From Polaribacter glomeratus (GTDB lineage Bacteria; Bacteroidota; Bacteroidia; Flavobacteriales; Flavobacteriaceae), in NCBI RefSeq assembly GCF_002954665.1, contig NZ_MSCM01000002.1, forward strand, positions 1,026,767 through 1,090,766: 64,000 nt of DNA, in the 5' to 3' direction. Made by a program: the position numbers and the translations under genes. Below the pieces are notes generated by a model. That model saw only the letters and a program-made list of their open reading frames with translations. It did no database searches and was not told the origin of the DNA. This document shows, one piece after another, positions 1-64,000 of the stretch (the first letter of the stretch is position 1; every line of letters starts with the position of its first letter).

Positions 1-1232
1 ATAACGACAGAAGATTCTCCTTTTCGTTCTTCAGTCAATTTTTCAAAGGGAACAGGAGTTACTTCTATATGAATATCAATTCTATCTAGTAAAGGGCCAG
101 AAATCTTGCTTAAATAACGTTGCATTTCTTGCGGAGAAGAGGTCATGGGTGAGCTTGGATCATTAAAATATCCACTCGGACTCGGATTCATACTTGCTAC
201 CAACATAAAACTACAAGGATAGGTAACCGTAAATTTTGCTCTAGAAATTGTAACATCCCTATCTTCTAAAGGTTGACGCATTACTTCTAATACCGATCTT
301 TTAAATTCTGGTAATTCATCTAAAAATAAAACGCCGTTATGCGATAAAGAAATTTCTCCTGGCTGCGGATATTGGCCACCACCAACTAAAGCAACATCAG
401 AAATGGTGTGATGCGGACTTCTAAAAGGTCTTTGAAATAATAAGCCATTGTTTTTTGTTTTACCAACTACAGAATGAATTTTTGTGGTTTCTAGCGCTTC
501 ATGCAACGTCATTGGTGGTAAAATACTTGGCAATCTTTTTGCTAACATTGTTTTTCCTGAACCCGGAGGACCAATTAAAATAATATTATGCCCGCCAGCA
601 GCTGCAATTTCCATACAACGTTTTATAGATTCTTGCCCTTTTACATCCGAAAAATCAAACTCTGGAAAATCGATATTTTTATAAAATTCAGCTCTTGTGT
701 CTACAATTGTGGGTTCAATTTTTTTATCACCATTAAAATGATTGATAACTTCCATGATGTTTTCTACTCCTAAAACTTCTAAATTATCTACAATAGCAGC
801 CTCTTTAGCGTTGTCTTTTGGTAAAATAAAATATTTATAACCTTCTTCGCGCGCTTTTATGGCAATAGGTAAAGCACCTCTTATAGGTTGTAAGCTTCCA
901 TCCAAAGAAAGCTCGCCCATAATAATATATTCATCAATATTGGTAGATTTTATTTGATTGGAAGCGGTAAGAATCCCCATAGCCAAAGTTAAATCATAAG
1001 CAGCACCTTCTTTTCTGATATCCGCAGGCGCCATGTTTATGATGATTTTTTTACCAGGAAGCGTGTAATTATTGTTGTTTAAAGCGGCAGAAATCCGATA
1101 CGAACTTTCGCTAACTGCTTTGTCTGGCAAGCCAACCAAATGGTAGCCAATTCCTTTATCTATATTAACTTCGACGGTAATTGTGGTGGCTTCAATACCG
1201 AAAACGGCAGAACCATAAACTTTAACTAGCAT
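1..1232 (-). CDS. comM: ComM/YifB-family Mg-chelatase-like AAA+ ATPase (C-terminus outside window)
   Basis: About 410 residues are visible, starting at ATG 1232; the C-terminus lies beyond the left edge. The N-terminal ChlI-like domain begins [16 protein letters not shown] Walker A motif, GPPGSGKT, lies at about residues 221-228, and a Walker B-like [11 protein letters not shown] follows. The [14 protein letters not shown] stretch is typical of this family. ComM is a hexameric helicase that promotes branch migration during natural transformation in Gram-negative bacteria; that role comes from the family and is not shown here. The usual length is about 510 residues, so about 100 are missing. 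A terminator and a stray ppc fragment lie just upstream of its start. Confidence 0.93.
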
Positions 1233-1269
1233 TTTTTTTCTTTAAAGATAAAGAATCTAGCCGAATAAA

Positions 1270-1301
1270 AAAATGCGAGCAAAATAATTTGCTCGCATTT
1301 T
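1270..1301. terminator. Rho-independent terminator hairpin
   Basis: A perfect 14-bp stem (AAAATGCGAGCAAA and its complement) encloses a 4-base loop, with A/T tracts on both sides. It lies directly after the detached ppc 3' fragment and before comM. It is probably the original terminator of ppc, now separated from the intact gene. Confidence 0.75.
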
Positions 1302-1323
1302 ATATTAAAATTTTAATTTTATA

Positions 1324-1640
1324 CTAAGCCGAGTTTCTACTCGCATTAATATTACCAAATAAAGAACGCATCACCATTTTTTCATAAACCTCAATTTCTG
1401 CCGTATTTCCTTCCGTTTTTTGAAGTTCTTGAATTCTCTTTAACGCAAATTGTTGTATCGTTAATAAAGGTAAAACAATGTTTTCTCTAATTGCTATCGA
1501 TGCTTTTCCTACCGGATGATTTTCCATCAATTCTGTATGACCCGCCAGTTTTAATAACAAACGTTTTGTAGTTAGGTATTCTTCATGAATTAAATTCCAA
1601 AATTCACCATAAACAGGGTCGTCTGCCATATAAGCCGTTG
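1324..1640 (-). pseudogene. Detached 3'-end copy of ppc (last ~104 codons)
   Basis: The frame encodes 104 residues (TAYMADDPVYGEFW to NINASRNSA) identical to the C-terminus of the complete phosphoenolpyruvate carboxylase at 5985-8564. No proper start exists: an in-frame TAG lies just upstream of a TTG at 1644, and the PEPC catalytic domains are absent. It cannot be a working enzyme. The nucleotide match to 5988-6300 is about 98%. Every difference I found is a synonymous third-position change, plus TAG versus TAA at the stop. This is best read as the displaced gene end left when a segment inserted at the 3' end of ppc. Confidence 0.9.
1327..1639. repeat. Direct repeat, left copy (ppc 3' end)
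   Basis: This 313-bp segment recurs at 5988-6300 in the same orientation at an offset of 4661 bp. The central ~205 bp are identical and the few mismatches cluster near the two ends. It bounds the inferred ppc island on the left. Confidence 0.92.
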
Positions 1641-1695
1641 GCAACTATAAAAATGACGAAACTCAGGTTGAACATTAAATCTGCTAAATTGATTT

Positions 1696-1719
1696 TTTTG
1701 GTGTAAATTAGCACCAAAA
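1696..1719. promoter_or_regulatory. Probable autoregulatory operator of the toxin-antitoxin pair
   Basis: TTTTGGTG and CACCAAAA form a perfect 8-bp inverted repeat around an 8-bp spacer, ending 9 bp before the antitoxin ATG. ParD-like antitoxins usually bind such palindromes to repress their own operon. The repeat is seen; the function is inferred. Confidence 0.5.
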
Positions 1720-1728
1720 TAAAATATT

Positions 1729-1962
1729 ATGGGAAGACAAAGTATTTCGTTCACTCAACCAAATGATGAATGGCTAAAAAATCAAGTTGATAAAAAAGAG
1801 TATTCTACTAAAAGTGAACTTGTAAACGATTTAATTAGACAAGCAAGAAAACAACAAAGACAAATTGACTGGATTAGTGCTAAATTGGAGAAAGCTGAAA
1901 ATAGCGGATTTACGAATTTGAGTAAAGAACAAATATTAGCGGAATCAAAGTCGTTGATTTAA
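1729..1962 (+). CDS. ParD-like type II antitoxin
   Basis: A 77-residue protein beginning MGRQSISFTQPNDEWL. The N-terminal ~50 residues look like a ribbon-helix-helix DNA-binding domain (ISFTQPNDEWLKNQV, then TKSELVNDLIRQARK). The charged C-terminal tail would wrap the toxin, as in the ParD/CopG group. The stop overlaps the toxin start by one base (TAATG), so the two are translationally coupled. A palindrome just upstream is the likely operator. The family predicts a labile antitoxin that neutralises the downstream ParE-like protein. The pair sits inside the ppc island, consistent with a role in keeping the island. Confidence 0.85.
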   Translation: MGRQSISFTQPNDEWLKNQVDKKEYSTKSELVNDLIRQARKQQRQIDWISAKLEKAENSGFTNLSKEQILAESKSLI

Positions 1963-2249
1963 TGCCTAATTATAAAATAAGTAATTTAGCGAAAGAAGAC
2001 TTAATAAGAATGCATAAATACGGAGTTGAAAAATTCGGAATGATTCAAGCTGATAAATATTTCGATTCTTTCTTTGAAAACTTTGACATTATAGCGGAAA
2101 ATCCATTTTATTTTGAAGCCGTCGACTATATAAAAATAGGATATCGACGTTGTGTTTCTGGTTCAGATAGTATTTATTACAAAGTAAATAATAATATTCT
2201 AGAAATTATGGCAATAATTGGAAGACAAGATTTAAAAAATATTCTCTGA
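1962..2249 (+). CDS. ParE/RelE-superfamily toxin
   Basis: A 95-residue protein beginning MPNYKISNLAKEDL. The opening resembles the ParE family pattern of an early beta strand followed by a helix with A.EDL. The later stretch YRRCVSGSDSIYYKV matches the conserved GyRrf..g.y.iyY strand region, and the end IMAIIGRQDL matches the usual v..IlhgrqD. ParE toxins poison DNA gyrase, while RelE relatives cleave mRNA; sequence alone does not settle the target, but the antitoxin type favours ParE. It is coupled to the antitoxin by a 1-bp overlap. Confidence 0.87.
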   Translation: MPNYKISNLAKEDLIRMHKYGVEKFGMIQADKYFDSFFENFDIIAENPFYFEAVDYIKIGYRRCVSGSDSIYYKVNNNILEIMAIIGRQDLKNIL

Positions 2250-2481
2250 TTTAAAAATTACAGTTGCCATCACCGTGTGTAAAATATTGCTGTATTTACA
2301 TAAACTAAAGCTTATCGCTTTTTTGCCAACTTCTGAATTTCTGTTGGAAATTCTTCGTTCACAAAAACGCAACATTTGATACAAAACAACGTTAAAATTA
2401 AGATGAACTTTGCAAGTTTATCAACTTACCAAATACTTTATAATTTTATCCATTAATTTTTCAATTATATTTTTCTGAAAA

Positions 2482-4053
2482 CTATTTATTATATATTTCA
2501 TCAATAATTTTTTCAAAAATGACTTCATCAGAAGGAGAAGGAGCTTTATTTAAGATGATTTTATTTTCTTTATTAAAAATAACATATTGTGGTATTTCAT
2601 TCACTTTAAAAAAACTAGCCAAAGAAGATTTGCGCCCTTTTAACAGAAAAAAAGAGTTGTTAAAATTTAATACATTTTCAAATTTTTTATTAGCTACTAA
2701 CCATTTTTTGTAATCTTTTTCAGGCGAAATATATATCCACTCAACATTATTTTCAACCAAAAGTCTATCTTTAAAAGGTTTGCCTTCTTTAATTTGTTCT
2801 ATACAAGGTGGGCACCAACTTGCCCAAAAATCAACAACTTTTATTCTTTCTTTAGATCGCGCAAAAATTTTTCGTAAAGTTAAAGTGTCTCCTATATTGT
2901 TAATAAATTTAGAGTCTAAAGCGGATTCTGATAATTTAAAATCATACGATTCTAAATCTGCTTTTATACCATTCATAAATTCAATATAAGATGGTTTTGT
3001 AAATTGTTCTTGGTACTCATCAATAGTACTTTTTAAGAGTTCAATACTATTTATACTATTTCCAAACCCTTTTAAATGATAATCTCTTATCATTCTTGCA
3101 ATGGCATAATTTTCTATTTCACCATCAAAGTTTTTTTGAATAAATTCTTTTTCTGCTAAGAACTTTTCTTTTGAATAGGGTAAATATTTTGAGTCGAGAA
3201 AATAATATCTTATGTATGGATTAATATTATTTTTAAAGTACGTACTATTATTAAGGGCAATTACATCTTTGAATTCTTCAATTGATATTTTTCCAAAATA
3301 ATTAGACAAATCAAAAATAACTTCTGAATTTTTAATCGTTTCTTTTTGAATTATTGGCATTAATCCATCAAATTCATTAAAGTAATAGCCATCTCTACTT
3401 GATTTAACATTTACAGGATTGATAAGAGAATATAAATATTCATGCTTTAGATTACTTTTTATAGTATTAATAAAATATTTAGATTGAATGTTATTCTTTT
3501 TAACATATTGATTTAAAAAAGCAATTCTTTTATTGTAAATAGACTTTATACTTTCTTTGTACAAATTTAGATTACCTGTATAAGGGTTTTTTTGATATTC
3601 AGGCGTTTGACGATTCATTTCTGAATAATAATTATTTTGTATCGCATTTTTACCAAAAAACAATACTTTTCCATCTTTTATTTTGATGCTAATTGTGTCT
3701 CCTGGAATCAGAAAAATAAAACCACGATAAAATGCTTTACCACCTCCTAGAACAACTTCTGAAAACAATGGTTTATCTATTGAATTCAAAACCATATGTA
3801 ATGAATCAGCAAAAATTTCTTTTGTAGCATCTAAATGTGGTCTTCCAAATAGATAAGTACTATTCATAATGCTAAGGTATTCAAATGCAATAATATCATC
3901 AGTAGTTCCAGTAATTACAACTTTATTTAATTTAGAATCTCTATTTTCAATAAAACTGTTTGATTTTAAAGCCTCTTTTTTTGGCAACGTATTTTTCTTA
4001 CAATGAAGTAATAATGAAAAAACTATTACACAAATAATATATCTAAATTTCAT
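2482..4053 (-). CDS. TlpA-like thioredoxin-fold lipoprotein (island copy 1)
   Basis: 523 residues. The N-terminus is a lipoprotein signal (MKFRYIICVIVFSLLLHC), so the protein is anchored on the envelope side. The first ~390 residues are a helical region I do not recognise. The C-terminal ~130 form a TlpA/AhpC-type thioredoxin domain with redox motif WCPPC at about 413-417 and a cis-proline loop, EIPQYV, near 489. Such proteins reduce or isomerise disulfides outside the cytoplasm. The gene lies 73 bp downstream of the cysteine-rich peptide gene and is co-oriented with it and the second TlpA gene, which suggests the peptide as a substrate (inference). Confidence 0.85.
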   Translation of the reverse strand: MKFRYIICVIVFSLLLHCKKNTLPKKEALKSNSFIENRDSKLNKVVITGTTDDIIAFEYLSIMNSTYLFGRPHLDATKEIFADSLHMVLNSIDKPLFSEVVLGGGKAFYRGFIFLIPGDTISIKIKDGKVLFFGKNAIQNNYYSEMNRQTPEYQKNPYTGNLNLYKESIKSIYNKRIAFLNQYVKKNNIQSKYFINTIKSNLKHEYLYSLINPVNVKSSRDGYYFNEFDGLMPIIQKETIKNSEVIFDLSNYFGKISIEEFKDVIALNNSTYFKNNINPYIRYYFLDSKYLPYSKEKFLAEKEFIQKNFDGEIENYAIARMIRDYHLKGFGNSINSIELLKSTIDEYQEQFTKPSYIEFMNGIKADLESYDFKLSESALDSKFINNIGDTLTLRKIFARSKERIKVVDFWASWCPPCIEQIKEGKPFKDRLLVENNVEWIYISPEKDYKKWLVANKKFENVLNFNNSFFLLKGRKSSLASFFKVNEIPQYVIFNKENKIILNKAPSPSDEVIFEKIIDEIYNK

Positions 4054-4126
4054 GTTAGAGCTTTAAAATTAAGTTAATTATATAATGGAAACTGGGATTT
4101 TTTAACCCCTGTTATTTTATAGATTA

Positions 4127-4324
4127 CTACCAACATGAACACGATGAAAATCCATCAAATGGCTGACACACACCAACGGCCCAGCCGTCACAATCTAAAG
4201 CTTCGTAAGTTCCACCGCCTTTGCATGATACCCAACACTTTCCTAAAAGAACCAAACCTCCCAAAACCACTTTCTGTTCAACTCTATTAAGAGCCTTACC
4301 AATGTTTAAAATTTGTTTTTTCAT
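4127..4324 (-). CDS. Cysteine-rich double-glycine-leader peptide (bacteriocin/RiPP-like)
   Basis: A 65-residue peptide. Residues 1-23 (MKKQILNIGKALNRVEQK, then VVLGG) look like the double-glycine leader found on Bacteroidota bacteriocin-like precursors. Cleavage after GG would release a 42-residue core with six cysteines and several glycines and aromatics, ending SSCSCW. Six cysteines could form three disulfides, which fits the two flanking thioredoxin-fold lipoproteins. No lanthipeptide synthetase, radical SAM enzyme or peptidase-containing ABC transporter is nearby, so export would need genes elsewhere. Antimicrobial or signalling function is not shown. The upstream region is A/T-rich with no clear -7 box. 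Confidence 0.75.
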   Translation of the reverse strand: MKKQILNIGKALNRVEQKVVLGGLVLLGKCWVSCKGGGTYEALDCDGWAVGVCQPFDGFSSCSCW

Positions 4325-4450
4325 AATTTAAAATTTAAAGATATTAAAATAACTTAAGCTTTTAATATCCATTGAGTAAGTTAGACAATCGTTGCAACAA
4401 TATTTTTTGTTTAATCAATAAAAAAAGTATTGCCTATAAATACTTAAATT

Positions 4451-5794
4451 TTATTTTTTTAAATTTATAATACGTTTCAACTCCTTAAAATTACTTGTGC
4501 CACTTTCTTTATAAAGTATATTCATTTCATTGTCAACTAATAGTAAAGTAGGGTAATATGTAATTCGAAGATCTTTAATGATACCTTTTCCATTACTTCT
4601 ATTATAGAAATACTGCGGCCAATCCATTTCGTTTTTGGTTGTATATTGAATTACATCATTCAAATTTTTATCGTAAGCAATACTTATTAAATTAATTTGG
4701 CCTTTATTTTTATTAAAAAATTCTTTTAAAGTTGGTATTTGTTCTCTGCAAGGTTTGCACCATGTTCCCCAAAAATCTATTAGTGTGTATTTTTTCTTCT
4801 TTAAAATATCTGCTAATTTTTCTTTTTTTAAAGTTAAATTTTTTAATTTCTGACCAATCTTATTCCCGTAAATAAACTTTTTACCTTTAATTTCTTTAAT
4901 TTTTAGATTATTTAAATCGTTAGAAATATCTTCTAAAACAAAAACTTTATTTCCAAGTTTTATGGAATCTTTTATTTCGTATTTAAAATTTTGATTTATT
5001 ATTGGATTTTTATCATCAAAATTTTGTGTTGATGGTTTTATGTAAAGCGAAAAATTACCTCTGGAAGTACCTTGAACAATAAAAACATATTCGAGCTCAT
5101 CTAAAACAACATTTCCTTCCCAATAATCTTTGAACTTTAGTAACAGCCTAGATTTTTTTGAAATTTCATCATTCGTTTCAGAAAATCTGTAATCATTTAA
5201 AGAGGGATAAATAATTGCTTTTCGTTTAAAACGAGTAATAACACCTTCCTCTTCGGCCCAATAACTATAGTCTATTTTAGGAATATTTTTCAAATCTACA
5301 CTGTCAGAATCATGATTTCTGAAATCTGATTTAAAAATAATAGGTTTTTCGTCTTTAAAATTTCCGTTTTTATTTTGATCTACATATAAAATTTGGCGAT
5401 CTTTTTTAAATTGAATACCAACCAAAAGTTTATTGTCTTTGGGAGTGTTTTGATATTTAAGAGAATCAATACCTATTCGCATGAATTCTTCTTTACTTAA
5501 ATAATCCTTTTTAAATAATTCAAAAATATATGAAAAATAATTTGTTTTTAAAGTAGAAATAATGAGAGAGTCTTTTAAATCAAAATGAGAATTACTCATT
5601 AAATCTTGATAATATTTTGGATATTTTTCATATTGAGATGAGAATTGTATTGTATTTTCAATAGGTTCAAAAAAAGAATAATTACCTTCTTTTAGTTCTA
5701 ATGTTATAATAGTTTGCCCTTTTTGAGTTTCATTATTTTTACCATTACATGACAGTAAAATAAAAAATAGTAAAACTAGATTAATTGTTTTCAT
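4451..5794 (-). CDS. TlpA-like thioredoxin-fold lipoprotein (island copy 2)
   Basis: 447 residues from ATG 5794; the frame also extends to a TTG at 5818, but the ATG sits right before a good lipoprotein signal (MKTINLVLLFFILLSC). An N-terminal ~310-residue region has no family I recognise. The C-terminal thioredoxin domain carries WCKPC at about 345-349 and a cis-proline segment, ITYYPTLLLVD. It resembles the envelope TlpA/ResA reductases. It is the first gene of the minus-strand trio in the island, 126 bp upstream of the cysteine-rich peptide. The two TlpA genes are clearly different proteins outside the redox domain, so they are not a recent duplicate. Confidence 0.83.
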   Translation of the reverse strand: MKTINLVLLFFILLSCNGKNNETQKGQTIITLELKEGNYSFFEPIENTIQFSSQYEKYPKYYQDLMSNSHFDLKDSLIISTLKTNYFSYIFELFKKDYLSKEEFMRIGIDSLKYQNTPKDNKLLVGIQFKKDRQILYVDQNKNGNFKDEKPIIFKSDFRNHDSDSVDLKNIPKIDYSYWAEEEGVITRFKRKAIIYPSLNDYRFSETNDEISKKSRLLLKFKDYWEGNVVLDELEYVFIVQGTSRGNFSLYIKPSTQNFDDKNPIINQNFKYEIKDSIKLGNKVFVLEDISNDLNNLKIKEIKGKKFIYGNKIGQKLKNLTLKKEKLADILKKKKYTLIDFWGTWCKPCREQIPTLKEFFNKNKGQINLISIAYDKNLNDVIQYTTKNEMDWPQYFYNRSNGKGIIKDLRITYYPTLLLVDNEMNILYKESGTSNFKELKRIINLKK

Positions 5795-5930
5795 TTTCTT
5801 AAAATTGAATTTGTTCAAGGCTTTGTTTATTGACGTCTAAAAGTTGTTTTTCATGAATTTATGATTCAGCAATAATAACTGAAATAGCTATCTTATTTTT
5901 ATTTAAAGTTAGATGAAATAAAGAAATAAA

Positions 5931-5962
5931 AAAAATGCAACCAAAAATTTGATTGCATTTTT
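5931..5962 (-). terminator. Terminator downstream of intact ppc
   Basis: The stem AAAAATGCAA/TTGCATTTTT has a 12-base loop and T-runs, about 20 bp past the ppc stop. It differs from the hairpin at 1270-1301, which fits the idea that the island supplied its own end for ppc. Confidence 0.6.
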
Positions 5963-5984
5963 CTATAAATAAGTTTTTTTGTTG

Positions 5985-8564
5985 TTATGCCGAGTTTCTA
6001 CTCGCATTTATGTTCCCAAATAAAGAACGCATCACCATTTTTTCATAAACCTCAATTTCTGCCGTATTTCCTTCCGTTTTTTGAAGTTCTTGAATTCTCT
6101 TTAACGCAAATTGTTGTATCGTTAATAAAGGTAAAACAATGTTTTCTCTAATTGCTATCGATGCTTTTCCTACCGGATGATTTTCCATCAATTCTGTATG
6201 ACCCGCCAGTTTTAATAACAAACGTTTTGTGGTTAGGTATTCTTCATGAATTAAATTCCAAAATTCACCATAAACAGGGTCGTCTGCCATGTAAGCTGTT
6301 AAACCAAAAAACGACTTTGTTAAACTCATCATACTGTTTTCTAGCAAGGTTTTAAAGAAATCGGATGCATTGTAAAATTCTACAATTTCATCAAATCTAC
6401 CAGCTTCTTCGTATTTTTTTAAGGCAGCTCCTACACCATAAAAACCAGGTACATTTTGTTTTAATTGACTCCAGCTGCCAACAAAAGGGATTGCTCTTAA
6501 AGAAGCAAAATCTAAAGTATCAGAAGTTGAGCGTTTACTTGGTCTGCTACCAATATTGGTTTTAGCATAATATTTTAACGTACTCATTTTTTCTAAATAC
6601 GGTAAAAACTGCGGATGATTTTTAAAATCTACGTATGTTTTATAACTTGTAACTGCCAAATCTTCAATAATAGTTCTGTTTTTATCGTTTATTTGATCCT
6701 TGTTAAACATTTCGTTTTTAATACCAGAACTTATTAATTGTTCTAAGTTGTATTGCGATGAGTTTAAAGTTCCAAAATTAGAGCTAATTGTTTGTCCTTG
6801 TATGGTTAACTGTATTTCTTTATCTTCAATTGTTGGTCCTAAAGAAGCATAAAATTTATGTGTTTTTCCGCCTCCTCTTGCAGGTGGTCCACCACGTCCG
6901 TCAAAGAAAATTACATCAATATCAAACTCTCTAGAAATTTTTGTTAAAGCTTCTTTCGCTTTAAAAATACCCCAGTTTGCCATTAAATAACCACCATCTT
7001 TTGTTCCATCAGAAAAACCTAACATAATTGTTTGCTTGTTTTTTCTTTTTGATAAATGATATCTGTACGTGTTATTTGTATATAATGTGCGCATTACATC
7101 GCTTGCATTTTCTAAATCATCTACCGTTTCAAAAAGCGGAATTACATCAACCGGTAATTCGTTTTCAAAGCCGCATAAATTTAGCATTGCAAAAGTTTGC
7201 ATTACGTTTAGTGCACTTTGGTTATTACTGATGATATATCTGTTTGCACCACGTTCGCCATTTCTTTGTTGAATTGTTTTTAAAGCATAAATAGATTCAA
7301 TTGTTTTTACAGACATTTCATCAGACAAAATTAAAGGGTCTATCGTTCCTTTTACCAACGATAAAATATCTATTTGTTCATCGGCTGATAAATGATGATA
7401 ATTTTTAGGGAATGTAGTGTCGCCAGTTTCAATTAAGTCTGTTACAATTTGCGTAAACGCATCGTGATGCACTCTGCTATCTTGCCTAATATCTAACGTT
7501 GCAAAATGAAAACCAAAAATTCTAACTTTGTTAATAAAGTCATTTAATTCTTCTACAAACAAAGATTGATGCTTGTTCACTACAATTTCTCTGGCAGCAT
7601 ACAATTCTTCTAAAAGTATTTTCTGAGAAAAATTAACTTTTGCATAACTTCTTACAACGTGTTTGTACAAACGCTTCTCTAATCCTGCTAAAATTTCTTG
7701 AACACCATCAAACGTAAAACGTCTTTTTAAACGTCTAACATCTCTGTAATAATTTCTTAAAATTGATTGACGCAATCTTTCGGCAACATCTAAGGTAATT
7801 TGTGTAGTTACAAAAGGATTACCGTCTCTATCGCCTCCTGGCCAAAAACCAAGATCTATAATTTCGTTTTGCATTGGGCCGCCGTCATAAACGTGCTGCT
7901 GAATATAGTTGTATATTTTACTAACAGAATGATAAAATACATTTTCTAAATACCAAATTAAACTTACCGCTTCATCAAAAGGAGTAGGTTTAGATTTTTT
8001 GTAAAAAGGAGTTTTTCCTAATTGTGCTAAAAGATTTTTGATAAGTAGCAAATCATCATTTTGAATCGCTGTATCTAAATCTGTAATGATTCCTAAAACA
8101 GAACCAGGATAAAACTGAGTAGGATGTGCCGTTAAAACAACACGTACTTTAAAGTCTTCTAGATGTTTTTTTAAATCTTCTTTTTTGCCACTTAAAAGCG
8201 CAGTTTCTTCAGAGTTTCTAAGTGTACCCAAACCATCCATGTTATTTACCGTAGGAAAAGCGGCGTCTTCAACAGCATCAAACAAAACTACCTGACGTTC
8301 TATATATTGAATAAATTGAAAGAGTAAATCTTTTTTACCTTTTTCTGTAGGATTTTCTAAGTATTTATTAAAAAATTTTTCTACAATTTCTGTTGGATTT
8401 AATCCTTGTTGAAAACCATTTTCGCAAATTTTATGAAAAAGAGGTAGTAAAACACCTGTATTATTTATGGTGTCGAAAGGAAGTGTAATAAAAATACTGT
8501 TGTAAATTTGATATTTAGACAGCACATTATCGTTAAATCTTGTAATTTTTGGTAAATCAGACAT
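5985..8564 (-). CDS. ppc: Phosphoenolpyruvate carboxylase
   Basis: 859 residues, near the usual 850-900. It adds bicarbonate to phosphoenolpyruvate to make oxaloacetate, an anaplerotic step in the cytoplasm. The N-terminal catalytic motif VLTAHPTQ puts the essential His at about 147. The glycine- and arginine-rich loop FDGRGGPPARGGG and the motif GFSDGTKDGG are present, and the C-terminus ends in the typical RNSA. The last 104 codons are duplicated at 1324-1640. The coding frame is intact across the junction at about 6300, so the hybrid gene should be functional. Confidence 0.97.
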   Translation of the reverse strand: MSDLPKITRFNDNVLSKYQIYNSIFITLPFDTINNTGVLLPLFHKICENGFQQGLNPTEIVEKFFNKYLENPTEKGKKDLLFQFIQYIERQVVLFDAVEDAAFPTVNNMDGLGTLRNSEETALLSGKKEDLKKHLEDFKVRVVLTAHPTQFYPGSVLGIITDLDTAIQNDDLLLIKNLLAQLGKTPFYKKSKPTPFDEAVSLIWYLENVFYHSVSKIYNYIQQHVYDGGPMQNEIIDLGFWPGGDRDGNPFVTTQITLDVAERLRQSILRNYYRDVRRLKRRFTFDGVQEILAGLEKRLYKHVVRSYAKVNFSQKILLEELYAAREIVVNKHQSLFVEELNDFINKVRIFGFHFATLDIRQDSRVHHDAFTQIVTDLIETGDTTFPKNYHHLSADEQIDILSLVKGTIDPLILSDEMSVKTIESIYALKTIQQRNGERGANRYIISNNQSALNVMQTFAMLNLCGFENELPVDVIPLFETVDDLENASDVMRTLYTNNTYRYHLSKRKNKQTIMLGFSDGTKDGGYLMANWGIFKAKEALTKISREFDIDVIFFDGRGGPPARGGGKTHKFYASLGPTIEDKEIQLTIQGQTISSNFGTLNSSQYNLEQLISSGIKNEMFNKDQINDKNRTIIEDLAVTSYKTYVDFKNHPQFLPYLEKMSTLKYYAKTNIGSRPSKRSTSDTLDFASLRAIPFVGSWSQLKQNVPGFYGVGAALKKYEEAGRFDEIVEFYNASDFFKTLLENSMMSLTKSFFGLTAYMADDPVYGEFWNLIHEEYLTTKRLLLKLAGHTELMENHPVGKASIAIRENIVLPLLTIQQFALKRIQELQKTEGNTAEIEVYEKMVMRSLFGNINASRNSA
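5988..6300. repeat. Direct repeat, right copy (ppc 3' end)
   Basis: The partner of 1327-1639, inside the intact ppc gene. It marks the right border of the inferred island. Confidence 0.92.
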
Positions 8565-8732
8565 TTCTTCTAAAATTTATTTCGTGAATTTACAAAAAAG
8601 CAAAAATAAAGAACCTTGCTTTTTGGTAATAATCGCTTATTTAATTACGAAAACGATATAAATTTAGAGTGATTTTTTACAAATACATAAATTGTGATGA
8701 AGTCTCTTGTTTTTGTTGATTTTAAAATATGC

Positions 8733-9110
8733 TTACGGCTGTAAATTTGGCGGTAAACATTGCAAATTCCAGCGAGTTGGATCGTTTTTAAGTAAAAAAC
8801 CCTTTAGTAAATTTTGGTCTTGATACCTTTTATAATCATCATAAATAAATGCCGTTGGTGTTTTGCCTAGATTTGTAAAATCAACAGAAAACTGATTTAA
8901 ATCCATAGCAACACCATCTACAAAAACGAAATTCAAATTGGCTAATTTTAGTTTTTTGTTAATCGCAGAGAAATTATTTTTACCATTCGAAAAATTAGAA
9001 AAAGTATAAATACTTACTGGTTTTTCTGAAGAGTTTTGATCAATTTCTTGACTATTTATAGAAATATTAAAAAGAAAAATGAATGCAAGAACGAAGTGTT
9101 TCGTTTTCAT
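8733..9110 (-). CDS. Small exported protein of unknown function
   Basis: A 125-residue protein with a Sec signal peptide (MKTKHFVLAFIFLFNISINSQ). I recognise no family. The mature part is polar and has a single cysteine near the end (LQCLPPNLQP). It lies about 40 bp downstream of dsbD on the same strand, so it is probably co-transcribed with it. It then faces the ppc promoter region across 170 bp. Confidence 0.6.
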   Translation of the reverse strand: MKTKHFVLAFIFLFNISINSQEIDQNSSEKPVSIYTFSNFSNGKNNFSAINKKLKLANLNFVFVDGVAMDLNQFSVDFTNLGKTPTAFIYDDYKRYQDQNLLKGFLLKNDPTRWNLQCLPPNLQP

Positions 9111-9150
9111 GATGCTCGTTTTAATTTAAAAATCATATCTAAATATACAA

Positions 9151-11118
9151 CTATTTTTTATTAAAATTTTGCAAACCTTCTTGTAACCAATTATAATACG
9201 TGTCTCTATCTGTGTATTGTTGCGCAGAATTTAAAACCTCTAAATCTGCACTTAACAAAACATAAAAGGGTTGTGATGCGTTTTTGAAGTTGATCACTTG
9301 AAAAGTAGACCATTTATCGCCTACAGTTTCTATCTTTTTAACCTTTCCGTTTTTCTTTAAAAAATCGAATTGTTGGTCTTTTGGCAACTCTTTTTCATTA
9401 TCATCAACATACAAAGAAATCAAAATATAATCTTCTTTTAACGTTTGATAAATGTCTGGTTCACTCCAAACATTTTCTTCCATTTTTCTGCAATTAACGC
9501 AAGCCCAACCCGTAAAGTCTAATAAAATTGGTTTGTTGGTTTCCTTTGCAGCAGCAAGGCCTTCTTCAAAATCGTCATAACAATTTAAACCTAAAGGGCA
9601 ATCTGTTTCTTGCTCATAAATGCTGTAAAATTGTGGAGGTGGAAAACCGCTTAACAAACTTAAATTCCAAGTAGGATTTTTCATAACTCCTGGAGAAATA
9701 TAAATGATAAATGAGATAATTAAAACTCCGAATGAGATTCTTGAAAACGATAATTTCTTGATAGGAGAATCATGCGGAAATTTAATTTTCGCAAAGATAT
9801 ACAAGGCCAATCCTATGAAAATAATAATCCAAATTCCGATAAAAACTTCACGTTTTAGAATGTCCCAATGTGCCACTAAATCTGCATTTGATAAGAATTT
9901 AAACGCCAATGCCAATTCTAAAAACCCTAAAATAACTTTAGTTGTGTTTAACCATCCGCCAGATTTTGGTAAAGAATTTAACCAACTAGGAAACAGTGCA
10001 AACAATGCAAAAGGAAGCGCTAAAGCTAATCCAAAACCAGTCATTCCTGCGGTTAATTGTATTGCGCCACCATCCGAAGATAAAGAACCTGCTAACAAAG
10101 AACCCAAAATTGGTCCTGTGCAAGAAAATGAAACGATTGCCAAGGTTAAAGCCATAAAAAAGATGCCAACAAGGCCGCCAACCGAAGAAGCAGAATCCAT
10201 TTTATTTCCCCAAGAACTTGGTAATGTTATTTCGTAAAATCCGAAGAATGAGAATGCAAAAAATACCAAAACCACAAAAAAGAAGATGTTTAACCAAACA
10301 TTTGTAGAGATTGTGTTTAAAATTTCAGGGTCTAAATTGTCTAAAAAGTGAAACGGAAGACTTAATAAGATATAGATAAGCACAATAAAAAATCCATATA
10401 AAATGGCATTGAAAACGCCTTTCTTTTTGTTTTCTGATTGTTTTGTGAAAAATGAAACCGTTAACGGAATCATAGGAAATACACAAGGTGTTAATAAAGC
10501 CAGCAATCCGCCAACAAAACCAAGTAAAAATATGCTAAATAAGCCATTTGAAGTATCAGTATTTGTGTCTGTAGAATTCTTTAAAAGTGAAGTGTTTTTT
10601 AAATCTAATTGTAATTTTTTGGTTAGATTTTGACTTTTTTCATCAATTGAAATCGCTTCATTTATAGTATTTCCGGCCAGGGAAATCGTAAAGTTTTCAT
10701 CAATATTTATACAAGCAGTTTCGCAAACTTGCCCAAAAAAGTTAAGTTTAATTTGGGTAATTTCTTTGTTCGTTAATTGTATTCTTTGGGTAATAATTGC
10801 TTTGTCTTTAAAAACAATTTCTTCTTTTTCCCAAACATCAGAATATTTAGCAAAAGTGTCTTTTTCGGTTGCCTTGCCAACCAATTTATAACCAGTTTCG
10901 TTGGCTTGCATTGTTATTTCTAAAGGCAACGAAGCTTCATCTGGGTTGTATTGCGAGTACAAATACCAGCCTTTATACAATTTTGCACTAAAAACAACAT
11001 CATATTCAGTTTCTGATATTTTTTGAACAGAAGTTTCTAATTTTATAGGTTCATCTGCAGTTTGTGCCTGAGAAATTATTGCTGATAAAAGGATGAAAAA
11101 TGTGATGAATTTCTTCAT
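9151..11118 (-). CDS. dsbD: Thiol:disulfide interchange protein DsbD
   Basis: 655 residues with the three-part DsbD layout. There is a signal peptide and an N-terminal periplasmic domain (DsbC/DsbD-like, with the cysteine pair in QVCETACINID). A central membrane domain of about eight helices carries conserved cysteines in LLTPCVFPMIP and SFSCTGPILG. A C-terminal thioredoxin domain has WACVNC. The family passes electrons from cytoplasmic thioredoxin to envelope oxidoreductases. The start overlaps the tilS stop by one base (TAATG), so the two are coupled. It is a plausible electron source for the TlpA-like proteins at 2.5-5.8 kb (inference). Confidence 0.95.
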   Translation of the reverse strand: MKKFITFFILLSAIISQAQTADEPIKLETSVQKISETEYDVVFSAKLYKGWYLYSQYNPDEASLPLEITMQANETGYKLVGKATEKDTFAKYSDVWEKEEIVFKDKAIITQRIQLTNKEITQIKLNFFGQVCETACINIDENFTISLAGNTINEAISIDEKSQNLTKKLQLDLKNTSLLKNSTDTNTDTSNGLFSIFLLGFVGGLLALLTPCVFPMIPLTVSFFTKQSENKKKGVFNAILYGFFIVLIYILLSLPFHFLDNLDPEILNTISTNVWLNIFFFVVLVFFAFSFFGFYEITLPSSWGNKMDSASSVGGLVGIFFMALTLAIVSFSCTGPILGSLLAGSLSSDGGAIQLTAGMTGFGLALALPFALFALFPSWLNSLPKSGGWLNTTKVILGFLELALAFKFLSNADLVAHWDILKREVFIGIWIIIFIGLALYIFAKIKFPHDSPIKKLSFSRISFGVLIISFIIYISPGVMKNPTWNLSLLSGFPPPQFYSIYEQETDCPLGLNCYDDFEEGLAAAKETNKPILLDFTGWACVNCRKMEENVWSEPDIYQTLKEDYILISLYVDDNEKELPKDQQFDFLKKNGKVKKIETVGDKWSTFQVINFKNASQPFYVLLSADLEVLNSAQQYTDRDTYYNWLQEGLQNFNKK

Positions 11119-12467
11119 TATTTTGATGTTATTTTTAGAATATTTTTTGAAGTATTTTTCAAGGATAAACGACTGTCTTGTCTATAATTTAGTACCCAAA
11201 TTATTTCGTTTTCGGCATTGCAAAGTAACCAAGCATTTTCTTTATCTAAAAGTGAGAATTTCTCGTCTTTAAAATATTTACTCAACTTCTTTTTTCCTTG
11301 CATTCCTAAAGGATAAAGATAGTCTCCATTTTCCCATTTTCTTACAATTAACGGGTATTTTAACAAATCTTTATCAACGTAAATTGCCTGCTTATTTTCA
11401 TCGGATTTCTGTAAAACATCCTCAAAAGTTAAATAAATAGGGTTTGTAATTTCAAATTGATTTTCATGAATTTCAAATGTCATTTCGAGCGCAGTCGAGA
11501 AATCTCTTTCAGAAAGTAATAAATATTCTCTGTCTTTTACCAATCTATGCGTTTTAGAATAAACTTGTTTTCCAGATTGAGTAGAAAGTAAATGGTAAAC
11601 ATCGTTCCATTCGGTAAAATTGTACTCTTTTAACAGCTGGTATAAGTAAGCTTTCGGGTTTGAAAGTTGATTGATTTTATCAATATTTATTTTTGTCACT
11701 TCGAGCCTTTCGACTGCGTTCAAGATAAACTCCGTCGAGAAGTCGGTTTCAAAAACTTCGGATGAAATAGTAGCAATTCTATCTTCAATAATTTGTTTGC
11801 TCTCTTGTAAATTTTCTAATGTTTTTGCAAACGTTTCTAATAAATTAGGATTGATTTCTTTTAAAACAGGGAGAATTTGATGCCTAATTTTATTTCTGAT
11901 ATATTTTGTGGTTGCGTTACTTGCATCTTCTCGCCAATCTATGGTATTTGTTTTTGCGTATGCTAAAATTTCTTCTCTAGAAAAAGCCAAAAGCGGACGG
12001 ACAATATTTCCGTTAATTTTTGGAATACCTGTAAAGCCGTCTAAACCAGAACCACGAGTTAAATTGATTAAAAAAGTTTCTAAATTATCATCTGCATGAT
12101 GTGCCGTTAATACATAATCAAAATTATGTTTTTCAATAATTTCTTGAAACCAGTTGTAACGCAATTCTCTTGCAGCAATTTGTGTAGAAAGTTTATTTTT
12201 TGATGCAAATTTTTCCGTATCAAATTTAATTTTAAAAATCTGATTAGACGTTTTTTGAGCTAATAATTTTACAAATTCTTCGTCTAAATCACTCTCTTTT
12301 TCTCGAAGTTGAAAATTGCAATGCGCTAAAGAAATATTGAAATTTAACTCATGAAGTAGCTGCGTCAAAACAACAGAATCCACTCCGCCAGAAATAGCAA
12401 TTAATAGTTTTTTATCCTTTAAAAAAGGAAAATTAATGTTGATATGTTCTTTGAATTTTTGCAGCAT
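11118..12467 (-). CDS. tilS: tRNA(Ile)-lysidine synthetase
   Basis: 449 residues. The PP-loop ATPase motif ISGGVDS is at residues 25-31, followed by AHCNFQLR and the conserved VLTAHHADDNLETFL. It attaches lysine to C34 of the CAU-anticodon tRNA-Ile so that it reads AUA, an essential step. Two stretches of the C-terminal half are translated from palindromic repeats that normally sit between genes in flavobacteria (11479-11507 and 11694-11745). Both keep the frame, so they are tolerated insertions outside the catalytic domain. The stop overlaps the dsbD start. Confidence 0.95.
   Translation of the reverse strand: MLQKFKEHININFPFLKDKKLLIAISGGVDSVVLTQLLHELNFNISLAHCNFQLREKESDLDEEFVKLLAQKTSNQIFKIKFDTEKFASKNKLSTQIAARELRYNWFQEIIEKHNFDYVLTAHHADDNLETFLINLTRGSGLDGFTGIPKINGNIVRPLLAFSREEILAYAKTNTIDWREDASNATTKYIRNKIRHQILPVLKEINPNLLETFAKTLENLQESKQIIEDRIATISSEVFETDFSTEFILNAVERLEVTKINIDKINQLSNPKAYLYQLLKEYNFTEWNDVYHLLSTQSGKQVYSKTHRLVKDREYLLLSERDFSTALEMTFEIHENQFEITNPIYLTFEDVLQKSDENKQAIYVDKDLLKYPLIVRKWENGDYLYPLGMQGKKKLSKYFKDEKFSLLDKENAWLLCNAENEIIWVLNYRQDSRLSLKNTSKNILKITSK
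11479..11507. repeat. REP-like palindromic repeat inside tilS (short form)
   Basis: The core TTTCGAGCGCAGTCGAGAAA is the flavobacterial palindromic intergenic repeat (memory of such genomes, not a search). Here it lies within tilS and is translated as DFSTALEMT. It shares CGA.tGCG...TCGAG elements with 11694-11745. Confidence 0.6.
11694..11745. repeat. REP-like palindromic repeat inside tilS (long form)
   Basis: An imperfect palindrome running from CACTTCGAGCC through TTTCGACTGCG and CTCCGTCGAGAAGT. The outer arms ACTTCGA and TCGAGAAGT can pair. It is translated in frame within tilS as FSTEFILNAVERLEVT. The form is the same type of repeat usually seen between flavobacterial genes. Confidence 0.62.
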
Positions 12468-12489
12468 ATAAGCGTCAAAAATAAGGAAA

Positions 12490-13311
12490 TTAAACTTGAG
12501 AATTCAACCAGTTTACAACATCTTGTAGCATTTCTTCTTTGCACAAATCGTTTTGTAATTCATGATAACCGCCTTCATACAATTTTAGTGTTGCTTTATC
12601 AGAATTATTTGCAAACTCTTGAGTGCCTTTGTAATCGATAATTTTATCACCCGTACCGTGCAAAAGCAACATCGGTGTTTTAAGTTTATTGGCATTTTCA
12701 ATAGCCCATTGCCCAGTTTCAATAAAGGTTAAAGAGAAATTCGGACTAATTTTATCATGTACCAAAGGATCATTAATATACTTTTCAACTTCTATTTTTT
12801 CTCTAGAAATATCACTGGCATCCAACTCATTTCCCATGGTTATCGACGGTGCAATTTTTTGTAAGATTTTACCAACTGTTAACTTAATTTTGGGTGGTTG
12901 AAAAGCTAATTTTAAAAACGGACTTGTAGCAATAACTCCTTTTAAATCATGGTTTATTCTGATGGAATAATTGATTACAGCGTTTCCACCCATAGAATGG
13001 CCATATAAGAAAATTGGTTTTTCTGGAAAGAACTCTTTGGCTTTTTCTATCGTTTTGGTAACGCTTTCTAAAACAGCTTCAAAACTAGGATTATGACCGC
13101 GTTTTCCCGTAGTTTTTCCATGTCCAAAATGATCAAAAGCAACTACAGAATACTCGTTTTCGGTTAGTTTTTTTGCCACATGAGTGTAACGTCCAGAGTG
13201 TTCGCCCATTCCGTGAACTAATACAATAACCGCTTTTGTACTTTTTGCTTCCCAAACCTGACCGTAAAATTCGGTGTTATAAATATTGAAATTGAATTCT
13301 TTGTGTGTCAT
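12490..13311 (-). CDS. Alpha/beta hydrolase, monoacylglycerol lipase-like
   Basis: 273 residues of the serine aminopeptidase S33/MGLL group. The oxyanion-loop motif VLVHGMGEHSGRY is near the start. The nucleophile elbow GHSMGG and a late His (EGGYHELQND) complete the expected triad, with the Asp in LLHGTGDKIID. No signal peptide is visible, so it is probably cytoplasmic. Family members hydrolyse monoacylglycerols or other small esters; the exact substrate is not clear. It sits 22 bp upstream of tilS on the same strand and likely shares a transcript. Confidence 0.85.
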   Translation of the reverse strand: MTHKEFNFNIYNTEFYGQVWEAKSTKAVIVLVHGMGEHSGRYTHVAKKLTENEYSVVAFDHFGHGKTTGKRGHNPSFEAVLESVTKTIEKAKEFFPEKPIFLYGHSMGGNAVINYSIRINHDLKGVIATSPFLKLAFQPPKIKLTVGKILQKIAPSITMGNELDASDISREKIEVEKYINDPLVHDKISPNFSLTFIETGQWAIENANKLKTPMLLLHGTGDKIIDYKGTQEFANNSDKATLKLYEGGYHELQNDLCKEEMLQDVVNWLNSQV

Positions 13312-13319
13312 GTAACTTG

Positions 13320-13778
13320 TTAATTGGTTATTTTTATATCGTCAGAAGTATTTAATACGCTGTCTTTTCCTAGAGAAATAATAGTGTAATTTAAGGAATC
13401 TTTTGATATAATATAAATAAATTCAGTGTTCCAATAATCTAAAGTTATATTTTTTCTTAAAGGATTATTTCTAATAATATGGTTTAGTTCTTTTGGGTAT
13501 TTATTTAATTGTTCTTTCTCTAATTTAAGAATTTCTGAAATTTCAAACATTTTTTCTTTTGTTTTTTCTTCGGATGTATTCCTTAAACTAAAAATAGAAA
13601 ATATAGAAAAGGAAATTATAAATAGGATCAAGATTATAAACAAAGGTTTTGTAATTGGATGCCAGACAATACTTTTGGGAAGGTTATTTTCTTTTTCATA
13701 TTCCCTCCTTTTTTTATGCTTCATCCAAAATACAATATCTAGATAAAGTTCTAAAATTAAAGTAATTAAATCTGACAC
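13320..13778 (-). CDS. Single-pass membrane protein with a pseudopilin-like C-terminal segment
   Basis: 152 residues. A charged N-terminal stretch (HKKRREYEKEN) precedes one membrane helix at about residues 47-66 (PLFIILILFIISFSIFSIF). The C-terminal ~45 residues (NPLRKNITLDYWNTEFIYII, then ISLGKDSVLNTSDDI) resemble the end of major pseudopilins of the GspG type, which read D.WG.pY.Y....y.i.SlGkDg...t.DDI. No prepilin peptidase site or other type II secretion gene is nearby, so the resemblance may reflect only a shared fold. It is separated by 3 bp from the gene upstream. Confidence 0.6.
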   Translation of the reverse strand: MSDLITLILELYLDIVFWMKHKKRREYEKENNLPKSIVWHPITKPLFIILILFIISFSIFSIFSLRNTSEEKTKEKMFEISEILKLEKEQLNKYPKELNHIIRNNPLRKNITLDYWNTEFIYIISKDSLNYTIISLGKDSVLNTSDDIKITN

Positions 13779-13781
13779 TCG

Positions 13782-14009
13782 TTATTGCTTTTGTAACCAA
13801 ACTCTAATCTCTTTTCTTAAAGAAACCTCAGGTTTTGGTAACGGAATAGTATTTCCAAATTTTTTACTTCTGTTAAATTTAGAAAAATTTATTTTTAGCT
13901 GTTTCCACTCTTCTGGATACGTGTCTAAAAACGCATTGAACATCGTTTGTTCTGTTTTCTTATCTTTTAAAGTATCAAAAATTTGTTGAAATTTTTCTTT
14001 TAGTATCAT
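13782..14009 (-). CDS. Small hypothetical protein
   Basis: 75 residues, charged, with no signal peptide or membrane segment. The sequence MILKEKFQQIFDTLKDKK followed by PEEWKQLKINFSKFNRSKK suggests two or three helices. I recognise no domain. It lies 3 bp upstream of the membrane protein at 13320-13778, and the tight spacing supports it as a real gene in the same operon. Confidence 0.6.
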   Translation of the reverse strand: MILKEKFQQIFDTLKDKKTEQTMFNAFLDTYPEEWKQLKINFSKFNRSKKFGNTIPLPKPEVSLRKEIRVWLQKQ

Positions 14010-14103
14010 GTTGTAAATATAAGTAAACTGAGTATAATTTTGAAAGTAGATTTTTTTTACTCTTTCTTAAAATGCTGAATTTGTTGATCGTTTGTTGGTG
14101 CAA

Positions 14104-15405
14104 TTATTTAGAATTCAGCAGCACATATTTCATCGCTTTGGCCTTTAACAAACACTCTTCATATTCTTTTTCAGGAATAGATTTTGCCGTAATTGCGCTA
14201 CCAACTGAATAAGAAATATACTTTTTTTCCTCATTATAAAGAATGCTTCTAATAATTACATTAAAATCAAAATCGCCATTTGGTGTAAAATAACCAACCG
14301 AGCCAGAATACAATCCGCGTTTGGTTTCTTCAAGATTTTCAATAATTTTCATAGCAGAAACCTTTGGCGCTCCTGTCATACTTCCCATTGGGAACGTGCT
14401 TTTAAGAACATCTACAGGATGTATATTTTCTTCAATTTCTGATACTACAGTAGAAATCATTTGATGCACTTGTTTAAAAGTATATACTTTGCATAATTCC
14501 TCTACTTTTACGCTTCCTTTTTTTGCTGATTTTGATAAATCGTTTCTAACTAAATCTACAATCATCACGTTTTCTGATCGTTCTTTGACATCTCTCGATA
14601 AATCGGATGCAATTTTAGCATCATCAATTTCACTTCGTAAACGTTTTGCAGTTCCTTTTATAGGTTGAGAAATAATTTTTGTTCTTTCTTTTTTGATATA
14701 TCTTTCTGGTGAAGCAGATAAAGCGTATTGATGTTCAATTTTTAAAAAAGTAGCAAAAGGTGGTGTAGAAATTTCATTTAAATGATTGTAAACTTCTAAC
14801 GGATGTATCGTACTATTTTCTGCATAAAATTCTTGACAAAAATTAGCTTCATAAATATCGCCTCTTTTAATATGTTCTAAAACTTTGGTTACTTTTTGAT
14901 GGTATTCGTCTTTATGAATTCGAAGTTTTATTTTGAGGTTATTTTTAGTTTTTTCTATTTCAGGAATTTTAAATTTTTGAATTCCTTCAAAATCGCTTTC
15001 AATCTCATCTTCAACCATTCTTAAATAATGAAATTCAACTGAGTTGTCTTTAACAAAAAATAGTTTTTGAGGCTGAAAAAAATACAAATCAGCAAAGTCT
15101 AATCCGTCAAAATTGTTGGAACTAAGTTGTTCAACATCATTTTTTACATCATAAGAAATATATCCAAAAATATAATCTTTTGTAATTGTTTGATATTCTT
15201 TTAACTTCTCAAAAGCATTAAAATAATCTGTTTTGATTGATGTAAATTCTTCAACAGCCAAAGCAGCATCAAAACTAGCATATTGCTGTTTGTAATTGTT
15301 AGAATCTAGCCAAATTGCAGTTTCGAATTGTTGTGCCCAAAACAATAAATTTTGTTTAAATTCTTTGGGGTTATCAAAAGAAAAAGTACGAATTGTTCTT
15401 TGCAT
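14104..15405 (-). CDS. pabB: Aminodeoxychorismate synthase component I
   Basis: 433 residues of the chorismate-binding enzyme family. Signature blocks are SRDVKERSENVMIVDLVRND and FPMGSMTGAPKVSAMKIIE, with the late SVGSAITAKSIPEKEYEE. The family makes 4-amino-4-deoxychorismate from chorismate for folate synthesis; anthranilate synthase TrpE is the main alternative. The stand-alone position away from trp genes and the length favour PabB. A strong hairpin separates it from lpdA upstream. Confidence 0.87.
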   Translation of the reverse strand: MQRTIRTFSFDNPKEFKQNLLFWAQQFETAIWLDSNNYKQQYASFDAALAVEEFTSIKTDYFNAFEKLKEYQTITKDYIFGYISYDVKNDVEQLSSNNFDGLDFADLYFFQPQKLFFVKDNSVEFHYLRMVEDEIESDFEGIQKFKIPEIEKTKNNLKIKLRIHKDEYHQKVTKVLEHIKRGDIYEANFCQEFYAENSTIHPLEVYNHLNEISTPPFATFLKIEHQYALSASPERYIKKERTKIISQPIKGTAKRLRSEIDDAKIASDLSRDVKERSENVMIVDLVRNDLSKSAKKGSVKVEELCKVYTFKQVHQMISTVVSEIEENIHPVDVLKSTFPMGSMTGAPKVSAMKIIENLEETKRGLYSGSVGYFTPNGDFDFNVIIRSILYNEEKKYISYSVGSAITAKSIPEKEYEECLLKAKAMKYVLLNSK

Positions 15406-15449
15406 ATTCTTTGTAAAAATACAACTCTTTTAAGGAGTTAATTATGATA

Positions 15450-15480
15450 AAAAAAGCAACCCAAATTAGGTTGCTTTTTT
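15450..15480. terminator. Rho-independent terminator
   Basis: The stem AAAAAAGCAACC/GGTTGCTTTTTT encloses a 7-base loop. It lies between lpdA and pabB, which are on the same strand, and ends the lpdA transcript. Confidence 0.8.
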
Positions 15481-15519
15481 ATGTATACTATAATTCTAAA
15501 ACGAGTTTAAAATAATAAA

Positions 15520-16920
15520 TTATGCGTTCAATGGTTTTCCATCCCAAGCAGCTTTTGCAGCTTCTTTAACCGCCTCAGAATACGTTGGATGACCATGACA
15601 AATTCTTGCTAAATCTTCAGCAGAAGCTCTAAACTCCATCGCAACAGCAGCTTCCATAATTAAATCTGCAACACGTGCACCAACCATGTGAACTCCTAAT
15701 ATTTCATCTGTATTTTTATCAGCTAAAACTTTTACAAAACCGTCTGTATCGCCACTTGCTCTAGATCTACCTAATGCACGCATAGAAAATTTACCAGCTT
15801 TGTATTCTATTTTCGCTTCTTTTAATTCCTCTTCAGTTTTACCAACTGCAGCAGCTTCGGGCCAAGTATAAACAATACCCGGAATTAAATTATAATTAAT
15901 ATGTGGTTTTTCGCCAGCTAAATATTCTGCAACAACAACTCCTTCTTCCTCTGCTTTGTGCGCCAACATTGCGCCTTTAACAACATCACCAATTGCATAA
16001 ATATTTTTAATATTTGTTTGTAAATGATCATTTACATCAATTTGCCCTCTTTCTGTAACTTTAACACCCGCTTTTTCTAATCCTAAACCTTCTGTGTAAG
16101 GCTTTCTTCCAACAGCAACTAGGCAATAATCACCAGAAAATTCAATTTCTCTGTCTTTTTTATCCGTAGCTTTTACAACAACATTATTTCCATCTCTTTT
16201 TACAGAAGTTACTTTATGGCTTGTTGCAAATGTAATTCCTTGTTTTTTAAATACCTTTTGTAATTCTTTAGAAACATCTGCATCCATTCCTGGAACGATT
16301 TTATCCATATATTCAACCACAGTAACTTCTGCGCCCAAACGACTATATACAGAACCTAATTCTAAACCAATTACACCGCCACCAATTACAATTAAATGTT
16401 TTGGTACTTCAGGTAATTTTAAAGCTTCGGTTGAGGTAATAATGCGTTCTTTATCTATAGAAATAAAAGGTAAAGTTGATGGTTTTGAACCCGTTGCAAT
16501 AATGATATTTGTTCCTTCAATGATTTCTGATGAACCATCTTTTTTAGAAACTTTTATATGAGTTGCATCTTCAAAAGAACCTAAACCTTCAAAAACAGTA
16601 ATATCATTTTTATCCATTAAATATTTGATTCCGCCAGTAGTAGTTTCTACAACATTGGCTTTTCTTTCTACCATTTTTGTAAAATCAAAAGATGGTTTTT
16701 GAATAGAAATTCCGTGTTCTTCAAAATGATGAACGGCATCGTAATAATGATGAGAAGAATCTAATAACGCTTTAGATGGAATGCATCCAACATTTAAACA
16801 AGTTCCTCCTAAAGTAGTATATTTTTCAATAATTGCTACTTTTTTCCCTAATTGTGATGCTCTAATTGCTGCAATATATCCTCCAGGACCAGAACCAATA
16901 ACAATAATGTCGTATTTCAT
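15520..16920 (-). CDS. lpdA: Dihydrolipoyl dehydrogenase (E3)
   Basis: 466 residues. An FAD-binding GxGxxG motif (VIGSGPGGYIAA) is at the N-terminus. The redox disulfide GGTCLNVGCIPSK has Cys 41 and 46, a central NAD site reads VIGGGVIGLELGS, and the C-terminal dimer motif HGHPTYSE carries the catalytic His/Glu pair. It reoxidises dihydrolipoamide in pyruvate and 2-oxoglutarate dehydrogenases and in the glycine cleavage system. It is transcribed alone: a good promoter lies just upstream and a terminator just downstream. Confidence 0.97.
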   Translation of the reverse strand: MKYDIIVIGSGPGGYIAAIRASQLGKKVAIIEKYTTLGGTCLNVGCIPSKALLDSSHHYYDAVHHFEEHGISIQKPSFDFTKMVERKANVVETTTGGIKYLMDKNDITVFEGLGSFEDATHIKVSKKDGSSEIIEGTNIIIATGSKPSTLPFISIDKERIITSTEALKLPEVPKHLIVIGGGVIGLELGSVYSRLGAEVTVVEYMDKIVPGMDADVSKELQKVFKKQGITFATSHKVTSVKRDGNNVVVKATDKKDREIEFSGDYCLVAVGRKPYTEGLGLEKAGVKVTERGQIDVNDHLQTNIKNIYAIGDVVKGAMLAHKAEEEGVVVAEYLAGEKPHINYNLIPGIVYTWPEAAAVGKTEEELKEAKIEYKAGKFSMRALGRSRASGDTDGFVKVLADKNTDEILGVHMVGARVADLIMEAAVAMEFRASAEDLARICHGHPTYSEAVKEAAKAAWDGKPLNA

Positions 16921-16940
16921 GGTAAGTTAATTTTGAGGTA

Positions 16941-16970
16941 CAAAAATACGTATATTTTTAGAGATTCAAA
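16941..16970 (-). promoter_or_regulatory. Bacteroidota-type promoter of lpdA
   Basis: On the minus strand, TTTG is followed after 18 bp by TATTTTTG, matching the Bacteroidota TTTG-N17/19-TAnnTTTG consensus. The -7 box ends about 20 bp before the lpdA ATG. Confidence 0.6.
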
Positions 16971-17018
16971 GTAGAATTTGTTAGATTTACTGTCAAATTA
17001 AATCTAAAAATGTAACCA

Positions 17019-17492
17019 ATGAAAATTATTAAAAAAATAGCAATCGTTTTATTAGTTGCGCTCGTAATTGCACAGTTTTTTGGTCCAGAAAAAAATGAAG
17101 GAGATATAACTTCTGTAGACGCATTTATGGCAGAAACAAATCCGCCAGCAAAGGTGCGTAAAATATTATCAGAAAGTTGTTTCGATTGCCACTCTAACAA
17201 CACAAAATATCCTTGGTACGATAACATAACACCTGTAAATTTTTGGTTAGATGAGCATATAAATGACGGTAAAAAACATTTAAATTTTTCTGATTGGAGC
17301 TCGTATTCTTTAAAAAAGAAAGAACACAAAATGGATGAATTGCATGAAGAAGTTGAAGAAGGCGAAATGCCTTTAAATTCATATACTTGGACGCATTCTG
17401 AAGCAAATTTAACGCCAGAGCAAATAGCAGAGATGGTAGCTTGGGGTAAAAATGTGCAGGCAGAGTATAAGCAACAAATGAACGCTCAATAA
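17019..17492 (+). CDS. Haem-binding-domain protein (single CxxCH)
   Basis: 157 residues. An N-terminal anchor helix (KKIAIVLLVALVIAQFFG) is followed by SCFDCHSNNTKYPWYDNITP, the c-type haem motif of the Haem_bd family. The protein is therefore envelope-facing and probably covalently binds one haem. Family members are small cytochromes found near respiratory or methionine-aminopeptidase-like genes, but the precise electron partner is unknown. The stop is directly followed, with no spacer, by the TTG start of the next gene, so the two are coupled. Confidence 0.82.
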   Translation: MKIIKKIAIVLLVALVIAQFFGPEKNEGDITSVDAFMAETNPPAKVRKILSESCFDCHSNNTKYPWYDNITPVNFWLDEHINDGKKHLNFSDWSSYSLKKKEHKMDELHEEVEEGEMPLNSYTWTHSEANLTPEQIAEMVAWGKNVQAEYKQQMNAQ

Positions 17493-18731
17493 TTGAGTAT
17501 ACAACAAGTTTTAATTATTGGTACTGTTTGGGTAGAACCTAATTCGTCTGCCGCAGGAAGCAGAATGCAACAACTTATCGAGCTGTTTTTAAAACAAAAC
17601 TATAAAGTTACTTTTGCGTCTGCTTCTCAAAAAAATGAAAAAGCAATTTCTTTAAGTTCATCAGGAGTTGAGGAGGTTTTAATTGAATTAAACAATACTT
17701 CTTTTGACGATTTTGTAAAAAAATTGAATCCAACAATCGTTGTTTTTGATCGTTTTATGATGGAAGAACAATTTGGATGGCGAGTTGCAGAAAATTGCCC
17801 AAATGCAATCAGAATTTTAGATACAGAAGATCTACATTTTTTGCGCAAAACTAGATATCAACAATTAAAAAAAGGAGAGGAGTTTACAACAGCGGCTTTG
17901 TTAAAATCGGATGACGCTAAAAGAGAAATTGCTTCTATTTTAAGATGTGATGTGTCTTTAATTATCTCCACTTACGAAATGGAGTTGTTAAAATCAGTTT
18001 TTAAGATTGATGAAAGAATTATCTATTATTTGCCTTTTTTGTTGAATAAAATTGATGAACAGCAAATCGAAAATTGGAAATTTTTTGAAGAAAGAAAGCA
18101 TTTTGTTTTCATAGGCAATTTCTTTCACAAGCCAAATGTTGATGCCGTTTTAACTTTAAAAAATGAAATTTGGAGTAAAATTAAAGCAGCACTTCCTGAA
18201 GCTGAAATCCATATTTACGGAGCGTATGCAAATCAGCAAATACATCAATTACACAATAAAAAAGAAGGTTTTATTATAAAAGGTTTTGCAGAAAACGCAA
18301 AAGAAGTTGTTGAAAAAGCCAGCGTAGTTTTAGCGCCTTTACGTTTTGGAGCAGGTATTAAAGGCAAATTAACCGAAGCCATGATTTGTGGAACTCCAAG
18401 TATTACTACTTTAATTGGAGTAGAAGGAATGCATGGTAAATTAAACTGGAATGGTTTTGTGGAAGATAATTTCTCCAATTTCTCTAAAAAGGCAATTCAA
18501 TTATATACGGATGAAAAGGTTTGGAAAAATGCTCAAAAAAACGGCGTTGAAATCATTAATCAGATATATGATAAAGAGCAACTCGAGCAACCTTTTATCA
18601 ATCAACTAAATCGAATTCAAGATAATTTAGAAAATCATAGAACTCATAATTTTTTAGGAAGTTTGTTGCAGCATCAAACGCTACAAGCCACAAAGTATAT
18701 GAGTAAATGGATTGAAAGTAAAAATAGTTAG
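17493..18731 (+). CDS. Glycosyltransferase, GT4-like
   Basis: 412 residues. The first ATG in frame lies ~25 codons in and would remove the first Rossmann strand (VLIIGTVWVEPNSSAAGSRM), so the TTG at 17493, abutting the preceding stop, is chosen as start. The C-terminal domain has the donor-binding pattern PLRFGAGIKGKLTEAM followed by CGTPSITT, typical of GT-B retaining glycosyltransferases. Substrate and product cannot be told from sequence. It overlaps no polysaccharide cluster; a cell-surface glycan is the natural guess. Confidence 0.82.
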   Translation: MSIQQVLIIGTVWVEPNSSAAGSRMQQLIELFLKQNYKVTFASASQKNEKAISLSSSGVEEVLIELNNTSFDDFVKKLNPTIVVFDRFMMEEQFGWRVAENCPNAIRILDTEDLHFLRKTRYQQLKKGEEFTTAALLKSDDAKREIASILRCDVSLIISTYEMELLKSVFKIDERIIYYLPFLLNKIDEQQIENWKFFEERKHFVFIGNFFHKPNVDAVLTLKNEIWSKIKAALPEAEIHIYGAYANQQIHQLHNKKEGFIIKGFAENAKEVVEKASVVLAPLRFGAGIKGKLTEAMICGTPSITTLIGVEGMHGKLNWNGFVEDNFSNFSKKAIQLYTDEKVWKNAQKNGVEIINQIYDKEQLEQPFINQLNRIQDNLENHRTHNFLGSLLQHQTLQATKYMSKWIESKNS

Positions 18732-18801
18732 CAGTTTATAGTAACAGTATTCAGTAGCAGTTTTTAGTAAATAACGAACTAAAAACTGCAACTGTAAACT
18801 G
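18732..18801. terminator. Nested inverted repeat between convergent genes
   Basis: The inner stem GCAGTTTTTAGT/ACTAAAAACTGC (18757-18768 and 18778-18789) is perfect over 12 bp with a 9-base loop. Outer arms CAGTTTA and TAAACTG add a second pairing. It lies between the ends of convergent genes and probably terminates both. Confidence 0.65.
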
Positions 18802-18805
18802 AATA

Positions 18806-20824
18806 TTAAAGCAACCCTGCTCTTTTTAGCAAAGCATCTGGTTTTGGTTCTTTACCTCTAAATTTAATATATAAATCCATTGGTTTTTCTGTTCCGCCTT
18901 TAGAAAGTACATTTTCTTTGAATTTAGTAGCTACTTCTTTGTTGAAAATTCCTTTTTCTAAGAAATATTCAAAAGCATCTGCATCTAAAACTTCGGCCCA
19001 TTTGTAGGAGTAATATCCGGCAGAATATCCGCCCTGAAAAATATGAGAAAAAGAAGTACTCATGCAATTTTCTGCAACTTCTGGATATAATGTGGTGTCT
19101 GCAAAAGCTGCGTCTTCAAATTCTTTGATAGAAGAAATTGATTCTGGCGACTCGTTTCCATGCCATTTCATGTCTAACAATCCAAAACTAAGTTGTCTTA
19201 AGGTTTGCATTCCTTCGTGAAAACTAGCAGATTCTTTAATTTTCTCAACATATTTCATTGGTATAATTTCACCAGTTTCATAATGTTTTGCAAACAATTC
19301 CAGCGCTTCTTTTTCGTAACACCAATTCTCTAAAATCTGACTTGGTAATTCAACAAAATCCCAAGAAACAGAAGTTCCCGATAAACTATTATACGTTGTG
19401 TTTGCTAACATGCCATGCAAAGCGTGACCTAACTCGTGAAATAATGTGGTAACTTCATTAAAAGTTAACAAAGATGGTTTTGTTGCCGTTGGTTTTGTGA
19501 AATTACAAACAATAGAAACATGAGGTCTTTCGTTAACGCCGTTTTTAATTTGTTGCGGTTTATAAGAAGTCATCCAAGCGCCATTTCTTTTTCCTTTCCT
19601 CGGATGAAAATCAGCGTAAAAAACAGCAATAAAATTATTCTTAGAATCTGTAACATTGTATGTTTTTACATCTTGATGGTATTTGTCGATGTTAAAAACT
19701 TCTTCGAAATGCAAATCATATAATCGTTTAGAAATTTCAAAAGCGCCATTAATTACGTTTTCTAGTTTAAAGTATGGTTTTAAAATTTCTTGATCTAAAT
19801 CAAACAGTTCTTTCTTTAATTTCTCTGCATAATAAGCGCCATCCCATTTTTGAAGCTGATCTATATTGTCTAATTTTTTAGCGTAATTTTCTAAATCTTC
19901 AAACTCTTTTAGAGCAGCAGGTTTTGCTTTCTCTAATAGATTGTTAGAAAATTCAATTACTGTTTCTGGAGTTTCTGCCATTCTTTCTTCTAGAACAAAA
20001 TGCGCATGCGTTTTGTAACCTAATAAATTGGCTCTTTGATTGCGAAGGTTTACAATATCTAAAACAACTTTTTCGTTGTTAAATTCATTGTCTTGAAATC
20101 CTTTTTTACCAGCAGCAATTGCTAATTTTTTTCGCAATTCTCTATTATCCGCATAAGTTAAAAAAGGAATATAGCTTGGATGATCTAACGTAAAAATCCA
20201 ACCTTCTTTTTCTTTGGATTTAGCCACTTCTTTAGCCGATTCTTTTTCGCTTTCTGGCAAACCAGCAAGGTCTTTTTCATCGGTTATATGCATTTCAAAA
20301 GCCTGAGTTTCTGCCAATACATTTTCGCCAAATTTTAAAGATAGTTTAGAAAGTTGCGCGTCAATTTTACGAAGCGCTGTTTTATCAGCTTCCTTTAAAT
20401 TAGCGCCATTTCTAGCAAAACCTTTGTATTGTTTTTCCAACAACATTTGTTGTTCTGGAGTTAATGTTAACGTTTCTTTTGAATCAAAAACAGCCTTTAC
20501 TTTTTTAAATAATGCTGTATTTAAAGTAATGTCGTTGCTTAATTCGCTTAACCAAGGAGAGATTTCTTGCGCAATTTTCTGAATTTCATCATTGGTCTCA
20601 GCAGAGTTCAAATTAAAAAAAATACTCGTTATTTTATTCAGTTTTTCGCCTGTAAAATCTAAAGCTACCGTTGTGTTTTCAAAAGTAGGAGTATCAGTCT
20701 TGTTTACAATTTCATCAATTTCTAATTTTGTAATCTCAATTGCTTTTTTAATTGCAGGTTTGTAATCTTTAGTAGAAATTTTTGAAAAGGGTGCTGTATT
20801 AAAATCTTGTAAAAGTGGGTTCAT
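18806..20824 (-). CDS. M3-family metallopeptidase (oligopeptidase A / Dcp-like)
   Basis: 672 residues, in the usual 670-720 range. The zinc motif HELGH (in LFHELGHALHGML) lies in the C-terminal half, with the downstream glutamate ligand expected in the segment VELPSQILENW. The N-terminus (MNPLLQDFNTAPFSKI) matches cytoplasmic M3 enzymes and has no signal. Family members degrade short peptides, including cleaved signal peptides. It converges with the glycosyltransferase gene and is followed upstream by purE. Confidence 0.93.
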   Translation of the reverse strand: MNPLLQDFNTAPFSKISTKDYKPAIKKAIEITKLEIDEIVNKTDTPTFENTTVALDFTGEKLNKITSIFFNLNSAETNDEIQKIAQEISPWLSELSNDITLNTALFKKVKAVFDSKETLTLTPEQQMLLEKQYKGFARNGANLKEADKTALRKIDAQLSKLSLKFGENVLAETQAFEMHITDEKDLAGLPESEKESAKEVAKSKEKEGWIFTLDHPSYIPFLTYADNRELRKKLAIAAGKKGFQDNEFNNEKVVLDIVNLRNQRANLLGYKTHAHFVLEERMAETPETVIEFSNNLLEKAKPAALKEFEDLENYAKKLDNIDQLQKWDGAYYAEKLKKELFDLDQEILKPYFKLENVINGAFEISKRLYDLHFEEVFNIDKYHQDVKTYNVTDSKNNFIAVFYADFHPRKGKRNGAWMTSYKPQQIKNGVNERPHVSIVCNFTKPTATKPSLLTFNEVTTLFHELGHALHGMLANTTYNSLSGTSVSWDFVELPSQILENWCYEKEALELFAKHYETGEIIPMKYVEKIKESASFHEGMQTLRQLSFGLLDMKWHGNESPESISSIKEFEDAAFADTTLYPEVAENCMSTSFSHIFQGGYSAGYYSYKWAEVLDADAFEYFLEKGIFNKEVATKFKENVLSKGGTEKPMDLYIKFRGKEPKPDALLKRAGLL

Positions 20825-20879
20825 TTAAAAAGTGTAATTGTTTATTTGTGAAAAAGTGTAATTGTAAAAAAGATCATTT

Positions 20880-21359
20880 TTATTTTTTTACACGTTCAGA
20901 AGCTTGTTCAACTTTTAGTTTTAAGCCTTCTTTGTAGGCAATAATTTTATCTAAGACACATTTATCCGAAGTGCCAATAATTTGTGCTGCTAAAATTCCT
21001 GCATTTTTTGCGCCGTCTAAGGCTACCGTTGCCACAGGAACGCCTCCAGGCATTTGTAAAATTGACAATACAGAATCCCATCCATCAATAGAATTTCTAC
21101 TTTTTATAGGAACTCCGATTATTGGCAACGGACTCATACTTGCCACCATTCCTGGTAAATGAGCAGCGCCACCAGCACCAGCAATAATTACTTTGATGCC
21201 GCGTAAATGCGCATTTTTAGAATAGTCAACTAATTTTTCTGGAGTTCTATGAGCAGACACGATATCTACTTCGATCTGAATATCAAAACCTTCTAAAATA
21301 TCTATAGCTTCTTGCATGATTGGAAGATCTGAATCACTTCCCATTATTATTCCTACCAT
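20880..21359 (-). CDS. purE: N5-carboxyaminoimidazole ribonucleotide mutase
   Basis: 159 residues, the usual class I PurE length. The substrate loop GSDSDLPIM and the motif SAHRTPEKL are near the N-terminus, with AGAGGAAHLPGM in the middle. It converts N5-CAIR to CAIR in purine synthesis, using the product of PurK. A RhuM-Fic gene lies 3 bp upstream and separates it from purK, although the two normally adjoin. Confidence 0.97.
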   Translation of the reverse strand: MVGIIMGSDSDLPIMQEAIDILEGFDIQIEVDIVSAHRTPEKLVDYSKNAHLRGIKVIIAGAGGAAHLPGMVASMSPLPIIGVPIKSRNSIDGWDSVLSILQMPGGVPVATVALDGAKNAGILAAQIIGTSDKCVLDKIIAYKEGLKLKVEQASERVKK

Positions 21360-21362
21360 AAT

Positions 21363-22316
21363 TTAATTAATTAAGTTGATAATTACATTTACCATCATTT
21401 CTTTTTCGTTTGGGTTACTTTCAGCAATCATCAAAGTTAATGCAACTAATGTGTTATTTTCGATTCTTTTAGAGTTATCATCCTTATATAAAAAATCATT
21501 TTTATTTAAATACCAAACAAATAACCAGGCAGCAATTCTCTTATTACCATCAGTAAAAGAATGATTTTTTACTACAAAATATAAGAGATTTGCTGCTTTT
21601 TCTTCTATGCTAGTATATAATTCTTTGCCATCAAAAGTTTGATCTATAGTTGCAATTGAACTTTTAAAAGAATTATCTTTCTCATTACCAAATAAAGAAG
21701 AACCTCCAAATTTTATTTTAAGACTTTCAATTGCTGATTTTGCTTCAGCATATTCAATTTGATAGGAAACAAAATTGTTTACATTATCTCTTGTTAAAGT
21801 TTGATGATCAAAACTATCTAAAATATCTAAAGCAGAAGAATAATCAGCTAAAACATCTATTAAACCTTCAGTATCTTTTGTGAGTTTTGATGTTCTTTGA
21901 ACGAGTTGAATTGTTTTTTGAAGTTGTTCTAAACGTTTTTCATTTATAGAATATCCTTTTATTAGGTGCTCTCTTAAAGTGTTAGTTGCCCATATTCTAA
22001 ATTGAGTTCCTCTTTCAGATTTTACTCTATATCCTACAGAAATAATTACATCTAAATTATATAAATTTATTAAAGAAGATTGTGTTTTACCAGATATAGC
22101 ACCATGTTGAGTGGTTGTTCGGAATTTCCGAACAACCACATTTTCCTCTAATTCATTTTCTTTAAAAATGTTTCTAATATGTTCACTTATTGTAGCTTTA
22201 GATTTTAAAAATAAATCTTGCATCTGTAATTGTGAAAGCCAAACAGTATCTTTATCTAAATTTACTTGAACCTCTATGCCGTCTTTAGATTTAAAAATAT
22301 CTATTTTACTTTTCAC
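21363..22316 (-). CDS. RhuM-like protein with C-terminal Fic/Doc domain
   Basis: 317 residues. The N-terminal ~110 match the RhuM virulence-protein family (VWLSQLQMQDLF, then ISEHIRNIFKE and a YNLDVIISVGYRVKS motif). The C-terminal half holds a Fic/Doc motif, HSFTDGNKRIA, at about 252-262, with the catalytic His and the DGNKR anion loop. Doc-type toxins modify EF-Tu and Fic proteins AMPylate targets; the target here is unknown. No separate antitoxin is visible, and the RhuM domain may serve that role. The gene lies between purE (3 bp) and purK (84 bp), co-oriented with both. Confidence 0.88.
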   Translation of the reverse strand: MKSKIDIFKSKDGIEVQVNLDKDTVWLSQLQMQDLFLKSKATISEHIRNIFKENELEENVVVRKFRTTTQHGAISGKTQSSLINLYNLDVIISVGYRVKSERGTQFRIWATNTLREHLIKGYSINEKRLEQLQKTIQLVQRTSKLTKDTEGLIDVLADYSSALDILDSFDHQTLTRDNVNNFVSYQIEYAEAKSAIESLKIKFGGSSLFGNEKDNSFKSSIATIDQTFDGKELYTSIEEKAANLLYFVVKNHSFTDGNKRIAAWLFVWYLNKNDFLYKDDNSKRIENNTLVALTLMIAESNPNEKEMMVNVIINLIN

Positions 22317-22400
22317 AATTGGATTTTTAATCTAGGGTTTAATTAATTTTTATCACTTTTAAACTAATGTATTTTTTACACTAGTTCAAAATGCATTTTC

Positions 22401-23558
22401 TTATTTACTAATTACCCTAATCGTTTCTTTAACCTGCTGTGCTATTTTTCTAGCTTTATCAATATCTGCATTTACAATGGTAACATGACCCATTTTTCTG
22501 AACGGACGTGTTTCTTTCTTCCCATAAATGTGAGGTGTAACGCCATCAATTTTTAAAATTTCTTCTATATTTTGATAAATTACATCTCCAGAAAATCCTT
22601 CTTCGCCAACTAAATTTACCATAATTCCGGCAACTTTACTTGCCGTGTTTCCTAACGGAAGATTTAAAATTGATCGTAAATGTTGTTCAAATTGATTGGT
22701 ATAACTTGCTTCAATTGAATAATGCCCAGAATTATGTGGTCTTGGTGCCACTTCATTTACTAATATTTCGTTGGTTTCTGTTTGAAACATTTCTACAGCT
22801 AACAAACCAATAAAATCTAAATCCTTCACAACTTTTAAAGCCAAATCTTGTGCCTTTTTTGCAACAGATTCTTCAATTCTTGCAGGGCAAATTACATATT
22901 CTACTTGGTTTGCTTCTGGATGAAACTCCATTTCAACAACAGGATATGTTTTGGTTTCGCCATCAGCATTTCTTGCAACGATGACTGCTAGTTCATTTTT
23001 AAACGGAATTAATTGTTCCGTAATACACTCTACATTTGGTAAAGATTCTAAATCAGCAAAACTTCTAACAATTTTTACGCCGTTGCCATCATAGCCAAAA
23101 CGAGCCGCTTTCCATACAAAAGGAAAACTAATAATGCTATTTTCTAAACAGTGATGCAATTCTTCTAAGTAAGCAAAATGAGAAAAAGGGGCAGTCGGAA
23201 TTTGATGATCAAAGTAAAAGTGTTTTTGTCTGGCTTTACTTTGAATAATGCGTAAATCTTTAGGTTTTGGATAAATCGTTAATCCTTCTGCTTGTAACTT
23301 ATCTAAAGCATCAATATTTACGTTTTCAATTTCAATGGTTAAAATATCTACGGTTTTACCAAAGTTGTAAACAGCATCAAAATCTAACAAATCTCCAACT
23401 ACAAAATTATTGCAAATTTGTGCACAAGGTGCATTTGGATTGCCATCTAAAATTGAAGTATAAATGTCAAATTTTTGAGTTTCGGTAAGCAGCATTCTTC
23501 CTAATTGACCTCCGCCTAAAATGCCTAATTTAAAATCAGAAGAAAAATAATTTTTCAC
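22401..23558 (-). CDS. purK: N5-carboxyaminoimidazole ribonucleotide synthase
   Basis: About 385 residues. The ATP-grasp enzyme carboxylates AIR with bicarbonate in purine synthesis. The N-terminal motif FKLGILGGGQLGRML is diagnostic, and the end of the ATP-grasp domain reads VNEVAPRPHNSGHY. I chose the GTG at 23558, since it gives MKNYFSSDFKLGILGG, which is how PurK usually begins. A TTG at 23582 would add eight residues. The product feeds PurE, encoded past the RhuM-Fic insertion. Confidence 0.93.
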   Translation of the reverse strand: MKNYFSSDFKLGILGGGQLGRMLLTETQKFDIYTSILDGNPNAPCAQICNNFVVGDLLDFDAVYNFGKTVDILTIEIENVNIDALDKLQAEGLTIYPKPKDLRIIQSKARQKHFYFDHQIPTAPFSHFAYLEELHHCLENSIISFPFVWKAARFGYDGNGVKIVRSFADLESLPNVECITEQLIPFKNELAVIVARNADGETKTYPVVEMEFHPEANQVEYVICPARIEESVAKKAQDLALKVVKDLDFIGLLAVEMFQTETNEILVNEVAPRPHNSGHYSIEASYTNQFEQHLRSILNLPLGNTASKVAGIMVNLVGEEGFSGDVIYQNIEEILKIDGVTPHIYGKKETRPFRKMGHVTIVNADIDKARKIAQQVKETIRVISK

Positions 23559-23607
23559 GTTTACTATTTTGTATTTAAGCAAAAATAAGCATCTATTTTT
23601 AGGTATG

Positions 23608-24024
23608 CTAAAAATTACTGATTCTAATTACTGATCCATTTTTTGTAACTCTGTATTCTATTGCAGGGCATTGAAATCCATCGGTTTGTGGTGCTCCGCC
23701 AAAATCTAGACTGTATTTACTTTTATCGCAAGCGCACTGTAAAAGGCGGTTTTCAAAAGTCATAGCGGTAGCGCAATCATTACTTGGGCAAAGCCTATCG
23801 AAAGCAACAAAATCTCGTCCGTTTTTGTTAAATATTAAAATTCCTTTACTTCCTCCAGAAAGTTGCACAGAACCTCCAGGAGTTTGCGCGTTTATCATCT
23901 CTGGATTATTTAAATCGGTAACAAGATTTAAAGGCAAAGATTGTATACAGTTTCCTAAATTGGTTGTATCAGAGCAATTTAAAAACAAACAAATGCTTAA
24001 CAAAAAGACTATTTTTTTTAACAT
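23608..24024 (-). CDS. Lipoprotein with Rieske-like fold lacking the histidine ligands
   Basis: 138 residues. A lipobox is present (MLKKIVFLLSICLFLNC). The pattern FVAFDRLCPSNDC, then LQCACDKSKYSLDFGG, follows the layout of a Rieske [2Fe-2S] domain, whose motifs are CxH and CxxH. Here the histidine positions are occupied by Ser and Lys, so the normal cluster cannot form. A cluster with another ligand set, or loss of redox function, are both possible. It lies 50 bp upstream of purK on the same strand. Confidence 0.6.
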   Translation of the reverse strand: MLKKIVFLLSICLFLNCSDTTNLGNCIQSLPLNLVTDLNNPEMINAQTPGGSVQLSGGSKGILIFNKNGRDFVAFDRLCPSNDCATAMTFENRLLQCACDKSKYSLDFGGAPQTDGFQCPAIEYRVTKNGSVIRISNF

Positions 24025-24052
24025 ATTTAGTTCTCAGTTTTTATAAAAACGA

Positions 24053-24081
24053 TTGCAAGTTACAAATATTTTGTACATTTG
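24053..24081 (+). promoter_or_regulatory. Bacteroidota-type promoter of greA
   Basis: TTG at 24053 is followed after 18 bp by TACATTTG (24074-24081), about 50 bp before the greA ATG. It matches the TTTG-N17/19-TAnnTTTG consensus. Confidence 0.65.
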
Positions 24082-24133
24082 TAATCTAATCTCATTCCTG
24101 TGAAGGCAATGGGATTTTTAAATTATAGAAATT

Positions 24134-24610
24134 ATGAGTGACATATCTTATTATTCTCCAGAAGGATTGAAAAAGTTAAAGGACGAATTGCTAAAGTTAG
24201 AGCAAGTTGAGCGCCCAAGAGTAACACAAGAAATTGCGGATGCAAGAGACAAAGGTGATTTGAGTGAAAATGCAGAATATCATGCTGCAAAAGAAGAGCA
24301 GTCTCATTTAGAGTTTAAAATTGCCAAATTAAAAAATGTAATATCGAATGCACGTATTATTGATGAAAGTCAGTTAGATACTTCTAAAATATTGATTCAT
24401 TCTATTGTAAAAATTAAAAATGCTACAAACGGAATGGAGTTTAGCTACACTTTAGTGGCAGATTCTGAAACGGATGTTAGAAACGGAAAACTTTCTGTAA
24501 ACTCACCAATTGGTAAAGGTTTATTAGGAAAAGAAGTAGGAGATATTGCAGAAATTCAAGTTCCAAATGGAATTATGAAGTTTGAAGTTATGGAGATTTC
24601 TAGAAAATAA
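24134..24610 (+). CDS. greA: Transcription elongation factor GreA
   Basis: 158 residues, the normal length. The N-terminal coiled coil (YSPEGLKKLKDELLKL to DARDKGDLSENAEYHAAK) carries the acidic tip that enters the RNA polymerase secondary channel, and the C-terminal domain follows (SPIGKGLLGKEVGD). GreA triggers cleavage of backtracked RNA. It has its own promoter upstream and a very strong terminator downstream. Confidence 0.97.
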   Translation: MSDISYYSPEGLKKLKDELLKLEQVERPRVTQEIADARDKGDLSENAEYHAAKEEQSHLEFKIAKLKNVISNARIIDESQLDTSKILIHSIVKIKNATNGMEFSYTLVADSETDVRNGKLSVNSPIGKGLLGKEVGDIAEIQVPNGIMKFEVMEISRK

Positions 24611-24639
24611 AAGTGGTAAAAAAGAAATGTAACAATATA

Positions 24640-24672
24640 AATTCGGATTTTGGCAATGCCAAAATCCGAATT
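24640..24672. terminator. Strong rho-independent terminator of greA
   Basis: A perfect 15-bp stem (AATTCGGATTTTGGC and its complement) encloses a 3-base loop, followed by a T-run. Confidence 0.85.
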
Positions 24673-24705
24673 CTTTTTTATATTTACTAATAACTAATAA
24701 CCAAT

Positions 24706-25095
24706 ATGAGCATATTCACAAAAATAATTACAGGCGAAATACCAAGTTATAAAGTAGCAGAAGATGCTAATTTTATTGCTTTTTTAGACATCAATCCAAA
24801 TGCAAAAGGACATACTTTAGTAGTTCCTAAAAAGGAAGTAAACAAGCTTTTTGATTTGTCAAAAGAGGAATATACCCAACTAATGGATTTCTCTTACCGA
24901 GTAGCAAAAGCATTAGAAAAAACAGTTGTTTGTAAACGAATTGGTATGAGCGTAATTGGTTTAGAAGTGCCTCATGTTCATGTGCATTTAATTCCGTTAA
25001 ACGCCATGGCGGATATACAATTTGCTCAAAAAATAAAATTGACAAATGACGAGTTTGTTAGTTTGGCTAAAAGTATTTCTGATAATTTTAATTAA
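24706..25095 (+). CDS. HIT-family protein
   Basis: 129 residues. The histidine triad HVHVHLIPL is near residue 90, within the expected Hint-branch fold (MSIFTKIITGEIPSYKVAED). HIT proteins hydrolyse nucleoside phosphoramidates or similar adenylates. The sequence resembles bacterial HinT-like proteins, although the central region KTVVCKRIGMSVIGLEVPH is less common. It follows greA after a terminator, so it is probably independently transcribed. Confidence 0.9.
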   Translation: MSIFTKIITGEIPSYKVAEDANFIAFLDINPNAKGHTLVVPKKEVNKLFDLSKEEYTQLMDFSYRVAKALEKTVVCKRIGMSVIGLEVPHVHVHLIPLNAMADIQFAQKIKLTNDEFVSLAKSISDNFN

Positions 25096-25137
25096 TTGCT
25101 TATTTTAGCTACGTAAATATTTCAGATTTGACGAATT

Positions 25138-26295
25138 CTATACTTGATTTAATAAAATTTGAAAAGTAGTTCCTTTGTCGATTTCAGATTTTTTAACGAA
25201 TATTTTTCCATTATGATAATCCTCTACAATTCTTTTTGAGAGCGATAATCCTAATCCCCAACCACGTTTTTTTGTTGTAAAACCGGGTTTAAATATTTGT
25301 TTAAACATTTTTTTGGGCATTCCTTTTCCTGTATCAGAAATATTAATTTTCACTTTTTTACCAAAGCTTTCAATACGTAAGGTTAATTCGCCTTTTCCAG
25401 ACATCGCGTCTATGGAATTTTTGATAAGGTTTTCTATAACCCATCCAAATAACTCTAAGTTTATTTTTGTTTGAAGATCTTCATCTGAAGTAGAAAATGA
25501 AAATGTAATTTGTTTAGAACTTCTAGATTCTAAATAATCGAAAGTTTGTTTTGTAATTTCTACAATATTATTCTTTTTTAACTCTGGAACCGAACCAATT
25601 TTCGAAAACCGATTTGCAATTGTATTTAATCGATGCACATCTTTTTCAATTTCGGCGATGTACGTTTCATTTACTTTTTCAATTTTTAAAATAGCAATCC
25701 ATCCTAATAAAGAAGACAAAGGTGTGCCTATTTGATGTGCCGTTTCTTTTGCCATTCCTGTCCATAGCTTATTGGTTTCAGAGGCTTTATTAGAACTATA
25801 AAACAGGTAAATTACAGCTAAGAATAGTACTAAAATAAGTAAAAAAGCAAGCGGATAATAGGTTAGTTTATCTAATAAATCTGAATCTCGATAATAAATA
25901 TAATCAGTTTTCCCTAAATATTCAACCAAAATAGGTTGGTTTTGGCTTTTCATAATCGCCAGTTGTTTTTTCAAATATTCAGGATCTTTTTCTTTAACCG
26001 TGTCTAAATTATTAGAACCTTTAATATTGCCATCAGCATCCACTAAAATAAATGGAATATCTTTTGTTCTACTAATAATTTTTAAAGGTAATTCAGAAAT
26101 ATTTTGGTCTAATTCTTCAATGCTTACCGTTCTTAATTCTTTAATTGCTTCGCCATGAATTTCCATTTTGGCTCTTTCCGCTTTTTTAAATTTTTGAAAA
26201 AAAGTGTAGGTATTCCAAAGAATTAAAGAGACAATTATAAACGAAATTATAATGGTAAATCGCTTAAAAAAAAGTGTTTTAGAGTAAATTTTCAT
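25138..26295 (-). CDS. Sensor histidine kinase
   Basis: About 385 residues from ATG 26295; an upstream ATG at 26331 would add 12. Two membrane helices, near residues 10-30 and 150-175, flank an extracytoplasmic sensor region of about 115 residues. The HisKA motif AKETAHQIGTPLSSL carries the phospho-accepting His. ATP-binding boxes follow: N-box NLIKNSIDAM, G1 DTGKGMP and G2 GWGLGLSLSKRI. No response regulator is adjacent, so it is an orphan kinase as seen here. It diverges from the flavin reductase gene. Confidence 0.88.
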   Translation of the reverse strand: MKIYSKTLFFKRFTIIISFIIVSLILWNTYTFFQKFKKAERAKMEIHGEAIKELRTVSIEELDQNISELPLKIISRTKDIPFILVDADGNIKGSNNLDTVKEKDPEYLKKQLAIMKSQNQPILVEYLGKTDYIYYRDSDLLDKLTYYPLAFLLILVLFLAVIYLFYSSNKASETNKLWTGMAKETAHQIGTPLSSLLGWIAILKIEKVNETYIAEIEKDVHRLNTIANRFSKIGSVPELKKNNIVEITKQTFDYLESRSSKQITFSFSTSDEDLQTKINLELFGWVIENLIKNSIDAMSGKGELTLRIESFGKKVKINISDTGKGMPKKMFKQIFKPGFTTKKRGWGLGLSLSKRIVEDYHNGKIFVKKSEIDKGTTFQILLNQV

Positions 26296-26374
26296 CAAAA
26301 CAAATATAAAGGTTTCTTCTTTATAACTCATTTCAAGATTTGATAGTATCTTTACCTATCTAAAAATTTTACAA

Positions 26375-27235
26375 ATGCTTACTATAGATCCAAAAGAAAT
26401 AGCCACAGGCAAATTGCATGGTTATTTGTTAGGTGCCATTGCGCCTAGACCAATTGCTTTTGCAAGTACCATTGATGCAAATGGAAACCCAAATTTATCG
26501 CCATTTAGCTTTTTTAATGTGTTTGGCTCTAATCCGCCAATATTAATTTTTTCTCCTGCACGAAGAGTTAGAGACAACACTACAAAAGACACTTTAGAGA
26601 ACGCTTTAGAAACCAAAGAAGTGGTTATAAATGTGGTAAATTATGCTATTGTGCAACAAATGTCTTTAAGTAGTACAGAATATCCAAAAGGTGTAAATGA
26701 GTTTGATAAAGCAGGTTTTACAATGTTGCCTTCTGATGAAATTAAACCATTTAGAGTGGCAGAATCTCCTGTGCAATTTGAGTGTAAAGTAAAGGATGTT
26801 ATTTTTACAGGTGATAAAGGCGGCGCAGGAAATTTAATTGTTTGTGAAGTTGTAAAAATTCATATTTCTGAAGATGTTTTAGCGGATGATGGCAGTATTG
26901 ATCAGCATAAAATAGATTTAGTAGCAAGAGCAGGAGGTAGTTATTACACGAGAGCAAGAGATGGTTTTTTCGAAATTCCGAAACCAGTTTCTACATTAGG
27001 AATTGGGGTTGATGCAATTCCGTTAGAAATTAGAAACAGTAGTGTCTTAACAGGTAACAATTTAGGAATGTTAGGTAATGTAGAGCAACTACCTAAATTA
27101 GACACTGTTAATAACTTTGGAAAAGAACACCCGCAATTTATTGGGTTAGAAATCACAAAAAAACATACATTTGCTAAAGAGTATTTAAGTAAAAATGATG
27201 TAGAAAGTGCTTGGAAAGTGCTTTTATTAAAATAG
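26375..27235 (+). CDS. Flavin reductase-like FMN-binding protein
   Basis: 286 residues. The segment PRPIAFASTIDANGNPNLSP with SFFNVFGSNPPI is the FMN-binding split-barrel signature of the flavin reductase-like family. Most members bind FMN and reduce flavin or act as small oxidoreductases; the substrate is unknown. No signal peptide is present. It is followed 5 bp later by the DUF3127 gene, so the two are probably one operon. Confidence 0.85.
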   Translation: MLTIDPKEIATGKLHGYLLGAIAPRPIAFASTIDANGNPNLSPFSFFNVFGSNPPILIFSPARRVRDNTTKDTLENALETKEVVINVVNYAIVQQMSLSSTEYPKGVNEFDKAGFTMLPSDEIKPFRVAESPVQFECKVKDVIFTGDKGGAGNLIVCEVVKIHISEDVLADDGSIDQHKIDLVARAGGSYYTRARDGFFEIPKPVSTLGIGVDAIPLEIRNSSVLTGNNLGMLGNVEQLPKLDTVNNFGKEHPQFIGLEITKKHTFAKEYLSKNDVESAWKVLLLK

Positions 27236-27240
27236 AAATT

Positions 27241-27609
27241 ATGGAAGTTATTGGTAAAGTAAAATTAATTGGCGATGTTCAAACATTTGGAACAGGTGGT
27301 TTTAAAAAAAGAGAACTAGTTGTAACTACGGATGAGCAATATCCGCAAATGATCATGGTTGAGTTTGTACAAGACAAAACAGATTTGTTGAACAATTATA
27401 AAGTTGGGCAAGATGTAAAGGTGTCTATTAATTTACGTGGTAGAGAGTGGATTAATCCTCAAGGAGAAGCTAAATATTTTAATGCTATTCAAGGCTGGAG
27501 AATAGAAAGTTTAGCTCAAGGATCGTCATCACAAGCTGCACCTCCTGTAGATAAATTTGAAGCTGCATCAAGCGTGTCTGATGAAGAGCCAGATGATTTA
27601 CCTTTTTAG
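27241..27609 (+). CDS. DUF3127 protein with an SSB-like acidic C-terminal tip
   Basis: 122 residues, starting at ATG 27241. The body (MEVIGKVKLIGDVQTFGTGG, then KRELVVTT) is the DUF3127 family, an OB-like fold found across Bacteroidota. After a Ser/Ala-rich linker the protein ends EEPDDLPF, closely resembling the DDDIPF tip by which single-stranded-DNA-binding proteins recruit partners. This suggests a single-stranded nucleic acid role (inference), but the family is uncharacterised. A perfect terminator hairpin follows. Confidence 0.85.
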   Translation: MEVIGKVKLIGDVQTFGTGGFKKRELVVTTDEQYPQMIMVEFVQDKTDLLNNYKVGQDVKVSINLRGREWINPQGEAKYFNAIQGWRIESLAQGSSSQAAPPVDKFEAASSVSDEEPDDLPF

Positions 27610-27654
27610 TAAATAAATTAGAGTACTAGAAAGTTAGATTTCTAGACATAAATA

Positions 27655-27690
27655 AAAAAGAGCGAATTCTTAATTGAATTCGCTCTTTTT
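27655..27690. terminator. Bidirectional terminator hairpin
   Basis: The stem AAAAAGAGCGAATTC/GAATTCGCTCTTTTT has a 6-base loop. It lies between convergent genes and serves both. Confidence 0.82.
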
Positions 27691-27699
27691 GTATAAGAT

Positions 27700-27999
27700 T
27701 TAATCTTCTCTTTCCTTTCTTTCTTTTCTTTCTTGTTTTTCTTTTCCTTGCTCAAGATTTTTTTTCTTCTTTTCGGGCATTGGTCCACGCAAATGAATTA
27801 CCAATCCGTTTAAAAAATTACGTAAAATTTGATCACCACATTCTACGTATTTATCATGATCTTCATTTCTAAACAGTGCGCCTAATTCTCCTTTACTAAC
27901 TTTAAAATCAACCAAAGCACAAATTTCTACAATATCGGTATCTCTTAATTTGTGAGCTACCCTTAATTTTTTTAAAATATCATTGTTTGTTAATCCCAT
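27700..27999 (-). CDS. DUF1456 (YehS-like) protein
   Basis: 99 residues. The segment TNNDILKKLRVAHKLRDTDI, then VSKGELGALFRNED, with FLNGLVIHLRG matches one DUF1456 repeat. E. coli YehS has two such repeats in ~156 residues, so this is a one-repeat form. A Lys/Glu/Arg-rich C-terminal tail (PEKKKKNLEQGKEKQ and on) follows. Function is unknown. The gene converges with the DUF3127 gene. Confidence 0.8.
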   Translation of the reverse strand: MGLTNNDILKKLRVAHKLRDTDIVEICALVDFKVSKGELGALFRNEDHDKYVECGDQILRNFLNGLVIHLRGPMPEKKKKNLEQGKEKQERKERKERED

Positions 28000-28017
28000 A
28001 GCACAAATGTAAGTTTT

Positions 28018-28650
28018 TTAACTGACTACACTAAAAATAGCCCACGCATAAACCGCAAATCTTCCAAATCTAAATAAACCATAAAGCACAACACTTTTAA
28101 ACGGATATTTTATCATTCCGGCGGCAAGGCAGGCAATAGAAAAAGGTAATGGTAATACGGCGCCAACTAAAATTAATATTCCACCCCATTTACGAGTGTT
28201 CTCTAAATTTTTAGCCATTTTAACTTCTAAATATTTCTTAACAGATTTTATTTTTAAAGCAGCCTGACCAATAAAATAAGATATTAAACCTCCTGAATAA
28301 GAAAGTGTTGCTAAAATTGCTAAATTTAAGAATGGATCGTCTGTTTTTTTAGACCATGCAATAAACATTTCTGGCGGAATTAAACCCAATAATGTTTCAG
28401 AAACAAAGAAGGTTACAAAAATACCTAACCTAGAAAAAGTTTCTGTAAAATGATGCAAACCATCATTTATATTATATACATATTTGTTAAATAGAAATAT
28501 CGCCAAGACAATACCAATAATTGGCAGTATTGCTTTTTTTAAATTAAGACCAACAAACCTGTAAAAGCCAGTCCTTGAATAATAGTTATGAATCAAGTTT
28601 GCTTTTTCGGTATTTGTTTTTTTTCTTTTTCTTCTTCTTAACTTTCGCAT
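28018..28650 (-). CDS. VTT/DedA-like membrane protein (YqaA type)
   Basis: 210 residues. A strongly basic N-terminus (MRKLRRRKRKKTNTEK) is followed by about five hydrophobic helices. The VTT-domain pattern of two helices and a re-entrant stretch (FVSETLLGLIPPEMFIAW, later GAVLPLPFSIACLAAGM) is visible. DedA-family proteins move undecaprenyl phosphate or related lipids across the inner membrane; whether this subgroup does so is unknown. It is 19 bp upstream of the DUF1456 gene. Confidence 0.85.
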   Translation of the reverse strand: MRKLRRRKRKKTNTEKANLIHNYYSRTGFYRFVGLNLKKAILPIIGIVLAIFLFNKYVYNINDGLHHFTETFSRLGIFVTFFVSETLLGLIPPEMFIAWSKKTDDPFLNLAILATLSYSGGLISYFIGQAALKIKSVKKYLEVKMAKNLENTRKWGGILILVGAVLPLPFSIACLAAGMIKYPFKSVVLYGLFRFGRFAVYAWAIFSVVS

Positions 28651-28779
28651 TTTATGAGTTCTACCTAAATTAAAACAGATTGCAAAAATAAGAACAATAT
28701 CTGTATAAACATTCTTAATAAAATAACATTAACGCTTTTTTAAATAATTTATTAAATTCGTAGAAAATAAACACAAAGC

Positions 28780-29406
28780 ATGATTTGGCTTACTGATGAA
28801 ATTACTTTTCCTGATTATCAATTTACAACTAAAGATGGTATTATAGCTTTGGGTGGTGATTTATCTGTAGAAAGATTAATATATGCATACAATAACGGAA
28901 TATTCCCTTGGTTTTCTGATAATGACCCTATTGTTTGGTATTGTCCTTATAAAAGAATGGTCTTGTATACTGATGAATTAAAAGTGTCTAAATCGATGCA
29001 AAAAATCATTAATAGAAAACAGTTTGTGATCACAGAAAATAAAGCGTTTGAAGAGGTAATTTACAACTGTAAAAACATCGACAGAAAAGATGGTTTTGGA
29101 ACTTGGATAACAGACGACATGGAACAAGCGTACATAAATTTACATAAAAAAGGTATCGCAAAATCTATAGAAGTATGGCTAGATCATACATTAGTTGGTG
29201 GTTTATATGGGTTAGAAATTAATAGCATTTTTTGTGGTGAAAGTATGTTTAGTAACGTTTCTAATGTATCAAAATTGGCTTTTATTTATTTGGCTAAAAA
29301 TGATAAGTATACACTTATAGATTGCCAAGTTTATAATAATCATTTGGCAAGTTTAGGAGCAAGAGAAATAGAAAGAGATTTGTTTTTAACCATTTTAAAG
29401 GAATAA
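28780..29406 (+). CDS. aat: Leucyl/phenylalanyl-tRNA-protein transferase
   Basis: 208 residues. Signature segments are IALGGDLSVERLIYAYNNGI, then FPWFS, and WYCPYKRMVL, with later HTLVGGLYGLEINSIFCGE, SMFS and the final HLASLGAREIE. It adds Leu or Phe to the N-terminus of proteins with basic N-terminal residues, marking them for Clp degradation. It is convergent with tsf and shares a bidirectional terminator. Confidence 0.95.
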   Translation: MIWLTDEITFPDYQFTTKDGIIALGGDLSVERLIYAYNNGIFPWFSDNDPIVWYCPYKRMVLYTDELKVSKSMQKIINRKQFVITENKAFEEVIYNCKNIDRKDGFGTWITDDMEQAYINLHKKGIAKSIEVWLDHTLVGGLYGLEINSIFCGESMFSNVSNVSKLAFIYLAKNDKYTLIDCQVYNNHLASLGAREIERDLFLTILKE

Positions 29407-29427
29407 TAATTTTTGTTTTTTAAAACA

Positions 29428-29455
29428 AAAAACCTCGCAAATTTGCGAGGTTTTT
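29428..29455. terminator. Bidirectional terminator between aat and tsf
   Basis: A perfect palindrome (AAAAACCTCGCAAA and its complement) sits between convergent genes, with T-runs on both strands. Confidence 0.85.
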
Positions 29456-29475
29456 AATACGTTTAAAATGGATTA

Positions 29476-30447
29476 TTATCCTAAAGTTACTCTTTTAAAA
29501 GTACTTACTTGAACATCACCATATGTTGCTACATATTGTGCAACGTTTTTCTTATCATCCTTAATAAAAGTTTGATCTAAAAGACATTGTTCCATATCTA
29601 AGGTTGTATTGTCAGCAATAAATCTTTCGATTTTACCTGGTAAAATTTTATCCCAAATTTTCTCAGGTTTTCCTTCTGCAGTTAATTCAGCTTTAGCATC
29701 ATTTTCAGCTTGTGCTAAAACCGCTTCATTTAATTGAGACATAGAAATGTATTTAGGAACATTTTTTAAAGTTTTTCCTAATCTACCTAACTCAATATTA
29801 TCTTTTTCGATAACAGCAATTCTAGCTTCAGTTTCTGCAGCTACAAAAGCAGGATCGAAATCTTTATAAGATAATGTTGTTGCACCCATAGAAGCAACTT
29901 GCATTGCTAAATCTTTAGAAAGTTCTTCAGCGTTATCTACAACAGCAGATAAACCAACCAAAGCAGCAATTTTACCAATGTGTGTATAAGCACCAACATA
30001 AGCAGCTTCTACTCTTTCAAAAGCAGTGATTTCTAATTTTTCACCTATAACACCAGTTTGTTCAACCAATTTATCAGCAACAGACATTCCTCCAAAATCA
30101 GCAGCTAAGAAAGATTCTTTACTATCATGATTTAAAGCAATATCAGCAAATTGACTACCTAAGTTTACAAAAGCTTCGTTTTTACCAACAAAGTCAGTTT
30201 CACAAGCCAAAACGATTGCTACACCTGCAGTGTTTTCGTCGTTTATTTTTGTTACTGCAACTCCTTCTGTAGAATCTCTATCAGCTCTTTTTGCAGCAAT
30301 TTTTTGACCTTGTTTACGTAAAACATCAATTGCTTTATCAAAGTCGTTACCAGCCTCAACTAATGCCTTTTTACAGTCCATCATTCCAGCACCAGTAGCT
30401 TCTCTTAAGTTTTTAACATCAGCAGCACTAACTTTTACTGTTTCCAT
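29476..30447 (-). CDS. tsf: Elongation factor Ts
   Basis: 323 residues. The N-terminal UBA-like region VKNLREATGAGMMDCKKALV and the later ACETDFVGKNEAF are diagnostic. It exchanges GDP on EF-Tu. It is longer than E. coli EF-Ts (283), as is usual in Bacteroidota. It lies 36 bp downstream of rpsB, the classic pairing. Confidence 0.97.
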   Translation of the reverse strand: METVKVSAADVKNLREATGAGMMDCKKALVEAGNDFDKAIDVLRKQGQKIAAKRADRDSTEGVAVTKINDENTAGVAIVLACETDFVGKNEAFVNLGSQFADIALNHDSKESFLAADFGGMSVADKLVEQTGVIGEKLEITAFERVEAAYVGAYTHIGKIAALVGLSAVVDNAEELSKDLAMQVASMGATTLSYKDFDPAFVAAETEARIAVIEKDNIELGRLGKTLKNVPKYISMSQLNEAVLAQAENDAKAELTAEGKPEKIWDKILPGKIERFIADNTTLDMEQCLLDQTFIKDDKKNVAQYVATYGDVQVSTFKRVTLG

Positions 30448-30483
30448 GTTACTTTATATTTTAAAGATTATAATTTATTTTGT

Positions 30484-31287
30484 TTATTCGGTATCGTCGT
30501 CTTCAGTTTCAGCAACTTCAACTTTAGCTTTTTTAGCAGCTTTGTCTCCTTTTACCTTTACTTTTTCTTCTTTACCTTCTTTACCTTTGTCTTTATCAGA
30601 TTTTCTTTCTGATAAACCTTCTGCAATTGCATCAGTAACAAAAGTTAATACTTTATCTACAGATTTAGATGCATCATCATTTGCTGGAATAACAAAATCA
30701 ACTAATCTTGGATCAGAGTTTGTATCAACCATTGCAAAAATAGGAATGTTTAAGTTTCTAGCTTCTGCTACGGCGATGTGCTCTTTTTTGATATCAATTA
30801 TAAATAATGCACCAGGTAAACGAGTCATATCAGCAATAGAACCTAAATTCTTTTCTAATTTTTCTCTCTGACGATTAATTTGTAATTTTTCTCTTTTAGA
30901 TAAGGCATCAAAAGAACCATCTTGCTTCATTCTATCAATATGAGCCATTTTTTTAACAGCTTTTCTAATAGTAACAAAGTTTGTTAACATACCACCTGGC
31001 CATCTTTCTGTGATGTAAGGCATGTTTACAGCTTTTGCTTTTTCAGCAACGATATCTTTTGCTTGTTTTTTAGTTGCAACAAATAAAATTTTACGTCCAG
31101 AGTTTGCAATCTTTTTTAAAGCTTCTGAAGATTCTTCTATTTTAGCAGCTGTTTTATACAAATCGATGATGTGTACACCATTTCTTTCTGTATAAATATA
31201 AGGAGCCATGTTAGGGTTCCATTTTCTAGTTAAGTGTCCAAAATGAACACCGCTATCTAGTAATTCTTGAATGTTTATGTTTGCCAT
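30484..31287 (-). CDS. rpsB: 30S ribosomal protein S2
   Basis: 267 residues. The N-terminus NIQELLDSGVHFGHLTRKWN is the S2 signature, with FATKKQAKDIV-type and PDALFIIDI-type blocks following. A C-terminal extension of about 40 residues is rich in Lys/Asp/Glu (DKDKGKEGKEEKVKVKGDKA) and ends in ETEDDDTE. Bacteroidota S2 commonly carries such tails. It is part of the rplM-rpsI-rpsB-tsf run. Confidence 0.97.
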   Translation of the reverse strand: MANINIQELLDSGVHFGHLTRKWNPNMAPYIYTERNGVHIIDLYKTAAKIEESSEALKKIANSGRKILFVATKKQAKDIVAEKAKAVNMPYITERWPGGMLTNFVTIRKAVKKMAHIDRMKQDGSFDALSKREKLQINRQREKLEKNLGSIADMTRLPGALFIIDIKKEHIAVAEARNLNIPIFAMVDTNSDPRLVDFVIPANDDASKSVDKVLTFVTDAIAEGLSERKSDKDKGKEGKEEKVKVKGDKAAKKAKVEVAETEDDDTE

Positions 31288-31456
31288 TTTTTAAATGTGT
31301 TTACTTTCTGTTATTAAATCAATATATAAGTAGTCTTTTTACGAGTCTTATATATTTAGATACTAAACTGTTGATATATAATATAACAGTCTCTTTTGTT
31401 TAAAAATTTTATGAATAGTTGCTAAAAATAAATTTAGCAAATATTGCAGTAAAATA

Positions 31457-31843
31457 TTAACGTTTAGAGAACTGGAATTTTTTACGTGCTTTTTTCTGAC
31501 CAAATTTCTTACGTTCAACCATTCTTGGATCACGAGTTAATAATCCTTCTGGTTTTAGAATAAGTCTGTGCTCTGGTTCTATAGAAACTAGTGCTCTTGT
31601 AATTGCCAAACGAATTGCTTCTGCTTGACCAGTTACACCACCACCATAAACATTTACTTTAATATCGTAAGCTGTTAAGTTTTCTGTTAACATTAAAGGT
31701 TGTTGCACTTTATATTGTAAAGTTGAAGTTGTAAAATAGCTTTTAAAATCTTTTTTATTAACTACAATAGTTCCTGTTCCTTCCGAAAGATAAATACGAG
31801 CAACAGCTGTTTTTCTTCTACCGATTTTGTGTACTATATCCAT
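31457..31843 (-). CDS. rpsI: 30S ribosomal protein S9
   Basis: 128 residues. The start MDIVHKIGRRKTAVARIYL and the basic end KKFGQKKARKKFQFSKR are typical of S9, whose C-terminal tail contacts the P-site tRNA. Its start shares one base with the rplM stop, so the two are coupled. A 169-bp gap to rpsB holds only A/T-rich DNA and a small inverted repeat (ACTGTT/AACAGT). Confidence 0.97.
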   Translation of the reverse strand: MDIVHKIGRRKTAVARIYLSEGTGTIVVNKKDFKSYFTTSTLQYKVQQPLMLTENLTAYDIKVNVYGGGVTGQAEAIRLAITRALVSIEPEHRLILKPEGLLTRDPRMVERKKFGQKKARKKFQFSKR

Positions 31844-32298
31844 TATTTATAATCGTTAAGGTTAATAGCTTTAGGTTCTTGACCTGCATGTTTGTGCTCT
31901 GTACCTGCATATACATACAAGTTTCTGTATAAAGCGCTACCTAAAGTGTTTTTTGGTAACATTCCTTTTACAGCTTTTTCTATAAGTCTTGTAGGATCTT
32001 TAGCAAACATTTCTGTAGCAGTTAACGATCTTTGTCCTCCTGGGTAACCTGTGTGACGAATGTAAGATTTGTCAGTCCATTTTTTACCAGTTAGATTAAT
32101 TTTTTCTGCGTTGATGATAACCACGTTATCTCCACAATCTACATGAGGAGTAAAATTTGGTTTGTGTTTACCTCTAATTAGCTTTGCTATTTTAGAAGCT
32201 AGACGACCCAACGTTTGCCCGTCCGCATCAACTAAAACCCACTCCTTGTTTACGGTAGCGCTGTTTGCTGATACTGTTTTGTAACTTAATGTGTTCAT
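31843..32298 (-). CDS. rplM: 50S ribosomal protein L13
   Basis: 151 residues from ATG 32298. The frame stays open further upstream to 32361, but that stretch is leader: it lies right at the promoter -7 box. The motif WVLVDADGQTLGRLASKIA opens the protein, and the middle reads KPNFTPHVDCGDNVV. It is the first gene of the ribosomal run and has its own strong promoter. Confidence 0.97.
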   Translation of the reverse strand: MNTLSYKTVSANSATVNKEWVLVDADGQTLGRLASKIAKLIRGKHKPNFTPHVDCGDNVVIINAEKINLTGKKWTDKSYIRHTGYPGGQRSLTATEMFAKDPTRLIEKAVKGMLPKNTLGSALYRNLYVYAGTEHKHAGQEPKAINLNDYK

Positions 32299-32358
32299 AA
32301 TTACACTATTAGTTTTTGTCTCATTAATAATATTAAACTTTTCCTTAAAAAAGGAGTG

Positions 32359-32388
32359 CAAATGTACTACTATTTATTTGATTGACAA
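32359..32388 (-). promoter_or_regulatory. Promoter of the rplM-rpsI cluster
   Basis: On the minus strand, TTG is followed after 19 bp by TACATTTG, a near-perfect Bacteroidota promoter, about 60 bp before the rplM ATG. The leader between them is the place to look for ribosomal-protein autoregulation. Confidence 0.7.
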
Positions 32389-32522
32389 ATAGTGCTTTAG
32401 TTTATTTAATAGCTAGTATCTTATCTTCAATAATTAACAAATTCTTAAGAAATAAGAAAGCTACATTTGTAGATATAGCAATAATTTTACGCTTTATTTC
32501 TTAGTAAAATCAATCAAAATAC

Positions 32523-35147
32523 ATGAAAACCCTTTCTATTACCTTATTTCTATGCGCATTTATTTCTTTAAAAATGAATGCGCAAGAAATTGCAAATGGT
32601 AAAATCCCTAAGAGAGTTTATACCACCAAAAAACTTAAAACAACACCAATTATAGATGGTTCTGTTGCTGATGAAGCTTGGGACACTGTAGAATGGTCGT
32701 CAGATTTTATAGAAAGAGACCCAGATGAAGGCACAGCGCCAAGCTATCAAACAAAATTTAAAGTAATTTATGATGCAAAGTATTTATACATCGCTATTAG
32801 AGCTTTTGATGAAAACCCTGAGTTAATTCAACAAAGATTAAGCAGAAGAGATGGTTTTGCTGGCGATAGAGTAAATGTACTTATTGATAGTTACCACGAC
32901 AAAAGAACTGCTTTTGTATTTACAACAACGGCGGCTGGTGTAAAAGGCGAAGAAATCGCAACTGGAAATGGAAGTAATTTTGATGCAAGTTGGAATCCTA
33001 TTTGGTATACAAACGCAAAAGTTGATGAGCAAGGTTGGACGGCAGAAATGAAAATTCCTTTTAGTCAATTACGTTTTGGAAAAGCAAAAGAGCAAATTTG
33101 GGGTTTTAATATTGTCAGAAATATTTTTAGAAAAAATGAACGTTCTATTTGGCAAAGAATACCTAATAATCAAGCTGGTTTTATTAGTGAGGCTGGAGAG
33201 TTACACGGTTTAATTGATTTGGTTCCTCAAAAACAATTAGAAGTTCAGCCATTTACAGTTTTACAATATGATAATTATCCTAAAGAAGCAGGAAATCCCT
33301 ACAGGGATGGCAGTGATTTTAAAGTTAATGGTGGCTTAGATGCTAAAATAGGAATTACAAATGATTTAACTTTAGATTTAACTATTAATCCAGATTTTGG
33401 ACAAGTAGAAGCAGATCCTGGAGCTATTGCGTTAGACGGATTTCAGATATTTTTTGAAGAACAAAGACCTTTTTTTGTAGAAAATAAAAATATTTTTGAT
33501 TATAAGTTTGCAAACGGAAGCGATAATTTATTCTACAGCAGAAGAATTGGTAGAAATCCGCATAGAAAAGCCAATTTATCAGCAGGTGAATTTGCAGATG
33601 AACCACAGTATTCAAGAATTTTAGGCGCAGCAAAATTTTCTGGTAAAACACAAAATGGCTGGTCTATTGGTGTTTTAGAAAGTGTTACAGCAAATGAATA
33701 TACAGAGGTTAGAGAAATAAATGAAGAAACTAGAGAAGAAATTGTAGAGCCATTAACTAATTACTTTGTGGCAAGAGCGCAAAAAGATTTTAATGAAAGA
33801 AATTCTTTTATTGGCGGAATTTTAACTGCAACCAACAGAAATTTAGATGGTAATTTTTCTGAATTACATAAAGCAGCTTATACTGCTGGTATAGATTTTC
33901 AACATAATTGGCATAACCGAGACTATTATGTAAGCGGTAATACAATTATGAGTCACGTTTTGGGTAGTACAGAAGCTATTCAAAAAACACAACTTTCTAT
34001 TGCTCGTCTATTTCAAAGGGTAGATGCAACGCATGTAGAAGTAGATTCAACAAAAACTTCTTTAACGGGTTCTGGAGGAAGAATTGAAGCTGGTAAAAAT
34101 GGAGGAGGAAATTGGCGTTATAATGCTGGTTTTGTTTGGCGTTCTCCAGAATTAGAATTGAATGATGTTGGTTTTTTGCGTCAAACGGATGAAATAATTC
34201 TATTCTCTGAAGTAAAATATTTATGGCAAGTGCCAACGAAAACTTACAGAAATATTGAAATTAAAGCACAACAAGAATCCAAATTTGATTTTCAAGGAAA
34301 CAATAATCAATTAGAATATAAATTAGAAGGAACTGTAAGTTGGATAAACAATTGGTCTTCAAAATTAGGTTTTGGTCATGTACCAGTAAACTATGAAAAT
34401 GCGTATTTAAGAGGTGGTCCACGTTGGCGTTTTGCTGATAAAGATTTTATGTATCTTTCTTTTGGTTCTGATAAAAGCAAAAAAATGAGCTTTTCTGCGG
34501 GTTATGTAGTTCGTAAAACAGAAGAAAACGTAAATAACTTAGAAAAGTATTCAATTGATTTAAATTACCAACCTTTTGATGCTTTTAGCATGTCTTTAAA
34601 CACAGAGTTTCAAAAGACAATTGATAAATCGCAGTATGTAACAACTACAGATTTTGATAATCAAAAAAGATATGTTCTAGGAGAAATAGATAATCAAACC
34701 TTATCTACAACCTTAAGATTAAATTACAATATCAACCCAAATTTTACGATACAATTTTACGGGCAACCCTATATTTCTAGAGGAAGATATTCTAACTTTA
34801 ATTATGTTACAAATGCAACAGCATCTGGTTTTGATACTAGAGTTAGTATGTATAATGTTAGCCAAATATCAGAAAACAACAGTACTTATTTTATTGATGA
34901 AAATGCAGATGCAATAGCAGATTATAGCTTTGATAAACCAGACTTTTCTTTTGTGCAATTACGCACAAATTTAGTTGCAAGATGGGAATACATACCAGGT
35001 TCTGAACTGTTTTTTGTTTGGGCAAGAGGAGGTTCAAGATTTGATGATCCAAGAAGTTCTCTGTCTAATGGTTTGCGAGACCAAATTACAAACAACAAAC
35101 TAGAAGATACATTTTTAATAAAAGCAACTTATAGGTTTGTAATATAA
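32523..35147 (+). CDS. DUF5916 outer-membrane-type protein with N-terminal CBM9-like domain
   Basis: 874 residues. A signal peptide (MKTLSITLFLCAFISLKMNA) is followed by a carbohydrate-binding family 9-like domain (TPIIDGSVADEAWDTVEW). The rest is the DUF5916 region, rich in alternating beta strands and ending in a TonB-type barrel-like C-terminal aromatic pattern (LIKATYRFVI). These proteins are common in Bacteroidota and are thought to lie in the outer membrane; substrate and function are unknown. A TACATTTG -7 box at 32462-32469 lies 54 bp upstream. Confidence 0.85.
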   Translation: MKTLSITLFLCAFISLKMNAQEIANGKIPKRVYTTKKLKTTPIIDGSVADEAWDTVEWSSDFIERDPDEGTAPSYQTKFKVIYDAKYLYIAIRAFDENPELIQQRLSRRDGFAGDRVNVLIDSYHDKRTAFVFTTTAAGVKGEEIATGNGSNFDASWNPIWYTNAKVDEQGWTAEMKIPFSQLRFGKAKEQIWGFNIVRNIFRKNERSIWQRIPNNQAGFISEAGELHGLIDLVPQKQLEVQPFTVLQYDNYPKEAGNPYRDGSDFKVNGGLDAKIGITNDLTLDLTINPDFGQVEADPGAIALDGFQIFFEEQRPFFVENKNIFDYKFANGSDNLFYSRRIGRNPHRKANLSAGEFADEPQYSRILGAAKFSGKTQNGWSIGVLESVTANEYTEVREINEETREEIVEPLTNYFVARAQKDFNERNSFIGGILTATNRNLDGNFSELHKAAYTAGIDFQHNWHNRDYYVSGNTIMSHVLGSTEAIQKTQLSIARLFQRVDATHVEVDSTKTSLTGSGGRIEAGKNGGGNWRYNAGFVWRSPELELNDVGFLRQTDEIILFSEVKYLWQVPTKTYRNIEIKAQQESKFDFQGNNNQLEYKLEGTVSWINNWSSKLGFGHVPVNYENAYLRGGPRWRFADKDFMYLSFGSDKSKKMSFSAGYVVRKTEENVNNLEKYSIDLNYQPFDAFSMSLNTEFQKTIDKSQYVTTTDFDNQKRYVLGEIDNQTLSTTLRLNYNINPNFTIQFYGQPYISRGRYSNFNYVTNATASGFDTRVSMYNVSQISENNSTYFIDENADAIADYSFDKPDFSFVQLRTNLVARWEYIPGSELFFVWARGGSRFDDPRSSLSNGLRDQITNNKLEDTFLIKATYRFVI

Positions 35148-35165
35148 ACTTAGTTGTTCAATTTC

Positions 35166-35471
35166 TTAATCAACTAAGTTTATAGAAGAAGCTACAAATT
35201 TGTTGTTTTCAATTTTGCCAACAACTTCCCCTTTTCTTATTACTTCACAAAAACCAGTATGTTCGTCATGAGCATCACCAAAATCATCAATTTTAAAACC
35301 TTCAACAAAATAAGCTTTACCATCTAAACGAACCGCTAAACTGCATCCGTTTTCAGAATCTAATTCAAATTTGCATTGTCCGCAAGAGATTTCTGCAACC
35401 TGTTTGATTTCGTTTTTGTTTCCACAAGAAACTGCAACAAATAAGATTGATAAAAAAAATATTTTTTTCAT
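35166..35471 (-). CDS. DUF6370 lipoprotein
   Basis: 101 residues. A lipobox at VAVSC follows a short signal. The conserved core EISCGQCKFELDSENGCSLA with GKAYFVEGFKIDDFGDAH and FCEVIRKGEVVG is the DUF6370 family. The CGQC pair and two further cysteines may bind metal or form disulfides. Function is unknown. It converges with the DUF5916 gene. Confidence 0.82.
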   Translation of the reverse strand: MKKIFFLSILFVAVSCGNKNEIKQVAEISCGQCKFELDSENGCSLAVRLDGKAYFVEGFKIDDFGDAHDEHTGFCEVIRKGEVVGKIENNKFVASSINLVD

Positions 35472-35572
35472 AATTTTAAATTTTAATTAATTTTATTTGT
35501 TTAATGGACTAATGTAAATGATTACAAAAGTGATGACTGCCAACTGATTACTAATTTACTGCCAACTGAATT

Positions 35573-37258
35573 TTATCCACCCCAAGAATCACGCAATCCA
35601 ACAGTTTTGTTGAATACTAAATTATCGGCAGTAGCATCATTATCAACATTAAAATAACCTAAACGTTGAAACTGAAAACGTTCGCCAATTTCTGCAGATT
35701 GCAAACTTGGTTCAACAAAAGCAGTAATGATTTCTAAAGAATTTGGGTTTATAAACTCCATATAGTCTTTATCTTTATGCGAATCTGGCGCTTCGTCTAA
35801 AAATAATCTATCATAAGCTCTTACTTCTGCTCTTATAGCATGTTTTACAGAAACCCAATGCAAAGTACCTTTTACTTTTCGTTTGCTTTCTTCTGTGTCC
35901 ATTCCAGATTTTGTTAGCGGATCATAAGTACAGTAAATCACTGTAATTTCTCCGTTTTCATCTTTATCGCAGCTTGTTGCTTTAATAAAATAAGCATTTT
36001 TTAAACGAACTTCGCCGCCTAATTTTAATCTAAAGAACTTTTTATTAGCCTCCTCTTTAAAATCTTCACGTTCTATGTAAATTTCTCTAGAAAAAGGAAC
36101 TTCTCTGCTTCCAAAACCGTCTTCATAATCATTATATTCGGCTGTTAAAAACTCTTCTTTTCCTTCAGGATAATTGGTAATTATCACTTTTACAGGATCT
36201 AAAACACCCATTACTCTTTTAGCCGTTTTGTTTAAATCCTCACGAATTTTAAATTCTAAAAGTGCCACATCAATTACGTTTTCACGTTTAGAAACTCCAA
36301 CAGTTTCTACAAAGTTTTTAATAGATTCTGGCGTGTAACCACGTCTTCGTAAACCAGAAATTGTTGGCATTCTTGGGTCGTCCCAGCCAGAAACAATTCC
36401 GTTTTCAACTAAAGTCAACAATTTACGTTTGCTCATTATTGTGTAACTCAAATTCAAACGAGAAAATTCACGTTGTTTTGGTACAAGCGGAAACTCAGAT
36501 TTACTATAATCGTGCACATTGTCTTTAAACCAATCGTATAATTCTCTGTGAGGTTTAAACTCTAAAGAACACAAAGAATGCGAAATTTGTTCAATATAAT
36601 CACTTTCACCGTGCGTCCAATCGTACATTGGGTAAATGCACCAATCGTTGCCAGTTCTATGATGCGTTTTAAACATAATTCGATACATTAAAGGATCACG
36701 CAACAACATATTTGGCGAGCTCATATCAATTTTTGCACGCAATGTATGTTCACCCTCTTTAAATTTTCCGTCTTTCATGCCTTGAAATAATTCCAAGTTT
36801 TCTTCTACAGTACGATTTCTAAAAGGACTGTTTGATCCAACTTCTGTTGGCGTTCCTTTTTGAGCACGCATATCTTCCGAAGATTGAGAATCTACATACG
36901 CTTTTCCGTCTTTAACCATCAAAATTGCCCAATCGAACAATTGCTGAAAATAGTCTGAAGAATAACATTCATTTGCCCAAGAATAGCCCAACCAAGAAAT
37001 ATCATTCTTAATTGCATCTACATATTCTTGTTCTTCTTTTGCAGGATTTGTATCATCAAAACGCAAGTTTACAGGCGCATTATACTTTAAACCCAAACCA
37101 AAACTAATTCCAATTGCTTTTGTATGACCAATGTGCAAATATCCATTTGGTTCTGGTGGAAAACGAAAACGTAAATTTTCTTTTGGCATTCCGTTTGCCA
37201 AATCCTCTTCAATAATTTGCTCTAAAAAATTGAGCGATTTCTTCTCTTCAGACATCAT
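35573..37258 (-). CDS. glnS: Glutaminyl-tRNA synthetase
   Basis: 561 residues. The class I motif HIGH is in YLHIGHTKAIG and the KMSKS-type loop reads IMSKRKL. The N-terminal PPEPNGYLHIGH is diagnostic of Gln/GluRS, and the DWTHGESDYIEQISHS stretch and length fit GlnRS. It charges tRNA-Gln with glutamine, which means this organism does not need a transamidation route for that tRNA. Convergent on its left with nothing, divergent from the zinc-ribbon gene. Confidence 0.97.
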   Translation of the reverse strand: MMSEEKKSLNFLEQIIEEDLANGMPKENLRFRFPPEPNGYLHIGHTKAIGISFGLGLKYNAPVNLRFDDTNPAKEEQEYVDAIKNDISWLGYSWANECYSSDYFQQLFDWAILMVKDGKAYVDSQSSEDMRAQKGTPTEVGSNSPFRNRTVEENLELFQGMKDGKFKEGEHTLRAKIDMSSPNMLLRDPLMYRIMFKTHHRTGNDWCIYPMYDWTHGESDYIEQISHSLCSLEFKPHRELYDWFKDNVHDYSKSEFPLVPKQREFSRLNLSYTIMSKRKLLTLVENGIVSGWDDPRMPTISGLRRRGYTPESIKNFVETVGVSKRENVIDVALLEFKIREDLNKTAKRVMGVLDPVKVIITNYPEGKEEFLTAEYNDYEDGFGSREVPFSREIYIEREDFKEEANKKFFRLKLGGEVRLKNAYFIKATSCDKDENGEITVIYCTYDPLTKSGMDTEESKRKVKGTLHWVSVKHAIRAEVRAYDRLFLDEAPDSHKDKDYMEFINPNSLEIITAFVEPSLQSAEIGERFQFQRLGYFNVDNDATADNLVFNKTVGLRDSWGG

Positions 37259-37366
37259 TTTATACGAAAAAATTAAGGTGCAAAATTACATATTTTTATG
37301 CAGTCACCTTCTTCAATTTGTAACAAATTCGTAAATTAAGACTCTAATAAGGAAACACTAGAAACT

Positions 37367-37579
37367 ATGAGCGATAAAATACGAAATTATACCTGTCCAA
37401 AATGCGAGAATAAAACCTATAAAGTTGGAGAATTAAGAGCAACAGGAGGTTTTTTCTCAAAAATTTTTGATATCCAAAATCAAAAATATACCAGCGTAAC
37501 CTGCGAACGTTGCACATACACAGAATTTTACAAGACCAAAACAAGCGGAATTAGCAATGTTTTTGACTTTTTCACCTAG
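37367..37579 (+). CDS. Small zinc-ribbon protein
   Basis: 70 residues. Two CxxC knuckles (CPKC and CERC) about 40 residues apart make a zinc ribbon. The sequence TYKVGELRATGGFFSKIFDI matches a group of short bacterial zinc-ribbon proteins annotated as nucleic-acid binding. Function is unknown. The gene diverges from glnS. Confidence 0.8.
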   Translation: MSDKIRNYTCPKCENKTYKVGELRATGGFFSKIFDIQNQKYTSVTCERCTYTEFYKTKTSGISNVFDFFT

Positions 37580-37632
37580 TAATTCTAATTTTTAGCGATA
37601 TTTTATCCGTGAGAAGGGTAGTTTATTTTTAA

Positions 37633-37745
37633 TTTGGGCGTTTCCTTGCAGGTCGCGCTTTCCGTTCTATCTTTTTAGTTCTTTTTTTTTCAACTTCGTT
37701 CAAAAAAAGAACTAAAAAGGATGCCACTGCAATCGCTAACGCGAG
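37633..37745. repeat. Structured intergenic repeat with a perfect 17-bp stem
   Basis: The stem TTTTTAGTTCTTTTTTT (37672-37688) pairs perfectly with 37701-37717 around a 12-base loop. It is flanked by GC-richer segments GGGCGTTTCCTTGCAGG and GATGCCACTGCAATCGC. I recall near-identical blocks between genes in many flavobacterial genomes, so this looks like a dispersed repeat rather than a simple terminator. That recollection was not checked. Confidence 0.6.
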
Positions 37746-37813
37746 CATTTTTAGCCGTTAAAGTTTTCTAAAATCAAGTTTATTATTTGTTTTTTGTCGT
37801 ATTTTTGCAACTT

Positions 37814-38242
37814 ATGAAAGACGATGCTAAAAAACCAGATTTGGTTGTTTTTAACGAAGAAACTCAAAAATACGATGCTGCTTTAAAACCTTACGGAACA
37901 TCCGCAAGCTCACCGGTTATTAAACCAACAAATACAGCTACTTGGACGGCAGACGGCGTACGACGTGTAAATAAAATACTCAAAGGAAAATTTGACGAAG
38001 TCAAAAAAGAGTACGAATTATTAATGGAAAAATTTCAATATAATGACATGTTGTACAATGCTAAATTTGGTTTTGAACCAATTATAGGCGAAACATATCA
38101 TTTATATGTAAATAAAAAAGACGAATTATTTTTATCAATTATAGAACCTACCGAGTGGAATTTAGAGCACAAAGGATCGTTTAGATTAAACTCTGATAAA
38201 ATGTGGGAAAAGGTTGAGAATAGTATAACGCAAGAGGACTAA
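37814..38242 (+). CDS. DUF2452 protein
   Basis: 142 residues from ATG 37814; the frame is open further upstream, but those codons translate non-conserved sequence. The start MKDDAKKPDLVVFNEETQ and the block GFEPIIGETYHLY match the DUF2452 family, which is found across Bacteroidota and is uncharacterised. The last residues abut the folB start, so the two genes are coupled. Confidence 0.8.
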   Translation: MKDDAKKPDLVVFNEETQKYDAALKPYGTSASSPVIKPTNTATWTADGVRRVNKILKGKFDEVKKEYELLMEKFQYNDMLYNAKFGFEPIIGETYHLYVNKKDELFLSIIEPTEWNLEHKGSFRLNSDKMWEKVENSITQED

Positions 38243-38599
38243 ATGGGAATTATACAGGTAAATAATATAAAACTTTTTGCAAACCATGGTTGTTTAGACG
38301 AAGAAGCAAAAATTGGATCAGAATATAGAGTGGATGTAGAAGTAAAAGCCGATTTAAAAAAATCTGCTAAAACGGATGACTTAATAGACACGGTAGATTA
38401 TGTACATTTAAATTATATTGTAAAAGAAGAAATGGCAATTCGTTCTAAACTATTAGAAGAAGTGGCACAACGAATTTTAAATCGTTTTTTTAAAGAATTA
38501 AAAATGATTCAAAAAGCAACGGTTTCAGTGTCAAAAATAAACCCACCAATTGGCGGAAATGTAGAAGAAGTTGTTATAATTCTTACAAAAAAACGATAA
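38243..38599 (+). CDS. folB: Dihydroneopterin aldolase
   Basis: 118 residues. The N-terminus GIIQVNNIKLFANHGCLDEE and the end INPPIGGNVEEVVIILT are typical. It splits 7,8-dihydroneopterin in folate synthesis. The ATG directly follows the DUF2452 stop. The folate gene pabB lies elsewhere in the window, so there is no folate operon here. Confidence 0.95.
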   Translation: MGIIQVNNIKLFANHGCLDEEAKIGSEYRVDVEVKADLKKSAKTDDLIDTVDYVHLNYIVKEEMAIRSKLLEEVAQRILNRFFKELKMIQKATVSVSKINPPIGGNVEEVVIILTKKR

Positions 38600-38612
38600 A
38601 AGTAAAAAACAC

Positions 38613-38642
38613 TTGCAATACTTGTAAATTTGCGTAAATTTG
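38613..38642 (+). promoter_or_regulatory. Promoter of the tRNA-Cys gene
   Basis: TTG at 38613 is followed after 19 bp by TAAATTTG (38635-38642). A second TAAATTTG begins at 38625. The tRNA starts about 55 bp further on. Confidence 0.6.
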
Positions 38643-38696
38643 CAATCCTTAAAACAACGTTCTAAACTTTTTAGAAAATCGTTTTAAAATTTAAAA

Positions 38697-38767
38697 GGTG
38701 TCTTGGCCGAGTGGCTAGGCAATGGTTTGCAAAACCATCTACAGCGGTTCGAATCCGCTAGACACCT
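38697..38767 (+). tRNA. tRNA-Cys (GCA)
   Basis: 71 bases with a full cloverleaf: acceptor arms GGTGTCT/AGACACC, D-arm, anticodon loop TTGCAAA giving anticodon GCA, and TTCGAAT in the T-arm. The discriminator T73 is the cysteine identity base. CCA is not encoded, as is normal in this group. The 3' end doubles as the attachment site of the integrated element that follows. Confidence 0.95.
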
Positions 38768-38770
38768 CAA
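38759..38770 (+). repeat. attL of the integrated element (tRNA-Cys 3' end)
   Basis: TAGACACCTCAA is identical to 45613-45624. The match extends to 17 bp (38754-38770 against 45608-45624) with one mismatch. Confidence 0.75.
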
Positions 38771-38771
38771 T

Positions 38772-38814
38772 AAAAAACCTTAACAAGCTATTAATTAGCA
38801 AGTTGAGGTTTTTT
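38772..38814 (+). terminator. Terminator after tRNA-Cys
   Basis: The stem AAAAAACCTTAAC pairs with GTTGAGGTTTTTT (one G-T wobble), with a run of T. It is on the element side of attL, so the element carries a terminator for the tRNA. Confidence 0.7.
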
Positions 38815-38964
38815 TAGTTTAATATATGTACGATTTATGTATTGCCAGTAGTTTTAAGTTATTATTCTTATAAAAATTAACTTAAAAAATAAAGATGTTT
38901 TTAAGGCTTCATTTCGTGCATTTGTTACATTATTTTAAATATGAAAGTAATAATATTCTATTTT

Positions 38965-39612
38965 CTAAAAACTTTTTAACTGTTTTATACTTTTTGAAAC
39001 GATTGCTTCAATCTCAATAATTGTTTCTTTAGGTAACTTGTTAAAATCTTCATTTGATATTTTTAAGTTATTAATCTGAATGTAATTATTGACGTTTGTT
39101 GTATTGTTATTTGTAATTCCTGAAAGTTGAATAAAATGTTTTAACGCCGTAGGATTGTTATCTTGTATGCCTATTAGATAAAGTTTTTGTAAAGCGGACA
39201 TACTCATTATTTCGTTTGCTCCTTTTATCAATTTATTATGTTTAGTATTAATACCCTCTTTTAAATGATTGTAGATTGTTTGCCTTGATAATTTTGTTTT
39301 TTCAATAATAAAAGATTGATTAGGGAAATTACGATGTTCTAAAATGTAATTATGAATACAATTTGTGATTTTACTATTGTTTGCTTCATAGGTTGTATTT
39401 CTTATATCTTCTATAATTTTTTCATTTGATATAATAGAAATTAACATTTCTGTTAAAACATCATCTTTATAACTATCACTTAACCTTTTTGATAAACTTT
39501 GCCATAATTCATTTTGTTGGTTTGGGTTTTTATCGAAATACTCTTTTACTTCATTTACTGATTTTAAGTTTTCCATACTTGTAAACTTTTGTAATCTTTT
39601 TTCTTTTTTCAT
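38965..39612 (-). CDS. HTH-containing element protein of unknown function
   Basis: 215 residues. The middle has a helix-turn-helix-like segment (IEKTKLSRQTIYNHLKEG) and a following LQKLYLIGIQDNNPTALKHF, a pattern I associate with small terminase-like or DNA-binding phage proteins, but it is not firmly matched. The start overlaps the stop of the upstream Toprim-like gene by four bases (ATGA). It is the last gene of the element operon, next to the tRNA. Confidence 0.6.
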   Translation of the reverse strand: MKKEKRLQKFTSMENLKSVNEVKEYFDKNPNQQNELWQSLSKRLSDSYKDDVLTEMLISIISNEKIIEDIRNTTYEANNSKITNCIHNYILEHRNFPNQSFIIEKTKLSRQTIYNHLKEGINTKHNKLIKGANEIMSMSALQKLYLIGIQDNNPTALKHFIQLSGITNNNTTNVNNYIQINNLKISNEDFNKLPKETIIEIEAIVSKSIKQLKSF

Positions 39613-40706
39613 TTTGTTGTTTTAAAATAATAATCTGCTAAATCAAAACCATTATTAAAATTTGTTTGTTCTATTATGTTACTCACTTCTATTTTAAAGC
39701 CTTTTGTTTTTAACTCTTTTGCTTTGTTGCTCCAATTGTTAAATTCGCCTTTATCAGGAAATGCAAAACACTTTCTTTTTTTTAACGGCTCTAATACTTC
39801 AAATTTAAAATTGCTTTTACTACCAGTAGAAACCCAAATAAATTCAGGTAAAAAAATACTCATTATAATAGCGGTCTTTTCACTTTCAACAATAGCAATA
39901 CTTTTTTGACAGTCTTCATTTATAAGGTGCAAACCAAATAAGCATTGACAAAGGTTAAAATCAGGCTCTTTAATCGCTTTATGTAACCAGTTAATATGAT
40001 TGTAAGGTTCTTTTATCCTTTTGCCTGTAACCTTATCATAAAGCATAATCTTTGCACCTCTTATTTGTCCTTTATCATCTATTTGCCAAAAAATAGTTGA
40101 TTGTTGCCAACAATAATTTGAGCCAGTTAGATAATAATTAGAGACTGCTTTATCAACCTCATCAAATGTGAAATTGTCAAGTAAAAAAGTAGTTAGATTG
40201 TCAAATTTTTGATTGTCTTTATATTCCTTAATTATTTTATCTTGAAGCTTCAATCTGTGAAAACTTGACTTTAATTGTTGAGGTTCTTTTATGGTTTTGA
40301 CTTCATTAAAAGTACAAACCTCATCAGTATTAAAATACTTACTTTCATTATTCAAATAATTGATTGTAGAGGTTTTTAAATACCATTCAGAAATATAACA
40401 ACGACCTTTTTGTTGCTCTAATATTTGCGACTTTGGTATAATAGAAATAATGCCGTTTACATCAACTAATTTAAAAGCTTTATTACTTATGTCCTGTAAG
40501 GTTAAAAAGGGTATTAAAAACCCTCTTTTACCTTTTGGTGGTGCTTTGTGATAATTACAGTTTTGCTCCCTATCACATCTGCCAAAATCAGTAGTTAAGT
40601 AATTACCAGTTTCTGTATTAACGTAATAAACAAACGTATTTTTATTACAGTTAGGGCAAAGGTTCTTTTTACTACTTTTATCTAATGAATATTTAAAAGT
40701 TTCCAT
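39609..40706 (-). CDS. DUF6371 protein with N-terminal zinc ribbon and Toprim-like domain
   Basis: About 365 residues from ATG 40706; a start at 40736 would extend the overlap with the primase gene to 44 bp. An N-terminal zinc ribbon (LCPNCNKNTF, then GRCDREQNC) is followed by a Toprim-like core with SIAIVESEKTAIIMS and CFAFPDKGEFNNW, the two acidic motifs of Toprim. This resembles the primase/recombination partner seen beside D5-type helicases in Bacteroidota elements. It likely acts in element replication. Confidence 0.72.
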   Translation of the reverse strand: METFKYSLDKSSKKNLCPNCNKNTFVYYVNTETGNYLTTDFGRCDREQNCNYHKAPPKGKRGFLIPFLTLQDISNKAFKLVDVNGIISIIPKSQILEQQKGRCYISEWYLKTSTINYLNNESKYFNTDEVCTFNEVKTIKEPQQLKSSFHRLKLQDKIIKEYKDNQKFDNLTTFLLDNFTFDEVDKAVSNYYLTGSNYCWQQSTIFWQIDDKGQIRGAKIMLYDKVTGKRIKEPYNHINWLHKAIKEPDFNLCQCLFGLHLINEDCQKSIAIVESEKTAIIMSIFLPEFIWVSTGSKSNFKFEVLEPLKKRKCFAFPDKGEFNNWSNKAKELKTKGFKIEVSNIIEQTNFNNGFDLADYYFKTTK

Positions 40707-42279
40707 TTGATAAATGATTTTTGTTAGTAGAAACATAAGCTACATTTCCTATACTTTTACGCTCAACTATTATTTTGAAATGTCGTAAACGTTTCATAAA
40801 ATTAGATTTGTTTACATTTCTGAAACCGTCTTCAATACAATAATCTTTATATTGATAGTATAATTCTTTTACAGTAGTGTAATCAGTAGAAGTTTTATAT
40901 TCAAGGTCTTCAATAAACATTTTAACGCTGTCGCTTTGCTTTTCGTAATCGTTTCGAGCGTTATCGACTGCCAAACATTTACTGAATTTCTTTTGCTTTA
41001 AAACCCATTCAAGTCCTGATAAAATCCAATTAAAAACCCCTGATAACTCATTGTTAATTATCTTATTTGCGAGTTCTTTATCTTGTTTGTTTTCAGGTAT
41101 AGTAACATCAAAACCTATAATTAAAAAACGTCTAAAAAATGCGTTGGTATGCTCTACTTCTTTTGGTAAATCGTTACAGTTAAAAATAAGTTTTGCGTAC
41201 TCATTTAAAATAAAAGGTTCGCCATAAGGTAAACGTGCTTCAATTGGTTCGCCTGATGCCATTTGTTTAAAGATATCGGTTTCAAGTTTACCATTTATTT
41301 CTGATGCGTAATTGACTAATTTATTTGCAATTTTTGCCCTAAAATAGCCATTATCATTTGTTAAGCTTTGCAAAGAGTAATTACTTACATTTTCAGTTCC
41401 TAAAAGGGCGTTTATTATTTCAAAGAAAACAGATTTTCCATTCGCTCCAGTTCCGTATAAAATAAGCATCTTTTCAAGCTTCAAAACGCTTGGCTTTATA
41501 AAAATGTATCCGCAATATTCTGCAAATATTCTTTGCTTATCTACATCAGGTAAAACCTCATCTAAATACTTTTGAAATAAAGGTGCTTTTGCATCAGGTT
41601 CGTACTCAAAAGGTAGCTGATGCGTTAAAAAATCATTTCTATTAAATGCTCTTAATTCTCTTTTTGTAGGTGTTATTTCAAACGTGCCATTTTCTAAATT
41701 AATTAATACATTCTTTTTGTTTGTCTTTGGTGTTGGTAAATAAGCATCTGCCATAAACTGTTTAAATAACTCATCTTTAAAAGTATGTATTTTGCCTTGA
41801 AATTTCTCAACTCCAAACTTTAAAGAAACACTACCTAAAAAAGATTGAAAACTCTCTTTGTTTATTTCGCTCCAGTAACTACCATTATACAAATAAATAA
41901 AACCGTTCTTTTTGCATAAACCCCAGTTGTTTGCTTTGGCTATTCTAAGAAGTTGCTCAATACAAAGTACTAAATAATGATTTTTTGTAAGCTTGTAACT
42001 GTTAAGGCGTTTGTTGAGTTTTTTATATTTCTCAAATTCTGCTTTATTGTCTTTGTTATAAGTTCCGTCTTCATTGAAGACAAATTCTTTTAAGTTTTCA
42101 ATTTGCTTTTTTACGGTTTCAATATCAGGAAACGCTAATATTTGAAAGTCAATTTTATTGATACTTTTAGAAAGTTCCTGTAAAATGTCATCAGTCGTTT
42201 TTTCTGTATGTTCAAAGTTTTCTGAAAGCTTTATAATATCTGTTTTAATCAACTCTTTTAAATTTTCTTTGTTAGTCAT
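40693..42279 (-). CDS. D5/P4-type primase-helicase (DUF5906-like)
   Basis: About 528 residues from ATG 42279, which is chosen over a TTG at 42288 because it forms the natural overlap with the small gene before it (ATGACTAA). The Walker A motif GTGANGKSVFFEII and the segment LIFNCNDLPKEVE identify a superfamily-3 helicase of the phage/plasmid primase type. The C-terminus looks like a winged-helix primase-associated domain (TTVKELYYQYKDYCIEDGF). Such proteins start replication of satellites and plasmids. Confidence 0.9.
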   Translation of the reverse strand: MTNKENLKELIKTDIIKLSENFEHTEKTTDDILQELSKSINKIDFQILAFPDIETVKKQIENLKEFVFNEDGTYNKDNKAEFEKYKKLNKRLNSYKLTKNHYLVLCIEQLLRIAKANNWGLCKKNGFIYLYNGSYWSEINKESFQSFLGSVSLKFGVEKFQGKIHTFKDELFKQFMADAYLPTPKTNKKNVLINLENGTFEITPTKRELRAFNRNDFLTHQLPFEYEPDAKAPLFQKYLDEVLPDVDKQRIFAEYCGYIFIKPSVLKLEKMLILYGTGANGKSVFFEIINALLGTENVSNYSLQSLTNDNGYFRAKIANKLVNYASEINGKLETDIFKQMASGEPIEARLPYGEPFILNEYAKLIFNCNDLPKEVEHTNAFFRRFLIIGFDVTIPENKQDKELANKIINNELSGVFNWILSGLEWVLKQKKFSKCLAVDNARNDYEKQSDSVKMFIEDLEYKTSTDYTTVKELYYQYKDYCIEDGFRNVNKSNFMKRLRHFKIIVERKSIGNVAYVSTNKNHLSNGNF

Positions 42280-42553
42280 TACTTTCAAATTTTAAAGGTT
42301 TATCAAAACTTAAAACGCCGTTTTTAATGGTTGCTTTATAGTGTTTACCTTGACTTGTTTCTCTTACAGTTCCGCTTTTGCTTTTTATCCAAACTTTATG
42401 ACAGATTAAAATAATTTGTTCAGGTTCTAAAATTTCGTTTTTTATTACGGTTTCGTAAAAGTCAAAATTTGTTATTATTTCGTTATCTTTACTTTGCTTA
42501 TAACCATTAAAAATAAGGCTATGTTTCTTTTGTGTATTCGTAGTCTTATTTAT
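42272..42553 (-). CDS. Small element protein with no ATG start (ATA at the expected position)
   Basis: An open frame of ~93 codons (INKTTNTQKKHSLIFNGYKQ to LSFDKPLKFESND) lies between the excisionase-like gene and the primase gene. Its end overlaps the primase ATG by eight bases. The start position holds ATA inside ATAA, which also forms the stop TAA of the gene before. An ATGA overlap would have given both a TGA stop and an ATG start, so a single G-to-A change seems to have removed the start. It may use ATA weakly or be newly inactivated. No family is recognised. Confidence 0.5.
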   Translation of the reverse strand: MNKTTNTQKKHSLIFNGYKQSKDNEIITNFDFYETVIKNEILEPEQIILICHKVWIKSKSGTVRETSQGKHYKATIKNGVLSFDKPLKFESND

Positions 42554-42834
42554 TTTTTAAGTGGTTGTAAACTCTCTAAAATCTCACTACGTTTATAGTA
42601 GTTCTTATTAGCAAATTTGTAAACGATAATTTTTTTGCTATTCTGCCAATGCCATAAAGTAGTTGGATTGATTTGTAGAAGTTCTAAAACTTGCTCCCTT
42701 GTCATCAAATCTTCTTTAGCGGTTTGATTGTTGGATTCTTTTTTAAAGTCTTCTAATAGACTTTTAACGCCGTCTTTGATTAACTCGGTTAACCTTTCAG
42801 GACTTACATTTTGTAGTATTATTGAATTGTTCAT
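42550..42834 (-). CDS. Excisionase-like helix-turn-helix protein
   Basis: 94 residues. The C-terminal half (MTREQVLELLQINPTTLWHW, then KFANKNYYKRSEIL) is a MerR-like HTH_17 domain typical of excisionases and of regulators in integrative elements. The N-terminal half is a short helical stretch. The tightly packed downstream gene overlaps its stop. It likely directs excision of the element or controls its operon. Confidence 0.8.
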   Translation of the reverse strand: MNNSIILQNVSPERLTELIKDGVKSLLEDFKKESNNQTAKEDLMTREQVLELLQINPTTLWHWQNSKKIIVYKFANKNYYKRSEILESLQPLKK

Positions 42835-42922
42835 ACATCAAAAGTATAAACAAAATCAATCTAAATCATTGATATACAGTTGCTTGAAGTTGTCTAACAA
42901 TTTGAAACAACTAAACAACTGT

Positions 42923-44101
42923 TTATTTGATTGTTTTAGTTAGTTTATCTTTAATATTAGTATAAATGCTATCTTTTTCAAAAAGACGAATATTTATTTT
43001 AACATCATCAAAATATTTATTTATTCCTTGCATTTTTATACTATTGTTAGTTAAGGTTTCTACAAAATGCTTTCTACTGTCATTTTTACTGTTAAGAGAA
43101 TAATTTATCAAATTAAATTCCTTGTCTAACAAATAAATAAGATATGCCATTTTTTTACCTTTATAATCTTTAAAGTCATTTTGTAAGGTTTCTATTACTT
43201 TACTACTTACATCAGAATTAAAAAAGTCTTTTAAGGTCTTTTTAACCTCATTAGGTTTATTATTTTCGATTTGTTGAGGTTCTTTGTCTTCAATTTTGTC
43301 TAACTCTTTTAATTTTTCATTTAAAAATTCAGAATATTTTTTACTGTATTTGAGTTGATTTTCTTTGCTCTTAAATGTGTAATGTTTATTTTTTTCTATA
43401 AAATCTGTTAAGCCATTTATTAGGCTTTTTAATTTTTTAAATTCTAAGACTATGAATTCTTTTGTTACCCATACGTTACTAAACATCAGTTTAGATTTTT
43501 CTTTCTCACTTTTTAGATACTCTGCAAGTGCAAAATCATAATATTTAGGAATTAAATCAGGACAATTAACTGGGAATTTTAAATTGTCTGTTGTCAAATA
43601 TATTTTACTAAAAAACTCTTTACCTGAATAAAGTTTATTTTCAGAACCTGAATAATAAAAATTTCCCTCATTACATGGTAGCGTGTAATCTTTTTTTTCA
43701 TCTACATAGACAAATATCTGTTTTATAGTATCTTCTATAAATTCAATATCTGAATAGCTTAAATGTCCTGTAAATTGTTGATTTGTAATAAATAATAAAG
43801 GTGTTTTAAAGTCATTAGGTTTTAAAAAATCAATATCTTTTTGAATATCTTTAGTATCTACGTTTTCTGTTTTTTGCTTTGACAAAATCCAATAGAGTTC
43901 TTTTTTTCTCTCATAATAAAGTTTTAAAATACTCTCTTTTATATTTTCAATTACTATGTTGCAATTGTCATAAAACTCAACTAAACTAACAAAATTATCT
44001 CTTTCGGCTAATTGTTGATGTTTAATTAAATGAAGCTTTAGTGTTTCAGGATTTTTAAAATAACCTGATAACATCATATTTAAATAGTTTATCGTATTCA
44101 T
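42923..44101 (-). CDS. Element protein of unknown function
   Basis: 392 residues, largely helical and rich in Lys/Asn. I recognise no domain with confidence. Some features (helical stretches followed by SDIEFIEDTIKQIFVYVDEK) recall RteC-type regulators of Bacteroides elements, but the match is too loose to claim. It lies between the integrase and the excisionase-like gene. Confidence 0.7.
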   Translation of the reverse strand: MNTINYLNMMLSGYFKNPETLKLHLIKHQQLAERDNFVSLVEFYDNCNIVIENIKESILKLYYERKKELYWILSKQKTENVDTKDIQKDIDFLKPNDFKTPLLFITNQQFTGHLSYSDIEFIEDTIKQIFVYVDEKKDYTLPCNEGNFYYSGSENKLYSGKEFFSKIYLTTDNLKFPVNCPDLIPKYYDFALAEYLKSEKEKSKLMFSNVWVTKEFIVLEFKKLKSLINGLTDFIEKNKHYTFKSKENQLKYSKKYSEFLNEKLKELDKIEDKEPQQIENNKPNEVKKTLKDFFNSDVSSKVIETLQNDFKDYKGKKMAYLIYLLDKEFNLINYSLNSKNDSRKHFVETLTNNSIKMQGINKYFDDVKINIRLFEKDSIYTNIKDKLTKTIK

Positions 44102-44165
44102 TGCAATTTGTTTTAATGTAAGAAATGTACGAAATGCACATCAAAAAACAACTTTATTTTTATGG

Positions 44166-45413
44166 TTAAAAATAGTTAGTTATTTCAAGTGCCAAATCTT
44201 TATTGCTTTTGCCTATGTAATTTAAAAACATTGTTTCGGTGCTATGTCCTGTAACATAAATTAAATATGTTGTTGGTATTTTACCGTAAAAATTGGTTGC
44301 AAAACTACGTCTACCAATATGCGAGGTTACCAAATCATATTTTTTATACGTTCCTGTTTTTTTACGATATATTTTACTATCTTTTTTAGTTTCAACTAAT
44401 TTACTACCTTTAGTTAGTTCTTTAATCTCTGCAAGTTCGCAAACTATTTTTATGAAGTCATTATACTTTTGGTCTGAAATTGAATAAGGAAATTTACCTT
44501 TTCTTTTATTGAGTATTTCTAAAACCTTAGGATGTAAAGGAACTGTCATATTTTTACCTGTTTTCTTTTGAGTAAATTCAATTAAATGTTTGCTGTCTTC
44601 AATTCTTATTTGTTCATCAGTAAAACGCATAAAATCTGAAACTCTTTGTCCTGTATAACAACTAATGATTAACCAGTCTTTAGCATTGTCTAAACTATCA
44701 GTTAATTTTTCTTTACTAATGGTTTCTATTTTGGTTAAGTCTTCAAAGGTTAAATATATCTTTTCAACTTTTTGTTTATCAATTCTTAAACCGTCTAATT
44801 GATAGTGAGTTTCAAGTCCTAAGTATCGTGCGTGTTTACAGAAAGTTTTAATAGTTACAAATTCTCTTTGAATAGTGTTTTGAGCGTACATTTTCTCTTT
44901 TTGATAATTGACAAACTCATTCTTAAAACTATCATTTATATTTTTTATTAATATTTTCTTTTCGGTGAAAGTTTCATATTTAATAAGCTTATTTTTTATT
45001 ACTCTGCATTTGCGTTTCGTTGTTTCAGTTAATTCGTTTTTTCTGTAATCGAGATAAAAATCTATGTAGCTAATTAAATCAGTAGGTATGTTAGTTTCTA
45101 CTTTTGGATTGTAATAATTATCAATTTGAGTTTGTAACCATTCTTTACTGATGGTTTCAGTATTAACAGAATTAAAAGCGTTTAAAACGTGGTTTTCTAT
45201 TTTATTGAGGTCTGTATTTACGTCAGTTTGTTTGTTCGTAATCTCAATATCTTTTGATTTCTTTTTATGTTGTTTGCTCCAGTAAATTTTATCAACTTCA
45301 AACTTTGTCTTTGCTCCGAAAACAAAATCTGTATTATCATAACGATATAATAATCTCAATACTAAATTTGATTTGTCTTTTGTAGAACGGTATAAAAAAT
45401 TAACTGATGCCAT
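44166..45413 (-). CDS. Tyrosine recombinase (integrase)
   Basis: 415 residues. The C-terminal catalytic domain shows the full set: Arg257 (GQRVSDF), His365 and Arg368 (HIGRRSF), His390 (TGHSTETM) and Tyr399 (FLNYIGK). The N-terminal half has the arm-binding and SAM-like core-binding domains common in Bacteroidota integrases. It would cut and join the tRNA-Cys attachment sites at 38759 and 45613. It is the gene closest to attR, with a -7 box at 45436-45443. Confidence 0.93.
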   Translation of the reverse strand: MASVNFLYRSTKDKSNLVLRLLYRYDNTDFVFGAKTKFEVDKIYWSKQHKKKSKDIEITNKQTDVNTDLNKIENHVLNAFNSVNTETISKEWLQTQIDNYYNPKVETNIPTDLISYIDFYLDYRKNELTETTKRKCRVIKNKLIKYETFTEKKILIKNINDSFKNEFVNYQKEKMYAQNTIQREFVTIKTFCKHARYLGLETHYQLDGLRIDKQKVEKIYLTFEDLTKIETISKEKLTDSLDNAKDWLIISCYTGQRVSDFMRFTDEQIRIEDSKHLIEFTQKKTGKNMTVPLHPKVLEILNKRKGKFPYSISDQKYNDFIKIVCELAEIKELTKGSKLVETKKDSKIYRKKTGTYKKYDLVTSHIGRRSFATNFYGKIPTTYLIYVTGHSTETMFLNYIGKSNKDLALEITNYF

Positions 45414-45435
45414 ATTATAGGGTTTTTTAACAATA

Positions 45436-45443
45436 CAAATGTA
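45436..45443 (-). promoter_or_regulatory. -7 box upstream of the integrase
   Basis: TACATTTG on the minus strand, 22 bp before the integrase ATG. No TTG at the usual distance, so only half the promoter is clear. Confidence 0.4.
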
Positions 45444-45612
45444 ATAAAATTGTATTATAATTGTACGGCTAAATGCAAATTGTTTAAAACTATTGCAAAC
45501 TAAATAAAAGTTAATATATTTGTAATTCTTTGCTATTGTTTTATTTTAATGCGTTTTATCAATAGATATTTAGTTTTATAGAGTAGTATGTTTTAATTGA
45601 AAGAAGTCCGAT

Positions 45613-45624
45613 AGACACCTCAAA
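45613..45624 (+). repeat. attR of the integrated element
   Basis: A copy of the tRNA-Cys 3' end (TAGACACCTCAA). A terminator hairpin follows at 45634, as expected for the original downstream of the tRNA. Confidence 0.72.
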
Positions 45625-45633
45625 ATCTTTTAA

Positions 45634-45671
45634 AAACACCTCTAACATTTAAAATAGTTAGAGGTGTTTTA
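45634..45671 (+). terminator. Original tRNA-Cys terminator (displaced)
   Basis: A perfect 14-bp stem AAAACACCTCTAAC/GTTAGAGGTGTTTT. It lies just outside attR, where the tRNA transcript would have ended before insertion. Confidence 0.7.
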
Positions 45672-45734
45672 TGTTTTACTCATGTTTTTACCCATAATTC
45701 GTGAATCGATACCAAAATTTATGCGATTTAAGAA

Positions 45735-46316
45735 TTAGGCATAAATATTTGAGAGTCTAAAAAAAAGAACCCTATATTTCTAATGTCCCTAAACGATATT
45801 CTAAAGGCTTTAATTTTTGCGCTAAATGATTTATTAGAAGCAACTTACCTCTATTATTAAAATAGTTGAGTATATTTTGATGATTAATTTATATCGTTAT
45901 CTTTTTGGTTTTGATGACTTTAGATACTTTTTTGTCTCACTTTTTCATCTCATTTCTAAAGTCTTATTAAAGTGGAGGTTTTATCTTTTGTTTGAGTATA
46001 GATCGAAAATAAATTTTGGTATAGATTATAGATTTTTTCTAAATCTGGATATTGTTCAAATAGTGCTTTAGCTCTTTGATGCAGATTTTAGTCCATTTAC
46101 TTCTGAATTTATATAATAAATACCTGCTTTTGGCTAATAATTGTTTTAACGTATCTTCATTTGTTAGTAGTTTAGTTTAATATTTTAAAGAATTGTCTCT
46201 AGCATGCTCTATTGCGTCGTTTTCTATATCTAAAGAATCTCAACGGTGTTTAATTCTAGTTTTTTGTAGCGTATCTATGGCTCCTTTTTGAAGATTAAGG
46301 CGGTCTATAGCTTAAT
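45735..46316 (-). pseudogene. Decayed ISL3-family transposase
   Basis: On the minus strand, shifted frames can be joined into a transposase end. They include ATDTLQ-type N-terminal pieces, HQRAKALFEQYPDLEKIYNL, INHQNILNYFNNR, and a clear C-terminus SAKIKAFRISFRDIRNIG with FRLSNIYA then a stop. This matches the typical ISL3 ending (SFNAKIKAFR..FRGVRN...FRL..IYA). Several frameshifts and stops show it is long dead. A possible terminal inverted repeat lies near 45684-45705 (TACCCATAATTCGTGA). Confidence 0.75.
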
Positions 46317-46460
46317 TAATTTTGTAAAATTAATTTTTAACGATTAACCAATGTTTTCTTCTATATCCAAAGTTTATTTTTTTTGATATTTAAAAGTAAT
46401 TAAAACTAAAGTAGATATAATGTTTAGAACAACAGGAAATATTTTGGAGTTAAAAAAGTT

Positions 46461-46735
46461 TTAAAATACAAACTTTTTTTGCTCTCTTTTAGGATATTTA
46501 ATTTTTAAATTATTATAATTTCTTATTAAATATAATGCAGAATTTACACTTATACCACAAAGTAAAATAAACGATGCATATCCGCCTTAATCAAAATTAA
46601 ATAAATAGAAAGTTAAAAATACACCATTATATAGAATTGGAATCATTCCGATTATAAAGAAAGGCTGTTGTAATGACTCTAATTCTATTGCAGAAATAAA
46701 ATGTATGTACAAAAAAAAGGTAATTGCAAAAAAAT
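46461..46735 (-). pseudogene. Fragment of an RND efflux permease
   Basis: On the minus strand: FISAIELESLQQPFFIIGMI, then GVFLTFYLFNFD, a stop, then GGYASFILLCGISVNSALYL. This resembles the last transmembrane region of RND (AcrB-like) permeases in Bacteroidota. One in-frame TAA breaks it, and no start or remaining domains are present. Confidence 0.55.
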
Positions 46736-47087
46736 GTACCTTTTAGTCTTATTTTGTTCTTCTTAATCTTAAAACAGTCATAAAAATCTAGAAATTTTAG
46801 ATCTTTTAAAAATAGTGATAATAATGTTTTTAAGTTATGAATTTAAATATTTATTTCTCTTAATACAAACTAAATCAAAACTTTATATAGGTTTTTTAAA
46901 TGTCTATATCTAGAAAATTGACTGTTTTTGGATATACTTTTATTTCATTTAAAACCTTGTGGATTCTCTTTTTTATAAATTTTATTAGTTGGTAAAAAAC
47001 ATCCTGTCAAATACGAAAACCAACCTTTTTTTGGATTTCTTATGCTAAAAGACAACGTAACTTGCCAAATAATAGATAGTAATAATT
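46736..47087. other. A/T-rich non-coding stretch upstream of the carbohydrate locus
   Basis: No gene or strong hairpin is seen. It probably contains the promoter of the gene at 47088, but no clear -7 box could be picked. Confidence 0.4.
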
Positions 47088-48365
47088 ATGAATAAATTTT
47101 TATGTATTTGGATTGTGTTATTTTGTACACTATGCTACACCCAATCAATTGAGGCTCAAACTCCGTTAAAAATAATTTTAAAGTTTGATGATGTTATGGT
47201 TAGAAATGGTGCTTACGGAGGTTTCGAAATACTAGAGTATTTAACAGCTAACAAAATTAAAGGAAGTTTTGGTTTAGTAGGTGCTAGAAACGACGAAACT
47301 ACCATTAGTTATTATAGTAAATATTTGAATTCAAAAGATGACAATGGAGATAGACTTATTGAAATATGGAATCACGGTTGGGATCATAGTAGTAATGAAT
47401 TTTTTCAGAAAACGTACGCATTCCAAAAAAGTCATTTTGACGATGCGAACGCTAAATTAAACAGGTTATTTAACATTGAAATGACAACCTTTGGAGCTCC
47501 TTTTAACAGGAATGATGCAATAACAAACCGAGTTATTTTAGAGAGTCCGGGTAATAATTACAGAGTTACTATGTTTCAAAGTCCTACAGTTAGTGGTAAA
47601 TTAAACTTAAATAATAGAGTTAATGTTGAAATAAGTACTAGGGTGCCAAATTATGATCATTTCGTAACAAACTATAATAATTTTAAAAATTCTTATACAA
47701 ATTTCATGGTGTTACAATCACATCCTGATGCTTGGACTTCAGTAGAAATAGCAGAGTTTAAAAAAGTAATTGACTTTTTAATAGCTGAAGGTTGTGAATT
47801 TGAGTTGCCTTATGAATATTACCTATCCTTAAACCCTAGCATTCCAACACCAAGTACCACGCAAACAATAACATTTCCAGATATGATGACAAAAGCTGTG
47901 GGTGATGGTAATTTTACTCCAGATGCAGCATCCACTTCTGGACTACCTATTGTTTACAACAGCTCAAATATAGCGGTTGCAACCATTGTTAGTGGACAAA
48001 TACAAATTGTAGGTAATGGAACCTCTATAATTACGGCTTCTCAAATTGGTAATGCAACTTTTAAATCGGCAGATTATGTTTCAAAAACACTAACTGTAAA
48101 TTCAAGTTTAAGTATAGACAGCGTTACAGATAGCCGTTTTAGATTTGCAAATCCTGTTTCAGATTTTTTAATAATTAAGGGTAAAGAAGAAATGCTGTCT
48201 TTGAAAATATTTGATATAGCTGGCAGATTAGTTTTAAAAAGCAATCTTGATAACTACAGTAATAATGAAGTTAAAGTTGATGTTAGGTCTTTAAATAAGG
48301 CCATGTACATTGTTCAAATATCAACAAGAAAAGGAACCGGTAATTTTAAGGTTATCAAAAATTAA
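47088..48365 (+). CDS. Secreted polysaccharide deacetylase-like protein with Ig-like domain and T9SS signal
   Basis: 425 residues. A signal peptide (MNKFLCIWIVLFCTLC) is followed by a NodB-like barrel: the motif ILKFDDVMVRNG carries the metal-binding Asp pair, and WNHGWDHSSNEF has the HxxxH-type pair. The later segment FPDMMTKAVGDGNFTPDAAS is a bacterial Ig-like domain, and the end (LKIFDIAGRLVLKSN to GNFKVIKN) is a type IX secretion sorting domain. It is secreted and probably removes acyl groups from a polysaccharide or oligosaccharide. It is the first gene of the right-hand locus. Confidence 0.83.
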   Translation: MNKFLCIWIVLFCTLCYTQSIEAQTPLKIILKFDDVMVRNGAYGGFEILEYLTANKIKGSFGLVGARNDETTISYYSKYLNSKDDNGDRLIEIWNHGWDHSSNEFFQKTYAFQKSHFDDANAKLNRLFNIEMTTFGAPFNRNDAITNRVILESPGNNYRVTMFQSPTVSGKLNLNNRVNVEISTRVPNYDHFVTNYNNFKNSYTNFMVLQSHPDAWTSVEIAEFKKVIDFLIAEGCEFELPYEYYLSLNPSIPTPSTTQTITFPDMMTKAVGDGNFTPDAASTSGLPIVYNSSNIAVATIVSGQIQIVGNGTSIITASQIGNATFKSADYVSKTLTVNSSLSIDSVTDSRFRFANPVSDFLIIKGKEEMLSLKIFDIAGRLVLKSNLDNYSNNEVKVDVRSLNKAMYIVQISTRKGTGNFKVIKN

Positions 48366-48473
48366 AAAAAGTTCAATATATACAACTCTTTAGAAATATT
48401 GCACTAGGCAGCTATGAAGGTATTTGTAAATCGGTATCATCAATAATCTAAAATATAATTATAAAATAAAAGT

Positions 48474-49832
48474 ATGGACTCTAGAAGAAATTTTATAAAG
48501 AAAACAGCAATATTAGGAACAGGAATCTCACTTCTACCAAGTTTTACTTTTGGATTAAATAGCAGTAGCAATGCCGATATAGTTAAAATTGGTCTTATTG
48601 GAGTTGGTTTACGCGGCACTAAACATCTACAGAACTTGTTATTAAGAAACGATATAAATGTAACTGCTATTTGTGATGTAGACCCAGCTCGAATTACTAT
48701 TGCACTTGATAAAATTAAAGAAAGTGGTTATAAAAAACCTTTGGTATTTGGTAAAGATGATTATGATTATAGAAACCTTTTAGCCTTAGATAATGTTGAC
48801 GCTGTTGTTATATCTACACCATGGCTTTGGCATACAAGAATGGCTAAGGATGCAATGCGAGCCAAAAAATATACAGGTTTAGAAGTATCCGCAGCAAATA
48901 CTATGGAAGAATGTTGGGATTTGGTAAATACCCATGAAGAAACAGGAACACATTTAATGATATTAGAAAATGTTAATTACCGTAGAGATGTTATGGCCGT
49001 ATTAAACATGGTAAAGCAAAATGTTTTTGGAGAGTTATTACATTTTAGATGTGGTTATCAGCACGATTTAAGACATGTTAAGTTTAATAACGGAAAAGAG
49101 GCACGTGCATTAGGTGTAGAATTTGGCGAAAAAGGTATTTCAGAAGCTAAATGGAGAACACAGCATTCCCTTTTAAGAAATGCAGATTTATACCCAACAC
49201 ATGGTATTGGGCCAATTGCAGCGATGTGCGACATAAATAGAGGCAATCGTTTTATGTCATTAACATCAAATGCTACTAAAGCAGTAGGCTTAAATAATTA
49301 TATTGTTAAACATGGAGGAGAAAACCATCCTAATGCAAAATTAAAATTTAAATTAGGTGATATTGTTACATCAACCATTGAAACAAGCAATGGAGAAACC
49401 ATAATAGTAACACATGATACTAATTTACCAAGACCATATTCATTAGGATTTAGAGTTCAAGGAGCCAATGGTTTATGGGAGGTAGATGGCAATAGAATTC
49501 ATATAGATGGTATAACAGAATCACATAAATGGGATGATGCCGATAAATGGCTTAAGAAATACGACCACCCATTATGGAAAAAGTATGGCGAGTTAGCTAC
49601 TGGTGCTGGGCATGGTGGAATGGATTTCTTTGTTTTGCATGCTTTTGTTGAGTCGGCAAAACAAAATATAGCTCCACCTATGGATGCTTATGACGCTGCA
49701 GCATGGAGTGCTATTACACCACTGTCTGAAGCTTCAATAGAAAATAATGGAGAGCCACAAGATTTTCCTGATTTTACAAGAGGTAATTGGGTAAAAAGAA
49801 CACCATATAAATGGATTAAAGATACTCATTAG
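48474..49832 (+). CDS. Gfo/Idh/MocA oxidoreductase, GH109-like
   Basis: 452 residues. A twin-arginine-type signal (MDSRRNFIKKTAILGTG) suggests export after folding. A Rossmann motif follows (KIGLIGVGLRGTKHL). The segment LYPTHGIGPIAAMCDINRGN is the pattern of GH109-type NAD-dependent glycosidases (YPTHGLGPVA). Those enzymes use NAD+ for redox-assisted cleavage of alpha-N-acetylgalactosaminides; here the sugar is unknown. It likely trims a decorated sugar in this locus. Confidence 0.83.
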   Translation: MDSRRNFIKKTAILGTGISLLPSFTFGLNSSSNADIVKIGLIGVGLRGTKHLQNLLLRNDINVTAICDVDPARITIALDKIKESGYKKPLVFGKDDYDYRNLLALDNVDAVVISTPWLWHTRMAKDAMRAKKYTGLEVSAANTMEECWDLVNTHEETGTHLMILENVNYRRDVMAVLNMVKQNVFGELLHFRCGYQHDLRHVKFNNGKEARALGVEFGEKGISEAKWRTQHSLLRNADLYPTHGIGPIAAMCDINRGNRFMSLTSNATKAVGLNNYIVKHGGENHPNAKLKFKLGDIVTSTIETSNGETIIVTHDTNLPRPYSLGFRVQGANGLWEVDGNRIHIDGITESHKWDDADKWLKKYDHPLWKKYGELATGAGHGGMDFFVLHAFVESAKQNIAPPMDAYDAAAWSAITPLSEASIENNGEPQDFPDFTRGNWVKRTPYKWIKDTH

Positions 49833-50459
49833 TTCTAGAAATGAGTTTTATTAAAAAAAAATAGATAATTAATAGTAGTATAAATAACAACTCGAAAAGT
49901 AGGATTTAATGATTTGAAAATTAATTTTAGAATACGTTAATCTTAGATGCAAAATAATCAAGCTACCATTTCTATGAACTTGATAATTAACTTAGGTTCA
50001 TTTATTTATAATTTTATTTTATCTAATCAAGGGAGCAGATAATCTATACTTTGGCGATATTGATGTTGTAAAAAAAGAGTTAATAAAAAATTATGAACAC
50101 AGTTTTATTTGTGCCTGTATAGTTTTGTTACTACTCTTTTTATTTTAAAAGTATTCCAAAACTCATGAGCAGATTTTGGCTTAGTATTAATTTAAATTTA
50201 GGTACCGATTTAAAAAGTTGTTAAACCATTTTTAGTAATTATACCAATTGTTATTTAAAATAATTGAATTATAGTGTGTTCAAATGAAGTAAAAAAATTA
50301 AAGCATAGCAATCGCTACGGTTTTATTTTATGTTGAAATATGGGTGCAATAAAAACATATTAATTAGACGCATTTAAAGTGATAATTGGTATTAAATATA
50401 TTCCAGAAATATTAATATTTTAACAAGTTTGTTAATTTATAGAAAGTAAATCATAACTT
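49833..50459. other. 627-bp intergenic region
   Basis: No intact gene. A 36-codon open stretch (NLYFGDIDVVKKELIKNYEH) looks like a decayed fragment, but I cannot name it. The last 60 bp before the GH2 start are A/T-rich and may hold its promoter. Confidence 0.4.
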
Positions 50460-52877
50460 ATGAATTTTAAAAGAGTCTTATTAAAGTCAATTATAGCAAG
50501 TGTTTTCATATTAACGTTTTCTTGTAAACCAAGTTCAATTAAAAATCAAGAGCGAGTAAAAACCAATATCAATGAAAATTGGGAATACTTAGAAAATAAC
50601 GCAACTAGTATAGATATAGCTTTAAACCAAAAAAGTTGGAAAAATATTAATTTGCCTCATAGTTGGAATGCTTTAGATGCTACCGATTTAGCACCTGGCT
50701 ACAGAAGAAGCGCTAGTTGGTATAAAAAGGAATTAAATATTTCTGATATTATTTCTGGGCAAACCTATCAACTCTATTTTGAAGGCGTAAATATTGAAAG
50801 TGAGATTTATGTAAATGGAAAGAAAGCGGGAGCGCACATTGGGGGGTACATTGGGTTTACAATAGATATTACAAATTTAATTTCAGAAGGTAATAATGAT
50901 ATATTGGTTCGTGCAGACAACTCGAACAATCCTGAAGTTATTCCATCACAAAAAAGTGATTTCTTCATTTTTGGAGGTATCACAAGAGATGTTTGGTTAG
51001 TAACCTTACCCGAAAATTATTTATCCAATTTAAAAATAACAACACCACAAGTTTCAAATTCAAATGCAGAACTTTTAGCAACCGTGAAAGTTAACAATAC
51101 CATCGACTCAGATTTTAAAATCAAAGCAGATTTACTAGATTCTGATGGTGTATCTGTTGCATCATCCGTTTTTGATATTGTTGATAACACCTCAGAAATA
51201 AAATTTATCAACATTAAAAACCCAAAACTTTGGGATACAGATAATCCAAATTTATACACTTTAAAAGTTGCACTAATTAAAAACGAAGAAGTGAAAGATG
51301 AAATGTCAGACCGCATTGGCTTTAGATGGTTTGAATTTAAAGATCACGGCGCTTTCTATCTTAACGGAAAACGTTTATTATTAAGAGGCACACATCGACA
51401 TGAAGAACATGCTGGTGTTGGAGCTGCAATGAGTAATGAACAACACAGAGCGGATATGGAACTTATAAAAGACATGGGAACTAACTTTGTGAGATTAGCC
51501 CATTATCCTCAAGACCCAGAAGTTTACAAAGCTTGTGATGAGTTAGGTTTGTTGGTTTGGGACGAATTACCTTGGTGTCGTGGCGGTTTAGGTAATGATG
51601 TTTGGAAAACCAACACGAAAAATATGTTAAAAGAAATTATTGATCAGAATTATAATCATCCAAGTGTTATTATTTGGTCATTGGGTAATGAGGTGTATTG
51701 GTTGCCAGATTTTGAAAACGGTGATAATAGAGAAAATATAAACACTTATTTAAAGGAGTTAAATGATTATGCGCATGCGTTAGACCCGTCAAGAAAAACA
51801 GCCATCAGAAAATATTATGAAGGAGCAGATATTGTTGATGTGTTTTCGCCATCAATCTGGTCGGGTTGGTATTCTGGAAGCTATAAAAGTTATCAAAAAG
51901 CAATCGATCAATATAAGGTTGAATATCCTCATTTTTTACATGCTGAATATGGCGGATCTAGTCATGTAGGTAGGCATTCAGAAAATCCTATTACTGGCGA
52001 AGGTAAAATACAGTCTGATGGTTGGGAAGAAGCTATTGTGCAAACCGACCTTGAAAATATTGCTCAAATTGGCGATTGGAGTGAGAATTACATAGTTGAT
52101 TTATTTGACTGGCATTTGCGAATTTCAGAAAACGACTCCTCTTTTGTTGGAAATGTGCAATGGGCTTTTAAAGATTTTGGCACACCACTGCGTCCAGAAA
52201 ATGCGATACCTTACATGAATCAGAAAGGATTAGTTGATAGAAACGGAATTCCTAAAGATGCCTTTTATGTTTTTAAAAGCTATTGGAGTAACAATCCCTT
52301 TACTTATATAGAATCTCATACTTGGACAGAACGCGAAGGTCCAAAAGATACATCTAGAGATATAAGTGTATATAGTAATTGTCCTGAAGTTGAATTATTT
52401 CTTAATGGAGCAAGTTTAGGTGTTAAAAAACGCGATATAAAATCGTTTCCAGCTTCTGGTTTGAATTGGACACTTAATTTTAATGAAGGCGAAAACAAAT
52501 TGGTATCTGTAGGAAAAACAAAAGACGGTAAAGAAGTAAAAGATGAGCTAAGTATAAACTATAGATTTACCAAGAATTTAAAAGCCATTGATTTAAAGTT
52601 ATCACATGTCATACTTAAAAATGGTAATTATTTAATAACAGCAACTGCTATTGATAAAAATGGTTTACGTTGTTTAGATTATGAGGAGCGTGTATATTTC
52701 CAATGCTTAAATGGAGGTGAAGCTTTAATTAGTCAAGGTACACCAACGGGTAGTGAGGTTATTGAAATGGCCAATGGAAAAGCTTCTATTGAAGTTAAAA
52801 GAACAACTAAAGATCAACCTTTGGAAGTCGTGGTGCTAAATCAAAGTTTTAAAGGGACTTATCTTACTGTAAAATAA
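50460..52877 (+). CDS. GH2 glycosidase lipoprotein (beta-galactosidase/glucuronidase-like)
   Basis: 805 residues. The lipobox FILTFSC lies near residue 22. An N-terminal jelly-roll sugar-binding domain precedes an Ig-like domain and the TIM barrel. The acid/base glutamate is Glu411 in IIWSLGNEVYW and the nucleophile is Glu496 in HFLHAEYGG. A C-terminal domain follows (DUF4982-like). GH2 enzymes hydrolyse beta-galactosides, beta-mannosides or beta-glucuronides; the substrate is not set by sequence. In this locus a glucuronate-containing oligosaccharide is plausible. Confidence 0.92.
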   Translation: MNFKRVLLKSIIASVFILTFSCKPSSIKNQERVKTNINENWEYLENNATSIDIALNQKSWKNINLPHSWNALDATDLAPGYRRSASWYKKELNISDIISGQTYQLYFEGVNIESEIYVNGKKAGAHIGGYIGFTIDITNLISEGNNDILVRADNSNNPEVIPSQKSDFFIFGGITRDVWLVTLPENYLSNLKITTPQVSNSNAELLATVKVNNTIDSDFKIKADLLDSDGVSVASSVFDIVDNTSEIKFINIKNPKLWDTDNPNLYTLKVALIKNEEVKDEMSDRIGFRWFEFKDHGAFYLNGKRLLLRGTHRHEEHAGVGAAMSNEQHRADMELIKDMGTNFVRLAHYPQDPEVYKACDELGLLVWDELPWCRGGLGNDVWKTNTKNMLKEIIDQNYNHPSVIIWSLGNEVYWLPDFENGDNRENINTYLKELNDYAHALDPSRKTAIRKYYEGADIVDVFSPSIWSGWYSGSYKSYQKAIDQYKVEYPHFLHAEYGGSSHVGRHSENPITGEGKIQSDGWEEAIVQTDLENIAQIGDWSENYIVDLFDWHLRISENDSSFVGNVQWAFKDFGTPLRPENAIPYMNQKGLVDRNGIPKDAFYVFKSYWSNNPFTYIESHTWTEREGPKDTSRDISVYSNCPEVELFLNGASLGVKKRDIKSFPASGLNWTLNFNEGENKLVSVGKTKDGKEVKDELSINYRFTKNLKAIDLKLSHVILKNGNYLITATAIDKNGLRCLDYEERVYFQCLNGGEALISQGTPTGSEVIEMANGKASIEVKRTTKDQPLEVVVLNQSFKGTYLTVK

Positions 52878-52879
52878 TT

Positions 52880-53086
52880 TACAATAGCGAAACGGATTTT
52901 AACTTAAAACCTAAAGGATTTTTAGATTATCGACAACTCTTGGATGACAAAACAATTGATGCAGTGATAATAGCAACAACATTTAATACCAATTCTAAAA
53001 ATGCCATAGATTCTTTAAATGCAGAGATATATTTGTATTGTAAAAAAAATACTAGCCAAAGGTTACAAGGATATCAAAGGCGTTAG
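52880..53086 (+). pseudogene. Fragment of a Gfo/Idh/MocA oxidoreductase
   Basis: An open stretch with no start: FLDYRQLLDDKTIDAVIIAT, then KNAIDSLNAEIYLYCKK. It resembles the segment where the family reads DYRELLDDKDIDAVIIATPD and H....DAMNAGKDVYCEKP, but the catalytic EKP has decayed to KKN and the rest is missing. It is a remnant of a second oxidoreductase gene beside the GH2 gene. Confidence 0.65.
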
Positions 53087-53152
53087 TGCAAACAATAAAA
53101 TAAAACAAACAGTTACAAACACAATTTAATAACTTAAAAATTAGTAAATAAT

Positions 53153-54577
53153 ATGGTTCGTATTTTAAAAATATTTTTATTACTAATTAGTACGTCATGT
53201 TTTTCACAAACAAAATTACCAGCTTTTTTTGGAGACAATATGGTTTTGCAACAACAAGAACAGGTTGCTATATGGGGGCAAGATAATCCTGGAGTTTCTA
53301 TTGAAATTAAGGCAAGTTGGGGAGAACAAAGCTATACTAAAACAGCAGAAGATGGCACTTGGAAAGCTACACTAAAAACGAATAAGGCTTCATTTGACAC
53401 ACACACTTTAGTAATTAATGGTAGTACAAACGTAACCATAAATAATGTGTTAATTGGCGAAGTTTGGTTTTGTTCAGGTCAATCAAACATGGAGATGCCA
53501 CTTAAAGGTTTTAATAAATCTGTAGTAAATAATTCTGAAGCTTACCTTAATGCGGCTAATAATACTAGTATTAGATTATTTAATAACAATAAAAGCGCAA
53601 GTTTGTTACCACAAACTAATGTTAACGGTGTTTGGGAAGAATCTACTAAAGTTTCAGCAGCCGAGTTTAGTGCTATAGGTTATATGTTTAGTAAAAAAAT
53701 ATTAGATAACCTCAATGTTCCTATTGGTATTATAGAGTCTTCATGGGGAGGTACCCGAATTGAGCCTTGGATACCAAAAGATAGCCTATTAAAATACACA
53801 GATATTAAACATCCTGAAGTTTTACCAACAGAAAGAAACAAACAAAAATTACCGTCATTGCTATACAACGCCATGATTTATCCTTTTCAAAATTATACAG
53901 TAAAAGGTTTTCTATGGTATCAAGGTGAAACTAGCCGAAACAATCCAAAACCATATAAAGCGTATTTACATACTTTAATAAACTCATGGAGAGCCCAATG
54001 GGGTAAAGAGAAACTTCCTTTTTATGTAGTTCAAATTGCGCCGTATGCCTACAATAAATTAAGAAAAACGGTACTAATTTATCCTGATTTAATTAGGGAA
54101 GCACAATTACAAACTGCCAATGAAATGATAAATACAGGCTTGGTTGTAACCACCGATGTTGGTAAATGTGATGATATTCATCCTCCAGAAAAAGAAATAA
54201 TAGCAAACCGTTTAGCAAATTGGGCGTTGGCAAATCAGTATAATATAAGTGGAATAGATTATAGAAGTCCGGAATATAAATCTATGAAAACTAAATCAGA
54301 TAAAATTATTCTCAATTTTGAATTTTTTAGTAATAATAAAGAGCACTGGTTTTTTGATTCAAACAAAACAATAAAAAGTTTTCAAATAGCTGGGGCAGAT
54401 AAAAAGTTTTACCCTGCCAAAGTTAAAATCAACAAAAACCAAACACTTACGATTTACAGTAAAGAGGTAGTTATGCCTAAAGCCGTGAGGTATGGTTTTG
54501 AAGATTGCTTGGAGGGAAGCTTATTTAGTATTTCAGGACTTCCTGTATCATCTTTTAGAACTGATAATTGGAACTAA
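53153..54577 (+). CDS. Sialate O-acetylesterase-like SGNH hydrolase
   Basis: 474 residues. A signal peptide (MVRILKIFLLLISTSCFS) leads to the nucleophile motif FCSGQSNMEMPL with Ser111, then FLWYQGETSRNN and a late D..H pair in CDDIHPPEKE. The family removes O-acetyl groups from sugars. In this locus the likely substrate is an acetylated polysaccharide or oligosaccharide rather than sialic acid. Confidence 0.88.
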   Translation: MVRILKIFLLLISTSCFSQTKLPAFFGDNMVLQQQEQVAIWGQDNPGVSIEIKASWGEQSYTKTAEDGTWKATLKTNKASFDTHTLVINGSTNVTINNVLIGEVWFCSGQSNMEMPLKGFNKSVVNNSEAYLNAANNTSIRLFNNNKSASLLPQTNVNGVWEESTKVSAAEFSAIGYMFSKKILDNLNVPIGIIESSWGGTRIEPWIPKDSLLKYTDIKHPEVLPTERNKQKLPSLLYNAMIYPFQNYTVKGFLWYQGETSRNNPKPYKAYLHTLINSWRAQWGKEKLPFYVVQIAPYAYNKLRKTVLIYPDLIREAQLQTANEMINTGLVVTTDVGKCDDIHPPEKEIIANRLANWALANQYNISGIDYRSPEYKSMKTKSDKIILNFEFFSNNKEHWFFDSNKTIKSFQIAGADKKFYPAKVKINKNQTLTIYSKEVVMPKAVRYGFEDCLEGSLFSISGLPVSSFRTDNWN

Positions 54578-55158
54578 TTTTTTATTTAAGACTTTATTTG
54601 AAGTGTTTTTAATCAAAAGTAGATTATTTTCAAGTGTAAGTCAGAATAATAAACACAACATATAAATTTAAAACACTTACGCTTACTTGCCAAGCGCTTA
54701 GAGGCAAAAAGAGGTTTACAAAAAGCGATACAGTTAACTTTAGCCAGAATTAAAAGAGAATATAGTACTTTAATATTCTATTTTTTTGAAGAAAAACTAA
54801 TTTTCTTTTTGCTTTTCAAAAAGTATAAGTAGATCAAGTTTCTCAGGAGCTAGCTAAGAATAAAATTGTAAAAAATAGGGGCGTTTTATTGCAGATATTA
54901 TGGAAGTAAATCAAGATAATTCTCCTGTTTCTAGAGTGATCAAAAAGGTGTTTTATTTGCCACAAGTCTTATTAGAACCATACCACCTCTATTGTTTTAA
55001 TTTCTTAATTTTTGCTATTTCAATAAGAGATATAAGCTTAAAATAAAAACCATCCTTATTTAGGACTTTTGTGAATTGATAATGACTTAAATTGCTTTGA
55101 AAATATTTTGAAAGTATTAAACTCATAATTCTTGTGTTCATTTTAAATTCAAAAATCA
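54578..55158. other. 581-bp intergenic region
   Basis: No gene is recognised. Short open stretches (RLEAKRGLQKAIQLTLARIK) look like fragments without an assignable family. The stretch before 55159 is A/T-rich and may hold the lyase promoter. Confidence 0.4.
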
Positions 55159-57573
55159 ATGATAAAAAAGCACCAATCAAACTTATTGTTATTAATCTTT
55201 TTAGTAACTACTATTTCTTTTAATGCACAAGCAACTTTAGAGAGCGAAGTTAAAATAACAGATTTTGGGTTGCACTTTAACGGCTCTAAAGTTGGAGCTT
55301 CTGCCACAAATAATGGTAACAGCGCACCTTACAACTATTTTTTTGGTAGAAATATTTCTGCACATGGAGACTGCGTAAAAACCTATGGTAAATATGTATT
55401 TCTTACTTGGTATAAAGGAGATAAAACAGACCGTCATGTAATGTTAAGTCGCCTTAATAAAGAAACTGGGGTCATTGTAGATATTGAGTTTCCACACAGA
55501 CACACAGGCTATCAAAACAAATGGTGGATTGGCGAATCTCACAATACTATAGCTGTTGCAATAAGTCCTTTAGATGGGACAATTCATTTACTGTATGACA
55601 TGCATGCCTATAGTAACACATTGCCATCAGATGGAAGTTTAAGTAACGATTATTTTAGATATTCTTATTCATTAAAAGAGGTAGCATCTTTACCTGATAA
55701 TGAATTTACATTAGATAAATTTGTGCAAAATACAACAGGTGGCTACAAGCATTTAAGCTTAAATGGTGGAGAAGATTACAATAATTTTGCAGCATTAACC
55801 TATCCGCAATTTTTTTTGAATGACAGTGGAGATTTATTTATGTACATGCGAGCAGGAGGCAATAATAATGGTGCTTATAAATTTTCTAAATACAATGCGA
55901 GTACTTCCTCTTGGTCTAGCTTTGCACAATTTAATATTTTAAATGCCAAAAATAATGGTGGAGACGTTAACTGGGGATTGTACGGCAACATGAAATATGT
56001 AAATGGTAAAATTAGAGTTGGTTTTCAAAGAAGAGCGAATCTAACAGATAAGTATTTATATCAAAATGGCGTTTATTATGCCTATTCGGATAATCAAGAT
56101 GGCTTAGATCAATGGAAAAATCATAAAGGAGAATCTTTTAATTTGCCTTTAGTTGATGCGGATATAACAAAAGTGATGGAGCCTGGAGATTATGTAGAAA
56201 CGACACAAACAGATAAAATAAGTATCGTAAATGGTTTTGATTGGACAGTAACAGACCAAGGTGATGTGCACATGATAAGTAGAGTTAGAGATCTTCAATT
56301 TGGAGTAGTAAAATATCTACATACCTATAAACCAGCAGGAGCAGCGGATTTTATTACATCTGAAGATTTTACTGGAGCAGAATCAATTTACACCTCTGGT
56401 AATGATATTTATGTTGTTGGATTAGAAGGAGGTAGAGTATTTGTTGACAAAAGTGCAGGTGGGACAAATAATTTTACTAGAGTGTACGAAGCAACTTCAG
56501 GAAAAACATTCGATCACGGTGTGGTTTATATTGCTGATGATAAAATCTATTATTATCTGATGGAAAATAAAACGGGTAGTGCGCAACCTTTATATTTACA
56601 AATTATAGATTTAGGGATTGTTAAGGACGCTTTCAGAATAACGCTGAATTCACCTTTAGATAATAATACCTACAAAACAGACGAAGAAATTCGATTATTT
56701 GCCAATGCTACAGACGAAAATGGAAGTATTACCAAAGTAGAGTTTTTAATTGATAACGTATTATTTGGTGAAGCAACAGTAGCACCTTATATCTTAAATT
56801 GGACACCAGATAAGGCTGGTACTTATACAGTTCAAGCAATTGCACACAATAATAATAACGAAACAGTAGCCTCAACAATCGTTTCTGTAAATGTTGCTTT
56901 GAAGGATTATACAGATTTAACGGGAGCTATTTATCGATTTAAAAATGCAGTTACTGGTAAATATCTTGACTCTGAAGGTGCAGACGTCATTGCTAGTGAC
57001 TCTAGCGAAGGTATAGATAAGGAATGGGAAATTGTAAAAGCCGGAGATTATTACAATATAGAAAGTAAAACAGATAGAGGTATTTTAAGAGCTGCTGCAA
57101 GTCCAGAGGGAGAAATTATCAATACAATATTTACTGCCCCAAGAGAAGATTCAGATAAACAATGGACCGTTATTTATGAATCTGATGGAACGTATCGTTT
57201 TAAAACAAAAACGGGTGATCGATTTTTAGTGCATCAAACAAATGATTTAATTGAATGGACTACTACACAAGATGAAAGAACTAAATGGATAGCAGAATCA
57301 ACTACTTTAAGTACAAAAAATGTTGTTATCAATCCAATTGGTATTAAAGTATATCCAAACCCAACTAAAGATAGTTTTACTATTGATATTAGTGAAATAG
57401 GGAAAGCAAACGTTACAATTTATAATCTTTTAGGTAAAACAATCTATAAAAAAACAACTGCTTCAAAAAGAATACAAATAGTTAATAACGGTAGTTTTAA
57501 AGCGGGAATATATATTATCAAGGTGATTGGGGAAAATCAAAAAAGCTACAATAATAAATTGGTAATTAAGTAA
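55159..57573 (+). CDS. Secreted beta-propeller polysaccharide lyase, PL24/PL25-like (probable ulvan lyase)
   Basis: 804 residues. A signal peptide is followed by a ~470-residue beta-propeller with BNR-4-type repeats. Residues His128 (GESHN) and His149 (YDMHAY), 21 apart, match the spacing of the catalytic histidine pair in known PL24/PL25 ulvan lyases (His146/167 and His123/143). The C-terminal part has an Ig-like domain (SPLDNNTYKTDEEIRLFANA), a ricin-type lectin-like segment (GAIYRFKNAVTGKYLDSEGA) and a T9SS sorting domain ending NNKLVIK. It would cleave uronate linkages by beta-elimination outside the cell. The family assignment is by motif, not search. Confidence 0.72.
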   Translation: MIKKHQSNLLLLIFLVTTISFNAQATLESEVKITDFGLHFNGSKVGASATNNGNSAPYNYFFGRNISAHGDCVKTYGKYVFLTWYKGDKTDRHVMLSRLNKETGVIVDIEFPHRHTGYQNKWWIGESHNTIAVAISPLDGTIHLLYDMHAYSNTLPSDGSLSNDYFRYSYSLKEVASLPDNEFTLDKFVQNTTGGYKHLSLNGGEDYNNFAALTYPQFFLNDSGDLFMYMRAGGNNNGAYKFSKYNASTSSWSSFAQFNILNAKNNGGDVNWGLYGNMKYVNGKIRVGFQRRANLTDKYLYQNGVYYAYSDNQDGLDQWKNHKGESFNLPLVDADITKVMEPGDYVETTQTDKISIVNGFDWTVTDQGDVHMISRVRDLQFGVVKYLHTYKPAGAADFITSEDFTGAESIYTSGNDIYVVGLEGGRVFVDKSAGGTNNFTRVYEATSGKTFDHGVVYIADDKIYYYLMENKTGSAQPLYLQIIDLGIVKDAFRITLNSPLDNNTYKTDEEIRLFANATDENGSITKVEFLIDNVLFGEATVAPYILNWTPDKAGTYTVQAIAHNNNNETVASTIVSVNVALKDYTDLTGAIYRFKNAVTGKYLDSEGADVIASDSSEGIDKEWEIVKAGDYYNIESKTDRGILRAAASPEGEIINTIFTAPREDSDKQWTVIYESDGTYRFKTKTGDRFLVHQTNDLIEWTTTQDERTKWIAESTTLSTKNVVINPIGIKVYPNPTKDSFTIDISEIGKANVTIYNLLGKTIYKKTTASKRIQIVNNGSFKAGIYIIKVIGENQKSYNNKLVIK

Positions 57574-57610
57574 ATTTTTAGTATTTATTATTTTAAAAAA
57601 AACAAGTTTA

Positions 57611-58543
57611 ATGAAGCAGTTAAAAGTAATATTTCTTTTTTTTAGTATTTGTTGTTTTTCGCAAAATTACAGTAAAGAAGTTATTCCGCTATATAAAGAT
57701 GGAAATGTGCCGTTTAATAAAGAGAATATTGTTTTGGAAGAAATTCTGGGAGAAGAAGGAATGCGCTATAGTCAAATTTCTAAACCGGAACTTTATATTT
57801 TCAAAAATGATAGCTTAAAAAAGAATGGAGCCTCTTTATTAATTATTCCAGGTGGAGGATATGCTAGAGTGGTCGTTGGTAAGAATCATGGAGAAGGCAA
57901 TGCAAAACACTTTCTTAAAATGGGTTTTAATGTTGTTGCTATTTTAAAGTACAGATTGCCAGATGCTCGTATTGTTAATTCACAAGAAAAAGTTCCCCTT
58001 TGTGATGCTCAAAAAGCACTGTCAATTATGCATCAAAATTCTACGAATTGGTCTGTAAATGAAAATAAAATAGCAGTTATTGGATCTTCAGCAGGTGGGC
58101 ATTTAGCTGCTTCATTAGCCAATTTAACAGATGTTATTTTAGCCCCAGATGTAAAGCCAGAAGAATTAAATCATGCAGTTTCTATTTTAATATATCCAGT
58201 TATTACTTTCGATTCACCATTTGTTCATAAAGGTTCAGTTAAAAACCTTTTAGGGAGTAAACAGGAAAATAAATCTTTATTAAATTATTACTCACAAGAA
58301 CATCAAGTTAGTAAAAATACGCCTCCAACTTTTATCGTACATGCAAAAGATGATACAGGTGTAGTGCCTCAAAATAGTGAATTGTATAGTGCTAGTTTAA
58401 AAAAGTACGGTGTAAACCATAAATATGTCGAATTGCAAAAAGGGGGTCATGGTTTTGGTTTAAATTTTAAGAAAACGGGCGTAGATTGGACAATTGCATT
58501 AGAAGAATGGCTTCAAAAAGAAACAGCTTTATTTACTAAATAG
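57611..58543 (+). CDS. Alpha/beta-hydrolase carbohydrate esterase
   Basis: 310 residues with a signal peptide (MKQLKVIFLFFSICCFS). The oxyanion motif IIPGGGYARVV is followed by the nucleophile elbow IGSSAGGHLA with Ser160, an acid in HAKDDTGV and a His in KGGHGFGL. This is the acetyl-xylan-esterase-like group often found in polysaccharide loci. It probably removes acyl substituents in the same pathway as the lyase. It is 38 bp downstream of the lyase gene. Confidence 0.85.
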   Translation: MKQLKVIFLFFSICCFSQNYSKEVIPLYKDGNVPFNKENIVLEEILGEEGMRYSQISKPELYIFKNDSLKKNGASLLIIPGGGYARVVVGKNHGEGNAKHFLKMGFNVVAILKYRLPDARIVNSQEKVPLCDAQKALSIMHQNSTNWSVNENKIAVIGSSAGGHLAASLANLTDVILAPDVKPEELNHAVSILIYPVITFDSPFVHKGSVKNLLGSKQENKSLLNYYSQEHQVSKNTPPTFIVHAKDDTGVVPQNSELYSASLKKYGVNHKYVELQKGGHGFGLNFKKTGVDWTIALEEWLQKETALFTK

Positions 58544-58616
58544 TTTGTTGATTGCTTTTAAACTAAAAAATAAAAGCTTTTACAAAATAATTAAATTAAT
58601 TTTTACAATGTGTATT

Positions 58617-60155
58617 ATGAAGAAAAACATATTAGACTCTTTTATAAATTTAGGCCTTATTCTTGTTATGTTCTGTTTAGTAATTTCTTGTGGAACAAAT
58701 ATAAAAAAGGAAGTAGTTCAAGCGCCAGAAAAAGAGAAACCCAATGTGTTATTTATTTCTGTGGATGATTTAAATAGTTGGATTGGTGCCATAAATGCAT
58801 TTTCGAATACCAAAACTCCAAATTTCGATAGATTAGCGGCTAAAGGAGTTGTTTTTACCGATGCACATTGTCAAGCACCTTTGTGTGGACCATCAAGAGC
58901 ATCAATTATGACAGGCTTACGACCTTCTACCACAGGTATTTATGGCATGACAAATGATGATGATATCCGAAGACCAGAAAACCAGGCTACAAAAGATATT
59001 GCATTTCTTCCAGAGTATTTTCAACAGAATGGGTATTATACTATGGGAACAGGGAAAATATTTCACACACATGCACCAAAAAATGTATTTAATGAATCTG
59101 GTGGTCGTGAAAGTGGTTTTGGTCCTTATCCCAAAGAAAGGTTTGCATGGGATGGTTATGGCACTTCTAAAGAAAGGAAGGAGAAATTCGGAAAAACAAG
59201 TACAGATTGGGGCGCTTTTCCAGAAAAAGACTCGTTAATGCCAGATCATGAATCTGCAAATTGGGTACTAGAACGTTTGCAAAAAAAATACGACCAGCCT
59301 TTCTTTATGGCGTTGGGTTTTTTAAGACCTCACGTGCCCTTTTATGTTCCTCAAAAATGGTTTGATTTACATCCTTTAGATAGTATTTCTGTACCACCTT
59401 ATCAAGCTGATGATTTAAATGATGTTCCGTCAATCGGCCTTCAAATAAATGATTTACCAATGATGCCTTCTACAGAATGGGCAAAAGAATCGGGCGAATG
59501 GAAAAAAATTATTCAAGCGTATTTGGCTTGTATAAGTTTTGTAGATTACGAATTAGGTCGTGTTTTAGATGCATTAGAAAGTAGTGCATATAAAGACAAT
59601 ACTGTTATTGTTTTATGGTCAGATCATGGATATCGTATGGGAGAAAAAGGCACATTTGCCAAACATGCATTATGGGAAACGGCAACAAACGCACCTTTAA
59701 TCTTTGCAGCACCCAATTTACCAAAAGGGAAAAAAATTGACCAACCTGTTGAAATGCTTTCAATATATCCAACACTTTTAGAATTATGTGGTTTGCCAGC
59801 ATATACTAGAAATGAAGGAATAAGTTTAGTATCAATGATGACTAATAATGAAATTCTAAAAGATACCAAAGCGATTACTACGTATGGGATGAACAACCAT
59901 TCTATAAAAGTAGATGAATTTCGATACATTCGTTATGAAGACGGCACAGAAGAATTGTATGATCATAAAACAGATCCGAATGAATGGACTAACATCGCAA
60001 ACAATTCTAAGTATAAAGAAACTATAACTAAGTTAAAAGAATATTTGCCAAAGGTAAATGTGCAGTGGGATGAAAAATCAAATTATGACTATCAACCTTA
60101 TTTTACGGAACAAAAAGAAAGAACTAGTGGTAAAGTTATAAAAGCAGACAAATAA
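58617..60155 (+). CDS. S1-family sulfatase lipoprotein
   Basis: 512 residues from ATG 58617 (MKKNILDSFINLGLILVMFC). The frame is open back to a TTG at 58545, but the ATG gives a proper lipobox, LVISC, with Cys25. The formylglycine site is CGPSR at residues 90-94 (APLCGPSRASIMTG), the canonical CxPSR form. Metal-binding VLFISVDDLNSW is near the start. Iduronate-2-sulfatase-like members of S1 act on uronates or rhamnose sulfate. A C-terminal tail follows the sulfatase fold. Confidence 0.92.
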   Translation: MKKNILDSFINLGLILVMFCLVISCGTNIKKEVVQAPEKEKPNVLFISVDDLNSWIGAINAFSNTKTPNFDRLAAKGVVFTDAHCQAPLCGPSRASIMTGLRPSTTGIYGMTNDDDIRRPENQATKDIAFLPEYFQQNGYYTMGTGKIFHTHAPKNVFNESGGRESGFGPYPKERFAWDGYGTSKERKEKFGKTSTDWGAFPEKDSLMPDHESANWVLERLQKKYDQPFFMALGFLRPHVPFYVPQKWFDLHPLDSISVPPYQADDLNDVPSIGLQINDLPMMPSTEWAKESGEWKKIIQAYLACISFVDYELGRVLDALESSAYKDNTVIVLWSDHGYRMGEKGTFAKHALWETATNAPLIFAAPNLPKGKKIDQPVEMLSIYPTLLELCGLPAYTRNEGISLVSMMTNNEILKDTKAITTYGMNNHSIKVDEFRYIRYEDGTEELYDHKTDPNEWTNIANNSKYKETITKLKEYLPKVNVQWDEKSNYDYQPYFTEQKERTSGKVIKADK

Positions 60156-60158
60156 AAT

Positions 60159-61568
60159 ATGAAATCAATTGTAGTATTAATTTTAGTATCTTTTTTTGTT
60201 TCGTGCAAAGGAATAGTTGCAAAGCAAGAAGTTAAGGTAGATGTGAAACCAAATATCCTATTTATTGCAGTTGATGATTTACGCCCAGAATTAAATTTTT
60301 ACGGAGCAAATCATATAAAATCTCCAAATTTAGATAAACTGGCCGCAAGTAGTTTAGTCTTTAATCGTGCATACTGTAATATTCCTGTTTGTGGTGCTTC
60401 TAGAGCTAGTTTGCTGACGGGAACTAGACCTACTCGAAATCGGTTTTTAGGTTATTCAACTACCAAAGATAAAGACTATCCAACTGCAGTTTCGCTTCCA
60501 ATGTTATTAAAACAAAACGGTTATAAAACTATTTCAAATGGTAAAATATACCATTATGAAAATGACGATGTCACAGCTTGGAATGAAATTTGGAAAGCAG
60601 ACGAATTATGGAGTTACGCGCTACAAGAAAGTCAAGAAATACGTAAAAACACCTTTCGTGGTTTGCCTTTTGAATCGGCAGATGTGCACGACTCTGTCTA
60701 TGTTGATGGCAAATTGGCGTTAAAAGTTATTCGTGATTTACAAAAATTAAAAACATCTAAAGAGCCATTTTTCTTAACTATGGGCGTTGTAAAACCACAT
60801 TTACCTTTTTGTGCACCAAAGAAATATTGGGATTTATATGACAGAAAAAGTATTGAATTGCCAGCAAGTTATTTACGACCAAAATCGATTCCAAAAACAG
60901 CATATCACAATTTTGGAGAATTACGCAATTATGAAAATATTCCTAAAGATGGAGATTTACCAGAAGCCTTGGCAAAAGAATTAATTCACGGGTATTACGC
61001 CGCTGTAAGTTATGCAGATGCGCAAATTGGCCTAGTTTTAGATGAATTGGAAAAAACAGGTTTGGCAGAAAATACCATTGTAGTTTTGTGGGGAGATCAT
61101 GGTTGGAATCTTGGAGATCACAAAATGTGGTCTAAACATGTTAATTTTGAAACTGCGTTAAGAGCACCTTTACTCATAAAAGTTCCTGGAAGAACGAAAG
61201 GTGAAATGTCAAATGACATAACAGAATTTATAGATATTTATCCAACTTTGTGTGATCTAACTGGACTAAAAATACCAAATACTGTAGAAGGAAAAAGTTT
61301 TGTGCCTATTATAAATGGAGAAAAAAGTGAGAAAAATTGGGCAGTTAGTAAGTTTAAAGATGGTGTAACTTTAATAAAAGGCGATTTGTTTTACACAGAA
61401 TGGACAGACAAAAATGGTGTTGCTTATGAACGCATGTTGTTTAACCACAAAACAGATGCTTTAGAACTAGATAATTTAGCTGAAAAACCAAAGTATAAAA
61501 AATTGGTTACCCAATTATCTTTAGAATTACGGGAAAAATGGGGAACAGATTTTTTTAAAAAGAAGTAA
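60159..61568 (+). CDS. S1-family sulfatase lipoprotein, CxASR variant
   Basis: 469 residues. The lipobox FFVSC is at Cys16. The formylglycine motif is CGASR at 78-82 ([14 protein letters not shown]), so alanine replaces proline; this variant is accepted by formylglycine-generating enzymes. [18 protein letters not shown] supplies the metal site. It is 3 bp after the first sulfatase. The two proteins are different enough to remove sulfate at different positions of the polymer. Confidence 0.92.
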
Positions 61569-61665
61569 TACCATTTCAAATATAAAATGGTTTTGGAAGA
61601 AATTAGTTAGAGTAAAGGCTAATAGGTTTGTAGTATATAAAATTTAAAAATCAACCATAATAATT

Positions 61666-62910
61666 ATGAGAATTTTAAAAAACACCTTATTTAGTTTCGT
61701 CTTTTTATTTTTAACAATCCAAAACTTTTATGCTCAAAAACAAGAATTATATAAATATGCGCCAAAAGAAGTACGTGAATTTTTCGTGACTTCATTACTA
61801 AAAATTGGAGATCCTGTTTTAATGGCGTTAAGCAAAAATGAGTTGAAAAAACAATTACCAGAAGCGAATCCAAATAGTAAAAGAAATTTAAAACATGTTA
61901 TGTATTTAGAGGCTTTTGGGAGGCTACTTTCTGGAATGGCACCATGGTTAGAGTTGGGGCCAGATGAAACAGATGAAGGGAAATTACGTGCAAAATACAT
62001 CAATTTGGCTCAAAAATGTATTCATAATGCCACGAATCCAGAAGCTGCAGATTTTATGAATTTTACTACTGATAAGCAACCATTAGTAGATGCTGCATTT
62101 TTTGCACAAGCATTAATTAGAGCACCAAACCAATTATGGGAACCTTTAGATGCCAAGACAAAAGCAAACGTAATAAAAGCATTAAAAGCTACCCGAGTTA
62201 TAAAACCTCATGATAATAATTGGCTACTTTTTTCAGGTATGGTTGAAGCAGCCCTACTTAAGTTTGATGCCAGTGCCGATAGAAAGCGCTTAGACTATGG
62301 GTTAAAGAAACATGAAGCATGGTATTTAGGAGACGGTATGTATGGAGACGGAAACTATTTTCGATGGGATTATTATAATAGTTTTGTGATTCAACCGATG
62401 CTGTTAGATATTTTAAAAACAATGATTAAAAAAAATAAGGGTCACATAGAAGATTATAATAAAGTTTTAAAACGAGCCAAAAGGTATGCTAGCATTCAAG
62501 AACGATTAATTTCTCCGGATGGCACATATCCTCCAATTGGTAGATCCATTGCATATCGCTTTGGGGCATTTCAATTATTATCACAAATAGCTCTTTTTAA
62601 AGAATTACCAGAAGAAATTAAGCCAGCTCAAGTTCGCTCTGCTTTGCATTTACTCATAGAAAATCAATTAAATGCTAAAGGAACGTTTGATGAAAATGGT
62701 TGGTTACAAATTGGGTTTTATGGAGCGCAACCAAACTTAGGAGAAAGTTATATTTCTACAGGAAGTTTATATTTGTGTTCAGAAGTTTTTTTGGTTTTAG
62801 GCTTACCAACACAAGATTCATTTTGGAATACTCCTTATGAACCTTGGACACAAAAGAAAATTTGGTCTGGTCAAAATATATCTATAGACCATGCTTTAAA
62901 AAATGATTAA
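61666..62910 (+). CDS. DUF2264 family secreted protein
   Basis: 414 residues with a signal peptide (MRILKNTLFSFVFLFLTIQN). The sequence (NNWLLFSGMVEAALLKFD, then YGDGNYFRWDYYNSFVIQPM) matches DUF2264, an (alpha/alpha)-barrel-like family found in uronate-polysaccharide loci. Its biochemical role is unproven; some members may cleave or trim uronosyl residues. It lies between the sulfatases and the GH88 gene, supporting a role in the same pathway. Confidence 0.82.
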   Translation: MRILKNTLFSFVFLFLTIQNFYAQKQELYKYAPKEVREFFVTSLLKIGDPVLMALSKNELKKQLPEANPNSKRNLKHVMYLEAFGRLLSGMAPWLELGPDETDEGKLRAKYINLAQKCIHNATNPEAADFMNFTTDKQPLVDAAFFAQALIRAPNQLWEPLDAKTKANVIKALKATRVIKPHDNNWLLFSGMVEAALLKFDASADRKRLDYGLKKHEAWYLGDGMYGDGNYFRWDYYNSFVIQPMLLDILKTMIKKNKGHIEDYNKVLKRAKRYASIQERLISPDGTYPPIGRSIAYRFGAFQLLSQIALFKELPEEIKPAQVRSALHLLIENQLNAKGTFDENGWLQIGFYGAQPNLGESYISTGSLYLCSEVFLVLGLPTQDSFWNTPYEPWTQKKIWSGQNISIDHALKND

Positions 62911-63647
62911 AACATTTTTTTGAATACATTACAAAAAATTAATATTAGAAATTCACATTTAGTTTTTAATGTGTTTAAGATTTTGAAAATTTTCAAAAAC
63001 TGATAGGTTGTCTGTTAATTTTAAATATATTTTTAAAAATTTCTTCGTTCTTTTATTCTTATTATATAAGTTTCACAGAATTTATTAGTATACAAAACAC
63101 TAAAAATTAACAATTTAACTTGTTGTTGAATTCAATATTCTGATAAAAAATGATTTTTTTAAATTCTAAAACTTCAAATTTTACACTCCACTTTTGAGAT
63201 TTACAAAACTGAGTTCTATAACTATTCGGATTTTTAGCTACCCTTTTTTAAATTTTTAACTAATATTTTAAAGTTAAATTTGATTTATATGAGCAATAAT
63301 AGATTCAAATCTAAATTTATTGAAGTTTTCCTGTTTATGTTAATTATATTTTTAGGATTATTAATTATTTACACGGTTTTTTAAATCAATGCTCTGTTTG
63401 TCATAATTATTTTATAATGATTCAAAAAAGGAACCCTATCCCCAAATTTTTACTATATAAGATAATTGTCGTCTGACAGAAATAATAGATTTAAATTTAA
63501 ATAACTGTTATTAAGCAACTTGTAAATACGTAAGGTATGCAGCTTAACTGTTTAAATACGATTGTAAACTTAAATTTCAAAAAAGTTAAATAATTTAAAA
63601 TAGTAAATTCAAAAAATAAATATTTAAACAAATCACAAATAGAAAAA
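62911..63647. other. 737-bp intergenic region before GH88
   Basis: Apart from the small open frame at 63289-63384, no gene or clear terminator is seen. Confidence 0.4.
63289..63384 (+). CDS. Possible small single-pass membrane peptide
   Basis: 31 codons: MSNNRFKSKFIEVFLFMLII then FLGLLIIYTVF. A short basic head is followed by one hydrophobic helix. The A/T-rich spacer before it resembles Bacteroidota leaders. It may be a real small protein or chance; no homology could be tested. Confidence 0.35.
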   Translation: MSNNRFKSKFIEVFLFMLIIFLGLLIIYTVF

Positions 63648-64000
63648 ATGATCAGAATACAGCTAATAATTGCACTTTGCTTTTCTAATATTATTATGGT
63701 AAGCGCACAGATAGAAGTTGAAAAGAAAGAACAAATTACTTTTAATTTAGCAGAAACAATAGGTTTTGCTGAAATGCAGTTTCTAAAAGCTACAAACTCA
63801 TTAGATATTAAAAAAGGGTTTCCTAGAGAAAGTCATATTGATGGCACATGGACCCAAGTGAATGCTAAAAATTGGACAAGTGGTTTTTTTGCAGGAAGTC
63901 TTTGGTATTTATATGAGTTAACAGAGAATAAGAAATGGCAAAAGGAAGCAGAAAAGTGGACAGCGCCGTTGTCTTCGCTTCAAACGTTTTCTGGTCACCA
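63648..64000 (+). CDS. GH88 unsaturated uronyl hydrolase (cut by window edge)
   Basis: About 117 residues are visible, with a signal peptide (MIRIQLIIALCFSNIIMVSA). The stretch KNWTSGFFAGSLWYLYELTE is the GH88 signature (NWTDGFWSGILWLCYEYT in the family), and the visible end HH is expected before the catalytic DIGF motif. Such enzymes remove the 4,5-unsaturated uronic acid that lyases leave at the end of oligosaccharides, so they act downstream of the lyase at 55159. Confidence 0.88.
   Translation, partial: MIRIQLIIALCFSNIIMVSAQIEVEKKEQITFNLAETIGFAEMQFLKATNSLDIKKGFPRESHIDGTWTQVNAKNWTSGFFAGSLWYLYELTENKKWQKEAEKWTAPLSSLQTFSGH

Follow-up and report, generated by a model that had tools for sequence, protein, structure and literature searches.

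A cysteine-rich double-glycine peptide between two TlpA-type lipoproteins in Polaribacter glomeratus, a probable orphaned remnant of a secreted peptide system with candidate cognate immunity proteins

The window analysed here is a stretch of 64,000 nucleotides from the genome of Polaribacter glomeratus, in which the genes of two putative lipoproteins with C-terminal thioredoxin domains, TlpA-A and TlpA-B, enclose the gene of a small cysteine-rich peptide (Table 1). A preliminary description had reported such a trio of two TlpA-like lipoproteins around a six-cysteine peptide, and all three genes are indeed present; according to the ORF list they share a single orientation on the minus strand, with the transcription order TlpA-B, peptide, TlpA-A. 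TlpA-A lies directly downstream of the peptide gene, at a distance of 74 nt. TlpA-B has its own N-terminal domain and differs in its partner state, as it is an orphan with no peptide recognised upstream of it in the window.

Table 1. Features of the peptide locus and its surroundings (positions in the window)
Feature	Position	Strand	Details
Second ppc 3' end copy, left island border	1328..1639	.	ORF fragment matches PEPcase (Pfam)
ParD-like antitoxin	1729..1962	plus	NCBIfam TIGR02606, 9.3e-8, below its cut-off
ParE toxin	1962..2249	plus	Pfam PF05016, 1.1e-9
TlpA-A	2482..4053	minus	523 aa; lipobox-like LLHC; WCPPC (Cys codons 2803-2814)
Double-glycine peptide	4127..4324	minus	65 aa; six Cys, all in the core
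Peptide core and stop	4127-4255	minus	
Peptide leader MKKQILNIGKALNRVEQKVVLGG	4256-4324	minus	
Candidate eroded pseudoknot leader RNA remnant	4325..4407	minus	abuts peptide ATG; R1 15.4 bits, E 0.32
TlpA-B	4451..5794	minus	447 aa from ATG at 5794; lipobox-like LLSC; WCKPC (Cys codons 4748-4759)
ppc 3' end, right island border	5989..6300	.	within intact ppc, 5985-8564 minus
DsbD-type thiol:disulfide interchange protein	9151..11118	minus	Pfam DsbD_TM, 3.2e-23; outside the island

TlpA-A is composed of a variable N-terminal domain (about residues 1-375) and a C-terminal TlpA-type thioredoxin domain. The C-termini of both lipoproteins match Thioredoxin_8 of Pfam (1.2e-8 and 5.3e-18), Thioredoxin_8 and AhpC-TSA are above the Pfam cut-off in each of them, and both carry a CxxC motif. 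Their N-terminal parts have no Pfam or NCBIfam family match, and among the curated NCBIfam equivalog and subfamily models (TlpA, ResA, DsbE, StoA) the scores listed for the two proteins are far under the cut-off. A sequence search of the PDB returned only thioredoxin-domain matches for TlpA-A and none for the window peptide. The AlphaFold2 models, with a mean pLDDT of 51.5 for TlpA-A with three rows and 31.2 for TlpA-B alone, were both too poor for a fold search.

The peptide consists of a double-glycine leader and a short core, and this leader is common to the peptides of Polaribacter sp. IC073 that adjoin a C39 exporter gene. It has no Pfam match. It is not a chance ORF, because related peptides that retain four or six of the cysteines are found directly 5' of orthologues of TlpA-A in other genomes. 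Assignment of these peptides to the rSAM-RiPP family TIGR04149 was rejected, as the window peptide is unmatched and the best of 10 scanned peptides scored 19.7 bits where the cut-off is 25.

Many of these peptide genes are preceded by a leader RNA with a covarying pseudoknot that has no match in Rfam. The RNA seeds were picked by a regular expression that fixed parts of helix P2 and of the downstream pseudoknot strand, which makes the conservation there partly a product of the selection, and the pseudoknot pairing itself lies outside model R1. The best R1 match in the first 12 kb of the window abuts the peptide gene (Table 1), and a search of the whole window at E 0.05 returned none; this segment is possibly an eroded remnant of the RNA seen before the relatives' peptides. 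The leader RNA provides a second handle, since any signal that it might sense should indicate when the peptides are produced.

The mobile-looking character previously ascribed to the surrounding island is borne out by its composition and its borders. The island covers 4.3 kb with a GC content of 25.4%, compared to 30.3% for the whole window (5 of 239 overlapping 4.3-kb windows, those over the island included, are equally low), and it is flanked on either side by a copy of the ppc 3' end of about 312 nt, the two copies differing by 6 mismatches in a by-eye count in the alignment. The toxin-antitoxin pair described there is confirmed for ParE by Pfam, and its partner is ParD-like with an NCBIfam match under the cut-off. 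Plasmid tblastn searches with the window peptide and the TlpA-A N-domain found no match, and none of the viral contigs encodes a relative of TlpA-A. Outside the island, the DsbD-type protein is a possible candidate for the electron source of periplasmic TlpA reductases, although we infer its link to the TlpAs.

Neither Peptidase_C39 nor the VKOR fusion is matched in the window genome; the fusion query matches 44 of the 146 genomes of the genus. The best match to the ABC exporter in the window genome is only 33% identical. The earlier remark that no transporter is near can thus be extended to the whole genome, and neither a C39 peptidase ABC exporter nor HlyD is encoded alongside the trio. Elsewhere in the Flavobacteriaceae, this peptide and TlpA-A belong to operons that also encode a C39-like/VKOR/DsbA fusion, a C39 ABC exporter with HlyD, and additional peptide-TlpA cassettes. 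The VKOR fusion, the cassettes, the C39 ABC exporter and HlyD are all open frames in two loci, L057 and L107, and the locus of Polaribacter sp. IC073 (L031/L056) has the same gene set with the exporter split into two ORFs. In L107 (genome G458), homologues of TlpA-A and TlpA-B each follow their own peptide within one operon. The trio is probably an orphaned cassette, as the window genome is without a match to the VKOR fusion or C39.

TlpA-A is found in 9 of 146 genomes of the genus (E 0.001) and in 22 of 397 genomes of the family (E 1e-30), the window genome included in both counts. An orthologue follows a related peptide in L031/L056 (74% amino acid identity) and in L057 (73%), and the TlpA-B homologue in G123 is an orphan that is 81% identical. 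The peptide and TlpA-A therefore recur jointly with conserved cysteines, so that this pair withstands the refuting condition set in the preliminary description, but the exact trio of TlpA-B, peptide and TlpA-A was not seen elsewhere in the searches with TlpA-A and TlpA-B. The core in L057 keeps all six cysteines of the window peptide under an unrelated leader, with CWV[ST]C...CDG...CSCW in both; the core follows TlpA-A even when the leader is swapped. Among the CC..C-class peptides, seven of eight are directly followed by a TlpA gene, the one in L127 being without an adjoining TlpA. The peptide arrays are large and variable, with up to 31 peptides in one locus, and the idea that every cysteine-rich peptide of this leader type has a TlpA was ruled out, as most array peptides lack one. 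TlpA is not a general immunity factor, because the L127 peptide and most peptides of the large arrays do without it.

In 20 intact peptide/TlpA pairs the TlpA gene is located directly 3' of the peptide gene, which is the position of a bacteriocin immunity gene. Core similarity tracks TlpA N-domain similarity in these pairs (Mantel r 0.43; p 0.0005, the lowest that 1999 permutations allow), and the relation is much weaker for the leader (r 0.13, p 0.07). The pairs were chosen by hand, since automatic pairing missed or mis-called some of them, such as the third pair of L056, L101 and L108, and L075_0 was excluded because its peptide is disrupted. The correlation between core and TlpA is partly a product of co-inheritance.

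TlpA genes are retained where the rest of the system decays. Among 32 TlpA-A-family genes, the peptide directly upstream is intact in 8, disrupted in 5 (L060, L100, L101, L102, L103) and not recognised in 19, with all loci checked and a three-frame check made for part of them; this set includes L112, L113, L114 and L116, admitted via a thioredoxin-domain match in genomes already found by the TlpA-A search, and leaves out L062 and L063 (27% homologues). Outside this family, disrupted peptides accompany open TlpAs in L071 (three of its four peptides) and in L075 (the first peptide). Similarly, oxidase or exporter genes are fragmented or frameshifted in L060, L097, L098, L100, L101 and L106, where the TlpA-A-family genes are open, and the arrays of L064 (five TlpAs) and L067 (four TlpAs) showed no peptide or exporter. 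In one search of 28 genomes that carry relatives of TlpA-A or TlpA-B, a C39 match was lacking in 14 and present somewhere in the other 14. The dN/dS ratio is 0.175-0.336 in 12 TlpA pairs, orphan TlpAs included, and about 0.2 for TlpA-A. The C..C motif is kept in 30 of the 32 genes, the thioredoxin domain is absent from two TlpA-A homologues (L105, L115), and L058 has a broken TlpA gene of a different type. The TlpAs are thus kept without the weapon in non-producers, as expected of immunity genes, subject to the bias of a TlpA-seeded search: many homologues came from searches with TlpA and only open frames were taken as genes, a procedure that favours intact TlpAs.

These findings suggest, with a probability of roughly 0.6, that the trio represents the orphaned remains of a secreted, disulfide-rich and bacteriocin-like double-glycine peptide system of Flavobacteriaceae, in which the TlpAs would be cognate immunity lipoproteins. 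In the fuller systems, the membrane C39-like/VKOR/DsbA fusion very likely forms the disulfides of the peptides, and the C39 ABC exporter with its HlyD adaptor would remove the leader and export them. Each peptide of the paired kind is followed by one TlpA lipoprotein gene, most likely encoding its immunity protein, which would sit in the envelope, use the variable N-domain to recognise its own peptide and inactivate it, probably by disulfide reduction through the CxxC thioredoxin domain. Gene order, pairing, the missing machinery, the core tracking TlpA and the retention of TlpA alone are observations; toxicity of the peptide, protection by the TlpAs and its reductive basis are inferred. As exporter and oxidase were not found in the window genome, its peptide is probably not secreted, and TlpA-A and TlpA-B may be retained as protection from neighbours that still make such peptides. 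The intact window peptide speaks against this reading, since a pure immunity remnant has no need of one.

The preliminary description had linked a disulfide-type double-glycine peptide to envelope TlpAs, which stands, and had the TlpAs form or check the disulfides, which is not supported here, as the fuller loci possess a separate VKOR/DsbA-type protein and the TlpAs outlast peptide, oxidase and exporter. Close to that idea is the main rival, in which the TlpA lipoproteins are dedicated maturases, each isomerising or proof-reading its peptide's disulfides as the peptide is exported. The redox domain beside a cysteine-rich peptide in the same orientation, the single TlpA per paired peptide and the match between core and TlpA would all agree with such a role, as would the thiol oxidoreductase reported to be required for bacteroidetocin activity (PMC6671954). 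However, a substrate-less maturase should decay, and the TlpAs are kept under purifying selection where the peptide, oxidase or exporter is dead or missing; because of this persistence immunity fits better than maturation, which we consider unlikely.

Alternatively, the peptide might be a signal or another non-toxic secreted product, with TlpA as its receptor, carrier or quencher. The size and variability of the arrays are in line with this, and orphan TlpAs could listen to neighbours, but an unsystematic look noted no regulator adjoining the pairs, a receptor role for the redox domain is not obvious, and repeated peptide loss with TlpA kept is typical of weapon/immunity pairs, which makes a signal improbable. 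It is more improbable still that the TlpAs are ordinary envelope thiol reductases lying beside peptide genes by chance. TlpA-type lipoproteins are common in Bacteroidota, and neither a peptide nor an exporter was found in the vicinity of the distant homologues (27%) in G024, G060 and G108, yet the distribution of TlpA-A is patchy, the pairing is non-random and all but one of the eight CC..C-class peptides directly precede a TlpA gene.

If cognate immunity is the correct explanation, a set of unexplained TlpA lipoproteins acquires a role, redox inactivation is added to the mechanisms of immunity, and marine Flavobacteriaceae may hold a large and varied stock of disulfide-rich peptides. A broader and more tentative proposal, which we would put somewhat below even odds, is that TlpA-type thioredoxin lipoproteins constitute a new class of bacteriocin immunity proteins that reduce disulfide-stabilised peptides, the peptide-specific N-domain picking the target. 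The orphan TlpA arrays of Flavobacteriaceae would then defend their hosts by cutting the disulfides of peptides made by neighbours, which would account for some of the many TlpA lipoproteins of Bacteroidota. A literature search, which mostly excluded subscription journals, found neither a paper on this operon nor one that describes TlpA as bacteriocin immunity, and the passages of PMC7440613 consulted contain nothing on TlpA.

Several known systems share parts of this organisation. Gram-negative class II microcins, such as microcin V, combine a double-glycine leader, a C39 ABC exporter, HlyD and disulfides with an immunity gene beside the toxin gene, as does the present system with its adjoining candidate immunity gene. 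To our knowledge, microcin immunity proteins are small and are not thioredoxins, whereas the candidate here, a lipoprotein that carries a TlpA domain, is about 360-550 aa long. TlpA/ResA/DsbE oxidoreductases, including the DUF4369-TlpA lipoproteins, have the same C-terminal thioredoxin fold, CxxC motif and N-terminally extended lipoprotein form, but the N-domains of TlpA-A and TlpA-B have no counterpart in Pfam or NCBIfam and the genes are paired with a peptide. In the acquired interbacterial defence of Bacteroidales, orphan immunity genes, also in arrays, are kept without the weapon and answer T6SS effectors. This is similar to the weaponless TlpA genes and arrays described here, with TlpA lipoproteins in place of T6SS-effector immunity (for the Bacteroidales genes see PMC10470768).

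The closest characterised system is that of the bacteroidetocins, class IIa-like double-glycine peptides of Bacteroidetes, and by analogy it counts against the immunity reading. According to PMC6671954, their locus encodes one peptide, one five-TM protein and one thiol oxidoreductase; both accessory genes are needed for activity and neither is protective, the lack of protection by the oxidoreductase beside the peptide being described in section 7. The two systems are alike in encoding a small double-glycine cysteine peptide, a C39 ABC exporter and a thiol oxidoreductase together. The bacteroidetocin gene set of peptide, five-TM protein, thiol oxidoreductase and C39 ABC exporter does not recur here, as the window genome lacks C39, and what sets the relatives apart is the VKOR/DsbA fusion together with one large TlpA lipoprotein per paired peptide, which is kept even where the rest is gone.

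The lipoproteins TlpA-B and TlpA-A each begin with a lipobox-like sequence and end in a thioredoxin-type domain, with WCKPC and WCPPC, respectively; these domain matches and the ORFs confirm the described trio, in which a double-glycine peptide lies between two TlpA lipoproteins. The peptide and the N-terminal parts of TlpA-A and TlpA-B matched no family in Pfam or NCBIfam. The trio shares with a ParDE-type pair a 4.3-kb stretch of 25.4% GC versus 30.3% in the window, and GC is as low in 5/239 overlapping windows of this size, island-covering ones counted. The stretch is bounded by two ppc 3' end copies of ~312 nt, which differ at 6 positions by an eye count of their alignment, and the preliminary description of a mobile-looking island with a toxin-antitoxin pair also holds. 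Because a TlpA-B homologue in genome G034 (locus L065) adjoins ppc too, ppc may be a place where such genes have landed repeatedly, with two cases only.

The best relative comes from Polaribacter sp. IC073 (L031, apparently identical with L056 of G104), with the order VKOR fusion, peptide 1, TlpA 1, peptide 2, TlpA-A orthologue (74% identity), peptide 3, TlpA 3, C39 ABC exporter and HlyD. The fusion protein (522 aa) combines C39-like, VKOR and DsbA-like (Thioredoxin_4) domains. Since its C39 peptidase/ABC exporter is broken into two ORFs, IC073 itself may no longer be exporting. In G047 (L057), a peptide followed by a TlpA-A orthologue (73%) is accompanied by a distantly related VKOR fusion, a single-open-frame exporter and HlyD, and in G458 (L107) one gene run holds a TlpA-A and a TlpA-B homologue, each behind its own peptide, together with VKOR, C39 ABC and HlyD, every frame being open.

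The window genome is an orphan that holds the trio and in which neither exporter nor oxidase was found: it has no match to C39 or to the VKOR fusion (the same query matches 44/146 genus genomes) and no close match to the ABC exporter (best 33%). The peptide has matches in 42 genus genomes, among which the window genome alone gives no C39 match; a VKOR match is absent from it and from two others of these, one of the two being incomplete. The wider family offers a further case, G214 (L111), where an intact peptide precedes the TlpA-A homologue and C39 again has no match.

A conserved element of ~85 nt reaching the ATG lies directly ahead of many such peptide genes and forms a hairpin and then a second hairpin, the loop of which pairs downstream as a pseudoknot. 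With 31 seeds, 0/500 shuffles match any of five measures, a result that related sequences alone can produce, and slid structures score at most 0.139 for covariation versus 0.294 for the element. The pseudoknot helix, whose pairing the model (R1) does not contain, is 96% paired in 59 distinct matches (one seed, L132:14562, included), and 6/6 pairs vary on both sides. These data point to a new, covarying leader RNA; no Rfam 15 family reached its cut-off in a scan of six loci, where a copy in L107 is overlapped on the opposite strand by a weak match to rimP (31.7 bits, cut-off 47). The element probably belongs to the peptide mRNA, because its G-U pairs on the sense strand are A-C mismatches on the antisense. 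One set of scans gave 144 matches, seeds counted, of which 129 lie directly ahead of a double-glycine ORF by a script rule, two more by eye and two ahead of a VKOR fusion, and the remaining 11 include disrupted peptides; further scanning brings the total to 233, seeds counted and some loci fetched twice, and the matches come from loci that carry the names Polaribacter, Tenacibaculum, Kordia or Roseivirga. At E 0.05 nothing in the window matches. Its first 12 kb contain 26 weak matches, and the highest-scoring one, which abuts the peptide ATG (15.4 bits, E 0.32), is perhaps a remnant. No model match was found for the L094, L108 and L111 peptides. Copies directly after a TlpA gene in L109, where a short ORF follows, and L100, behind which no intact peptide was recognised, may be left over from a following cassette that has been lost.

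Coordinates of the features (window positions unless a locus is named)
Feature	Position	Strand	Remark
TlpA-B	5794-4451	minus	ORF; first in transcription order
Double-glycine peptide, 65 aa	4324-4127	minus	ORF; second in transcription order
TlpA-A	4053-2482	minus	ORF; third in transcription order
Duplicated ppc 3' end	1328-1639 and 5989-6300		flanks island
Leader RNA examples	L056:6052-6138, L056:7574-7660, L056:9563-9649, L057:8282-8368
Leader RNA directly after TlpA	L109:10886-10972, L100:10967-11049
TlpA arrays	L064:5839-13929, L067:4997-10153		five and four genes
Arrays of 20-31 differing Cys-rich double-glycine peptides	L072:1592-14986, L077:3861-14544, L085:7062-15376, L088:4112-12209
TlpA-A N-domain homologues without thioredoxin domain	L105:8391-9818, L115:8600-10075		no Pfam match

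The TlpA lipoproteins are likely the immunity proteins of this peptide system: following the peptide one to one, matched to its core and kept without peptide or machinery, they behave like immunity genes. A common core framework links the peptides of the window, IC073 and G047, and all six cysteines are retained in the cores of the window and G047 (CWV[ST]C ... CDG, C after seven residues ... CSCW) despite unrelated leaders. Across 20 intact peptide/TlpA pairs (1999 permutations), core similarity tracks that of the TlpA N-domains (Mantel rank r 0.43, p 0.0005), and leader similarity does so far more weakly (r 0.13, p 0.07). The pairing appears specific, with co-inheritance accounting for part of the correlation; stronger evidence than the correlation is that the leader is swapped between window and G047. 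A second class, named CC..C by its end motif, has 8 peptides in the loci examined, 7 with a TlpA directly downstream (one, in L107, by a hand-corrected start) and one, in L127, without.

Directly upstream of the 32 TlpA-A-family genes, the peptide is intact in 8 (window, L056, L057, one of two in L094, L097, L098, L107, L111), disrupted but recognisable in 5 (L060, L100, L101, L102, L103) and not recognised in 19, including an L094 gene behind a leader-like ORF; upstream ORFs were listed for each locus gene among the 32, and three-frame translations read for a part. In G053 (L071), 4/4 TlpAs are open but just one of the four peptides is intact, two others having in-frame stops and one having lost its start, and the first L075 peptide is frameshifted within its leader. 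Oxidase/exporter genes are fragmentary or frameshifted in L060, L097, L098, L100, L101 and L106, with TlpA-A-family genes open. L098-L101, with 88-93% nucleotide identity across the TlpA gene and short flanks, represent differing stages of loss, L099 being reduced to essentially TlpA alone. Since many loci were found via TlpA and genes picked as open frames, these comparisons favour open TlpA genes, and L058 has one broken TlpA, which is of another type. dN/dS is 0.175-0.336 across 12 TlpA pairs, orphans among them. In one search of 28 genomes that have relatives of TlpA-A or TlpA-B, 14 gave a C39 match and 14 did not, and neither peptide nor exporter was found at the loci of the L064 and L067 TlpA arrays. 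The L064 array also contains an S41 peptidase.

The peptide is most likely secreted, disulfide-stabilised and bacteriocin-like. In working systems the VKOR fusion would oxidise it and the C39 ABC exporter would export it, as the families of the observed domains suggest. TlpA would be a periplasmic lipoprotein that binds its own peptide and, because C..C is kept in 30/32 TlpA-A-family members, probably reduces it with electrons from a DsbD-type protein such as 9151-11118. Two members that lack the thioredoxin domain (L105, L115) suggest that the N-domain can persist by itself, and binding might then sometimes suffice.

As the main alternative, the TlpA lipoproteins would be maturation factors of their peptides. 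The preliminary description had them form or check the disulfides; the tie between double-glycine peptide and TlpA stands, but the presence of the VKOR fusion and the survival of TlpA beyond its peptide argue against this role. The large peptide arrays each surround one C39 ABC/HlyD/VKOR set, and no TlpA was found in them; because many array peptides lack one, any protection of their makers would come from something else. Our search found no literature on TlpA as immunity for such peptides or on such operons, and a system of double-glycine peptides in which TlpA lipoproteins probably confer immunity would be new. Maturation has a precedent in the bacteroidetocins, for which PMC6671954 describes a thiol oxidoreductase that is required for activity and has no protective effect.
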